From contig JAFTPG010000036.1 in assembly GCA_017463375.1 (NCBI GenBank), positions 1-42,556 on the forward strand: a stretch of 42,556 bases of DNA, read 5' to 3'. Both the position numbers and the translations under genes were made by a program. Below, piece by piece: positions 1 to 42,556 of the stretch. Origin of the DNA: Ruminococcus sp. (GTDB lineage Bacteria; Bacillota; Clostridia; Oscillospirales; Ruminococcaceae). Positions within the stretch are counted from its first letter, which is position 1; each line of letters starts with the position of its first letter. The notes beneath the pieces were generated by a model. It did no database searches and was not told the origin of the DNA. It was given only the letters and a program-made list of their open reading frames with translations.

Positions 1-1290
1 ATCATCTGCAATGGTGTGTTTGATACCTACGGCGACTGCTTTTCTGTGACTGCCGGAAGTGGTACGAAGGTGATTATCGGTACAGGAAAAGCGTGGATTG
101 ACGGGCATTATTTCATCAATGATACTGCCTATACTCTTGATTTAACGAAGTATGTGGATGAATCTTTGAGCCGTTATGTGACGATTGGCATTAGCTGTGA
201 TGTGAGCGAAAATATCCGTGCCTGCAAGCTGGAAGTGAAGTCCGGCACGGCGGCGACTTCTCCTGCAATTCCAACATTTGAGGATACGGCAAGCAAGAAG
301 TTTCTCACTCTTGCGGCAGTGTTTCTCAAGGGTGGTGCGAAGAGTATCACTGACGGCAATATCCGTGATATTCGTGAAGATGAAAAGAAGTGCGGCTATG
401 TGAAGTGTGTGCTTGGTAAATGCCGTGTTTCGGAAATGCTCGTAGCAATGGCATTTGTGACGGATAAGATGAATGAAATGGTCGGCAAAATCGACACGCT
501 CCAAAGCACTGTAGATAATCTTCAGCTGAAGGTTGACGATCTCACCGGAGACATTATTGCAACGGGTCCGCTCGGCAAGGATATTTATTATGTCCTCTAC
601 AGCAATGGCAATCTTCTTATTCGTGGCAGCGGTGAGATGTACAATTATGACATCGACAGCAACCTGTCTCCGTTCCGTGGCAACATCGACATCACCTCTG
701 TTGTGGTGAGTGAGGGAGTCACTTCCGTTGGCGATTATCTGTTTGGAAATTGTCAGAATATGAAGAAAATCAGTCTGCCGACAACGCTTACAAGCATCGG
801 TCATGCCGCGTTTATGCAGGGTGACGGCTACGTCAGCACGGTTTATGGTCTGACGGAGATTAACATTCCTTCCGGCGTAACAAGCATTGGCGGCAGTGTA
901 TTCTGGGGTTCGGCAATCAGCTCACTCGTTATTCCGGAATCCGTCAGCGAAATCGGCAAATACGCCTGCCGTGACTGTGCGGCTCTGAAAAGCGTTACCG
1001 TGGGCGGCACTGTGATCGGCGAGTATATGTTTGTCAGCTGTACAAAGCTCTCTACTTTCAACATCGGTTCAAAGCTGAAGAAGATCGGCTCGAATGTGTT
1101 CAATTACTGCTCTGCACTCAAAACCATTACCTACGATGGCACGCTTGAAAAGTGGCAGGCTATCGAAAAAGGAACTAATTGGGACGGTCGCAGTGCAATG
1201 GATGCGGCACAGTCGGGACTTGTCAAAATTCAGTGTACCGACGGCTATATGGAATATGCTGATGGTGCTTGGAGGGAGGTTATCGCATGA
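1..1290 (+). CDS. phage tail/baseplate protein with BspA-like LRRs (5' partial)
   Basis: The frame is open to the left edge, so the true start lies outside the window. The visible part has about 429 codons. The N-terminal region (GTGKAWIDGHYF) resembles baseplate or receptor-binding proteins of Firmicute siphophages. A short coiled-coil-like stretch (NEMVGKIDTLQSTVDNLQLK) follows near the middle. From about nucleotide 690 to 1180 there are BspA-like (LRR_5) leucine-rich repeats of the form TSIG..F..C..L..I.LP. The likely role is virion adsorption to the host surface. The stop overlaps the ATG of the next tail gene by 4 nt, which suggests translational coupling. The tail assignment comes from domain style plus the neighbouring tail, holin and lysin genes; the exact morphogenetic role is inferred. 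Confidence 0.75.
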   Translation: MICNGVFDTYGDCFSVTAGSGTKVIIGTGKAWIDGHYFINDTAYTLDLTKYVDESLSRYVTIGISCDVSENIRACKLEVKSGTAATSPAIPTFEDTASKKFLTLAAVFLKGGAKSITDGNIRDIREDEKKCGYVKCVLGKCRVSEMLVAMAFVTDKMNEMVGKIDTLQSTVDNLQLKVDDLTGDIIATGPLGKDIYYVLYSNGNLLIRGSGEMYNYDIDSNLSPFRGNIDITSVVVSEGVTSVGDYLFGNCQNMKKISLPTTLTSIGHAAFMQGDGYVSTVYGLTEINIPSGVTSIGGSVFWGSAISSLVIPESVSEIGKYACRDCAALKSVTVGGTVIGEYMFVSCTKLSTFNIGSKLKKIGSNVFNYCSALKTITYDGTLEKWQAIEKGTNWDGRSAMDAAQSGLVKIQCTDGYMEYADGAWREVIA

Positions 1291-2579
1291 TGAAGTTTTT
1301 CGTCAAAGGACAGCGTATTGAAATCACGGAACGTGAAGTCATTGCAAGCGGGCAGATTGCCTTTGTCACGCTGAAATTCACCTTTGACTGCTCATGGAAG
1401 AATCTGCACAAGGTTGTGCAGTTTTCCCAGTGTGATGAGGTTTACAGCCGTGTCCTCGGTGTGGATGGGCTGTCCTGTCTGCTCCCTTCGGAACTTCATC
1501 CGGGGATGGTGAAGATGAGCGTATTCGGGTATGACAGCGAAAGTGACACGACCGTCCGAGCAACCACTGTGCCTGTAACACTCCATGTAAGACCTTCTGG
1601 TTTTGATGGCGAAAGCTGTAACGTGCCGCCGACTCCTGATCTGTATGCACAGCTTTTGGCAGAAATGAAGAAACTGCTGTCGGAGGTACAGAACGGCAGT
1701 AATGGCGAGAACGGCTTGTCTGCGTATGAACTTGCTGTGCAGAAAGGCTTCACAGGTTCTCTTGCAGATTGGCTTGAAAGTCTGAAAGGTGCTGACGGCA
1801 AGGATGGTACTGATGGTGTGGACGGCAAGGATGGAGCAGATGGTGTAAATGGCAAAGATGGTGCTGACGGAAAGGATGGAGAAAATGGCTTGTCTGCTTA
1901 CGAAATTGCCTTACAGAACGGCTTTGTCGGCACGGAATCCGAATGGCTGAAATCTCTCAAGGGTAAGGATGGCACTTCTCCTGAAGTATCAGGCTTTGTT
2001 ACCACGGAATATGTGGAGGAACGGCTCTCTGAAATCCTTGTCATTCTGGAAAACCCGCCGACTGCAAGCACTGTCACACTGTTCAGCTATGGCGATGACG
2101 TTCCCGAAAATTACGGCGATACCATTTTCACAATCTACCAGAACGGCATTCAGGATCTGAACAGCTACATCCGCAACAACAAGCCGTTTTGCAGTGCCGA
2201 CAACGACTACGCCCTCAGCTACAACCAGACGGATTTCGGCTGGGATGGGCAGGTTTACACGGCAAGCACCACGCCGATTACGGTCAAATCCTGCACTGCC
2301 ATTGCGGTGACGGCACAGTCGGGCGTGACGGAAAAGGGTGCGATGTACCTGATTCCGACCGCCGGAAAGAGCGATTCCGACACGGTGCAGAATTATATCT
2401 ACACATCCGTCACCACTGGAAACTGCGTAGAGCTGCCGTTTTACTGGCTGTACTGCGACACATTCATCACTGGGCTGACTGCCTGTGATACCGCAACGCC
2501 CAGTGAGTATTACCTCTGTTGGGTGGGCAGGTCGAATAATACGCATCCGATTGTGCGGGAGGTGAAGGTGATGAATTGA
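1287..2579 (+). CDS. phage tail/baseplate protein with collagen-like repeat
   Basis: The protein has 430 aa. ATG 1287 was chosen because GGAGGG/GGAGGT lies about 6 nt upstream and it overlaps the previous stop. The N-terminal ~105 residues look like a beta-rich BppU-type baseplate domain. Residues ~168-200 are collagen-like G-x-y triplets rich in GKDG and GADG. They are flanked by two copies of a 27-residue unit beginning ENGLSAYE (residues ~141-168 and ~199-226), a motif often seen in tail-fibre proteins of gut Firmicute phages. The C-terminal ~200 residues form an unrecognised, probably receptor-facing domain. Collagen-like segments in tail proteins normally trimerise. Confidence is high for a tail protein and moderate for the exact baseplate role. 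Confidence 0.78.
   Translation: MMKFFVKGQRIEITEREVIASGQIAFVTLKFTFDCSWKNLHKVVQFSQCDEVYSRVLGVDGLSCLLPSELHPGMVKMSVFGYDSESDTTVRATTVPVTLHVRPSGFDGESCNVPPTPDLYAQLLAEMKKLLSEVQNGSNGENGLSAYELAVQKGFTGSLADWLESLKGADGKDGTDGVDGKDGADGVNGKDGADGKDGENGLSAYEIALQNGFVGTESEWLKSLKGKDGTSPEVSGFVTTEYVEERLSEILVILENPPTASTVTLFSYGDDVPENYGDTIFTIYQNGIQDLNSYIRNNKPFCSADNDYALSYNQTDFGWDGQVYTASTTPITVKSCTAIAVTAQSGVTEKGAMYLIPTAGKSDSDTVQNYIYTSVTTGNCVELPFYWLYCDTFITGLTACDTATPSEYYLCWVGRSNNTHPIVREVKVMN
1788..1886 (+). repeat. collagen-like G-x-y triplet repeat inside tail gene
   Basis: About eleven consecutive Gly-x-y triplets are encoded here, mostly GKDG, GADG and GVDG units with near-identical codons such as ggcaaggatgg. At DNA level it is a short imperfect tandem repeat of 9 and 18 nt periodicity, so its length could vary by slippage. 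Confidence 0.8.
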
Positions 2580-2604
2580 CTTTTTCGGGGTGGAGTGGTA
2601 TAAT
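2576..2604 (+). promoter_or_regulatory. sigma-A promoter for the SUKH gene
   Basis: TTGACT at 2576-2581, a 17-nt spacer, then TATAAT at 2599-2604 preceded by TGG (extended -10). The -35 overlaps the stop codon of the tail gene. This near-perfect promoter inside a late phage gene cluster implies that the next gene can be expressed independently of phage lytic transcription. Confidence 0.8.
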
Positions 2605-2610
2605 GGAGGA

Positions 2611-2627
2611 AACCGTGCAAGACGGTT
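2611..2627 (+). other. stem-loop at the predicted transcript start
   Basis: AACCGT, a 5-nt loop (gcaag), then ACGGTT. It begins where the +1 of the upstream promoter is expected. It could be an operator or a 5' stem-loop that stabilises the mRNA. Confidence 0.4.
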
Positions 2628-2652
2628 AATAAGGTCAAAAGAGGAAAATATT

Positions 2653-3087
2653 ATGAGCAGTATAGCAGATAGCTACAAAGAAATTATAAGCCTTTGCCAG
2701 AAACTCTCGGCAGAATATGGTAATAATGCATCTGACTTTTCTGATGGAACTACACCAGATGCGATTACCGCATGGGAAAACAGTAACGATATTCTTATCC
2801 CAGAATCATATAAGGAATGGCTCATTCTTACAGAATCCTGTAAAGTGTTATTCGATGTTCTGAATTTGTTCCCATTGAAAAAAATCATCGTAGGACATAA
2901 AGATTTTCCAGATGAACTTGTAGTGATTGGTTCTGTATTCGGCTCAGGAGATTCAGTGTGCTTTTCAAAATCAACTGGCGAAATCATTAGATATAATGCC
3001 TTCGCTGACGCACCGGAAAAGAAAAGATTTGATGATTTCAATTCCTTTTTAGAAAAGGTAGTCCTCAAGCACTTAAAACGCTGCTGA
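2653..3087 (+). CDS. SUKH (SMI1/KNR4) family protein, moron-like cargo
   Basis: The protein has 144 aa. ATG 2653 was chosen because it follows AGAGGAAA; the frame is open further upstream but without a ribosome site. The central pattern IPESYKEWLILT, then a V(F)GSGD segment and a C-terminal FDDFNSFLEKV, matches the SMI1/KNR4 (SUKH) fold. Bacterial members of this fold are often immunity proteins of polymorphic toxins, and they are also common solitary genes. No toxin gene is adjacent. The gene has its own consensus promoter and is closed by a terminator, although it sits between tail and lysis genes. It is more AT-rich than its neighbours, which supports a moron acquired by the phage. The ligand and biological role are unknown. 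Confidence 0.72.
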   Translation: MSSIADSYKEIISLCQKLSAEYGNNASDFSDGTTPDAITAWENSNDILIPESYKEWLILTESCKVLFDVLNLFPLKKIIVGHKDFPDELVVIGSVFGSGDSVCFSKSTGEIIRYNAFADAPEKKRFDDFNSFLEKVVLKHLKRC

Positions 3088-3125
3088 TGGATTATTTGAA
3101 TTTATACAACTTAATATCGTCACCA

Positions 3126-3159
3126 ACCGCCCGTGGTTAACTCCACAGGCGGTATTTTT
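3126..3159 (+). terminator. Rho-independent terminator after the SUKH gene
   Basis: ACCGCC (3126-3131) and GTGG (3133-3136) pair with CCAC (3143-3146) and GGCGGT (3148-3153) around a 6-nt loop, followed by ATTTTTAT. It insulates the SUKH gene from the lysis genes. Confidence 0.8.
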
Positions 3160-3185
3160 ATACCCAAAACAAGGAGGTAGATATA

Positions 3186-3644
3186 ATGAAAGAAACCATC
3201 TGCATGGTCGGCGGACTGGTCGGCGGCTTCATCGCCACGCTGCTCGGCGGCTGGGACTCGGCATTGTCCACGCTCGTGATTTTTATGGGAGTGGATTTTG
3301 TCACAGGCGTGGTGACCGCTGCTATGGGCAAATCCAAGCACAGTGACAGCGGCACTCTCAACAGCAAGGCTGGCTGGGTGGGACTTGCAAAGAAGTTCTG
3401 CATTCTGCTCATGGTCGTGGTCGGCGTGAGAATCGACATTCTCCTCGGCACGAACTACATCCGTGATACAGTGTGCATCAGCTTTTGTCTGAACGAGTTG
3501 CTCTCCATCGTGGAGAATACGTCGTTAATGGGCATCCCATACCCGCCTGCAATGAAGAAAGCAATTGATGTTCTGCAGACGAAAGTAGGCAGAGCAGAGA
3601 AACAGATTAAGGAGGATGATACAAATGGCAATTCTGAAACCTGA
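3186..3644 (+). CDS. phage holin (toxin secretion/phage lysis holin family)
   Basis: The 152-aa membrane protein has predicted transmembrane segments at about residues 5-21, 26-46, 68-88 and 93-110 and a charged C-terminal tail. Family signatures are visible: a DFVTGV motif in the second segment and NELLSIVEN in the fourth. These match the TIGR01593/phage_holin_4 group of Firmicute prophages. Holins open the membrane at the end of infection so that the endolysin reaches the peptidoglycan. AAGGAGG lies 8 nt before ATG 3186. The gene overlaps the amidase start by 20 nt, giving the usual holin-endolysin lysis pair. Confidence 0.9.
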   Translation: MKETICMVGGLVGGFIATLLGGWDSALSTLVIFMGVDFVTGVVTAAMGKSKHSDSGTLNSKAGWVGLAKKFCILLMVVVGVRIDILLGTNYIRDTVCISFCLNELLSIVENTSLMGIPYPPAMKKAIDVLQTKVGRAEKQIKEDDTNGNSET

Positions 3645-4587
3645 TAAGACAACGACACTCGGCGGCGTAACCGTCAACGAATTTCTGCTCACAAAGCACA
3701 ATCTCCGAAATATCGCAATGCCCTCCGTGAAAATGGAGGGCATTATTGGTGTTACTGTGCATAACACCGAATGGATCAAAACGGCAGCAGGAACAACGCC
3801 TGCGGAGCAGTACACTCGTGCCACTTACAATGGCAACATGAACGATGTCCGTGTGCATTATTATGTGGATCATGTCTGTGCTTGGCAGAATCTGCCCCTT
3901 GACCTGTCCGGCTGGCACGCTGCGGACGGCAGCGGCAACGGCAACCGCAAGACTATCGCCATTGAGTGCATCATGAGTTCTGCGTACAATGCCAATGACC
4001 AGAAGTCCGAAGATAATGCGGCAAGACTGGCGGCAGCTCTGCTGAAACAGTACGGACTTGGTATCGAGTGCCTTTTCACGCATACCCACTGGCTGAATGT
4101 TAAGGATGGCAGAAAGGGCGATGTTGATACACTCAACACGATGAGAAACGCTTACAAGATGTGTCCGCTGTACATTCTGCCGCATTGGGCTGCATTCAAG
4201 GCGAAAGTGGCGTATTACCTCAATGAGGGACAGATCTACCGTGTGCGTACATCATGGGATGATGTAAAGTCGCAGACGGGTGCGTTCAAGAGCCTTGATA
4301 ATGCGAAGAAAAGCTGTAAAGCTGGATATTCCGTGTTTGATGAGAATGGTACGGCGGTATTCACTGCGGAGAAGGCTCATAAGAAGGGCGATAAGATTAC
4401 ACTGAAGAATACAACACTGTATGCTTCTTCTACGGCAAAGTCCGGTGTGAAGAAAAGCGGAACGTTCTATCTGTATGACGGTGTTGAGGTCAATGGCAGA
4501 CTACGCATTACTACGAAAGCCGCATACTGTGGCAAGACACCTATCGGTAAGTATGTGACCGGTTGGGTGGAGAAGAAGGATATTTGA
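3625..4587 (+). CDS. N-acetylmuramoyl-L-alanine amidase, phage endolysin
   Basis: The protein has 320 aa. ATG 3625 was preferred because AAGGAGG ends 9 nt upstream; an ATG at 3616 touches the ribosome site. The Amidase_2 (PGRP/T7-lysozyme-like) domain spans residues ~38-185. His46 (TVHNTEW), His98, Glu114 (IAIEC), His155 (THTHW) and Cys180 are plausible zinc or catalytic ligands. A YRVR.SW...KSQ.GAF segment from ~residue 207 and a C-terminal SH3-like region from ~260 are probably cell-wall-binding modules. The enzyme cleaves the bond between MurNAc and L-Ala to lyse the cell. It follows the holin with overlapping frames and is closed by a strong terminator. Confidence 0.9.
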   Translation: MAILKPDKTTTLGGVTVNEFLLTKHNLRNIAMPSVKMEGIIGVTVHNTEWIKTAAGTTPAEQYTRATYNGNMNDVRVHYYVDHVCAWQNLPLDLSGWHAADGSGNGNRKTIAIECIMSSAYNANDQKSEDNAARLAAALLKQYGLGIECLFTHTHWLNVKDGRKGDVDTLNTMRNAYKMCPLYILPHWAAFKAKVAYYLNEGQIYRVRTSWDDVKSQTGAFKSLDNAKKSCKAGYSVFDENGTAVFTAEKAHKKGDKITLKNTTLYASSTAKSGVKKSGTFYLYDGVEVNGRLRITTKAAYCGKTPIGKYVTGWVEKKDI

Positions 4588-4593
4588 GTTTAT

Positions 4594-4628
4594 GGCTGTC
4601 GAGGATTTTCCCTCGGCAGCCTTTTTTT
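4594..4628 (+). terminator. Rho-independent terminator after the endolysin
   Basis: An 11-bp stem (4594-4604 with 4611-4621, one T-G wobble) is followed directly by seven T residues. It ends the lysis operon and separates it from the recombinase cassette. Confidence 0.9.
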
Positions 4629-4665
4629 ATTTCAAAGGGTTAATTTTTCGCTGCTTCCCTTTGAC

Positions 4666-4735
4666 TGATACTTGAAAAGGTACTCAAAAGCTGGAAAACT
4701 GTCCTATTGCTTTTGGAAGAATTTTTCAAGTATCA
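4666..4735. repeat. two-tier inverted repeat before the recombinase cassette
   Basis: TGATACTTGAAAA (4666-4678) is perfectly inverted at 4723-4735. Inside it, CAAAAGC (4685-4691) is inverted at 4709-4715, and GGA/TCC can pair further in. The second arm ends 1 nt before the AGGAGG ribosome site of the SHOCT-like gene, so in RNA the structure would stand directly against the start of translation. In DNA it has the size of a recombinase binding region. Its function is unknown. Confidence 0.6.
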
Positions 4736-4749
4736 GCAGGAGGTGCAGT

Positions 4750-4941
4750 ATGGAACAACAGAAAATCCTTGATGAAATCGGATACTACAAGGCACAGGCA
4801 ATCACCGAATTGCTCTATACAAAGGGATTTATTACATTTGACGAGTATGACAAATTAACGGAAATAAACCGTCGAACTTTCTCTCCCATGTATGCAGACT
4901 TATTACCGAAAACGCTTGCAAAAGCACCGAAACAGAGTTAA
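4750..4941 (+). CDS. small SHOCT-like protein of the recombinase cassette
   Basis: The protein has 63 aa. ATG 4750 is set by AGGAGGT (4739-4744) about 6 nt upstream. The sequence ITELLYTKGFITFDEYDKL has the SHOCT-domain pattern: a short amphipathic helix pair with a G-x-I-x-x-E/D-E-Y/F core. Similar small proteins commonly precede tandem serine recombinases in clostridial prophages and integrative elements, probably as oligomerisation or accessory factors. The gene ends 28 nt before the first recombinase and is presumably cotranscribed with it. The accessory role is inferred from position only. Confidence 0.65.
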   Translation: MEQQKILDEIGYYKAQAITELLYTKGFITFDEYDKLTEINRRTFSPMYADLLPKTLAKAPKQS

Positions 4942-4969
4942 TATAGCATACGAGAAAGGAGGGAATCTC

Positions 4970-6535
4970 ATGAATATCAGAAAAATCGAAGCACAAAAAC
5001 AGGAAGTGAAAAAACTCCGTGTGGCGGCGTACTGCCGTGTGTCAACGGACAATGACGATCAGAGAGACAGCCTTGAAACGCAGAAACAGCATTTTGAAGC
5101 GTGGATCAGACTGCATTCCGATTGGGAGTATGCGGGTGTGTTCTACGATTTCGGCATCACCGGAACAAAGGCAGAAGTCCGTGACGGTCTGCAGGCGCTT
5201 CTGTATGAGTGCCGTATCGGTCGTATTGATTATGTGCTTACCAAATCTGTGAGTCGATTTGCCCGAAACACAGTTGACTGCTTATCCATTGTACGAGAAC
5301 TTCTTTCCTATGGCATTCCGATTTATTTTGAGAAAGAGAATCTTGATACCGGAAGCATGGAGAGCGAGCTGATTTTGTCCATCATCAGCAGTCTGGCACA
5401 GGATGAATCGGAGTCCATCTCGAAAAACGTCAAGTGGTCTGCACAGAAGCGTATGGAGAATGGCAGTTACAAAATTGGCTGTGTTCCCTATGGCTACACG
5501 AAGAATGAACATGGGGATATGGTAATCGTACCGGAAGAAGCCGATGTGATACAGTACATCTTCAACTCGGTTGTATCCGGTATGGGCGTGTACAAAATTG
5601 CGAAGAACCTCAACGCACGACACATCCCTACAAGAAAAGGCGGTAATTGGTCACCAACCACTCTGCTGGACATTCTGGTCAATGAGAAATATGTGGGCGA
5701 TGCCCTGTTTCAAAAGACCTACACCGACAGCAATTTTCACAGGCATGACAATCATGGTGAAATGAAAATGCATCTGATGCAGGAACATCACGAGCCGATC
5801 ATCAGCAGAGAATTGTTTGAAAAGGCTGGTGCGATTCTGTCACAGAGAGTCAAAGAACGTGGTATTCAGAAAGGAACAGCAAAGTATCAACAGCGATACG
5901 CCTTTTCAGGGAGAATTATCTGTGGGCAGTGCGGCGACAAGTTCAAACGGCAAACCTACACCAGCGGCATCACATGGGCTTGCAAAACGCATCTGTTCCA
6001 TAAATCCGATTGTTCCATGAAATATATCCGTGATGATGCGGTCAAGGCGGCATTTGTCAACATGATGAACAAGCTGATTTTTGCCAGAAAGCTGATGCTT
6101 CGTCCTCTGTGTGAAGCACTTCGGATTGCAGGCAGTGATGAGAATCTGCAAAGAATCCTGCACCTGAAAGAGGAGTTGCAGCACAATGCAGAACGCAAGG
6201 ATGAATTGCGGAAATTAAGGGCAAGGGGCATTATCGACAGCGTTCTCTACAATCAGGAAGTCAGCCGCATAGAAAAGCAGAGCGATGAATTCCGTGCGGA
6301 AATCAAAGGGCTTGGAAACGCAGAGTCCGGAAGCAGTCTGAAAGAAGCGGAACGCCTACTGAAATATGTGGAATCGGCGGATATGCTTTCCGGATTCTCG
6401 GACGATCTATTCACTGATTTCGTTGAGAACATTACAGTATACGATCGAACACATATTGGTTTTCAGCTGAAATGCGGATTGACCTTAAAGGAGGAGTTAT
6501 GTACGGGTACAGAATCGAAAATGGAATCGCCGTGA
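4970..6535 (+). CDS. large serine recombinase 1 (integrase)
   Basis: The protein has 521 aa. ATG 4970 follows AAAGGAGGG at 7 nt. An N-terminal resolvase/invertase domain carries YCRVST with catalytic Ser25, plus [10 protein letters not shown] and SLAQDESESIS. The recombinase domain (about residues 165-300) contains GYTKNEHGDMVI, a KYVGDALFQKTYT segment and HHEPIISRELF. A zinc ribbon (CGQCG, then paired Cys near residues 342-353) and a long C-terminal coiled coil follow. This is the standard architecture of phage and transposon integrases that recombine attP with attB. Its 3' end overlaps the next gene by 37 nt. A second full recombinase follows, so it may act jointly or as one of two alternatives. 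Confidence 0.93.
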   Translation: MNIRKIEAQKQEVKKLRVAAYCRVSTDNDDQRDSLETQKQHFEAWIRLHSDWEYAGVFYDFGITGTKAEVRDGLQALLYECRIGRIDYVLTKSVSRFARNTVDCLSIVRELLSYGIPIYFEKENLDTGSMESELILSIISSLAQDESESISKNVKWSAQKRMENGSYKIGCVPYGYTKNEHGDMVIVPEEADVIQYIFNSVVSGMGVYKIAKNLNARHIPTRKGGNWSPTTLLDILVNEKYVGDALFQKTYTDSNFHRHDNHGEMKMHLMQEHHEPIISRELFEKAGAILSQRVKERGIQKGTAKYQQRYAFSGRIICGQCGDKFKRQTYTSGITWACKTHLFHKSDCSMKYIRDDAVKAAFVNMMNKLIFARKLMLRPLCEALRIAGSDENLQRILHLKEELQHNAERKDELRKLRARGIIDSVLYNQEVSRIEKQSDEFRAEIKGLGNAESGSSLKEAERLLKYVESADMLSGFSDDLFTDFVENITVYDRTHIGFQLKCGLTLKEELCTGTESKMESP

Positions 6536-6891
6536 TTGATGAACAAGAAGCGGCGGTGATTATCGGCATTTTCAATGGCTATCTCTCCGGCATGAGCCTG
6601 ACTGCCGCCGCCGAGAACGCCGGAAAGCCAATGGTTCACAGCCGTGTGAAGAACATCATCAAAAGAACCTGTTATGTGGGCGATGATTTTTATCCTGCAA
6701 TCGTGAGTAAGCAGACATTTGCGAGAGCCAATGCAGAACTGATCCGCCGTGCCAACAAGCATTGCAGGGGCAGCAAAAGAAAAACACCGCCGATTTTCAA
6801 GGAGTTTACACTCTCCGTTCCGGCGATGCAGTTTGAAGACCCGATAAGGCAAGCAGAATATATTTACAGTTTGATAGAGGTGAGAAAATGA
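6499..6891 (+). CDS. recombinase-domain-only protein lacking the serine catalytic domain
   Basis: The protein has 130 aa. ATG 6499 follows AAAGGAGG inside the previous gene. Residues ~1-90 align with the central recombinase domain of the two neighbours: [16 protein letters not shown] against GYTKNEHGDMVIVPEE, CYVGDDF against KYVGDAL, and [11 protein letters not shown] against PIISRELFEKA. The N-terminal Ser domain and the zinc ribbon are absent. The frame is intact, it overlaps both neighbours (37 nt before, 4 nt after) and has its own ribosome site, so it is not a decayed remnant. A DNA-binding helper or directionality role is inferred. I recall similar three-gene recombinase cassettes in clostridial mobile elements, but cannot verify this here. 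Confidence 0.8.
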
Positions 6892-8441
6892 ATGTAATAA
6901 CCATTCCGGCAAAGCCGCAAAAGGGTAACAATGCCGCAAAGGTGGAAGTGAAAAAACTCCGAGTAGCGGCGTACTGCCGTGTCTCCACCGACAATGAGGA
7001 GCAGGCAACCAGCTACGAGGCACAGATTGCCCATTACAGAGAGTTCATCAGTTCCAATCCCGACTGGGTGCTTGTGGATGTGTACGCCGATGATGGAATC
7101 AGTGCAACGTCTACCAAGAACCGTGAGGAGTTCAACAGGATGATCGAGGACTGCAAACAAGGAAAAATCGACATGATCTTTACAAAGTCCATCAGCCGTT
7201 TTGCCCGAAATACCGTGGATTGTCTGAACTACATCCGTGAACTGAAAGCAATGAACATTCCAGTATTCTTCGAGAAAGAATCCATCAACACCATGGATGC
7301 CAAGGGTGAAGTCATGCTCACGATCATGGCTTCGCTTGCACAGCAGGAGTCGGAGTCCTTAAGTCAGAACGTGAAGCTGGGTTTGCAGTATGGCTTTCAA
7401 CAGGGCAAGGTCATGGTGAACGCACGGCTGTTTCTTGGGTATGACAAGGATGCGGAAGGTAATCTCGTCATCAATCCGGAACAGGCGGAAATTGTCAAGC
7501 GAATCTTCCGTGAGTACCTTGAGGGCGCAAGCTGCAAGAAGATCGGCAGAGGGCTGGAACGTGACGGCATTCTGACCGTCCGTGGCAGCAGCCGATGGCA
7601 TGACAGTACGATACGAAAGATCCTTGAAAATGAAAAGTACATGGGTGATGTGTTGCTGCAAAAGACCTATACTGTGGACTTTCTCCGCAAAAAGCGAGTA
7701 GTGAATAACGGCGTGATGCCGCAGTACTACATCGAGGGACACCATGAGCCAATCATTCCGAAAGAACTCTTTCTGAAAGTACAGGAAGAAATCGCAAGGC
7801 GTGGTTCGGAGCGTGATTGTCTGGGCAAGAAGCGTGGGTTCAGTTCCAACCATTGCTTTTCACAGATGGTGTACTGTGCCGAGTGCGGTGAGCAGTACCG
7901 CCGAATTCACTGGAATAATCGTGGCAAGAAATCCATCGTATGGCGATGCACCACCCGACTGCATGACAAAGAAAAGTGCCGTGCGAGGACGGTCAGCGAG
8001 ACATTGCTGCAGGAAGCATTTCTGGATGCAGTCAATGAAATGCTTGGGGACAGTCAGGTTTATCTGAAACGGCTGAAGGAGAACCTCGAAACCGCCATTC
8101 ACCTGACAAATCCCGATTCGGCAGAAGCACTTGCTGCAAGGATGGCGGCATTGCAGCAGGAACTGATTGACCGCACCAGCCGCCGTGAGAATTATGACGA
8201 CCTTGCGGAAGAAATCCTCCGCCTACGAGAGGTGCAGGCACAGACGGTGATGGATGCTGCTACCAAAGCCGAACACAAGAAACGCATTCGGGAGCTTCGG
8301 GCATTTATCCGTTCCCAGCCGCATGGCATCACGGAGTTTGATGAGACGCTGGTGAAGCACTTGGTGGAGAGGGTGACGGTGTTTGGGGATTATTTGGTGT
8401 TTCGGTTTCGGTCGGGGGTGGAGGTTGTGGTGGAGAAGTGA
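6888..8441 (+). CDS. large serine recombinase 2 (integrase)
   Basis: The protein has 517 aa and its ATG overlaps the preceding TGA (ATGA). The resolvase domain has YCRVST with catalytic Ser33, [19 protein letters not shown] and [11 protein letters not shown]. The recombinase domain (about residues 175-305) includes [25 protein letters not shown] and [11 protein letters not shown]. The zinc ribbon begins YCAECGEQY and is completed by Cys residues around MRC-type WRC and KEKC. A coiled coil and a short beta tail follow. It is clearly paralogous to recombinase 1 but not a recent duplicate. Its stop is the last plus-strand coding position of the element, 80 nt from the convergent NTPase gene. Confidence 0.93.
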
Positions 8442-8521
8442 ATGGGGAGAGGAACGCCCCTCTGTCGGATTTTGATGTTCAGCAGAGGTACTCCATTAAA
8501 ACAATATGAAAAACGGGTAAT

Positions 8522-10309
8522 TTAGTTTTCAAAAAATATATCTAAAAGATTTGCTCCGACAAAAGACGCATTCACTAAAGACGTTTTTAAAAGCGATACA
8601 CCGTTTAAATTTGCATTATTAAAAATAGTCTCAATGCCATTAGTAAATGATAAATCTGAATTCAGCAAGTTAGCATTTTCAAAATTAACTGAATCTAAAT
8701 TACAATATTTAAGATTTGAGTATGCTATGTTTGCTTTAGATAGATTTGCACTACTTAAAAAAGCACCTTGTAAATCAACTTCATATAAATTAGCTTGATA
8801 CAAATTAGCACAACTTAAATTTGCATTTTTTAACACGGCACTTTTCAAATTTGAAGATTTTAAAGAAACTGAAGATAGGTCGCAGTATGAAAAACAGCAT
8901 CCAATTAAATTACAATTTTCAAATTTTGTACCCTTTAAATTCATGTTTGAAAAATCAAAATATGATAAATCTAGCCCAGAAAAATCAAGACTCGGATAAC
9001 TGCTGTATGCTTGATATATATTAAAACAATATTTAAAATGTTCATTGAATATCTTCGATTGAAAAGCATTCTCTTTACTGAAAAACATTTTAGCTAGATC
9101 TATATAAATATATGCTATATTATACCATAACTGCATTGAACTCATGAAATTCAATCTCGAAAGAATAGGTGAGGATATACATGCGTCAGTTTGGCATCTG
9201 TAAAAACTCTGAAGCATTGTTTCTAATAGACCAAAAATATTTTGTCTTGTTTCTTTATTGTATTCTTCGAACACATATGAAAGGTATCTGTTTCCATGAA
9301 TTACGCCTTCTGAAAGAAAAAAAAGCATTCGTTTTTCATTGTCAATTTCATTATTTTTCAGATAAGACATCATCAATTCATAAACAAATTTCGCTTCAAA
9401 ATATTCCTGCAGTGATTTATGAGAAAAAAAGAGTGTTTCCTGATTGTCTGAGCACTTTATAAATAAAAGTTGGTTTTTATTTTTTAAATATTTATTTTTC
9501 TCAACAAACAACGTCCTATAACAAAACATCTCTCCCGCTATTTTTGTATATAGTTTTTTTTCATCTTCATCAATGTTGGAAAGTAGTACATCAAACAGCC
9601 TTTGTACACCTCTATAAATTATATCAGGATTTTTTGTGACAAGCGAAAGAACAACAGGATTTCTAAGTGCGGATACATCACTATTTAAAATAAACTCCAC
9701 TATTTTTTCTTGTTCGAAATTCACAGTTTTTTCAATAAAACACTGAATTTGCTCATCTGAAAAAGGCAAAACTTCAAATATTGGGAATTTTGTACTTTGT
9801 TTGTTATCGACTAGATCTGTGCGAGCTGTGAATATAATGGAAATATTATCACAAATTTGATTGTGCTCATCTAAGCAATTGTACAGTGAATCAACATCTA
9901 ATCTGAATCCATTATCTTCAAAAATGATAACTGTCTTACAATCTTTAAAATCAGTTTTATTATTAATTACGTTTTTAACTGTTGAAAGAACCTTATCCAT
10001 CGAATCTAAAAATCGAAATACATATACTTTGATTTTTAATATTTCTTCATTGTACACTAAAAATGAAACAATAGAAGATTTTCCGGATCCCGCTTCACCA
10101 ACTAAAAGACAAAACCTCAGCTCATTTGATACAACATAATCTTTAAATTGATTAAATGTTGTGTTATGACCGTTTTTGAGAAAAGGAGGAGGAACGAAAA
10201 CATCCTTAAGCCGAATTGCAATTTCGTTATTGCTAAACCATAAAACTTCATTCCATTTTTTTATATAGTGATCATTAAAAGAATGAAACAACGCATTACA
10301 ACGATCCAT
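8522..10309 (-). CDS. NACHT/STAND NTPase with C-terminal pentapeptide repeats
   Basis: The protein has 595 aa. Walker A GEAGSGKSS is at residues 71-79, Walker B-like TVIIFEDNG at ~126-134 and a sensor arginine in IIFTART at ~158-164. An LPFSDEQIQCFI segment at ~181-192, NPVVLSLV at ~217-224 and FSHKSLQEYFEA at ~295-306 are typical of the NACHT winged-helix region. Residues ~441-593 are pentapeptide repeats (A(D/N)LxxANL style), forming a quadrilateral beta-helix that would serve as the ligand or target-sensing end. AGGAGGT lies 11 nt before the start, inside the upstream partner gene, and the two genes overlap by 14 nt. The gene is markedly AT-rich against its neighbours. STAND NTPases of this plan act in antiphage defence or signalling; that function is inferred. 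Confidence 0.85.
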   Translation of the reverse strand: MDRCNALFHSFNDHYIKKWNEVLWFSNNEIAIRLKDVFVPPPFLKNGHNTTFNQFKDYVVSNELRFCLLVGEAGSGKSSIVSFLVYNEEILKIKVYVFRFLDSMDKVLSTVKNVINNKTDFKDCKTVIIFEDNGFRLDVDSLYNCLDEHNQICDNISIIFTARTDLVDNKQSTKFPIFEVLPFSDEQIQCFIEKTVNFEQEKIVEFILNSDVSALRNPVVLSLVTKNPDIIYRGVQRLFDVLLSNIDEDEKKLYTKIAGEMFCYRTLFVEKNKYLKNKNQLLFIKCSDNQETLFFSHKSLQEYFEAKFVYELMMSYLKNNEIDNEKRMLFFLSEGVIHGNRYLSYVFEEYNKETRQNIFGLLETMLQSFYRCQTDACISSPILSRLNFMSSMQLWYNIAYIYIDLAKMFFSKENAFQSKIFNEHFKYCFNIYQAYSSYPSLDFSGLDLSYFDFSNMNLKGTKFENCNLIGCCFSYCDLSSVSLKSSNLKSAVLKNANLSCANLYQANLYEVDLQGAFLSSANLSKANIAYSNLKYCNLDSVNFENANLLNSDLSFTNGIETIFNNANLNGVSLLKTSLVNASFVGANLLDIFFEN

Positions 10310-11027
10310 AATTATCGCCTACCTCCTGAAAAATCTCAACAGTATCATTGAGTATTGTTAAACCATTAGTCAGTGTGGGATCTTTTTTACATTGAACCCA
10401 ATCGTCATGTCGCTTAGAACTGTTTACAAATTTATTAAACTGTTCTTGCAGAAGCTTTAACCCTTCCGCATTTTCTTTGAGTTGTTCGCTAATTGAATGA
10501 GTGCCTTCTGAAATCTTTTTACTTATTGACAACTCACTCTCTCGAATATCTTTTTTTATATCAAAAAGTACTTCAAAAAGAAAATCGCTATTTTTTTGAA
10601 TTGTATCGATCGATTTAGATATAATCGGAAACAATGCTTTTCGAACGTCCTGTTTAGCTTCTTCTTCAACAACACCCACACTTTCTTCAAGAGAAGATAT
10701 CAGTATTTCTACTATTCTGGTAGCATCGCAATTATTGTCTTTAAGCATATCTTTGCTAATTTTAGTATGTTGTAATAGAGTTTTGGTATTTTCACGTGCT
10801 GGTTCTATTCTATGAGATGGAATACCGATCTTGCTTAGTTGTGCATCCGATAATAGACTATCGATTTCATTTTTGGAGGAAGAAACTATATCAATTATCT
10901 TTTCACCGGCTTCATCTCCAAATTCTGAGATAATGTCATTAATAAATTCATGAAGGCTGTAGCTTTTTCCATAGTTTGATATTCCAAGTTTTGCTAAAAA
11001 AAGCACTACAGCAACAGGAAAATTCAT
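10296..11027 (-). CDS. coiled-coil partner protein of the NACHT NTPase, unknown function
   Basis: The protein has 243 aa. The start ATG is preceded by AAAGGAT at about 9 nt. The first ~20 residues are hydrophobic (FPVAVVLFLAKLG) but could be a buried helix and not a membrane anchor. The rest is predicted mostly helical, with heptad-rich stretches around residues 115-150 and 160-210 (KDIRESELSISKKISEG). I do not recognise a family. It is the first gene of a two-gene operon and overlaps the NTPase by 14 nt. In many bacterial NACHT proteins an N-terminal helical or effector domain is fused to the NTPase, so this may be that domain carried on a separate chain. A regulator or toxin-like effector is equally possible. 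Confidence 0.7.
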   Translation of the reverse strand: MNFPVAVVLFLAKLGISNYGKSYSLHEFINDIISEFGDEAGEKIIDIVSSSKNEIDSLLSDAQLSKIGIPSHRIEPARENTKTLLQHTKISKDMLKDNNCDATRIVEILISSLEESVGVVEEEAKQDVRKALFPIISKSIDTIQKNSDFLFEVLFDIKKDIRESELSISKKISEGTHSISEQLKENAEGLKLLQEQFNKFVNSSKRHDDWVQCKKDPTLTNGLTILNDTVEIFQEVGDNYGSL

Positions 11028-11238
11028 ATATCAATCATCCTTTACGTTATATTTCCCCTGACATCCAAATCCCACACTCTCACACCCGTGTTATCCAATC
11101 CCCACACAAATATGCGTGTGCGTGTATTTGTTGTCATCATTCATTTTCTCGTGATTTCTTCTCACGCACAGCAAAAACGCCTGTACCGAGGAAGAAATCA
11201 GCAGGTTGATTTTTGAAAAAGTGCGTAGAATCGGGATA

Positions 11239-12597
11239 TTACGCCTTATCCCTCGACATCAAAACCACGCACTCAACGTGCCCCGTCCTAGGAAACAAAT
11301 CGACGCCGCAGACCTTAACGATGGAGTAGCCATTTTCGGAAAGCCACTTAGCGTCACGAGCAGCGGTTGCAGGATTACAGGAAATCATCACGATTTTCCT
11401 TGGTGCAGCATCAGCGATAGTATTGAGAGAATCGAGGGAGCATCCTTTTCTTGGCGGATCAACAACAATAATGTCAGGAGCGCATCCGTTCTGTCTCAGT
11501 TGAGAGAAAACTGCTCCGGCGTCTCCGCAGAAGAAATCCGCATTATCAATGTTATTCTGAGCGGCGTTTATTCTGGCATTATCAATTGCCTGCGGAACTA
11601 TCTCTACTCCGACAATTTTTTCTGCGCTTTTCGCCATAGAGAGTCCTATAGTACCGGCACCGCAGTAGAGGTCAGCGATAACATCAGATTTTCCCGGTTC
11701 AGCGTACTCAAGAGCTTTTGCATAAAGACGTTCAGCCTGAACCGTATTAACCTGATAGAAGGATAGGGGAGATATCTCAATAGAATTTCCGCACATAGTA
11801 TCGGTAATAGTATCTTTTCCGGCAAGAGTAACGCATTTTTTTCCAAGAATGACATTAGTCTTATCGGGATTTATATTCATAATGATGCTGACTATATTTG
11901 AAAATTTCCGCATAAGAATACTGCACAGCGGCATGAGCTGACGAGACATGTCTTTACGAACCACAAGGCATACCATTATTTCGCCCGAATGAGCGCCCTT
12001 TCTCAGATATATATGACGCATTAAACCGGTGTTTGATTCCTCGGAATATACAGAAAGCTTCCTCTCATTGATGTAAGCGAGTATGCATGAAGCTATCTCG
12101 GAAAAAATTTCCGGCTGCAAAGCGCAATCCTTTATCGGAATCAATCTATGGCTTCGTGGAGCATAGAAACCGTATACAGCATTACCATTAATTGAAGCAA
12201 GCGGATACTGCGCCTTATTTCTGTAGCGTGAAACAGCTTCGCATCCCACAAACTCCTCAAAAACCGGATCAAGCCCGCCTATTCGTTTAAAAGCACTTTT
12301 TACAATATTATCCTTGATGCGGCACTCAGCCTGATAGGAGATATGTCTGAAAGTGCATCCGCCGCATTTTTTTGCAGCGTCACAGTCTGAATCAATTCTG
12401 TCCGGAGAAGGGGAGATGATCTCCTCAGCGATACCGAAAGCATAGCTTTTCAGTACCTTTACAATTTTAAGCTTAATGACATCACCAACCGCAGTACCGG
12501 GAACGAAAACCGCCGCATTTTCAACTCTGCAAACGCCGTTTCCTTCAGCAGTGAGGTCGATTACTTCAGCAGTGAAGCATTGATTTTTTTCAAGCAT
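11239..12597 (-). CDS. rlmD: 23S rRNA (uracil-C5)-methyltransferase RlmD/RumA
   Basis: The protein has 452 aa. An N-terminal TRAM domain (FTAEVIDLTAEGNGVCR) covers residues ~5-60. Cys72, Cys78 and Cys81 (KKCGGC) plus a later Cys form the 4Fe-4S site. The SAM-dependent methyltransferase domain has DLYCGAGTIGL, VDPPRKGC and ISCNPATAARD, the last carrying the catalytic loop and motif. It methylates U1939-type uridine in 23S rRNA; in Firmicutes one enzyme may modify two sites. It overlaps hemZ by 37 nt and ends the relA-MBL-hemZ operon. Its 3' end abuts the accessory region, and the HVECVVLMSR tail is a plausible recombinase target. Family assignment is firm, site specificity is not. Confidence 0.92.
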   Translation of the reverse strand: MLEKNQCFTAEVIDLTAEGNGVCRVENAAVFVPGTAVGDVIKLKIVKVLKSYAFGIAEEIISPSPDRIDSDCDAAKKCGGCTFRHISYQAECRIKDNIVKSAFKRIGGLDPVFEEFVGCEAVSRYRNKAQYPLASINGNAVYGFYAPRSHRLIPIKDCALQPEIFSEIASCILAYINERKLSVYSEESNTGLMRHIYLRKGAHSGEIMVCLVVRKDMSRQLMPLCSILMRKFSNIVSIIMNINPDKTNVILGKKCVTLAGKDTITDTMCGNSIEISPLSFYQVNTVQAERLYAKALEYAEPGKSDVIADLYCGAGTIGLSMAKSAEKIVGVEIVPQAIDNARINAAQNNIDNADFFCGDAGAVFSQLRQNGCAPDIIVVDPPRKGCSLDSLNTIADAAPRKIVMISCNPATAARDAKWLSENGYSIVKVCGVDLFPRTGHVECVVLMSRDKA

Positions 12598-14069
12598 TCT
12601 GTAACCTCTTTCTTTTTATCCATGAGCTGATCAAAGCGCCGGATATACTCATATGGGAATTTATAGTTATGGATTCTCTGGATTTTTCCATCAGGATATA
12701 CCAGCTTGGTAGACGCAGCACATCCCGCTCCGAGAATTGTCTGGGTTTCGTCCATAATAAAGATATTGTAATAGCTCTCATAACCTTTTTTGGAATATCC
12801 GACATTCTCAAGATTATCGACGGTATTTTTCTGACGGTAGAGATAATAGGGGAAATATCCGCTTTCAAGGAGTCTCTCGACGCTGTAATCGACCATTTCA
12901 GCAGCAGGATTTGAGATATTATCGAGACCGTTTTCAAAAAGATTAGCAGCCCTTTTAAGCGTAAGAGTATGTACAGTAATACTCTCCGGGTCGAGATTGA
13001 TTATAGTGTCAAGTGTATTGCGGAAGCTTTCGGCTGATTCGGTAGGCAGACCTGCAATAAGGTCAGTATTGATATTGGAAAAGCCAATTCTGCGTGCAGT
13101 CTCGAACGATTCAAGAAAGTCTCTGCCGGAGTGACGTCTGCCGATAACATTAAGTACATCATCGTTCAGCGTCTGCGGATTTACAGAGATTCTGTCAGCA
13201 CCATATTCCTTGATAACACGGAGCTTTTCCTCAGTAATTGTATCGGGTCTGCCTGCTTCAAAGCTGTATTCACGAACCTTATCGAGATTGAAATTCTTCT
13301 GAACGGTCTCCATAATTGTTTTTATGTCCTCAGCAGAAATGGAAGTCGGAGTACCTCCGCCGAAATAAATCGTATCAATTTTCGTATCAGTTTCACGAAC
13401 TATATCGCCGATAATTTCAAGCTCACGGCAAAGAGCAGAGACATATTCAGGCATAAGCTTCATAGCCGAGTCCATCGAGTGAGACACAAACGAACAGTAA
13501 CTGCATCTTGTAGGACAGAAGGGGATAGAGACATAGAGGCTGACAGCATTTCTATCAATTTTTTCCAGAATCGGGAGTTGATTTTTTGCAGTCTCATAAG
13601 CAAGGCTGAGCTTGCCGGGAGATATCTCATATTTATCGGTAAGAGTTTTACTGATATCCTCAAAGCTTTTGTTATCCTGAATAAGCTCAACGACCTTTTT
13701 CACAGGGCGTATTCCCGTCATCAGTCCCCATGGCGGAGTAATACCGAAAATCCTCCTCAGCGCCGTATAAACGAGACGGCAAAGCTCATGTTCAACAGTA
13801 TTTTTGTCGGAAGCGGCAGTACAGCTTACAATTTTATCCAGAGCGACAGCTTCGCCGCCGTTGATCCTTACTCTGGTGCGGAGATTTGTATTGCCATTTG
13901 ATTCGGCGGTTTCTGCAACGATAAAATTATCGCCCTGTGCGTCGGAAATTTTATCGGAAAAGCTGAATCTGGTTGCAGGAATAAAGAGCTTTACAGTAGC
14001 TTCAATTTCATATTTAAAAGTATTGCCGATTAAAACAATCGGCATTTTATAATTATTCAGATCACACAT
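12561..14069 (-). CDS. hemZ: HemZ-type radical SAM coproporphyrinogen dehydrogenase
   Basis: The protein has 502 aa. The radical SAM cluster motif is FCPTRCSYC (Cys185, Cys189, Cys192), preceded by an extra ~170-residue N-terminal region typical of HemZ proteins. Other family features are YFGGGTPTS, DRISVNPQTLND and INTDLIAGLP. The family is named for oxygen-independent conversion of coproporphyrinogen III, but in many gut Clostridia HemZ occurs without a full heme pathway, and no other heme gene is visible here. A second SAM-dependent role or heme handling is possible. It starts 10 nt after the MBL hydrolase and overlaps rlmD, so it belongs to the relA operon. Confidence 0.88.
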   Translation of the reverse strand: MCDLNNYKMPIVLIGNTFKYEIEATVKLFIPATRFSFSDKISDAQGDNFIVAETAESNGNTNLRTRVRINGGEAVALDKIVSCTAASDKNTVEHELCRLVYTALRRIFGITPPWGLMTGIRPVKKVVELIQDNKSFEDISKTLTDKYEISPGKLSLAYETAKNQLPILEKIDRNAVSLYVSIPFCPTRCSYCSFVSHSMDSAMKLMPEYVSALCRELEIIGDIVRETDTKIDTIYFGGGTPTSISAEDIKTIMETVQKNFNLDKVREYSFEAGRPDTITEEKLRVIKEYGADRISVNPQTLNDDVLNVIGRRHSGRDFLESFETARRIGFSNINTDLIAGLPTESAESFRNTLDTIINLDPESITVHTLTLKRAANLFENGLDNISNPAAEMVDYSVERLLESGYFPYYLYRQKNTVDNLENVGYSKKGYESYYNIFIMDETQTILGAGCAASTKLVYPDGKIQRIHNYKFPYEYIRRFDQLMDKKKEVTECLKKINASLLK

Positions 14070-14079
14070 TTTATCACCG

Positions 14080-14703
14080 TTAAAGTCTGGTTAAATAGGG
14101 ATTGGAGTGTCGTTCGTATTCAAGAGTAGTTGTCTCATTATGACCCGGACAGACGCGATAATCACCGTTGAGGTCACGAAGAGAGATAAGTGAGCTGCGC
14201 ATTGCATTGATATCACCGCCGGGGAAGTCCGTCCTGCCGATGGAACAGCAGAACAGCGTATCTCCCGAGAAAATGACATCTTCGCAGATGTAACATACGC
14301 TGCCCGGAGTATGTCCGGGCGTATGAAGAATACGGAAGGTCAATTCTCCGTCGTTTATATAGGAGTCACCGAAAATGGCAGTATATTTTTTTACGGGCTT
14401 GAATTCAATAAGCGACATAGATGAAGCCAGCGAAGCGTCTGAGCTTTCCAGCATATAAGAGTCATCAGCATGGATATAGACCTCAGCGCCTGTTTCAGCA
14501 GCAGTTTCAGCTGCGCCGCCGATATGGTCAAAATGTCCATGAGTAAGCAGTATCTTGGTAAGACTGAGCTTTTTCATTTTCAGGAAATTCAGCAGCAGCC
14601 GGCTGTCTCCGCCGATATCCACAGCGATGCAGCGTCCCGGAGCAGTTTCAACAACATAGCAGTTTGCTCTCATCGGACCCAATTGAAGATGATGAATTTT
14701 CAT
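14080..14703 (-). CDS. MBL-fold metallo-hydrolase (glyoxalase II-like)
   Basis: The protein has 207 aa. The metal-binding motif THGHFDHIGG is at residues 54-63 (His55, His57, Asp59, His60), with later ligands in TPGHTPGSV and FSGDTLF and a final His in CPGHNETT. This is the YcbL/GloB-like branch of the metallo-beta-lactamase fold. It could hydrolyse a thioester such as S-lactoylglutathione analogues; the substrate is unproven. AGGAGGT lies just upstream of the ATG. It sits 15 nt after relA and 10 nt before hemZ, an arrangement common in clostridial relA operons. Confidence 0.88.
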   Translation of the reverse strand: MKIHHLQLGPMRANCYVVETAPGRCIAVDIGGDSRLLLNFLKMKKLSLTKILLTHGHFDHIGGAAETAAETGAEVYIHADDSYMLESSDASLASSMSLIEFKPVKKYTAIFGDSYINDGELTFRILHTPGHTPGSVCYICEDVIFSGDTLFCCSIGRTDFPGGDINAMRSSLISLRDLNGDYRVCPGHNETTTLEYERHSNPYLTRL

Positions 14704-14718
14704 TAAAAGACCTCCTGT

Positions 14719-17004
14719 CTAGATTGAAGAACGCTCGACGGAAATAACGCCTTTAATTTTTCTGAGCTTATCAAAAAGATTATTAAGCTGTTCCGTACTG
14801 GCAATCGTAATAGTTGCCTCAAACAAAGCGTTACCGTTTTTGAGATTTCGTGAAGATGAATGAACAATGGGAATACGAGCCTCTGTGAGAATTGCGGTAA
14901 TATCGAAAACAAGACCAACTCTGTCCGTGGCGATTACCTCCATGCTTGTCTGGAGCTGAGCAACACTGTTTTCAGACCACTGGATCTCGCACCAGCGTTC
15001 AAGCTCTTCGGGATTATTTCTGTTAAGCATAGCATTATAGTTGGTGCATTTTGTAGTATGAACTGAAATTCCGTGACCGCGTGTAATAAATCCGACAATC
15101 TCATCACCTGGCAGAGGATTGCAGCACTGAGCAAATTTAACTACGCAGTCATCAATTTTATCGAGGATGATATTGTTTTTCCTGGAAGAAGCCTTTGGCT
15201 GAACAACAGGTTTCGGCTGTTCAGATTCTTCGGCAGAATAGAGCCTATGATACTTTTCCTTGAGCCGGGGCATTATCTTGGAGAGGAGTATTCCGCCGTA
15301 ACCGATGGAAGCATAGAAATCCTCAAGATTAGAGCAATTGTGACGCTTAAAGTCATCGGAGAGAAAAGCCGCAAGCTCTGAGTCGGGAACATGGATCCTG
15401 TAACGTCTGAACTCACGTTCGAGAGCAACCTTGCCGTACATGATATTCTCTTCACGGCGTTCTTTCTTGAACCATATGCGTATTTTATCTTTAGCCTTGC
15501 TGGTCTTAACGAAGTCCTTCCAGGCTCTGTTTGGTCCTTTTCCGGGATCCTTGCTTGTAATAATTTCGCAGATCTCACCTGTTTGGAGCTGATAATCAAG
15601 AGGAACCAGTTTACCGTTAGCCTTTGCTGCAACCGCCTGATGGCCGACATCTGTATGAACTTTATAAGCAAAATCTATAGGAGTCGAACCTATCGGCAGC
15701 GAATAGGACCTTCCTTTCGGAGAGAGAACAACAATATCTTCAGAAGCGACATCTTCTTTGATCAGGCGTACGATTTCCTCAACGTCGTCAGATGATTTTT
15801 GAGCCTCGAGAATCTGACGAACCCAGGCAAGACGTTTTTCCATCTGGTCATTTTTAAGAATTCCATCCTTATATTTCCAGTGAGCGGCAACGCCGTATTC
15901 AGCGTCCGCATGCATTTCCCATGTACGGATCTGTACTTCAAACGGTATACCCTCCCTGCCGAGAACTGTTGTATGAAGGGACTGATACGCATTCTGCTTC
16001 GGAGTAGAAATATAGTCCTTAATGCGATTCGGCAGCGGAATAAACATCTCATGGATGATTCCAAGAACGCAGAAGCATTCCTGAACCGTAGTAACAATAA
16101 CTCTGACGGCATATTTATCATAAATCTCGTCAAAGCTCAGATGCTTTTTGTAGCATTTATTATAGATGCCATAAATAGACTTTACACGTCCTGATATCTG
16201 CGGAGGCTTCTCAAAATGCTCTTTTTCCAGACGATCAGCAATACGTTTTTGTATACTTTCAATAAATTGTTCACGCTGCTCCTTATTTCTGTCCATGAGA
16301 GCTTCGATTTCAGCATAGGCATAAGGCTCAAGGTAGTGAAAAGCGAGATCCTCGAGCTCATCCTTGAGAGATCTTATTCCAAGACGGCGGGCGATGGGAG
16401 CATACAATTCCAGCGTATCATACGATGTTTCCAATTGTTTAACGTAGGGTCTGCATTTCAGTGTACGCATATTGTGAAGTCTGTCGCAGAGCTTGATAAT
16501 CATAACTCTTATGTCCTCTGACATAGCAAGAAGGATTTTTCTTATATCTTCAGCATTCTGCTCATCACGGTTAAAATTCGGAATTTTCTCCAGCTTTGTA
16601 ACGCCGTCAACAAGCGAAGCGACACCCTGACCGAACCGTTTCTGAACCTCTTTCAGAGTAACAGGAGTATCCTCGACCACGTCATGCAGGAGGGCGGCAC
16701 AGATAGTATCGGTATCCATTTCAAGCTCAAGCAGGAAATAAGCAACATTAAGCGGATGGATGATATAATCCTGACCTGAAGTGCGCTTCTGACCCTTATG
16801 AGCCTCAGCTGCGAATTCATACGCAGTAACTATTTTACTCGAGTCATAGGATTTATCGCTGGTTAAGATTTTCTGTAAGAGGGTGTCAATTGTAAAATTA
16901 TCATCGTAATCCGGGATAGTATCAAGCATCTCCTGCGGTATTCCGGTATTAGTAACACCTTGTGCTGGAGCACTGAACTGATCAAATTCATTTTTACCTG
17001 TCAT
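14719..17004 (-). CDS. relA: bifunctional (p)ppGpp synthetase/hydrolase Rel
   Basis: The protein has 761 aa, the normal length of a long Rel. The N-terminal HD hydrolase domain keeps His83 and the His107-Asp108 pair (LLHDVVEDT). The synthetase domain contains YDKYAVRVIV, RIKDYISTPK and EVQIRTWEMHADAEYG. A TGS domain (about residues 415-475) and a C-terminal ACT domain (about 685-761) follow, with a zinc-finger-like CCNPLPGDE segment between. Both catalytic motifs look intact, so it should make and degrade the stringent-response alarmone on ribosome stalling. AGGAGG lies just before the ATG. It follows recJ after 69 nt of hairpin-rich DNA and heads rel-MBL-hemZ-rlmD. Confidence 0.95.
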   Translation of the reverse strand: MTGKNEFDQFSAPAQGVTNTGIPQEMLDTIPDYDDNFTIDTLLQKILTSDKSYDSSKIVTAYEFAAEAHKGQKRTSGQDYIIHPLNVAYFLLELEMDTDTICAALLHDVVEDTPVTLKEVQKRFGQGVASLVDGVTKLEKIPNFNRDEQNAEDIRKILLAMSEDIRVMIIKLCDRLHNMRTLKCRPYVKQLETSYDTLELYAPIARRLGIRSLKDELEDLAFHYLEPYAYAEIEALMDRNKEQREQFIESIQKRIADRLEKEHFEKPPQISGRVKSIYGIYNKCYKKHLSFDEIYDKYAVRVIVTTVQECFCVLGIIHEMFIPLPNRIKDYISTPKQNAYQSLHTTVLGREGIPFEVQIRTWEMHADAEYGVAAHWKYKDGILKNDQMEKRLAWVRQILEAQKSSDDVEEIVRLIKEDVASEDIVVLSPKGRSYSLPIGSTPIDFAYKVHTDVGHQAVAAKANGKLVPLDYQLQTGEICEIITSKDPGKGPNRAWKDFVKTSKAKDKIRIWFKKERREENIMYGKVALEREFRRYRIHVPDSELAAFLSDDFKRHNCSNLEDFYASIGYGGILLSKIMPRLKEKYHRLYSAEESEQPKPVVQPKASSRKNNIILDKIDDCVVKFAQCCNPLPGDEIVGFITRGHGISVHTTKCTNYNAMLNRNNPEELERWCEIQWSENSVAQLQTSMEVIATDRVGLVFDITAILTEARIPIVHSSSRNLKNGNALFEATITIASTEQLNNLFDKLRKIKGVISVERSSI

Positions 17005-17073
17005 AACAAACCTCCTGTCACCGCATTGGCGGTTACCGCTTTACGGCAGCGGCAGCCGAATTTCAAAAATATA

Positions 17074-19107
17074 TCAGCGTGTTCCGGTAGCTTTCCGGTT
17101 AAGTTCGGTTAAAATTGGTGCAGAGAGCAAATCGACCTTACTGCGAACGGGACATCGTGTGATTCGGTCATTTGAAGATGAATAAGCAATCAGACCGAGC
17201 TGTCTCATAGCTTCAAGAGAAACAAGATATTTGCCATAGTTAATGATGTCCTGCTTCATTTTGGAGAAAAGAGCGTCGGAGGAAATGCCTTCATCGGGGA
17301 TTCTTTTATAGATAGCCGCAGTCTCGTCCCGAACCGGGAGAATTCTCCGGCAGTCAGCAGTCGGGATGTCTTCGCCTCGCAGAATTGCCTCAAAGAGCTT
17401 AGAATCGGCGCAGACAGCATTGATTTCCTCGGAATTTTTATTATAATCTTTGATAACTGCGCTTATATACTCATTGCCTTTAAACGAATAGACATCAAGA
17501 GTAACAATAAAATCGCAGGTTTCATTCTTGGCGATTTTCAGCTCGTCCGGTGAAACTCTGAAAAGAAAAGCGTTCATGTAAACTGTACCGTACTTTAGTC
17601 TCAGTTTACTGTGGAGTCCGTCTTTAATAGGAACCACATCCGTGACAAGAGCGTTTTTCAGATAGAAAAGCGGCTTCTCGTTCTGGCAGCCAAAAGGTTC
17701 AAGAAGCTTCAGACCGTTTATATTATGAAGCTGAAGCTCCATAGGAGAAACAGCTGCATCGGGTCTGATAATAAAATCGGGCATATTCCGGTGATATTTT
17801 AAAGCGAACTCCTGAATAAGCCGATTGAATTCATCAGCCATTCCGGATTTTATTGTAAATCCGCCGGCACCCGGATGTCCGCCGAATTTTTCAAGTGAAT
17901 CAGAACAGTATTTCAGTGCTTCAAAAACGGAGAAATCACCGAATGAGCGTGCAGAACCGCGAATTTCCCCGCTGCTCTCTGAGGCGATGAAACAGGGCTT
18001 TCCGAACTGTTCGGTAATCTTGGAAGCAACGATACCGATAACTCCGTGATGCCAGTTCTTTCCGTAGAGGAAGATTACTCTTTCCCGAATCAGCATTGGA
18101 TTCTCATCAATCATCGAATGAATTTCTTTTATGATTTCAGTTTCAGTATTTTTGCGTTCTGTATTGAGTCTGTTAAGCTCCTCAGCAAGATCGGCAGCCT
18201 TGTCAGGCTCTTCGCACAGAAAAAGTTCAGCAGCTGTTCTTGGCGAACCGAATCTGCCTGCCGCATTTATTCTCGGAGCAATTCCGAAGCCAATGGAATC
18301 AGAGTCAAGCTCTTTATCATTAAGACCGCAGACTTCCTTGAGCGCCTCCAGAGAGGGTCTGTCGGTATTTTCGATAAGATTCATTCCATAAGAGACAATA
18401 AATCTGTTTTCTCCTGTGAGACTGACTATATCAGCTATCGTAGCAATAGCTGCAAGATCCCCGAACTGCTCAAGAGCCATAGTATAGTCTCCGCCGTCAA
18501 GAGCAGCAATAAGCTTCAGAACGACCCCGGCACCGCAAAGATATTTGAACGGAGAGCAGCAGTCGTTTCTGTGAGGATCGACAACAGCCTCTGCATGAGG
18601 GAGAGCTTCGCCCGGCTGATGGTGATCTGTAACGACAAGCTTCATTCCACATTGATAGATCAGTTCTGACTCCTCGACAGCAGCAATACCATTATCAACG
18701 GTGACAATAAGCTGAACGCCGCTTTCGCACAGTGATTTTACTGCATCCTTATTGAGACCATAGCCCTCAGCTCGCTCAGGTATGTAATAAACAGCGTCCG
18801 CACCGATTTCAAGCAGGTATGAATACAGCATAACTGCCGCCATAATTCCATCGCAGTCATAGTCGCCGTAAACGCAGATTTTATCACCGTTTTCCACAGC
18901 TTCATTGATCGCATCGGCAGCAGCCTGCATATCCTTAATAAGAAACGGATCTGAGAGCTCCGATATTTCATAGGCATTCATAACAGCTTCGGGAGAAGAA
19001 TATCCTCTTGAAGCGAGAACAGCAGCTGTAAGTGAAGATACTCCGCATTTCAGCATAAGATTCGAGATGATTTTTTTATCGGGGAAACTAAGCTCCCATT
19101 TTTTCAT
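17074..19107 (-). CDS. recJ: single-stranded-DNA-specific exonuclease RecJ
   Basis: The protein has 677 aa. DHH phosphoesterase motifs are present: VYGDYDCDG (Asp82, Asp84, Asp86), VTVDNG and VTDHHQPGE. The DHHA1 motif GGHPGAGGFTI and an OB-like domain follow, with a C-terminal extension that is usual in Firmicutes. It degrades ssDNA 5' to 3' in recombination and repair. TAGGAGT lies about 7 nt upstream of the ATG. It has its own promoter and is separated from sigE by a terminator. It is the likely first gene of recJ-relA-MBL-hemZ-rlmD, with a possible internal control point before relA. Confidence 0.95.
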   Translation of the reverse strand: MKKWELSFPDKKIISNLMLKCGVSSLTAAVLASRGYSSPEAVMNAYEISELSDPFLIKDMQAAADAINEAVENGDKICVYGDYDCDGIMAAVMLYSYLLEIGADAVYYIPERAEGYGLNKDAVKSLCESGVQLIVTVDNGIAAVEESELIYQCGMKLVVTDHHQPGEALPHAEAVVDPHRNDCCSPFKYLCGAGVVLKLIAALDGGDYTMALEQFGDLAAIATIADIVSLTGENRFIVSYGMNLIENTDRPSLEALKEVCGLNDKELDSDSIGFGIAPRINAAGRFGSPRTAAELFLCEEPDKAADLAEELNRLNTERKNTETEIIKEIHSMIDENPMLIRERVIFLYGKNWHHGVIGIVASKITEQFGKPCFIASESSGEIRGSARSFGDFSVFEALKYCSDSLEKFGGHPGAGGFTIKSGMADEFNRLIQEFALKYHRNMPDFIIRPDAAVSPMELQLHNINGLKLLEPFGCQNEKPLFYLKNALVTDVVPIKDGLHSKLRLKYGTVYMNAFLFRVSPDELKIAKNETCDFIVTLDVYSFKGNEYISAVIKDYNKNSEEINAVCADSKLFEAILRGEDIPTADCRRILPVRDETAAIYKRIPDEGISSDALFSKMKQDIINYGKYLVSLEAMRQLGLIAYSSSNDRITRCPVRSKVDLLSAPILTELNRKATGTR

Positions 19108-19166
19108 AAGAATACTCCTAACAAAATATGATAAACTCCTGACAGCAGGAGAAAAGTCTTACACAT

Positions 19167-19195
19167 ATTATAACATTTTCCTCACAATTTTTCAA
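19167..19195 (-). promoter_or_regulatory. sigma-A promoter of recJ
   Basis: On the minus strand TTGAAA (19195-19190), 17-nt spacer, TATAAT (19172-19167) with TGT before it (extended -10). A CTCCTG-acag-CAGGAG hairpin (19136-19151) lies in the first part of the leader. Confidence 0.75.
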
Positions 19196-19214
19196 TACAT
19201 CCCATAAAAAAACA

Positions 19215-19276
19215 TATAAAAACAAAAAGCAGCAAAATAGTATACGCACTGAATTCTGTGCATATCCATTTTGCTG
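19215..19276 (-). terminator. terminator after sigE
   Basis: On the minus strand an outer arm CAGCAAAAT (19276-19268) pairs with ATTTTGCTG (19238-19230). An inner stem of about 8 bp with one wobble closes an 8-nt loop, and a GCTTTTTGTTTTT tract follows. It separates the spoIIG operon from recJ. Confidence 0.8.
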
Positions 19277-19285
19277 TTTAAAAAG

Positions 19286-19984
19286 TTATGTAAGCTTTTC
19301 GAGTCTGACCCGGAGCTTTTTAATAATTTTCTTTTCCAGTCTTGATATATATGACTGAGAAATTCCTATCTGTTCTGCAACCTCCTTCTGAGTTTTTTCC
19401 TTTCCGTCGATAAGACCGAATCTCATTTCCATTATTTCACGTTCACGCTGTCCGAGCTCTGCAACAGCGCTGCGGAGCATTTCACGTTCAGCCTCATTTT
19501 CTATTCCCTTATTTACAATATCATCGTCAGTTCCCAGAATATCCGAGAGCAGAAGCTCATTGCCGTCGTAGTCAATATTAAGGGGTTCGTCGATAGAAAG
19601 GTCGTTGCGGTACTGAGACGCCTTACGCAGGAACATGAGAATCTCATTCTCGATGCAGCGTGAGGCATACGTTGCAAGCTTGATTTTCTTGCCCGGACAA
19701 AATGTATTGACAGCTTTAATAAGACCTATAGTTCCGATCGAAACAAGATCCTCGACGCCAATTCCAGTGGATTCAAACTTTTTTGCGATATATACCACAA
19801 GACGCAGATTATGAACAATAAGCTTATCGCGGGCAGCGGGGTCGTCCTTCTCGAGACGGCGGAAAACTTCTTCTTCCTCCGAGCGTGAAAGCGGAGGCGG
19901 AAGAGTATCCGAGCCGTTGATATAGAAAACCTTACAGGCAAAAATATTTTTGATTTTTCTGATTAACTGTTTTAAAATACTCAT
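19286..19984 (-). CDS. sigE: mother-cell sporulation sigma factor SigE (pro-form)
   Basis: The protein has 232 aa. The first ~27 residues are a basic amphipathic pro-sequence ending near [13 protein letters not shown], matching pro-sigma-E, which is cleaved by SpoIIGA. Region 2 carries [26 protein letters not shown] and [16 protein letters not shown]. Region 4 ends with a helix-turn-helix (QISQS-type [14 protein letters not shown]). It directs early mother-cell gene expression in sporulation. GGAG lies 7 nt before the ATG. It follows spoIIGA by 81 nt as in Bacillus spoIIG, but sigG is not next; a terminator and recJ follow. Confidence 0.96.
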
Positions 19985-20065
19985 AGTTTTCTCCGTTCGC
20001 AGAAGCTGCGCGCCTCGGTTAACGGCTGAGGCAAGCCGAAATTATTAGTTTAGTGGCAACACACC

Positions 20066-20896
20066 CTAATATTTCAGCAGTTTGGGATTAAAAATCGCCT
20101 CGGTACTGCCGGAACCGAATCCTATTAAAGCTTCAACAGATTTTTTCATACCGTTCTTCAAGTCAAATATTATGACCTCATCCGGTTTGAACACAGGTAT
20201 TACGCCGCTGTCAGAAACGGTTGAACATGGAATCAATCTGAATCCTTTTGGGATCCTGCTGTTTTCCGAGTCGTAAGCTCTGCAATCTATGACATCGCTG
20301 ATCCTATCCTTACCGCAAATGATCACAGGCTTTCCGCTGAAAAAATCGACAAGGGAATTTCCCGTATCTGCAAGTCCGCTTAATGAAATTATCTTATCCT
20401 TATATCGTATTATCACTTTATAGCATCCCGAGTTTTCAGGAATCCTGTCAAAAAAATATCTGAATATGCATACCGCCACATACAGCAATGCCGTAGTGCA
20501 TACAAGAATGACAAGCGAAAAATCTATGTAGAAATAGGAATTATTGAAGTGCATGAAATCCGGTTTCAGCCATACATAAACGGCATATATTACTCCTGCA
20601 AATACAAAATTCACAGCTAAGAAAACAATGCTGTTAATTGCAAGCCGTGCGGCGCTCCTTATTCCGAAAGCGATCATGACGATAGTTACGGCAGCGGCGA
20701 GCTTCACTGCAAAATTTACGAGTGAATTCATATATGGTACAAGAATCAGCAGGGAATATATGCTTCCATAAGAGGAAGCAATTATGCAGCGGCTGAATTT
20801 TACGGGAGTATGCGTGATTTTTGAAGAAGTTCTTATCAGGAAAAAGTTCACATAGATATTCAGCACAATAAGTACATCAATATAAATTGTCTGCAT
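20066..20896 (-). CDS. spoIIGA: SpoIIGA, membrane aspartic protease that processes pro-SigE
   Basis: The protein has 276 aa from ATG 20896, chosen because AGGAGTG lies about 8 nt upstream and because MQTIYIDVLIVLNIYVNFFL is the family's N-terminus. The longer frame upstream has no ribosome site. About five transmembrane helices (~5-21, 36-54, 61-78, 84-108, 123-146) precede a cytosolic aspartic-protease domain with the DTGN motif (Asp177). In sporulation it is activated across the septum by forespore SpoIIR and cleaves the pro-sequence of SigE. That mechanism is family knowledge. The adjacent sigE confirms the identification. Confidence 0.93.
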   Translation of the reverse strand: MQTIYIDVLIVLNIYVNFFLIRTSSKITHTPVKFSRCIIASSYGSIYSLLILVPYMNSLVNFAVKLAAAVTIVMIAFGIRSAARLAINSIVFLAVNFVFAGVIYAVYVWLKPDFMHFNNSYFYIDFSLVILVCTTALLYVAVCIFRYFFDRIPENSGCYKVIIRYKDKIISLSGLADTGNSLVDFFSGKPVIICGKDRISDVIDCRAYDSENSRIPKGFRLIPCSTVSDSGVIPVFKPDEVIIFDLKNGMKKSVEALIGFGSGSTEAIFNPKLLKY

Positions 20897-20932
20897 AGCC
20901 ACACTCCTGTCCAAGGACTGATTTCTGTTATT

Positions 20933-20966
20933 ATTATAATGCAAAGCTTGTGTGAAATATGTCGAT
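20933..20966 (-). promoter_or_regulatory. putative Spo0A-controlled promoter of spoIIGA-sigE
   Basis: TATAAT occurs on the minus strand at 20938-20933. A Spo0A-box-like TGTCGAT (plus strand 20960-20966, one mismatch to TGTCGAA) falls near the -35 position, as in Bacillus spoIIG where Spo0A binds around -35. No good -35 hexamer is present, which fits activator dependence. Confidence 0.4.
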
Positions 20967-20973
20967 TCCGGAC

Positions 20974-21022
20974 ATAAATAAAAAAGCGGAAGAAAAGTCC
21001 CGCAAAGGACGATTTCTTCCGC
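20974..21022 (-). terminator. terminator after cls
   Basis: GCGGAAGAAA (minus strand, from 21022) pairs with TTTTCTTCCGC ending at 20986, followed by TTTTTTATTTAT. It lies immediately after the cls stop. Confidence 0.88.
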
Positions 21023-21029
21023 AGAATAA

Positions 21030-22568
21030 TTATAAAAGCGGTGCAAACATTTTCAGAATGCAGCCTGATATTTTTTTTATAAACGAACGATTCTTACAGT
21101 CCTCAAGAGTGATTTGCTGAGAAAGTTCAAGGGTTTCGTCGAAATCCTGCTTCATTTCCTTTATTACGGAACAGCCGTAAAGAACAGAAGCTGACTCAAA
21201 GTGCAGATAGAGACTTCGGTAATCCAGATTGATGGTTCCTATAACAGCAGTCTTTCCGTCGGCAATACAGCTTTTCGCATGAATAAATCCGGGCGTATAC
21301 TCATATATCCTGACTCCTGTTTCGATCAGCTCGGGATAGGTGTTCCATGCAATATGATGCACATACCACTTGTCGGGAATATGCGGTGTAATAATTTTTA
21401 CATCAACGCCCTTCTGAGCAGCCAGCTTCAGAGCGGTAAACACTTCATGATCCAGGATCAGATAGGGAGTTGTTATATATACATATTCCCGGGCATTATT
21501 TATCAGATCCATATAGACCATTTTTCCGACCTGCTCATTATCAAGCGGAGAATCTGAAAAAGGCTGTATGAAGCCGTCGGAGGGATGGTTATCGAAGGCT
21601 ATTTCCGAGGGAATAAACTGTTCATAATCCGATTTAGTCTTTTCCTCAAACTCCCACAGCTGCAAGAACATAACCGTATAGTTCCAGACAGCCTCGCCTT
21701 TAACCATTATAGCTGTATCCTTCCAGTGTCCGAAACGCTCGATTCGGTTGATATACTCATCTGCAAGATTTGTTCCTCCGTTAAAAGCAGTGTTTCCGTC
21801 GATTACAATAGTTTTACGATGATCACGGTTATTCTGAACCGATGAAAGGAACGGTGTAAAAGGATTGAATATCTTGCATTTTACTCCGCCTGCTTTGAGC
21901 TTATCAAAAGCTCTTGACGACATATTCAGCATGCAGGTACCTACTCCGTCATACATCAGCCGGACATCGACGCCCTCTTTGGCTTTGCGTATCAGTATTT
22001 CAGAAATCGTATCGAACATATATCCCTCTGAGATTATGAAAAACTCCATAAAGATGAAACGTTTCGCACTGTTGAGTTCTCTTACCATAGCCTCAAATTG
22101 AAGTTCTCCCAGAGGAAAATATTCAACAGTCGTGTGGCTGTAAACCGGATACGGACCGTATTTGATAATATAATTTGCCAGATTAGCGTCAGTTTTGGAT
22201 CTGTTTTCCAGTTCCGCAAGGACGTCGTTATTCTGTATCATATAATCAGTAGCGTGTTTATGATAAATACGGCTTATATGCTTAGGAATATGCTGCGACC
22301 ATTTAATGAATATATATGTCAGTCCGCCGAACAGCGGAAAAACGCTTATAGCAATTATCCATGACAGCTTGTACGACGGATTATCAGCTTTATTGTTGAT
22401 GTAAATAACAAGAACAATATCCAGAATAATAAGAAAAAAGTAAACGAAATAGAATTTTTCGCGCAGCGTGTTTACTGACAGCACAAAAAAAGCGATCTGG
22501 GTCAGAAGAAGCAGTATAAAAATAAAGTTACGGCTAAAAATTTTGCCGAAGAATTTCTTTAATTTCAA
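21030..22568 (-). CDS. cls: cardiolipin synthase (phospholipase D family)
   Basis: The protein has 512 aa from a TTG codon at 22568, preceded by AGAGGTGAT with 4-6 nt spacing. The alternative ATG 22682 would overlap the divergent thioesterase gene and its promoter and has no ribosome site. Two N-terminal transmembrane helices and a short PLDc_N region precede two HKD motifs, HRKTIVID and HAKSCIAD, each followed by GG/GT..N-type residues (FNGGTNLADEY, IGTINLDYRS). The enzyme condenses phosphatidylglycerol units to cardiolipin at the membrane. It is monocistronic and divergently arranged from the thioesterase gene. Confidence 0.92.
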   Translation of the reverse strand: MKLKKFFGKIFSRNFIFILLLLTQIAFFVLSVNTLREKFYFVYFFLIILDIVLVIYINNKADNPSYKLSWIIAISVFPLFGGLTYIFIKWSQHIPKHISRIYHKHATDYMIQNNDVLAELENRSKTDANLANYIIKYGPYPVYSHTTVEYFPLGELQFEAMVRELNSAKRFIFMEFFIISEGYMFDTISEILIRKAKEGVDVRLMYDGVGTCMLNMSSRAFDKLKAGGVKCKIFNPFTPFLSSVQNNRDHRKTIVIDGNTAFNGGTNLADEYINRIERFGHWKDTAIMVKGEAVWNYTVMFLQLWEFEEKTKSDYEQFIPSEIAFDNHPSDGFIQPFSDSPLDNEQVGKMVYMDLINNAREYVYITTPYLILDHEVFTALKLAAQKGVDVKIITPHIPDKWYVHHIAWNTYPELIETGVRIYEYTPGFIHAKSCIADGKTAVIGTINLDYRSLYLHFESASVLYGCSVIKEMKQDFDETLELSQQITLEDCKNRSFIKKISGCILKMFAPLL

Positions 22569-22606
22569 AAAATCACCTCTGAAAACTGGAAAAATATATG
22601 AAAATA

Positions 22607-22615
22607 TGATATAAT
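22607..22615 (+). promoter_or_regulatory. extended -10 promoter of the thioesterase gene
   Basis: TGATATAAT at 22607-22615, about 39 nt before the ATG. No good -35 is visible at 17 nt, so the TGn extension probably carries recognition. Confidence 0.6.
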
Positions 22616-22653
22616 ACATTATAGCACATAAATATCCGGAAAGGAAGAGAGAA

Positions 22654-23097
22654 ATGAAAAAAATATTACCGTATGAGCGCAAGGTATATTATTATGAAAC
22701 CGATAAAATGGGGATCATGCATCACTCGAATTATATACGGCTTCTTGAAGAATCAAGAATATCGTTCCTGGAGCAGGTTGGTCTCCCTTTTAATAAAATC
22801 GAGGAGCAGGGGATAATGGTTCCGGTTCTGCTTGCTCAGTGTCAGTACTTCAAGCCGCTTGTGTTTGACGAACCTTTTGCAGTCTATCCGCTCATAACTC
22901 ATTTCAACGGAGTAAAATTCGAGCTTTTTTACCGCATAATCAGCAGAAGAACAGGAAATGTATGTGCAGAGGGAATTACCTCTCACTGCTTCACCGACAA
23001 CAATCTCAAGCCCATACGAACAAAAACGAATTATCCTGAAATTTACAAGGTATTCCATGATTATACCGGCTATGCGATAACCGAAACGGAGGAATAA
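22654..23097 (+). CDS. acyl-CoA thioesterase, 4HBT/YbgC-like hotdog family
   Basis: The protein has 147 aa. The hotdog-fold active-site pattern YYETDKMGIMHHSNYIR (Asp17, His23 region) is the YbgC/4-hydroxybenzoyl-CoA thioesterase signature, and a long central helix (LEESRISFLEQVG) follows. It hydrolyses acyl-CoA thioesters; the chain preference cannot be told. AAAGGAAGAG precedes the ATG. The zinc-ribbon gene follows after 3 nt, so the two are cotranscribed and end at the bidirectional terminator before uvrA. Confidence 0.88.
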   Translation: MKKILPYERKVYYYETDKMGIMHHSNYIRLLEESRISFLEQVGLPFNKIEEQGIMVPVLLAQCQYFKPLVFDEPFAVYPLITHFNGVKFELFYRIISRRTGNVCAEGITSHCFTDNNLKPIRTKTNYPEIYKVFHDYTGYAITETEE

Positions 23098-23100
23098 GCA

Positions 23101-23445
23101 ATGCGTATGAAGTGCAGTGAATGCGGAGCTAAAATACGCAAAGACGAAAGCACATGTCCCGAATGCGGTTATGAGCATTACAGAGAAATATTCTCGGATA
23201 TAGCAAGCGAGCTCGACAAGGAGCTTAGTGCAGTTACCGAAGCTGAGCTTTTAAGTGTTGCAAAAGAATCAAAGGGGATGCACCAAAAGCTGACCTTGGA
23301 AGAATTTGAAACAGAATATCTGAGAAACAACAATATCAGAAAACCGCTTAATACCGTAAGCAATATTCTCAAAACAGCTATATACGAATCAAATCTGAAA
23401 AAAGCGTATAAGGATTACCTTGAAAGAATTGGTTATGGAATATAG
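23101..23445 (+). CDS. zinc-ribbon protein of unknown function
   Basis: The protein has 114 aa. ATG 23101 follows GGAGG at about 8 nt; an in-frame ATG at 23107 is also possible. An N-terminal zinc ribbon MKCSECGAKI...CPECGYEH carries two CxxC knuckles (residues ~4-7 and 18-21). The rest is helical and charged with no recognisable enzyme motif. It lies 3 nt after the thioesterase gene. Zinc-ribbon leaders of this type occur on many small regulatory or scaffold proteins; no function is assigned. Confidence 0.8.
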   Translation: MRMKCSECGAKIRKDESTCPECGYEHYREIFSDIASELDKELSAVTEAELLSVAKESKGMHQKLTLEEFETEYLRNNNIRKPLNTVSNILKTAIYESNLKKAYKDYLERIGYGI

Positions 23446-23474
23446 AGGCGTCACGCTGCGAAATAAAAAACTGA

Positions 23475-23509
23475 AAACAGGCTGCTTGCGTTATCATAGC
23501 AGCCTGTTT
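23475..23509. terminator. bidirectional terminator between the zinc-ribbon gene and uvrA
   Basis: AAACAGGCTGC (23475-23485) pairs perfectly with 23499-23509. T-rich tracts lie on both sides: TTTAATTT on the plus strand, TTTTCAGTTTTTT on the minus strand. It serves both convergent units. Confidence 0.88.
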
Positions 23510-23514
23510 AATTT

Positions 23515-26337
23515 CTATTCAAGATACGGCTTCAGATATTTGCCCGTATAGGATTGAGGACACTGCACAACTTCCTCGGGAGTTCCCTGAGCAACAACAG
23601 TACCTCCGCCGTCACCGCCCTCGGGACCCAAATCAATAATATGGTCGGCAACCTTGATCACATTGAGATTATGCTCAATAACAAGAACAGTATTACCGCT
23701 GTCGGTGAGTCTGTGAAGCACGTCGATAAGCTTATGCACATCGGCAGTATGCAGACCCGTTGTAGGCTCGTCAAGAATATAGATAGTCTTTCCTGTAGCT
23801 CTTTTTGAAAGCTCGGTAGAGAGCTTTACTCGCTGAGCCTCACCGCCGGAAAGCGTGGTTGCAGGCTGACCGATTTTGATATATCCCAGACCAACTTCCT
23901 GAAGTGTTTTAAGCTTGCGTGCAATTTTGGGAATATGTTCAAAGAACTCCACACCCTCATCAACGGTCATCTCCAGGACATCGTAAATAGATTTTCCCTT
24001 ATAATGAACCTCAAGAGTTTCACGGTTATAGCGTTTTCCCTTGCACACCTCGCAGGGAACATAAATATCAGGAAGAAAATGCATCTCGATTTTAATAATG
24101 CCGTCACCCTCACAGGCTTCACAGCGTCCGCCCTTGACATTGAACGAGAAGCGGCTGCTGGTGTAGCCCCGTGCTTTAGCGTCGGCGGTCTTTGTGAAAA
24201 GCTCCCGTATATCGGTAAAAACGCCCGTATAGGTAGCCGGATTCGAGCGTGGAGTTCTGCCGATAGGGGACTGGTCGATATTTATAACCTTGTCAAGATT
24301 CTCAATTCCGTCCATACTGCTGAACTTTCCGCATTTAATTCGTGCACGGTTGAGCTTTGCGGCAAGATGCTTGTACACGATTTCATTTACCAGCGAGGAT
24401 TTTCCCGAACCCGAAACTCCTGTAACGCATACCAGCTTTCCGAGCGGAATCTGTACATCAATATCCTTGAGATTGTGTTCGCATGCGCCCTTGACAGTGA
24501 GAAACATTCCGTTTCCCTCACGCCGCTTTTGGGGAACCTCAATTTTTTTCTTTCCGCTGAGATATTGTCCGGTGACAGAAGCCTTGCATTTGAGAAGCTT
24601 GTCAACAGTACCTGCATAAACGATATTTCCGCCGTTTACACCCGCTCCGGGACCGATATCGACAATATAGTCAGCCGCAAGCATGGTATCGTCATCATGT
24701 TCAACAACAATGAGCGTATTTCCAAGGTCACGGAGACGTTTCAGAGTAGCAATCAGCTTGTCATTGTCACGCTGATGAAGCCCTATACTAGGCTCATCGA
24801 GAATATAGAGAACTCCCATAAGAGAAGAACCAATCTGAGTAGCAAGACGTATACGCTGGCTTTCTCCGCCCGATAGAGTTCCGGAGGAACGTGCAAGACT
24901 GAGATATTCAAGACCAACGCTTTTCAGGAATCCGAGACGTTCCTTAATTTCCTTGATTATGCGCTCGCCGACGAATGTATCATGCTCGGAAAGAGTGAGT
25001 GCATTGAAGAATTCCAGACAATCACGCACGGAAAGCGCAGTAAGGTCACTGATATTAATATTTCCTACAGTAACTGCAAGAGTTTCCTCCTTCAAACGTT
25101 TTCCGTGACACTCAGGACAATCAACCTCGCTCATATAGGCTTCGATATCGCTTTTGGAGTATTCACTTGTAGTCTCACGGTAACGGCGTTCCAGATTATT
25201 GATTACGCCCTCAAAAGGAGCAGTGTATTTTCCTCCGCCGAGAGATTTCGGACGCTGTAAGGTAAGCATTTTGTCTCCCGTACCATAAAGGAAAATATTG
25301 AGCATATCCTTGCTGAGCTTTTTCACAGGAACATCAAGTGGAATACCGTACTCCTTTGAAATCGCCTTATAGTACATCATCGCAATGGAGCTTTCATCGA
25401 GAGTATTCCAGCCCGAAGCCTTTATTGCACCCTCAAGAATAGTAAGATCTTTATTCGGAACAACAAGCTCGGGATCTATATGCCTGAAAACTCCGAGTCC
25501 CGTACATTTCGGACAAGCTCCCATAGGATTATTGAATGAGAACATTACAGGTTCAAGCTCCTGAATGCTTATGTTATGCTCAGGACAGGCATAATTCTGT
25601 GAAAAGAGGATTTCCTCACCGCCGATAACATCTACCGTAGCAAGTCCCGAGGTAAGGGAAAAGACAGTTTCCAGACTGTCAGTAATACGCGATTCGATAC
25701 CCTCTTTAATAACAAGACGGTCAACTATGATTTCAATATTATGCTTTTTGTTCTTTTCGAGCTTTATCTCCTCGGAAAGCTCATACATTATACCATCAAT
25801 ACGCACACGCACGAATCCGCTTTTGCGTGCATGTTCAAGCTCCTTGACGTACTGACCCTTTCTTCCTCTTACAATCGGTGCAAGAAGCTGAATTCTCGTA
25901 CCCTCCGGTAATGCCATAATGGTATCAACCATCTGGTCAATGGTCTGCTGGGAGATCTCACGTCCGCACACCGGGCAGTGAGGAACTCCGATTCGGGCAT
26001 AAAGGAGTCTGAGATAATCATAAATCTCCGTAACAGTTCCCACAGTTGAACGGGGATTCTTCGATGTAGTTTTCTGGTCGATGGAAATAGCAGGGGAGAG
26101 TCCCTCAATGCTGTCAACATCAGGCTTTTCCATTTGTCCAAGGAACATTCTTGCATAGGAAGAAAGACTCTCGACATAGCGGCGCTGACCGTCCGCATAT
26201 ATAGTATCGAATGCAAGCGAGGATTTTCCCGAGCCTGAAAGTCCCGTCATAACAATAAGCTTGTCACGAGGAAGCTCTAAGTCTACATTTTTGAGGTTGT
26301 GTTCTCTTGCGCCTTTAATAATTATTTTATCTCTCAT
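23515..26337 (-). CDS. uvrA: excinuclease ABC subunit A (UvrA)
   Basis: The protein has 940 aa, full length. Two ABC ATPase halves are present, with Walker [11 protein letters not shown] near residue 32 and [10 protein letters not shown] near 640, and ABC signatures [11 protein letters not shown] and [11 protein letters not shown]. Zinc modules CPVCG, CPKCTG, CPECHG, CEACEG and CEVCKG are intact. The UvrA dimer scans DNA and loads UvrB at bulky lesions for nucleotide excision repair. It starts 12 nt after uvrB and forms the uvrB-uvrA operon. I see no LexA-type box upstream of the operon. Confidence 0.98.
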
Positions 26338-26349
26338 ACTATAATTCTC

Positions 26350-28317
26350 CTATTTCTTCTCGCCTTTAAGCTCACGAATCTTATCACGAAGATAAGCCGC
26401 ATGTTCAAATTCAAGCAGCTTTGCGGCATTTTTCATTTCCTCGGTAAGCTTTGCAATAAGCTGCTCCTTTTCCTTGGCGGAGAGCTTTTTCTGCTTTGAT
26501 TTTTTCTCGACTTTTTCCTTTGAAGTGATTTCAAGAACATCACGGATTCCCTTAATAATAGTTTTCGGAACAATTCCATGCTCCTCGTTGTAAGCCAGCT
26601 GAAGCGAGCGTCTACGCTCGGTTTCAGTGATTGCACGCTCCATAGAGCCCGTTACGAAATCGGCATACATAATAACCTTACCCTCACTGTTTCGTGCAGC
26701 GCGTCCGATTGTCTGAATAAGCGAGGTCTCGCTTCTGAGGAAGCCCTCCTTATCTGCGTCGAGAATAGCAATAAGAGATACCTCCGGAATATCCAGACCC
26801 TCCCTCAGGAGGTTAATGCCGACCAGAACATCGAATTCACCGTTTCTCAGATCTTTGATAAGCTCCATTCTTTCAATGGTATCAATATCATGATGCAGAT
26901 AGCGCACTTTTACTCCGAGATTATCGTAATAATTCGTCAGATCCTCAGCCATTTTCTTTGTGAGAGTAGTAACTAGAACACGTTCATTCTTCTCAACACG
27001 GATATTTATTTCTGAGAGCAGATCGTCGATCTGCCCCTGAGTCGGCTTGACGATTATCTCGGGATCCACAAGACCTGTAGGACGAATCAGCTGTTCGATG
27101 ACAGTATCTGTCTTTTCACGCTCTATCTGACCGGGAGTAGCGCTGACATATATTGCCTGATTTATGTGATTGCAGAACTCATCAAAATTGAGAGGTCTGT
27201 TGTCGTAGGCACTTGGCAGCCGGAATCCATATTCAATTAGAGTAGTCTTTCGTGCACGGTCGCCGGCATACATTGCACGAACCTGAGGAAGAGTAACATG
27301 GCTCTCATCGACTATCAGCAGGAAATCATCAGGGAAATGGTCAAGCAGCGTCTCGGGAGTACTGCCGGCAGGACGTCTTGCGAGAACTCGTGAATAGTTT
27401 TCGACTCCGCTGCAATATCCGACCTCACGGAGCATTTCCATATCATAATGAGTACGCTGGGAAATACGCTGAGCTTCAATAAGCTTATTATTTTCGGTAA
27501 AATAATCCACACGCTCAGCAAGCTCAGCGTCGATATCCCTGAGAGCTTCCTCAATTTTATCGTCTCCTACAACATAATGCGATGCTGGAAATATTGCCGC
27601 ATGGGAAAGAGTTCCCTTAACCTCGCCTGTAACCACATTTATCTCGCATATACGGTCAATTTCGTCGCCGAAATACTCAACACGGACAGCTGTATCGCTC
27701 GAACGTGCGGGGAAAATCTCGACAACATCGCCCCGGACTCTGAATTTATTACGATCAAAGTTGATATCATTGCGCTCATAGCGGATCTTAACCAGTTCTT
27801 CGATAAGCTGTTCACGAGGCTTCTCCGTTCCCTGACGGATAGAAACTACCATTGAACGGTACTCATCGGGACTTCCAAGGGAATAGATGCATGAAACACT
27901 GGCAACGATTATAACGTCACGACGCTCAGCGAGAGCAGTAGTTGCCGAATGTCTGAGCTTATCAATTTCATTATTAATAGAGGAATCCTTTTCGATGTAG
28001 CTGTCAGTGCTTGGGATATATGCCTCCGGCTGATAGTAGTCGTAGTAGGAAACGAAGTATTCCACGGCATTTTCGGGGAAGAATTCCTTGAACTCCGAAC
28101 AAAGCTGAGCAGCAAGAATTTTATTATGTGCAAGAACGAGCGTAGGCTTATTGACGCGCTCAATGACGTTAGCCATAGTAAACGTTTTGCCCGAACCTGT
28201 GACGCCGAGAAGAATCTGTTCCTTCTTACCGGAATTCAGCCCGTCAACGAGTTTTTCTATTGCCTGAGGCTGGTCTCCCGAAGGGGAATATTGAGAAAAC
28301 AGCTTGAATCTATCCAT
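26350..28317 (-). CDS. uvrB: excinuclease ABC subunit B (UvrB)
   Basis: The protein has 655 aa. Walker [11 protein letters not shown] is near residue 38, and the damage-binding beta-hairpin [19 protein letters not shown] near residue 93. The helicase motifs [14 protein letters not shown], and QTIGRAARN follow. A C-terminal UVR motif ([18 protein letters not shown]) binds UvrC. It verifies damage and positions UvrC for incision. AAAGGAGC lies just before the ATG. It leads the uvrBA operon; uvrC is not in the window. Confidence 0.98.
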
Positions 28318-28340
28318 AATAAGCTCCTTTCGGAAATAAC

Positions 28341-28357
28341 GTTATCAATATTATAAC
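28341..28357 (-). promoter_or_regulatory. uvrB promoter -10 within a GTTAT/ATAAC palindrome
   Basis: Minus-strand TGTTATAAT (28358-28350) is an extended -10 about 35 nt before the uvrB ATG. The hexamer lies inside GTTAT-N7-ATAAC (28341-28357), an inverted repeat that could be a repressor operator. No consensus Clostridium/Bacillus LexA box is present. Confidence 0.5.
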
Positions 28358-28608
28358 ACAAAATCTTTTCAAAATAAAGACTTCTGGGAGCTGTAGAACA
28401 AATTTTCTTCTTTTAATTTAATAAAAACGCTGCAAAACAATCGTTATGCAGCGGAGTAATATTTTGGTCTGCCGCAATATTTGAAAAAAGCGGCAGTAAT
28501 AAAGTTTGCTGCAGCTCTTGCCGCAGGTCTTTGTATGCACTAATAATATCTTTTATTTGTGAGAATTGCATGATGAAACAAGGAAAAAATTATGCAAATT
28601 CACAGAGT

Positions 28609-28637
28609 TTGACAGTAGGTACATAATATGCTAAAAT
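28609..28637 (+). promoter_or_regulatory. sigma-A promoter of the TIGR01212 radical SAM gene
   Basis: TTGACA at 28609-28614, 17-nt spacer, TAAAAT at 28632-28637 preceded by TGC (extended -10). Confidence 0.8.
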
Positions 28638-28665
28638 AGAGAGAACAATTTATCTGGAGCGTACT

Positions 28666-29610
28666 ATGAAAAAGAATCCGTTTGAATACTCGTGTGATAA
28701 TAAAAGATATCATACTCTTAATTATTGTAATAAAATAAAATACGGAACTAAAATACATAAAGCTGTACTTGACTGCAATTTCACCTGCCCTAATATTGAT
28801 GGTACAAAAGGTTACGGCGGATGTATCTTCTGCGATTCGGGAAGCGGATATTTTACAAGCGGAGAACTTGATATCCGCAGTCAGCTTGAAAGTGAAATCA
28901 GGCGCATTTCACTGAAAAACGGAGAGAATCCAAAGGTGACCGCATATTTTCAGGCAAATACAAATACATACGCCCCTGCGGAATATCTGAGAACTCTTTA
29001 CGAAACCGTACTTGAAAATAAAAATGTTCATGGAATTTCAATCGGAACCCGTGCAGACTGCCTTTCCGACGATGTATTGAAGCTTCTCTGTGAGCTTGAC
29101 AAAAAAACAAATCTTACAGTAGAACTCGGACTTCAAAGCGTACATGAGTCAACCATAAATTATATCAACCGCTGCTGTACTCATGAAGAATTCCTGATTG
29201 GATACGATAAGCTGAAAAAAGCCGGCATCCGCACTTGCCTTCACATCATAAACGGACTTCCCGGAGAGACCAAGGAAATGATGCTGGAAACAGCAGCCCA
29301 GATCGCTGACATGAGACCTGACGCCGTAAAAATTCAGATGCTTCATGTTATAACAGGAACACGTCTTGCACAAATATATGAAGCTTCTCCGTTCCATCTT
29401 CTGAGCAGAGAGGAGTACATTGAAGTAACCGTGAGACAGCTTGAACTTCTTCCGCCGGAAATCGTTGTCGAGCGAATTACCGGAGACGGGGATAAATCAA
29501 AGCTGATTGCGCCTTTGTGGAGTGCCGACAAAATTTCCGTTCTTGGCGGAATAGATAAATTTCAGGCACTACATGATACATGGCAGGGGAAAAAGGCAGG
29601 AAAACAATAA
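28666..29610 (+). CDS. TIGR01212-family radical SAM protein (YhcC-like)
   Basis: The protein has 314 aa. The N-terminal cluster region CNFTCPNIDGTKGYGGCIFC holds Cys37, Cys41, Cys53 and Cys56, spaced as in the YhcC/TIGR01212 family, where the spacing is wider than in classical CxxxCxxC enzymes. FQANTNTYAP, GTRADCLSD and ELGLQSVHE follow. The family is conserved in bacteria, with proposed RNA-related roles, and the substrate is not established. GGAG lies 9 nt before the ATG. It has its own promoter and appears monocistronic; the next gene has a separate promoter. Confidence 0.88.
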   Translation: MKKNPFEYSCDNKRYHTLNYCNKIKYGTKIHKAVLDCNFTCPNIDGTKGYGGCIFCDSGSGYFTSGELDIRSQLESEIRRISLKNGENPKVTAYFQANTNTYAPAEYLRTLYETVLENKNVHGISIGTRADCLSDDVLKLLCELDKKTNLTVELGLQSVHESTINYINRCCTHEEFLIGYDKLKKAGIRTCLHIINGLPGETKEMMLETAAQIADMRPDAVKIQMLHVITGTRLAQIYEASPFHLLSREEYIEVTVRQLELLPPEIVVERITGDGDKSKLIAPLWSADKISVLGGIDKFQALHDTWQGKKAGKQ

Positions 29611-29647
29611 TACGAATAAAAAATGTCAAAAAACGCATGAAAATCTA

Positions 29648-29676
29648 TTGACTTTTTGTGCAGGATACGGTAAAAT
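29648..29676 (+). promoter_or_regulatory. sigma-A promoter of the shikimate-kinase-like gene
   Basis: TTGACT at 29648-29653, 17-nt spacer, TAAAAT at 29671-29676, about 25 nt before the ATG. There is no TG extension. Confidence 0.75.
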
Positions 29677-29700
29677 TGAAGGAGCAGCCGAGAGGAGCTG

Positions 29701-30228
29701 ATGCATTTGAAAAATAATATTGTTCTCATCGGTATGCCCGGTGTGGGAAAAAGTACGGTGGGAGTAATTCTTGCCAAAATTCTTGGATATAAATTCATTG
29801 ATACGGATATTGTGATCCAGAATGCAGAAAATAAGCTTCTGAAGGAAATTATCCACCAGGAGGGTGTCGATGGCTTCATCAATGCTGAAAACCGTTCTGT
29901 CAGCCGTCTCAATGCGGAGAACAGCGTTATAGCTACAGGCGGAAGCGTTGTCTACGGAGAGGCAGCTATGAAGCATCTTTCTGAGAATGGTATAATTATC
30001 TATCTTAAACTGGACTATAACAGGCTGCGCCGCAGACTGGGCAATATCAAAAATAGAGGCGTTGTTATTCGTCCCGGACAGACTCTCTCAGAGCTTTATA
30101 ATGAAAGAGTTCCGCTCTATGAGAAGTATGCAGATATTATTATAGATGAAAACGGCTGCAACATAGAAAAAACTGTTAACAATATACTCGCCGAATTGGA
30201 TAATCATATAGTTAAAAATGCACAATAA
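29701..30228 (+). CDS. shikimate kinase-like P-loop kinase, substrate uncertain
   Basis: The protein has 175 aa and would usually be named AroK. Walker A GMPGVGKST (residues 11-19), the D34-T-D36 pair (FIDTD) and the C-terminal ERVPLYEKYAD motif are shikimate-kinase features. Two shikimate-contact elements differ: the GFR motif (Arg58 of enterobacterial AroK) is GFI here, and the GGG loop is TGGSVVY. The LID has RGVVIRPGQ in place of RPLL. This variant type is, to my recollection, widespread in Clostridia. It may phosphorylate shikimate weakly or another small alcohol. AGGAG lies 5 nt before the ATG. No aromatic pathway genes are nearby. Confidence 0.78.
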   Translation: MHLKNNIVLIGMPGVGKSTVGVILAKILGYKFIDTDIVIQNAENKLLKEIIHQEGVDGFINAENRSVSRLNAENSVIATGGSVVYGEAAMKHLSENGIIIYLKLDYNRLRRRLGNIKNRGVVIRPGQTLSELYNERVPLYEKYADIIIDENGCNIEKTVNNILAELDNHIVKNAQ

Positions 30229-30284
30229 ACATATGGTGAAACGTGCTAAAATGCACAATTTTGTATTTTTTCACAAAATGTTCT

Positions 30285-30312
30285 TTGACAAAATCCTTTT
30301 TTATGGTATAAT
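30285..30312 (+). promoter_or_regulatory. sigma-A promoter of mgsA
   Basis: TTGACA at 30285-30290, 16-nt spacer, TATAAT at 30307-30312 preceded by TGG (extended -10). The expected start near 30319 leaves an untranslated leader of about 170 nt. Confidence 0.8.
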
Positions 30313-30318
30313 ATGTAA

Positions 30319-30488
30319 TGAGGATTTGTAATATGCATCCAGACAGTTTATAATCGCACTCACATCACTATACTTATTTTGAGATACTGAATGTGCGGCT
30401 TACAGCCGGACAAGACGATATATGCTGACTTTAGCTTCATATTTACGAAAATAAATAATCGCTGCTATGCGGTGGAAAGGAAATACTA
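30319..30488 (+). other. long 5' leader of mgsA
   Basis: About 170 nt lie between the predicted start and the mgsA ATG. A tight stem-loop CGGCT-tac-AGCCG is at 30396-30408. I recognise no known riboswitch class. The length is unusual for this window, where other leaders are 25-40 nt. Confidence 0.4.
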
Positions 30489-30890
30489 ATGACTATTGCA
30501 ATTATTGCACACGACGCCAAGAAGGAGCTTATGGTTCAGTTCTGCAGCGCTTACTGCGGAATTCTTTCAAAGCATTCAATTATTGCAACCAGCACTACGG
30601 GAAAGCAGGTTAGTGAAGCAACAGGTCTGCCGATTAAGAGATACCTCAGCGGACGCGGCGGCGCAGAACAGATTCTCGCCCTTCTGTCATGCAATGAGGT
30701 TGATGTTCTCCTGTTTTTCAGGGATCCGCTTCACCCCAAGACCTCTGATATTCATGACATGGATCTCCTCAGACTCTGCGATGTTCATAATGTTCCGGTA
30801 GCAACAAATATCGCAACAGCAGAGGCTCTCATTCTCGCTCTTGAAAGAGGCGATCTCGACTGGCGTGTAATCGGGAACCCAAGCATCTGA
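30489..30890 (+). CDS. mgsA: methylglyoxal synthase
   Basis: The protein has 133 aa. IAIIAHDAKKELM, STTGKQ, SGRGGAEQI, FFRDPLHPKT and VPVATNIATAE are family hallmarks, and the catalytic Asp falls in RDPL. It converts dihydroxyacetone phosphate to methylglyoxal and phosphate, relieving sugar-phosphate build-up when phosphate is short. GAAAGGAAA precedes the ATG. It is monocistronic between a strong promoter and a terminator. The long leader suggests extra control. Confidence 0.95.
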   Translation: MTIAIIAHDAKKELMVQFCSAYCGILSKHSIIATSTTGKQVSEATGLPIKRYLSGRGGAEQILALLSCNEVDVLLFFRDPLHPKTSDIHDMDLLRLCDVHNVPVATNIATAEALILALERGDLDWRVIGNPSI

Positions 30891-30895
30891 TTCCT

Positions 30896-30923
30896 AATTG
30901 TCCCTTTTAAGGGACAATTTTAT
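30896..30923 (+). terminator. terminator after mgsA
   Basis: AATTGTCCC (30896-30904) pairs with GGGACAATT (30911-30919) over a 6-nt loop, followed by TTTATGTTT. The T-tract is imperfect, so some read-through into hisS is likely; no convincing separate hisS promoter is seen. Confidence 0.7.
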
Positions 30924-30953
30924 GTTTAATATACATTGGAAAGGCTGAAAATT

Positions 30954-32291
30954 ATGGCAATTAATATAAAACGCCCAAACGGTACCGAGGATGTACTCCC
31001 GAAGGATGTACACAAATGGTATACAGTAGAAAAAATCGCCAGAGATACGGCTGAAAGCTTCGGATTCAATGAAATCAGAATCCCGACTTTCGAGAATACT
31101 GACCTCTTTTTACGCTCTGTAGGCGAAACTACAGACGTTGTACAAAAGGAAATGTATACCGTTATGGCTAAGGAAACAAAATTCACTCTCAGACCCGAGG
31201 GAACTGCCGGTACTATCCGTGCAATGCTCCAGAACGGTCTGCTGAACGAGGCTATGCCTCAGAGAGTTTTCTATATTCTGTCATGCTTCCGTCATGAACG
31301 TCCTCAGGCAGGCAGACTGCGTGAATTCCATCAGTTCGGACTTGAGATGGCAGGAAGTGCGTCTCCTTGTGCTGACGCCGAGGTTATTTTACTTGCCAAA
31401 ACTATTCTCGACCGCCTTGGACTCAAAAATATCGAGCTGTATATTAATTCAATCGGCTGTCCCGAGTGCAGGGCAAAATATCACGAGGCTCTCCGTGCTT
31501 ACTTTGAACAGAGCAAGGATGAGCTGTGTGAGACCTGCCAGTCAAGACTTGTTAAGAATCCTATGAGAATTCTTGACTGCAAGAGTCCTGTCTGCGGCAA
31601 AATTGCTGAGTCTGCGCCGCTTATCCTCGACTATCTCTGCGAGGAGTGCAGCGAGCATTTTGAAAAGCTCAAGGGATACCTCACAAATTTCGGAATCGAC
31701 TATAAGATCAATCCGAAAATCGTCCGTGGTCTCGACTACTATACAAAAACAGTTTTTGAGTTCGTGACAACAGAGATCGGCGCTCAGGGAACTGTATGCG
31801 GCGGCGGACGCTATGACGGTCTGATCGAACAGCTCGGAGGTCAGCACGTTCCTGCTCTTGGCTTTGCAATGGGAATCGAAAGACTCCTGATTACTATGGA
31901 AAAGCAGAACGCTGAATTCATGACACCAAAAACCTGTGATATCTATTTTGCTCCCATGGGCGAGGCAGCTCTCTCAAAGGCTATGCTTCTCGCTAAAGAG
32001 CTGCGTGATTACGGATATCGTGCAGAGTATGACATGATCGGCAGGGGAATCAAGGCTCAGATGAAGTATGCAAACAAGATTGAAGCTTCATTCACCATGG
32101 TTCTCGGCGATAATGAGCTTTCCGAAGGTCTTGCTAAGCTCAAGGAAATGGAAACAGGCGAGGAATTTGAAATTAAGCTTGACGATAAATTCGTTGATAA
32201 TTTTGACTCGATTTATATTGATAAAATGCTGAACAGTCTTGATGATGCAGCTGACGCTCTGATGACTGAACCGCATGGTAAGGAGAATTAG
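30954..32291 (+). CDS. hisS: histidyl-tRNA synthetase
   Basis: The protein has 445 aa from ATG 30954; a TTG at 30936 sits inside the AAAGG ribosome site and was rejected. Class II motif 2 (RPEGTAG), the histidine motifs GLDYYTKTVFEF and GGGRYDGL, and motif 3 GIERLL are present. A clostridial-type insertion with paired cysteines (CPECR, CETC and C...C near RILDCK) is likely zinc-binding. It charges tRNA-His. It is followed by aspS after 4 nt, the common hisS-aspS operon of Firmicutes. No T-box leader is seen, though one often regulates this operon. Confidence 0.97.
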   Translation: MAINIKRPNGTEDVLPKDVHKWYTVEKIARDTAESFGFNEIRIPTFENTDLFLRSVGETTDVVQKEMYTVMAKETKFTLRPEGTAGTIRAMLQNGLLNEAMPQRVFYILSCFRHERPQAGRLREFHQFGLEMAGSASPCADAEVILLAKTILDRLGLKNIELYINSIGCPECRAKYHEALRAYFEQSKDELCETCQSRLVKNPMRILDCKSPVCGKIAESAPLILDYLCEECSEHFEKLKGYLTNFGIDYKINPKIVRGLDYYTKTVFEFVTTEIGAQGTVCGGGRYDGLIEQLGGQHVPALGFAMGIERLLITMEKQNAEFMTPKTCDIYFAPMGEAALSKAMLLAKELRDYGYRAEYDMIGRGIKAQMKYANKIEASFTMVLGDNELSEGLAKLKEMETGEEFEIKLDDKFVDNFDSIYIDKMLNSLDDAADALMTEPHGKEN

Positions 32292-32295
32292 TAAA

Positions 32296-34071
32296 ATGGC
32301 TGATAACATGAAAGGTTTAAAACGAACCCATTATTGCGGCAACGTCACCGAAGCTGGTCAGGAAGTAGTTGTAGGCGGTTTCGTTGAAAAGATCCGTGAT
32401 AAGGGAAGTCTGATTTTTATCGTTCTCAGAGACAGAACAGGCGTTGTTCAGCTCACTTTCGATGATACAACTGACCGTGAGGTTTTTGAAAAGGCTTCTT
32501 CCTGCAAGAGCGAGTATGTTCTTATGGCTAAAGGCATGGTTCAGCAGCGTGAAAGCGTTAATGACAAGCTCAAAACAGGACAGGTGGAAATCGCTGTTTC
32601 CGACCTGAGAATTCTTTCAAAGGCACAGACGCCTCCGTTTGAAATCACTAACGAGACAAAGGTTAATGAGGAGCTCAGACTGAAATACCGCTACCTCGAC
32701 CTCAGACGTGCTCCGCTTCAGCAGAACATCATCATGCGCCATGAGATCGCAAGAGTTACAAGAGAGTATTTCTACGAGAATGATTTCCTTGAAATAGAAA
32801 CTCCTATGATGATGAAGTCTACTCCCGAAGGAGCAAGAGACTATCTTATTCCCTCAAGAGTTCATAAGGGCAAGTTCTACGCTCTTCCGCAGTCACCTCA
32901 GATTTATAAGCAGCTGCTTATGATTTCGGGCTATGACCGCTACATCCAGCTTGCAAGATGCTTCCGTGACGAGGATCTGCGTGCCGACAGACAGCCTGAA
33001 TTCACTCAGATCGACCTTGAAATGTCATTCGTTGACGCTGAGGATATTCAGGAGTGCGTTGAAGGCTTTATCCAGAGAGTTTTCAAGGAGGTTCTCAATG
33101 TTGATATCCCTGTGCCGCTCCCGAAGCTCACTTTTGCTGACGCTATGAACCGCTACGGCTCGGACAAGCCTGATACCCGCTTCGGATTCGAGATACAGGA
33201 TATTTCCGAAACTGTAAAGGATATCGACTTCGTTGTATTCAGAAACGCTCTTGATGAGGGAGGTTCTGTCCGTGCTATCAATATCACGGACGGTGCTGCA
33301 ACATATACAAGAAAAGAAATCGACAAGCTTATCGAACACGCTAAGGGAATCGGAGCTAAGGGTCTTGCTTACATCCGCTGGGCTGACGAAGCAAACTGCT
33401 CGTTCAAGAAATTCCTCGGCGATGGCGATCTGGAGAAAATCTGTGACGCAGTTGACGCTAAGCAGGGAGATCTCGTGCTTATCTGTGCTGATAAAACTAA
33501 AACTGTTCTCTCGGTTCTCGGAGCACTCAGACTTATTGCAGCTAAAAAGCTCGGCGTTATTCCTGAGGACAAGTATAACTTCCTCTGGATTACAGAAATG
33601 CCGTTCTTTGAGTATGATGAAGAGAGCAATACCTGGGTTGCAGCTCATCATCCGTTTACAATGCCCATGGAAGAGTGCATTGAGTATCTTGATTCTGATC
33701 CCGGAAAGGTTCGTGCTAAGGCTTGGGATCTTGTTCTCAATGGTACAGAGCTTTCAAGCGGTTCCATGAGAATTACTGATTTTGAGCTTCAGCAGAAAAT
33801 GTTCGAGGCTCTTGGAATGACTGACGAAGAGATTCAGGCAAAATTCGGCTTCCTTGTTGATGCTTACCGTTATGCAGCTCCGCCTCATGGAGGTATGGGA
33901 ATCGGTCTTGACAGACTCGCAATGGTTATGTGCAAGGCTGACAGCCTTCGTGATGTTACTGCATTTCCGAAGGTTCAGAATGCAAGCGAGCTTATGTCGG
34001 AGTGCCCGTCAGTTGTTGAGAAGGAAAATCTCGACGTTCTTGGAATTAAACTTGATGTTGATTCAGAATAA
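32296..34071 (+). CDS. aspS: aspartyl-tRNA synthetase
   Basis: The protein has 591 aa. ATG 32296 follows AAGGAG at 11 nt; the ATG at 32275 lies inside hisS before that site. The domain order is an N-terminal OB anticodon-binding domain, class II core (FTQIDLEMSF motif 2), bacterial GAD insertion (about residues 300-410) and motif 3 GMGIGLDRLAMV. It charges tRNA-Asp. Whether it also charges tRNA-Asn is not decided here; GatCAB genes are not in the window. It ends the hisS-aspS operon. Confidence 0.97.
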   Translation: MADNMKGLKRTHYCGNVTEAGQEVVVGGFVEKIRDKGSLIFIVLRDRTGVVQLTFDDTTDREVFEKASSCKSEYVLMAKGMVQQRESVNDKLKTGQVEIAVSDLRILSKAQTPPFEITNETKVNEELRLKYRYLDLRRAPLQQNIIMRHEIARVTREYFYENDFLEIETPMMMKSTPEGARDYLIPSRVHKGKFYALPQSPQIYKQLLMISGYDRYIQLARCFRDEDLRADRQPEFTQIDLEMSFVDAEDIQECVEGFIQRVFKEVLNVDIPVPLPKLTFADAMNRYGSDKPDTRFGFEIQDISETVKDIDFVVFRNALDEGGSVRAINITDGAATYTRKEIDKLIEHAKGIGAKGLAYIRWADEANCSFKKFLGDGDLEKICDAVDAKQGDLVLICADKTKTVLSVLGALRLIAAKKLGVIPEDKYNFLWITEMPFFEYDEESNTWVAAHHPFTMPMEECIEYLDSDPGKVRAKAWDLVLNGTELSSGSMRITDFELQQKMFEALGMTDEEIQAKFGFLVDAYRYAAPPHGGMGIGLDRLAMVMCKADSLRDVTAFPKVQNASELMSECPSVVEKENLDVLGIKLDVDSE

Positions 34072-34239
34072 TCGCAGCTGAATGCTGTTACTTTCAGAAG
34101 AGACGATTCGCAAGGGAAGTAGCAAAAGTAGTTAAAAATCGGTTTTAGTGTAAACTTTAATTATATATATGCGTATAAGGCTAAACTCTTGGGAAAATCG
34201 GAAGAATAACTACTTTTATTACTTGAGGAGAAATACGGT

Positions 34240-35082
34240 ATGTTTGATTTATTTGTGATTTTGGGAGCAATAATGTTTTGTGTTGCTCCTCTCCTACTCA
34301 TTATTTCCACCATTCTTACAATCCGTAAAAAGAAGCCTAAAAAATGGTGGATCGCTTTTGTAGCCTCCTTTCTGCTCTTCTTGTTTTTTGAAATAGCAGC
34401 AGCTATATTTGCGTGTGAGCATGATTATAAATTAGTTGAAGAATTCCCGGCTACTTGCACTAAGGAAGGTTATTTAAAATATCACTGTAATGTGTGTAAT
34501 CGAGATAAGACTGAGTATGTTGATGAATTAGGACACGATATGAGAATTGTAAATCGCGTCGAACCTACTCAAAACCTTGTTGGTGAAATTATCAGACGTT
34601 GTGAGCGATGTGATTATGAAGAAGTCGAAACGGTAGCAAAACTGCCAAAAGAGACTGAAACTTCTTCCACAGAAATTAAAAATGAAGACGAGATTTCAAC
34701 CAAGGAAATAAAATCCGAAGTTGAAGCTTCTAAATCAGCTGAGGCTAAAACGGAAGAACCTATTTTAACCATTGCGTTCGATGAAATTTATTATGATTAC
34801 AAAGAAAACGAGCTTCGAGCAGAAGATTCTTATAAGAATAATCGTTATAGGATTACAGCAAAAGTCAATGAGATATCAACAAGCGGACTTTTCAACATGA
34901 CTGGCGGTGCGATTTTAACAATGGAGGTTAGAATTGATTCCACAATCGTATTCTTTTATGCTGAATTTGAAAAAGAACAGGAAGATGCTCTAAAGACAAT
35001 CAGTGTTGGTGACACAATTACTTTTGAGGGAAAATGTTTAAATGTTGGCTCATGGGTGGAATGTGAACTGATAATTGAATAA
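34240..35082 (+). CDS. two-TM protein with Cys-rich repeat and tRNA_anti-like OB domain
   Basis: The protein has 280 aa. Two transmembrane helices (~4-26 and 36-55) are joined by a basic cytosolic loop (RKKKPKKWW). Residues ~60-115 hold two Cys pairs (TCTKEGYLKYHCNVC, then RRCERCDYEE) with a LGHD segment, an extracellular ribbon-like motif common on clostridial surface proteins. A charged Lys/Glu/Ser linker (~130-170) precedes a C-terminal OB-fold of the tRNA_anti-like family (YKENELRAEDSYK ... ISVGDTITFEGKC). Such OB domains on surface proteins bind unknown ligands. TTGAGGAG precedes the ATG. No function is assigned. A terminator follows. Confidence 0.75.
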   Translation: MFDLFVILGAIMFCVAPLLLIISTILTIRKKKPKKWWIAFVASFLLFLFFEIAAAIFACEHDYKLVEEFPATCTKEGYLKYHCNVCNRDKTEYVDELGHDMRIVNRVEPTQNLVGEIIRRCERCDYEEVETVAKLPKETETSSTEIKNEDEISTKEIKSEVEASKSAEAKTEEPILTIAFDEIYYDYKENELRAEDSYKNNRYRITAKVNEISTSGLFNMTGGAILTMEVRIDSTIVFFYAEFEKEQEDALKTISVGDTITFEGKCLNVGSWVECELIIE

Positions 35083-35098
35083 TATAATAGACATATGG

Positions 35099-35149
35099 CG
35101 CATGATTGCAAGAGCTATATAGTTCAATCAGTCATGCGTTTTTATTTTG
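35099..35149 (+). terminator. terminator after the OB-fold protein gene
   Basis: CGCATGATTG (35099-35108) pairs with CAGTCATGCG (35129-35138), one wobble, then TTTTTATTTT. Confidence 0.85.
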
Positions 35150-35165
35150 GGTTATGTGAATAGTG

Positions 35166-35194
35166 TTGCATTTTTCTCAAAGTTTTGGTATAAT
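35166..35194 (+). promoter_or_regulatory. sigma-A promoter of nfo
   Basis: TTGCAT at 35166-35171, 17-nt spacer, TATAAT at 35189-35194 preceded by TGG (extended -10), about 34 nt before the ATG. Confidence 0.78.
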
Positions 35195-35228
35195 ATCTTT
35201 AACAACATTTTTTGAAAGGATACATTTT

Positions 35229-36062
35229 ATGCTGTATATAGGATGCCATCTTGCTTCGTCCAAAGGCTATAAAGCCATGGGAACTCAGGCTGTGGATATA
35301 AACGCAAATACGTTCGCTTTCTTCACCAGAAATCCCAGGGGAGGAAATGCTAAATCCCTGAATATGAAGGACATTGAAGCTTTCCTCGAGATCAGCCGCG
35401 AGCATTCCTTCGGAAAGCTTGTGGCTCACGCACCGTATACTATGAACGCCTGTGCTGCCGACGAGAATATCAGACGCTTTGCCCGTGAAACTATGGCAGA
35501 TGATATTCAGCGTCTTGAGGCTACTCCTGGAAATTATTACAATTTTCATCCAGGTTCTCATGTAAAGCAGGGTGCTGACGTAGGTATCGAGCTTATTGCC
35601 GATCAGCTTAACACTGTTCTCAGAGCTGACCAGACGACCACCGTTCTCCTTGAAACCATGGCGGGAAAAGGTTCCGAAATGGGACGGAGCTTTGAGGAGC
35701 TTCGTGAAATTATCAATCGTACAGAGCATTCCGAGAAGCTCGGTGTATGCCTTGATACTTGTCACGTCTGGGATGCAGGATACGATGTTGTGAATAATTT
35801 TGACGGCGTCATGGAGGAGTTCGACAGAATTATAGGTCTTGAGCGGCTCAAAGCCGTTCACCTCAACGACAGTCTCAATCCGCTCGGTGCTCACAAAGAC
35901 AGACACGCCAAAATCGGAGAGGGATTCATCGGTGCTGACGCTATTATCAGAATTATAAACAGCAGATATCTGAAAGGACTTCCGTTTATACTTGAAACTC
36001 CGAATGATATTGACGGATATGCAAAGGAAATAGAGTTCCTGAGAAAGAATTATAGTGAATAA
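35229..36062 (+). CDS. nfo: endonuclease IV (AP endonuclease)
   Basis: The protein has 277 aa from ATG 35229, after AAAGGA; the frame is open upstream but covers the promoter. Tri-zinc site residues are visible: LETMAGKG (Glu), [13 protein letters not shown] (Asp, His), [13 protein letters not shown] (Asp, His) and FILETPN (Glu). It cuts abasic sites and 3' blocking groups in base-excision repair. It is monocistronic, with a strong promoter and a terminator shared with the convergent operon. Confidence 0.96.
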
Positions 36063-36067
36063 CGAAA

Positions 36068-36098
36068 ATGAGAGCCTTTTTGAGGCTCTCATTTATTT
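36068..36098. terminator. terminator between nfo and the convergent operon
   Basis: ATGAGAGCC (36068-36076) pairs with GGCTCTCAT (36084-36092), followed on the plus strand by TTATTTAT. On the minus strand the same stem ends in CATTTTCG, so it may work both ways. It overlaps the stop of the DHHW gene. Confidence 0.8.
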
Positions 36099-37222
36099 AT
36101 AGCATTGAGTTTCTCAGCTTCGGGAAATCCGTTTTTACCGAAAAGCAGCAGCGTCTGTTCGTAGTCATTTCTGTCGATCAGAGTGCTCAGACCTTCATCC
36201 AGCTGTTCCGGAGAAACAATAGCAATCTCGCTGTAATGCTGTATAAGGAACGGAATAAAACAGTTGGCATAGTCATCCTTGATTACCAGAAGCTTTCTGT
36301 CATTGTTGACTGATGTTTTAAGCTTAATCAGCGGAGCGTCCTCTCCCAGATAAAGCCTGTACATGTCATTGGAATCAATATACGATCTGTCATAAAGACT
36401 CTTTTCAAAAGAGCTGCCGTCATTATTATAACCTGTGCAGCTTACGACCTGCGCTCCGTCAGCATAGGTATAGATATCAAGCATATCAGCTTTATTTTTC
36501 GAGTATTGGCTTTTGTTATAAAGATTTCCCCGAAACTCTCCTGAGACATGCTCGATCGTGTACTTATCGTAGGCAGTCGGAATAAATCCAAGCTTCTGTA
36601 TTACGGTTCTGTACACGCAGTATGCGCCGTAGCTTGTCCATCTTGAATCACTGCGGTAATATATATAATTGTCGTTGAGCATTTTCAGGATATTGTAAGC
36701 GTCGATTTTTCTGATATCGCTGTCAAGATATGAATACAGACTGTCTATCTGTTCTTTTTCTGTGTAAGTTTGCAGATACTCTGGGAGCTTGTCACTGTAT
36801 ACTCCTGATGAAGAGGGGATTGCCGCAATGTAGACTGTACCGTCATAGGCTTCTGAAAATTCATTGAAGATCTCAGCGATCTCCTCCTCGGATTCAATCT
36901 CATTTTTCTCGGTATCAAGAAGCATATCATCGCTTATATAAACCTCGTTTACGATGCTTTCACCGATATCAGCTTCAATAGCTCCCTTGGCTGAAATCCA
37001 GTAGCTTCTTCCTGCAAAGTGATCGGTGAAGTACATACCAAGCTCTTTGAAATAGCTGCCGTCAGCAAGCGACTGAAATGAGAGCTCAGGCATTTCGGCA
37101 AGAGCACGATTTTCCTGGAATGACTTTACTCCCTTTTCACGGAAAATCGTGGCAGTCAGAAAGATAAGCGTCAGTGACAATACAAATACTGATATAGCTG
37201 CTGAGCCTGATTTTTTTTTCAT
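36089..37222 (-). CDS. DHHW-family protein with altered catalytic motifs
   Basis: The protein has 377 aa from ATG 37222, which overlaps the MBOAT stop (ATGA); longer starts would run into that gene. An N-terminal signal anchor (~8-27) places the rest outside the membrane. FTDHFAGRSYW near residue ~75 and FIPFLIQHYSEI near ~330 are DHHW-family landmarks. The family's DHHWT motif reads DSRWT, and the usual KDSYAN reads KDDYAN. In AlgX/AlgJ-like SGNH relatives the corresponding residues form the catalytic Asp-His and Ser. The protein is therefore probably an inactive homologue or has a changed chemistry. DHHW proteins pair with MBOAT acyltransferases to O-acylate surface glycans. Confidence 0.85.
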   Translation of the reverse strand: MKKKSGSAAISVFVLSLTLIFLTATIFREKGVKSFQENRALAEMPELSFQSLADGSYFKELGMYFTDHFAGRSYWISAKGAIEADIGESIVNEVYISDDMLLDTEKNEIESEEEIAEIFNEFSEAYDGTVYIAAIPSSSGVYSDKLPEYLQTYTEKEQIDSLYSYLDSDIRKIDAYNILKMLNDNYIYYRSDSRWTSYGAYCVYRTVIQKLGFIPTAYDKYTIEHVSGEFRGNLYNKSQYSKNKADMLDIYTYADGAQVVSCTGYNNDGSSFEKSLYDRSYIDSNDMYRLYLGEDAPLIKLKTSVNNDRKLLVIKDDYANCFIPFLIQHYSEIAIVSPEQLDEGLSTLIDRNDYEQTLLLFGKNGFPEAEKLNAINK

Positions 37223-38616
37223 TTCGCCACCCCCTGCAATACCGGAAGCATCATTTCCGAGACTCCTGTGTATGACATTTCGATCGTGCATATCGCAAGA
37301 AGTCCGGTCAGAATTACCGGAGCCGCAAAAGCTCGTATTCTTCTGAGCCATTTATAGCTGAACCTCTCAGAAAGCTCCTTATATAAGCTTGATGATGCAA
37401 TAACGCATGCAAGTATTATCAGAATATATTCTTTAAGCAGATATAGTGACACTTTATCTGCAAGTCCGCTGTTAGCGCCGATTATTGCAGTAAAATAACG
37501 CAGTGAATACGATAAACTTTCTCCGAAAAAGAATACCGAGCAGATTCCCAATACCAGCATTGTATATATTCTTGCAGTTGGCTTTATCATTTTGTGTATA
37601 GGAAACAGCTTCTCGCATACTGCAATAATTCCGGTCAGCAGACCCCATATCAGCATATTGACGCTGATATCATACCACAGCCCGATAAATCCCCATATTA
37701 TAATGAAAACGAGGTATTGAACGAATCTGTTATCTGTTTTCCAGGATACGGGTCTGAGTATATGTTTCCTGAACCAGTTTACAACGGATATATGCCATCT
37801 TGAGCAAAAATCCCTGATACCATTGCTCTGTATCGGATATCTGAAGCTCTGAGGCATATGGATTCCGAAGCACTGTGACAATCCTGCACCCATGTCGGAT
37901 AATCCTGAAAGTGTGAAGTAAAGGCAGAATCCGTGAGAAATGATGCCCAGAACTGCTGAAAGAGATGAAAGCTCCTGAACCTGAATACTCTTCACCGCAG
38001 AGTATAGAAGATAAATATTATCAGCCAGAATTATCTTTTTTGCCAGTCCTTTTATGAAAAGAGCAAGACCGCTTCCGATTTCAGAGAGCTTTGTTTCACT
38101 TCGGTGATCCAGCATTCTCCTGAAAGCGGAATATCCGATAACAGGTCCCATCGGGAGCTTAGGAAAGAACATCATATACAGTGCAAAATCTGCAAGACTG
38201 TGCTCTGCTCTGAGACTTCCTCTCGCAATATCAATAAGATATCCTGCTACTGTCAATGCAGAAAACGATATTCCAACCGGCTCAATAAGACTTAGCAACT
38301 CTGGTTTTCCGATAAAACCGGATAATATATCTTCTCTGAAATATATCAGGACAAATATATCGAAAGCAATAGCGAGTGCGGTAAATGCAGCGGAAACAGC
38401 CTTCCTTTTTCGGAGTACTCTGATGATTCTTCCCAGAATATAGTTAAGTAATGTGTACAGCGACATGAATACAAGGAATCCTAACCCCGACATTGCACAG
38501 AACACGACGCTAAGAGCAAGAAGGGTGTATTTCCGCAGTTTTTCGGGCGTAATGAGATAGATTATCAGCGATACCGGCAGAAATGCATAGATAAAAAGCA
38601 GACTGCTAAATATCAT
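37219..38616 (-). CDS. MBOAT-family protein lacking the second motif histidine
   Basis: The protein has 465 aa from ATG 38616, after AAGGAGG; it overlaps rnmV by 11 nt. About ten hydrophobic helices are present. The first MBOAT motif RWHISVVNWFRKH is intact. The second motif, normally GLWHG with the catalytic His (DltB His336, AlgI-like), reads GLWYDISV here, confirmed in the DNA as TGG-TAT-GAT. It is followed by the expected MLIWGLLTG helix. MBOATs move acyl groups across the membrane to partner proteins. Its partner, the DHHW protein, overlaps its 3' end and also lacks catalytic residues. It may be an inactive or repurposed pair. Confidence 0.87.
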   Translation of the reverse strand: MIFSSLLFIYAFLPVSLIIYLITPEKLRKYTLLALSVVFCAMSGLGFLVFMSLYTLLNYILGRIIRVLRKRKAVSAAFTALAIAFDIFVLIYFREDILSGFIGKPELLSLIEPVGISFSALTVAGYLIDIARGSLRAEHSLADFALYMMFFPKLPMGPVIGYSAFRRMLDHRSETKLSEIGSGLALFIKGLAKKIILADNIYLLYSAVKSIQVQELSSLSAVLGIISHGFCLYFTLSGLSDMGAGLSQCFGIHMPQSFRYPIQSNGIRDFCSRWHISVVNWFRKHILRPVSWKTDNRFVQYLVFIIIWGFIGLWYDISVNMLIWGLLTGIIAVCEKLFPIHKMIKPTARIYTMLVLGICSVFFFGESLSYSLRYFTAIIGANSGLADKVSLYLLKEYILIILACVIASSSLYKELSERFSYKWLRRIRAFAAPVILTGLLAICTIEMSYTGVSEMMLPVLQGVAK

Positions 38617-39205
38617 TATTTTCCTCCTTGATTTCAGCTGTAAGCCGGGCAAGACCTGCTGAATCGGTCATAGTGTTAAGAACCTCTATAAGAGCCGTCA
38701 CCGACATCAGCTTCGGGAGTCCGAGTCGCTTTTGAAGCCTTTGGCGAAGCTCACTGCTGTTTTTACCTCCGCTGAGTCCAAGCTCGTACATCGTGTAATT
38801 GCTGATATCACGCTTGAACACAGCGTCGGACGAAGTTATTCCCGACTTCTCAAACGCTTCAAGAATCAGTTTTTTGCTGATTCCCTCAACTCCGAGTTTA
38901 CCCTCTGCTGAGGGCTTTTCCTTGCGTTTTTCCTTACCGAAAATATCGGGAATAAATACATTTGTAATCTTTCCGCCGTTTACAGCCCCCTTGATATAGC
39001 CTCGTATCCTGCGGCCTGCGCTGTCGGAATCGGTCAGAATAATGATTCCAGTTTTTTTGGCATAGTATCGTATAAGCTCCAGCTTTTCGGTATCCTTGAA
39101 AATACCGTAGCCATTTGTTGTTATTATCACGGCATCCACTATCGAAGAAAGCTTTATCTTGTCATACTTGCCCTCGACAATGATTGCCTCGTTTATTTTA
39201 ATCAT
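38606..39205 (-). CDS. rnmV: ribonuclease M5
   Basis: The protein has 199 aa. A Toprim domain holds IIVEGKYDK (Glu11) and ILTDSDSAG (Asp59, Asp61). The RNase M5 C-terminal half has GKLGVEGISKKLI and ELGLSGG. It matures 5S rRNA precursors in Firmicutes, with ribosomal protein L18. GGAGGAGC lies 6 nt upstream. It follows holA after 11 nt and overlaps the MBOAT gene, so it is in the middle of the operon. No rRNA genes are in the window. Confidence 0.9.
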   Translation of the reverse strand: MIKINEAIIVEGKYDKIKLSSIVDAVIITTNGYGIFKDTEKLELIRYYAKKTGIIILTDSDSAGRRIRGYIKGAVNGGKITNVFIPDIFGKEKRKEKPSAEGKLGVEGISKKLILEAFEKSGITSSDAVFKRDISNYTMYELGLSGGKNSSELRQRLQKRLGLPKLMSVTALIEVLNTMTDSAGLARLTAEIKEENNDI

Positions 39206-39216
39206 AAGCTCCTCCG

Positions 39217-40257
39217 CTAATTCTTAGTCATAAGCATCTTTGTTAACGCTTCCTCAAGCATTATTTTTTCGTCTGCCGAGGTTGAGTTCAGCTGCGCCGC
39301 AGTATCCCTGAGAATCGCAATGCAAGCCCTGAGCCGTTTTATCGACATTCCCGAGCTGTTACGGAATGCATTTTTCACTGAAAAATCACGCTTATAATCG
39401 AAATCTTTCATTACATCGGGTATACTTTTTCCTGACTTTCGTGCACATGCCGCACGATATAGCTCCAGAAAAGAGTTTGTAATCGTTCCTAGAATGATGC
39501 CTCTGTTAATGCGCTGAGCCATAAGCTCGTCGAGAGCGTCGAAAGCGGCTTTCCTATTGAACGCACATACTGCCGCAGAAAGATTATACACAGTTATGTC
39601 GCTCTGCTGAGGAACAAGCTCATGAAGCATCGCACTTGTAATCTCACGTCCGTCTGCGTATGCACATAGCTTGTCGATCTCATTGTTGATCATCAGAGTA
39701 TCGGACAGGCACATCGACGCCAGTTCCTGAGCATTTGCTATAGAGATCATTCCGCCTCTTGCTGAAACCTTGGCAGCGATCTCCTTTGCAAGCTGAGCCG
39801 GAGTTCTGATGCCTTGCTCGCATACAATTCCGTTTTTCGTGACAAAGTCAACAAGCTTTTTGTTTTTGCCTGTAATCGTTTTCCTGCCGTTCTTGATATC
39901 GAAGCCGGTTACGTTGAAGATTACGACAGTCTGCGGAGGTATCTCCTTCAGAGCTTCAATAAGCTGTTTTGTAGTCTCTTCACGCTGCTCGTCGCAGTTG
40001 TAATCGTTAACAAGAATGCAGTTGTACTCAGACATCATTGGCATCATTTCCGTCATATCACGAAAATCCGAGACATTCAGCTCCTTGCCGCTCAGCTTGT
40101 TAAGGGCAAATTCTTCATTGTCTCCGACAGCCGTTCTGATTATTGATTTCGTAAGAAGCTCGACTCCGCTTACGTTTTGCCCATAAATATAGTATAAATT
40201 TTGCAGCTCGCCTTTTTTCAGCTGAGCCGTTATTGCTTTTGCATCTGTCAGAGCCAT
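39217..40257 (-). CDS. holA: DNA polymerase III delta subunit
   Basis: The protein has 346 aa. The AAA+-like N-terminal fold starts with LYYIYGQNVSGVELL, where the degenerate P-loop of the delta family lies. NCILVNDYNCDE, QTVVIFNV and a C-terminal helical collar (LRACIAILRDTAAQLN) follow. It opens the sliding clamp in the clamp-loader complex. AAGGAGG lies upstream, and the ATG shares one base with the comEC stop (TAATG). comEC-holA is a conserved Firmicute order; rpsT, often next, is absent here. Confidence 0.93.
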   Translation of the reverse strand: MALTDAKAITAQLKKGELQNLYYIYGQNVSGVELLTKSIIRTAVGDNEEFALNKLSGKELNVSDFRDMTEMMPMMSEYNCILVNDYNCDEQREETTKQLIEALKEIPPQTVVIFNVTGFDIKNGRKTITGKNKKLVDFVTKNGIVCEQGIRTPAQLAKEIAAKVSARGGMISIANAQELASMCLSDTLMINNEIDKLCAYADGREITSAMLHELVPQQSDITVYNLSAAVCAFNRKAAFDALDELMAQRINRGIILGTITNSFLELYRAACARKSGKSIPDVMKDFDYKRDFSVKNAFRNSSGMSIKRLRACIAILRDTAAQLNSTSADEKIMLEEALTKMLMTKN

Positions 40258-42347
40258 TACAGCCTCCTTATTCTGATTTCACCGCTGCTGGGCGAAAGTA
40301 TCAATTCAAAATTATTCATATCGGAATACGGATAAAATATCTCATCAACCTCATCCAGATAAATAGTTCTGCCGTCAGGGTGGAGCACGGTTTCCTTTGT
40401 GATATTTCCATAGCGTACAGCAAAGTCAGTATCCTCAGGCACTTCGGAATTAGTGTGAAGAATTGAAACGCACTGATTTCCGTAGTCAACCCGGAGAACT
40501 CCGCCACCTAAGCTTATGGAATACTTATTGTTCACCATTTTCAGAGTACTGTTCTCAAAGCTGACCGTATCATTTTCAAAGCCATCCGGAAGACAAAGTG
40601 TTTTGGATGAAAATTTGTTTTCTATATCGACAAGCGCCAGAGCGCTTCTGTAAGACGAGTACTGCGAATAAATATCAGCCGTGAGACTGAGAGTCTGGAT
40701 TTCCGATATACCGTTCAGTGCAAGGTATCTCCGTACATATCTCGGGGATTTATAATGTCCGCTCAGATCAATTACATCGGTTCGTCCTTTATAGGAAATC
40801 ACAGCTGTGGCATTTGTGCCGCTTCCGAGCACAGCTATTTTGAACTGATCCCTTGCAGTATCGTTAGAGACCGATGAACAGATAACAAAGATTGCAAGAA
40901 CTCCTGCAATCATGATTGCAGTATATTTTCTGCTTTTGAAAAGAAATGCAATAAATATAACCGAGACAGCGCATAAAACTGATATCCGGAACAAAGCGGT
41001 GTTTCCGCATGCAAAATGAGTGAAGCTTAATCTTCCGAGCTTGTCCGTAACTAAGAGAACGATCTCAATCAGCAGTCCTGCCGGAGTAAGAAGCGATATC
41101 AGTCCGCCGGTGAGAACATAAATCATTCCCAGCACCATAGCGATTACCGTCAGAGGAATAATCAGTACATTCATTACCGGAGAAATCAGTGACGTTTCCT
41201 CAAAGAAGTATATGCTGAACGGCATTACAGCGAGTGACGTACAGAACATAGCTGTAACATTTTTAAAGAACTTCCTCCATAGATTATCGGTGCTCATATT
41301 CTGCGTCATGTACGGAGCAAAAACTCCTATTCCGAAGGTTCCTGAAATTGACAGCAGGAATCCGCTGTCGTATATAACATACGGATTGCTTAGACATATC
41401 AGCAGTACTGCTGCCGAAAGTGAGTTCAGAGTGTCATTCTGCCGTCGGAAAAGACGTGCCGAATACATAAAATCCAGCATAATCGCAGCTCTTATCGCCG
41501 AAACAGGGGATTCCACCATAATTATCATCAGCATCAGAAATACATTCAAAAGCAAAAAAGAGACGTATTTGCCGATTCTGAGTCTGTTGAGCAGAAACAT
41601 CAGCAATGCCGCTACAATAGAGACATGAAGTCCGGAGACCGCCATAATATGTCCGATTCCGCAGCGGTACATCAGGGTTTCCTCATTTTCATCGAGTCCG
41701 GAGGTTTCGCCGAAAACGATGCTTGAAAGAAAGCTGCCATGATTTGTTCCCATTTTCCTGCTGAATTCGGAAACTATCCTCTCACGATATTCACTTATCA
41801 TGCGTTCGAGCTTATGGGAATCTGTATGTCTGATCTCTGAAATGACGGTATTCTCCGCCATCAGAAATATATTTTTCGATTTGTAATAACGCTCCGAATC
41901 GAAAAGATATGTCGATTCAGGAATTCTGAACTCGCAGCTTTCCAGAGTAATTATGTCGCCCTTCTGAACATCGTAGGCATTCTCGAAGAAAACTATCCTT
42001 GCTTTCTGAGTTCCGTTTATTCTGCCGTCAAGAGTGTAGAGAGCTTTTTCTGCGTCATAAAACTTTACGTCGGTAATCTCTCCGCTGAAGCTGCCGGCTG
42101 TTTCGCTGTAAGCGGTAATTTTATCATATTCCAAATGCGTATACAGCATCCCCGAACAGCTCGAAAATGCAAAGAAAAGAGTAATAAGCAGAGAATCTTT
42201 TGACGGGAGCTTCATCATCCTTCCGATCATAAAAAGTACGGGAAGCAGTCCTGCAAGCAGCAGTAAATCGCTTCCCTCTGTAAAAAAGGAAGCGAAAAAC
42301 AATCCCGACATATATGCTGCTGCCGCACCAATCATTTTTCGCTTCAT
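40257..42347 (-). CDS. comEC: ComEC/Rec2-type DNA uptake channel with degenerate C-terminal MBL domain
   Basis: The protein has 696 aa. Two N-terminal transmembrane helices and an OB-like DUF4131 segment (residues ~1-190) lead to the Competence domain, with GIGHIMAVSGLHVSIV near residue 230 and about eight to ten membrane helices up to ~490. The last ~200 residues occupy the place of the metallo-beta-lactamase-like domain. The usual start (DVGQGDA.LI) reads AVLGSGTNATAVI and the HxHxDH site reads LTADIYSQYSS, so no metal ligands remain. ComEC carries ssDNA across the membrane in transformation; strand degradation by this domain would be lost. It starts 10 nt after the phosphoribosyltransferase gene. 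Confidence 0.9.
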   Translation of the reverse strand: MKRKMIGAAAAYMSGLFFASFFTEGSDLLLLAGLLPVLFMIGRMMKLPSKDSLLITLFFAFSSCSGMLYTHLEYDKITAYSETAGSFSGEITDVKFYDAEKALYTLDGRINGTQKARIVFFENAYDVQKGDIITLESCEFRIPESTYLFDSERYYKSKNIFLMAENTVISEIRHTDSHKLERMISEYRERIVSEFSRKMGTNHGSFLSSIVFGETSGLDENEETLMYRCGIGHIMAVSGLHVSIVAALLMFLLNRLRIGKYVSFLLLNVFLMLMIIMVESPVSAIRAAIMLDFMYSARLFRRQNDTLNSLSAAVLLICLSNPYVIYDSGFLLSISGTFGIGVFAPYMTQNMSTDNLWRKFFKNVTAMFCTSLAVMPFSIYFFEETSLISPVMNVLIIPLTVIAMVLGMIYVLTGGLISLLTPAGLLIEIVLLVTDKLGRLSFTHFACGNTALFRISVLCAVSVIFIAFLFKSRKYTAIMIAGVLAIFVICSSVSNDTARDQFKIAVLGSGTNATAVISYKGRTDVIDLSGHYKSPRYVRRYLALNGISEIQTLSLTADIYSQYSSYRSALALVDIENKFSSKTLCLPDGFENDTVSFENSTLKMVNNKYSISLGGGVLRVDYGNQCVSILHTNSEVPEDTDFAVRYGNITKETVLHPDGRTIYLDEVDEIFYPYSDMNNFELILSPSSGEIRIRRL

Positions 42348-42357
42348 ATTATTGTTC

Positions 42358-42556
42358 CTATTTAAAGAAAAGCGGAAGCTTTTCCAGATATACGATGTCG
42401 TCTCTGTCCGCAGCGTCTCCTTCTGCGAGAACTGCCGCCTTGCATGAAACTATGCCGCCGGCTCTTGCAATAAGCTCCTCAAGAGCTTTAAGCGACTCGC
42501 CCGTGCTGATTACGTCGTCAACGACAAGGACTTTCTTTCCCTTAATCATCTCAGCC
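42358..42556 (-). CDS. phosphoribosyltransferase (5' partial)
   Basis: The frame runs to the right edge, so the start is outside the window; only the last ~65 codons are seen. The PRPP-binding motif VLVVDDVISTGESL is complete, followed by LEELIARAGG and a C-terminal EKLPLFF tail. It resembles adenine/xanthine-type phosphoribosyltransferases of Clostridia. The substrate cannot be determined from this part. It lies upstream of comEC in the same operon. Confidence 0.85.
   Translation of the reverse strand, partial: AEMIKGKKVLVVDDVISTGESLKALEELIARAGGIVSCKAAVLAEGDAADRDDIVYLEKLPLFFK

What the first reader, a model, noticed from the sequence alone, without database searches (positions are those of the whole stretch)
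8522..11027. Split NACHT/STAND module: coiled-coil protein plus pentapeptide-repeat NTPase
Seen: two minus-strand genes overlap by 14 nt. The second has Walker A GEAGSGKSS, a NACHT-style HKSLQEYFEA motif and about 150 residues of pentapeptide repeats at the C-terminus; the first is a helical/coiled-coil protein of unrecognised family. Known: bacterial NACHT proteins are antiphage sensors, normally with the effector or helical domain fused N-terminal and a repeat domain C-terminal. Inferred: here the N-terminal module is a separate, co-translated chain and the beta-helical repeats replace LRR/TPR-type sensors. I do not recognise this pairing as a described system.
Basis: partly seen in the sequence, partly recalled or inferred. 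Interest (0 to 1): 0.75.

Follow-up and report, generated by a model that had tools for sequence, protein, structure and literature searches.

The report
Split prophage-linked NACHT pentapeptide sensor pair
Two overlapping bacterial genes, probably carried by a prophage, look like a two-piece version of an immune-type sensor protein that related bacteria usually make as one long chain; it may be a phage-defence module, but that has not been tested.

Summary
In detail: two minus-strand ORFs (243 and 595 aa) overlap by 14 nt. The second has an intact Walker A, an HKSLQEYFEA arm and about 150 residues of pentapeptide repeats.

The pair is best read as a split form of a family that is usually one chain. 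Thirteen relatives were found: ten in eight same-genus genomes, one in a same-family genome, two in viral contigs. All 13 combine NACHT with pentapeptide repeats; 11 carry an N-terminal module (183-283 aa) in the same chain. The upstream protein P0001 matches the N-module of one of them, L165, over residues 15-195 (24.3 bits, 0 of 1000 shuffles), so P0001 is most likely that module made separately. The pair's only AGGAGG lies 12 nt before the second ATG, favouring a real second start over a frameshift.

Five of 13 relatives lie near restriction or other defence-type genes, without a background rate.

Verdict: new variant of a known kind (bacterial NACHT/STAND). A defence role is likely but untested.

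The parts
10296..11027 (-). P0001, 243 aa: N-terminal module made as a separate chain
   Evidence: ORF; matches the N-module of fused relative L165 over residues 15-195, 24.3 bits, 0 of 1000 shuffles
8522..10309 (-). P0002, 595 aa: NACHT-type NTPase plus C-terminal pentapeptide repeats
   Evidence: a profile of 11 relatives without it scores its first 440 residues 47.4 bits
10296..10309 (-). 14-nt overlap of the two ORFs (different frames)
10322..10327 (-). AGGAGG, Shine-Dalgarno-like, 12 nt before the P0002 ATG; the only copy in the coding strand of the pair
   Evidence: 2 of 2000 dinucleotide shuffles have one within 20 nt upstream of that point
10184..10270 (-). junction motif (YIKKWNEVLWF...IRLKDVFVPP), which in relatives joins N-module and NACHT
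   Evidence: (within a 39.2-bit domain)
10073..10099 (-). Walker A, GEAGSGKSS
   Evidence: invariant glycines and lysine
9902..9931 (-). Walker B region VIIFEDNGFR: the DGxDE of all 13 relatives is absent
9392..9421 (-). HKSLQEYFEA arm motif
8540..8983 (-). pentapeptide repeats, about residues 443-590
4892..6535 (+). serine recombinase (resolvase, recombinase and zinc-ribbon domains)
6472..6891 (+). short recombinase-domain ORF
6888..8441 (+). serine recombinase; distant relatives include those of prophages named '_rum'
11239..12597 (-). rlmD (rumA), host gene whose 3' end flanks the pair
   Evidence: TIGR00479 397.7 bits, cut-off 183.55; match at E <= 1e-100 in 71 of 80 genus genomes including its own

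Best explanation
The pair is a two-chain version of a single-chain NACHT-pentapeptide STAND protein, probably cargo of a prophage integrated at rlmD, and probably an antiphage (superinfection-exclusion) sensor. Shown by sequence: P0002 is homologous to the family, P0001 is homologous to the fused N-module of one relative, the genes overlap and the second has its own strong ribosome-binding sequence. Inferred: both chains come from one message and bind each other where the fused proteins are continuous. The pentapeptide beta-helix would sense a phage product; the NACHT would bind NTP and oligomerise; clustering would activate P0001, in which I see no catalytic motif and which may act through its short hydrophobic N-terminus or by recruiting a partner. 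Because DGxDE is missing, P0002 may bind NTP but hydrolyse it poorly, so the switch may be set by binding.
For: Thirteen relatives with NACHT plus pentapeptides, 11 with an N-module in the same chain. P0001 scores 24.3 bits with the L165 N-module as query (0 of 1000 shuffles), and among 1139 ORFs it is that module's only match besides itself (E 1.4e-6). P0002 begins 13 residues before the family's junction motif. Unique AGGAGG before its ATG. P0002 groups with the family against four other proteins with NACHT-like motifs (96/90). Near five of 13 relatives are defence-type genes: hsdR- and hsdS-like upstream of L143, hsdM and hsdS pieces about 1 kb from L117, a KAP NTPase by L118, a MkoC/MkoA-like helicase by L134, an nSTAND3 protein by L137. 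Prophage side: recombinases at 4892-8441, with '_rum' prophages among the distant matches; insertion of prophages at the 3' end of rum is described in streptococci (PMC5053989, passages); pair 29.7% G+C against 48.1% for the phage part and 43.1% for the host part.
Confidence: 0.6

Rival explanations
1. The gene is really fused and the split is a frameshift in this genome (assembly error or a recent mutation), so P0001 and P0002 were one chain.
For: Both frames are free of stops over about 20 nt at the junction, so an indel could separate them; the genome is a 132-contig draft; relative L117 has an in-frame stop inside its N-module; 11 of 13 relatives are fused.
Against: A unique AGGAGG sits 12 nt before the second ATG (2 of 2000 shuffles); the overlap itself has no run of five equal bases, although one TTTTT lies just upstream.
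Confidence: 0.15
2. A decaying copy: the locus is a relic that has lost NTPase activity and part of the NACHT module, without function.
For: DGxDE absent, and 226 residues from Walker A to the H-arm against 267-329 in 13 relatives; long branch.
Against: Both long ORFs are intact in AT-rich DNA; Walker A, the TAR at the sensor position, the H-arm and the repeats are kept; the start signal is kept.
Confidence: 0.15
3. The pair is not prophage cargo but an independent gene pair in the variable region behind rlmD.
For: Integrases often lie at the very end of an element (general knowledge); the second att site was not found; the gene after rlmD varies across the genus; G+C differs from the phage part.
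Against: It lies between the recombinases and the rlmD 3' end; in phi-SsuHCJ3_rum cargo genes also follow the recombinases.
Confidence: 0.35
4. P0001 is unrelated to the NACHT protein, for example a toxin or antitoxin that happens to overlap it.
For: Most N-module types show no secure similarity to P0001, and a low-identity match between two helix-like sequences (40 identities in 199 columns) deserves caution.
Against: Match to the L165 N-module over residues 15-195 with 0 of 1000 shuffles as good.
Confidence: 0.07

Closest known systems
Bacterial NACHT (bNACHT) antiphage proteins
   Same: STAND/NACHT core; phage defence shown for several (PMC12169576, passages)
   Different: The ones described in those passages have SNaCT or NCH1 C-terminal domains, some with a nuclease effector fused N-terminally; here pentapeptide repeats, a separate N-module and no DGxDE
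Single-chain NACHT-pentapeptide proteins found here (L118, L119, L134-L140, L143, L165)
   Same: Junction motif, NACHT, H-arm, pentapeptide tail; L165 also shares the N-module type
   Different: One chain, intact DGxDE, longer NACHT region
CARD-NLR systems (LypABC; Lysobacter)
   Same: NLR-like ATPase encoded with separate partner genes (PMC13236601, passages)
   Different: Peptidase and, in Lysobacter, gasdermin partners; no sequence link was tested
Phi-m46.1-group and phi-Ssu..._rum prophages
   Same: Insertion at the 3' end of rum described for the group; adjacent recombinases with cargo after them in phi-SsuHCJ3_rum
   Different: Cargo there is metal or drug resistance; recombinase DNA of the five '_rum' records listed is 64.6-67.4% identical over 12-25% of the query, and other phages match better

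Membership tests
NACHT / STAND NTPase | Walker A P-loop | tested here: met
   GEAGSGKSS
NACHT / STAND NTPase | Walker B of the form hhhhDGxDE (form taken from the relatives) | tested here: not met
   13 of 13 relatives have it, P0002 has VIIFEDNGF
NACHT / STAND NTPase | Pfam NACHT (PF05729) curated cut-off | tested here: not met
   17.7 against 26.7 bits
NACHT / STAND NTPase | homology to proteins that pass that cut-off | tested here: met
   47.4 bits with a profile of 11 relatives built without P0002; 7 of 13 relatives pass
NACHT-pentapeptide family found here | N-module in the same chain | tested here: not met
   separate ORF here; fused in 11 of 13 relatives, interrupted in L117, not determinable in L163
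NACHT-pentapeptide family found here | junction motif, H-arm and C-terminal pentapeptides | tested here: met
Known defence systems in PADLOC 2023 | a convincing match to a PADLOC model | tested here: not met
   best E 0.0018 (P0002, over a short P-loop stretch) and 0.085 (P0001)
bNACHT antiphage system | protects against phage | not testable with these tools
   needs plaque assays
rum-type prophage cargo | lies between attL and attR | tested here: inconclusive
   only one copy of the rlmD 3'-end 22-mer (up to 3 mismatches) in the draft genome

The most novel reading that the evidence does not exclude
A two-subunit NLR-like receptor carried by a prophage: the signalling N-module is supplied in trans by a co-translated subunit, and the NACHT core has given up DGxDE and so works by NTP binding rather than hydrolysis. 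This would be a split receptor whose parts can be recombined subunit by subunit.
Probability: 0.28. Interest if true: 0.6.

Novelty: new variant of a known kind. Interest (0 to 1): 0.42.

Why it matters
It points to a family of NACHT-pentapeptide proteins, seen here mostly in one genus, with differing N-terminal modules and defence-type genes near several members; scans of PADLOC (two members) and NCBIfam (five members) gave them no name. The split copy separates the sensor/switch from the signalling module by nature, so the role of each half can be tested directly, and a copy without DGxDE tests whether NTP hydrolysis is needed at all.

Tried and rejected
Single-sequence searches gave nothing that I could confirm. 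P0001: 0 of 98 relatives, 0 of 397 others in the phylum draw, none in viral contigs, plasmids or phages. P0002: no relative in viral contigs (whole protein) or genome contigs (residues 1-440), and no match of residues 1-440 in plasmids or phages. The class search gave two weak hits (L003, L004) and the order search, at E up to 0.01, four (L005-L008). L004, L006 and L008 proved to be MnmG, SecA and FtsE; L003 matched no NCBIfam model at 1e-20 and by my reading is another AAA protein; L005 and L007 were not examined. Full-length P0002 against plasmids found 188 records, in none of which one place covers 80% of the query; of the 60 listed, nearly all features named are pentapeptide-repeat proteins.

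A motif scan for HK[ST]xQEYFxA brought 75 loci (9 viral, 66 genomic); among 930 ORFs from the loci held, only L074 resembled P0002 collinearly.

Homology of P0001 to the N-modules of L143 and L139 was tested and not shown. A search for a second att site failed. Promoter- and terminator-like sites were about as many as in shuffles. A ribosomal frameshift joining the ORFs was considered; I saw no slippery heptamer at the junction (by eye). The last viral scan found nothing.

Full report
What is there. The window is contig C87 of a 2.28 Mb draft genome. Two minus-strand ORFs, P0001 (10296-11027, 243 aa) and P0002 (8522-10309, 595 aa), overlap by 14 nt. P0002 has Walker A GEAGSGKSS, the arm HKSLQEYFEA and pentapeptide repeats over about residues 443-590. 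By itself P0002 misses the Pfam NACHT cut-off (17.7 against 26.7 bits), and P0001 has no convincing match in four libraries.

Relatives. P0002 residues 1-440 as a single query gave no confirmed relative among 390 other genomes drawn from the class and 393 from the order, but three distant hits among 124 other genus genomes. A four-row alignment then matched 10 of 124 other genus genomes: ten full-length proteins in eight genomes (L117, L118, L119, L134, L135, L136, L137, L138, L139, L140) and fragments in two (L141, L142). In a class draw it matched 1 of 195 other genomes, weakly (G187). With a 12-row alignment and the strict limit E 1e-20, 1 of 181 other genomes in a family draw matched (L163). 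Viral contigs gave L143 (again as L164) and L165, besides three more distant proteins, L166-L168. None in phages or plasmids. I count 13 relatives (ten, L163, L143, L165); L141, L142, L166-L168 and the weak G187 match (L133) are left out of that count. L142, cut by a contig end, has its N-module in one frame with the start of the NACHT part; L167 also looks like a single-chain NACHT-pentapeptide protein.

Architecture. All 13 match the pentapeptide model well and the NACHT model, 7 of them above its cut-off. In 11 of 13 a module precedes the NACHT in the same chain: 183-283 residues in ten, about 222 from the likely start in L165. L117's module is interrupted by an in-frame TAA. L163's contig ends about 80 nt upstream of its gene, so its module cannot be judged. 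By phmmer the modules fall into several kinds that do not resemble each other clearly: L119, L135, L137, L138, L140; L118, L134; L143, L139; L136; and L165. The first kind begins with a cysteine-rich, zinc-ribbon-like stretch (my reading; one sub-threshold Pfam hit for L140).

The split looks real. The coding strand of the pair holds AGGAGG once, 12 nt before the P0002 ATG; 2 of 2000 dinucleotide shuffles have one within 20 nt upstream of that point. P0002's frame is closed by a TAG three codons before the ATG, so the chain starts at or near that ATG, 13 residues before the family's junction motif. A frameshift in a fused gene remains a rival, since both frames are free of stops over about 20 nt.

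P0002 is unusual within its family. A profile of 11 relatives scores it 47.4 bits; the best of the 73 motif-bearing proteins from the scan scores 34.8. Its distance from Walker A to the H-arm is 226 residues against 267-329 in 13 relatives, and the DGxDE present in 13 of 13 is replaced by IIFEDNGF. In a tree it groups with the family against four other proteins with NACHT-like motifs (96/90), but on the longest branch (3.46), and the tree program warns about such branches.

Setting. To the left lie an amidase gene and three serine-recombinase ORFs (4892-8441); to the right rlmD/rumA. The recombinase stretch has distant DNA matches in 84 phage records; 5 of the 20 listed are named '_rum', but phages with other names match better, and similarity of serine recombinases does not prove the same target. 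Insertion of prophages and other elements at the 3' end of rum is described in streptococci (PMC5053989, passages). Of the 29 best-matching genus relatives whose rlmD loci were fetched, 24 show an ORF behind rlmD, and by eye the first differs nearly everywhere; in L101 it looks like a serine recombinase. Recombinase relatives in viral contigs that go on further also have varied genes behind them. The second att site was not found, so cargo status is probable, not shown.

Neighbours of relatives. I picked 11 neighbouring proteins for Pfam scans. An hsdR-like gene ends 69 nt before L143 with an hsdS-like gene further up; hsdM and hsdS pieces lie about 1 kb from L117; a KAP NTPase lies by L118; a MkoC/MkoA-like helicase 89 nt upstream of L134; an nSTAND3 protein near L137. 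L135's large neighbour matches nothing, L139's is a transposase, L138's a nucleotidyltransferase-like protein and a second one of L134 has only a weak HipA hit. Neighbours of L119, L136, L140, L163 and L165 were not scanned. No background rate was measured.

Literature. Pentapeptide repeats as scaffolds in NTPase conflict systems, and STAND NTPases with added modules, are described (PMC7159879 and PMC8195603, passages). bNACHT proteins are described in PMC12169576 (passages) and a CARD-NLR-like system of three genes in PMC13236601 (passages). In four searches I saw 20 of 272, 20 of 92, 15 of 58 and 10 of 10 papers listed; none, from its title, abstract opening or the passages I read, describes a split NACHT-pentapeptide pair. 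The main bNACHT paper (Cell 2023, recalled) is not held, so it was not checked.

Mechanism. The best account is a STAND sensor in two chains: repeats sense, NACHT binds NTP and clusters, P0001 signals or executes. Only the anatomy is shown; sensing, clustering and killing are inferred from the NACHT class.

Noticed in passing
L117:8647-9162 (-): The N-module region of the G1221 relative is interrupted by one in-frame TAA (by eye), so this member is either broken or also made in two pieces.
   Followed up: partly
L143:6921-7631: In the viral-contig relative pentapeptide-like sequence goes on as a separate ORF of 236 aa after the end of the NACHT chain.
   Followed up: no
L118:2934-4474 and L117:3347-4777: Two genes of no Pfam family (scanned for L118 only), much alike in both loci by their first 90-100 residues, lie downstream of two different family members next to a transposase-like ORF; perhaps a shared mobile unit.
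   Followed up: partly
rlmD 3' end (window 11239-11281) and L085-L113: The gene after rlmD differs across the genus, as expected for an integration hotspot.
   Followed up: partly
L138:4322-7666 (-), C-terminal end of the protein: The G048 relative carries about 110 more residues after the point where the other chains end.
   Followed up: no
window 16-1290 (+): Phage-side ORF whose second half reads like a BspA-type leucine-rich repeat (my reading, no scan); a similar-looking gene follows the recombinase in viral contig L146.
   Followed up: no
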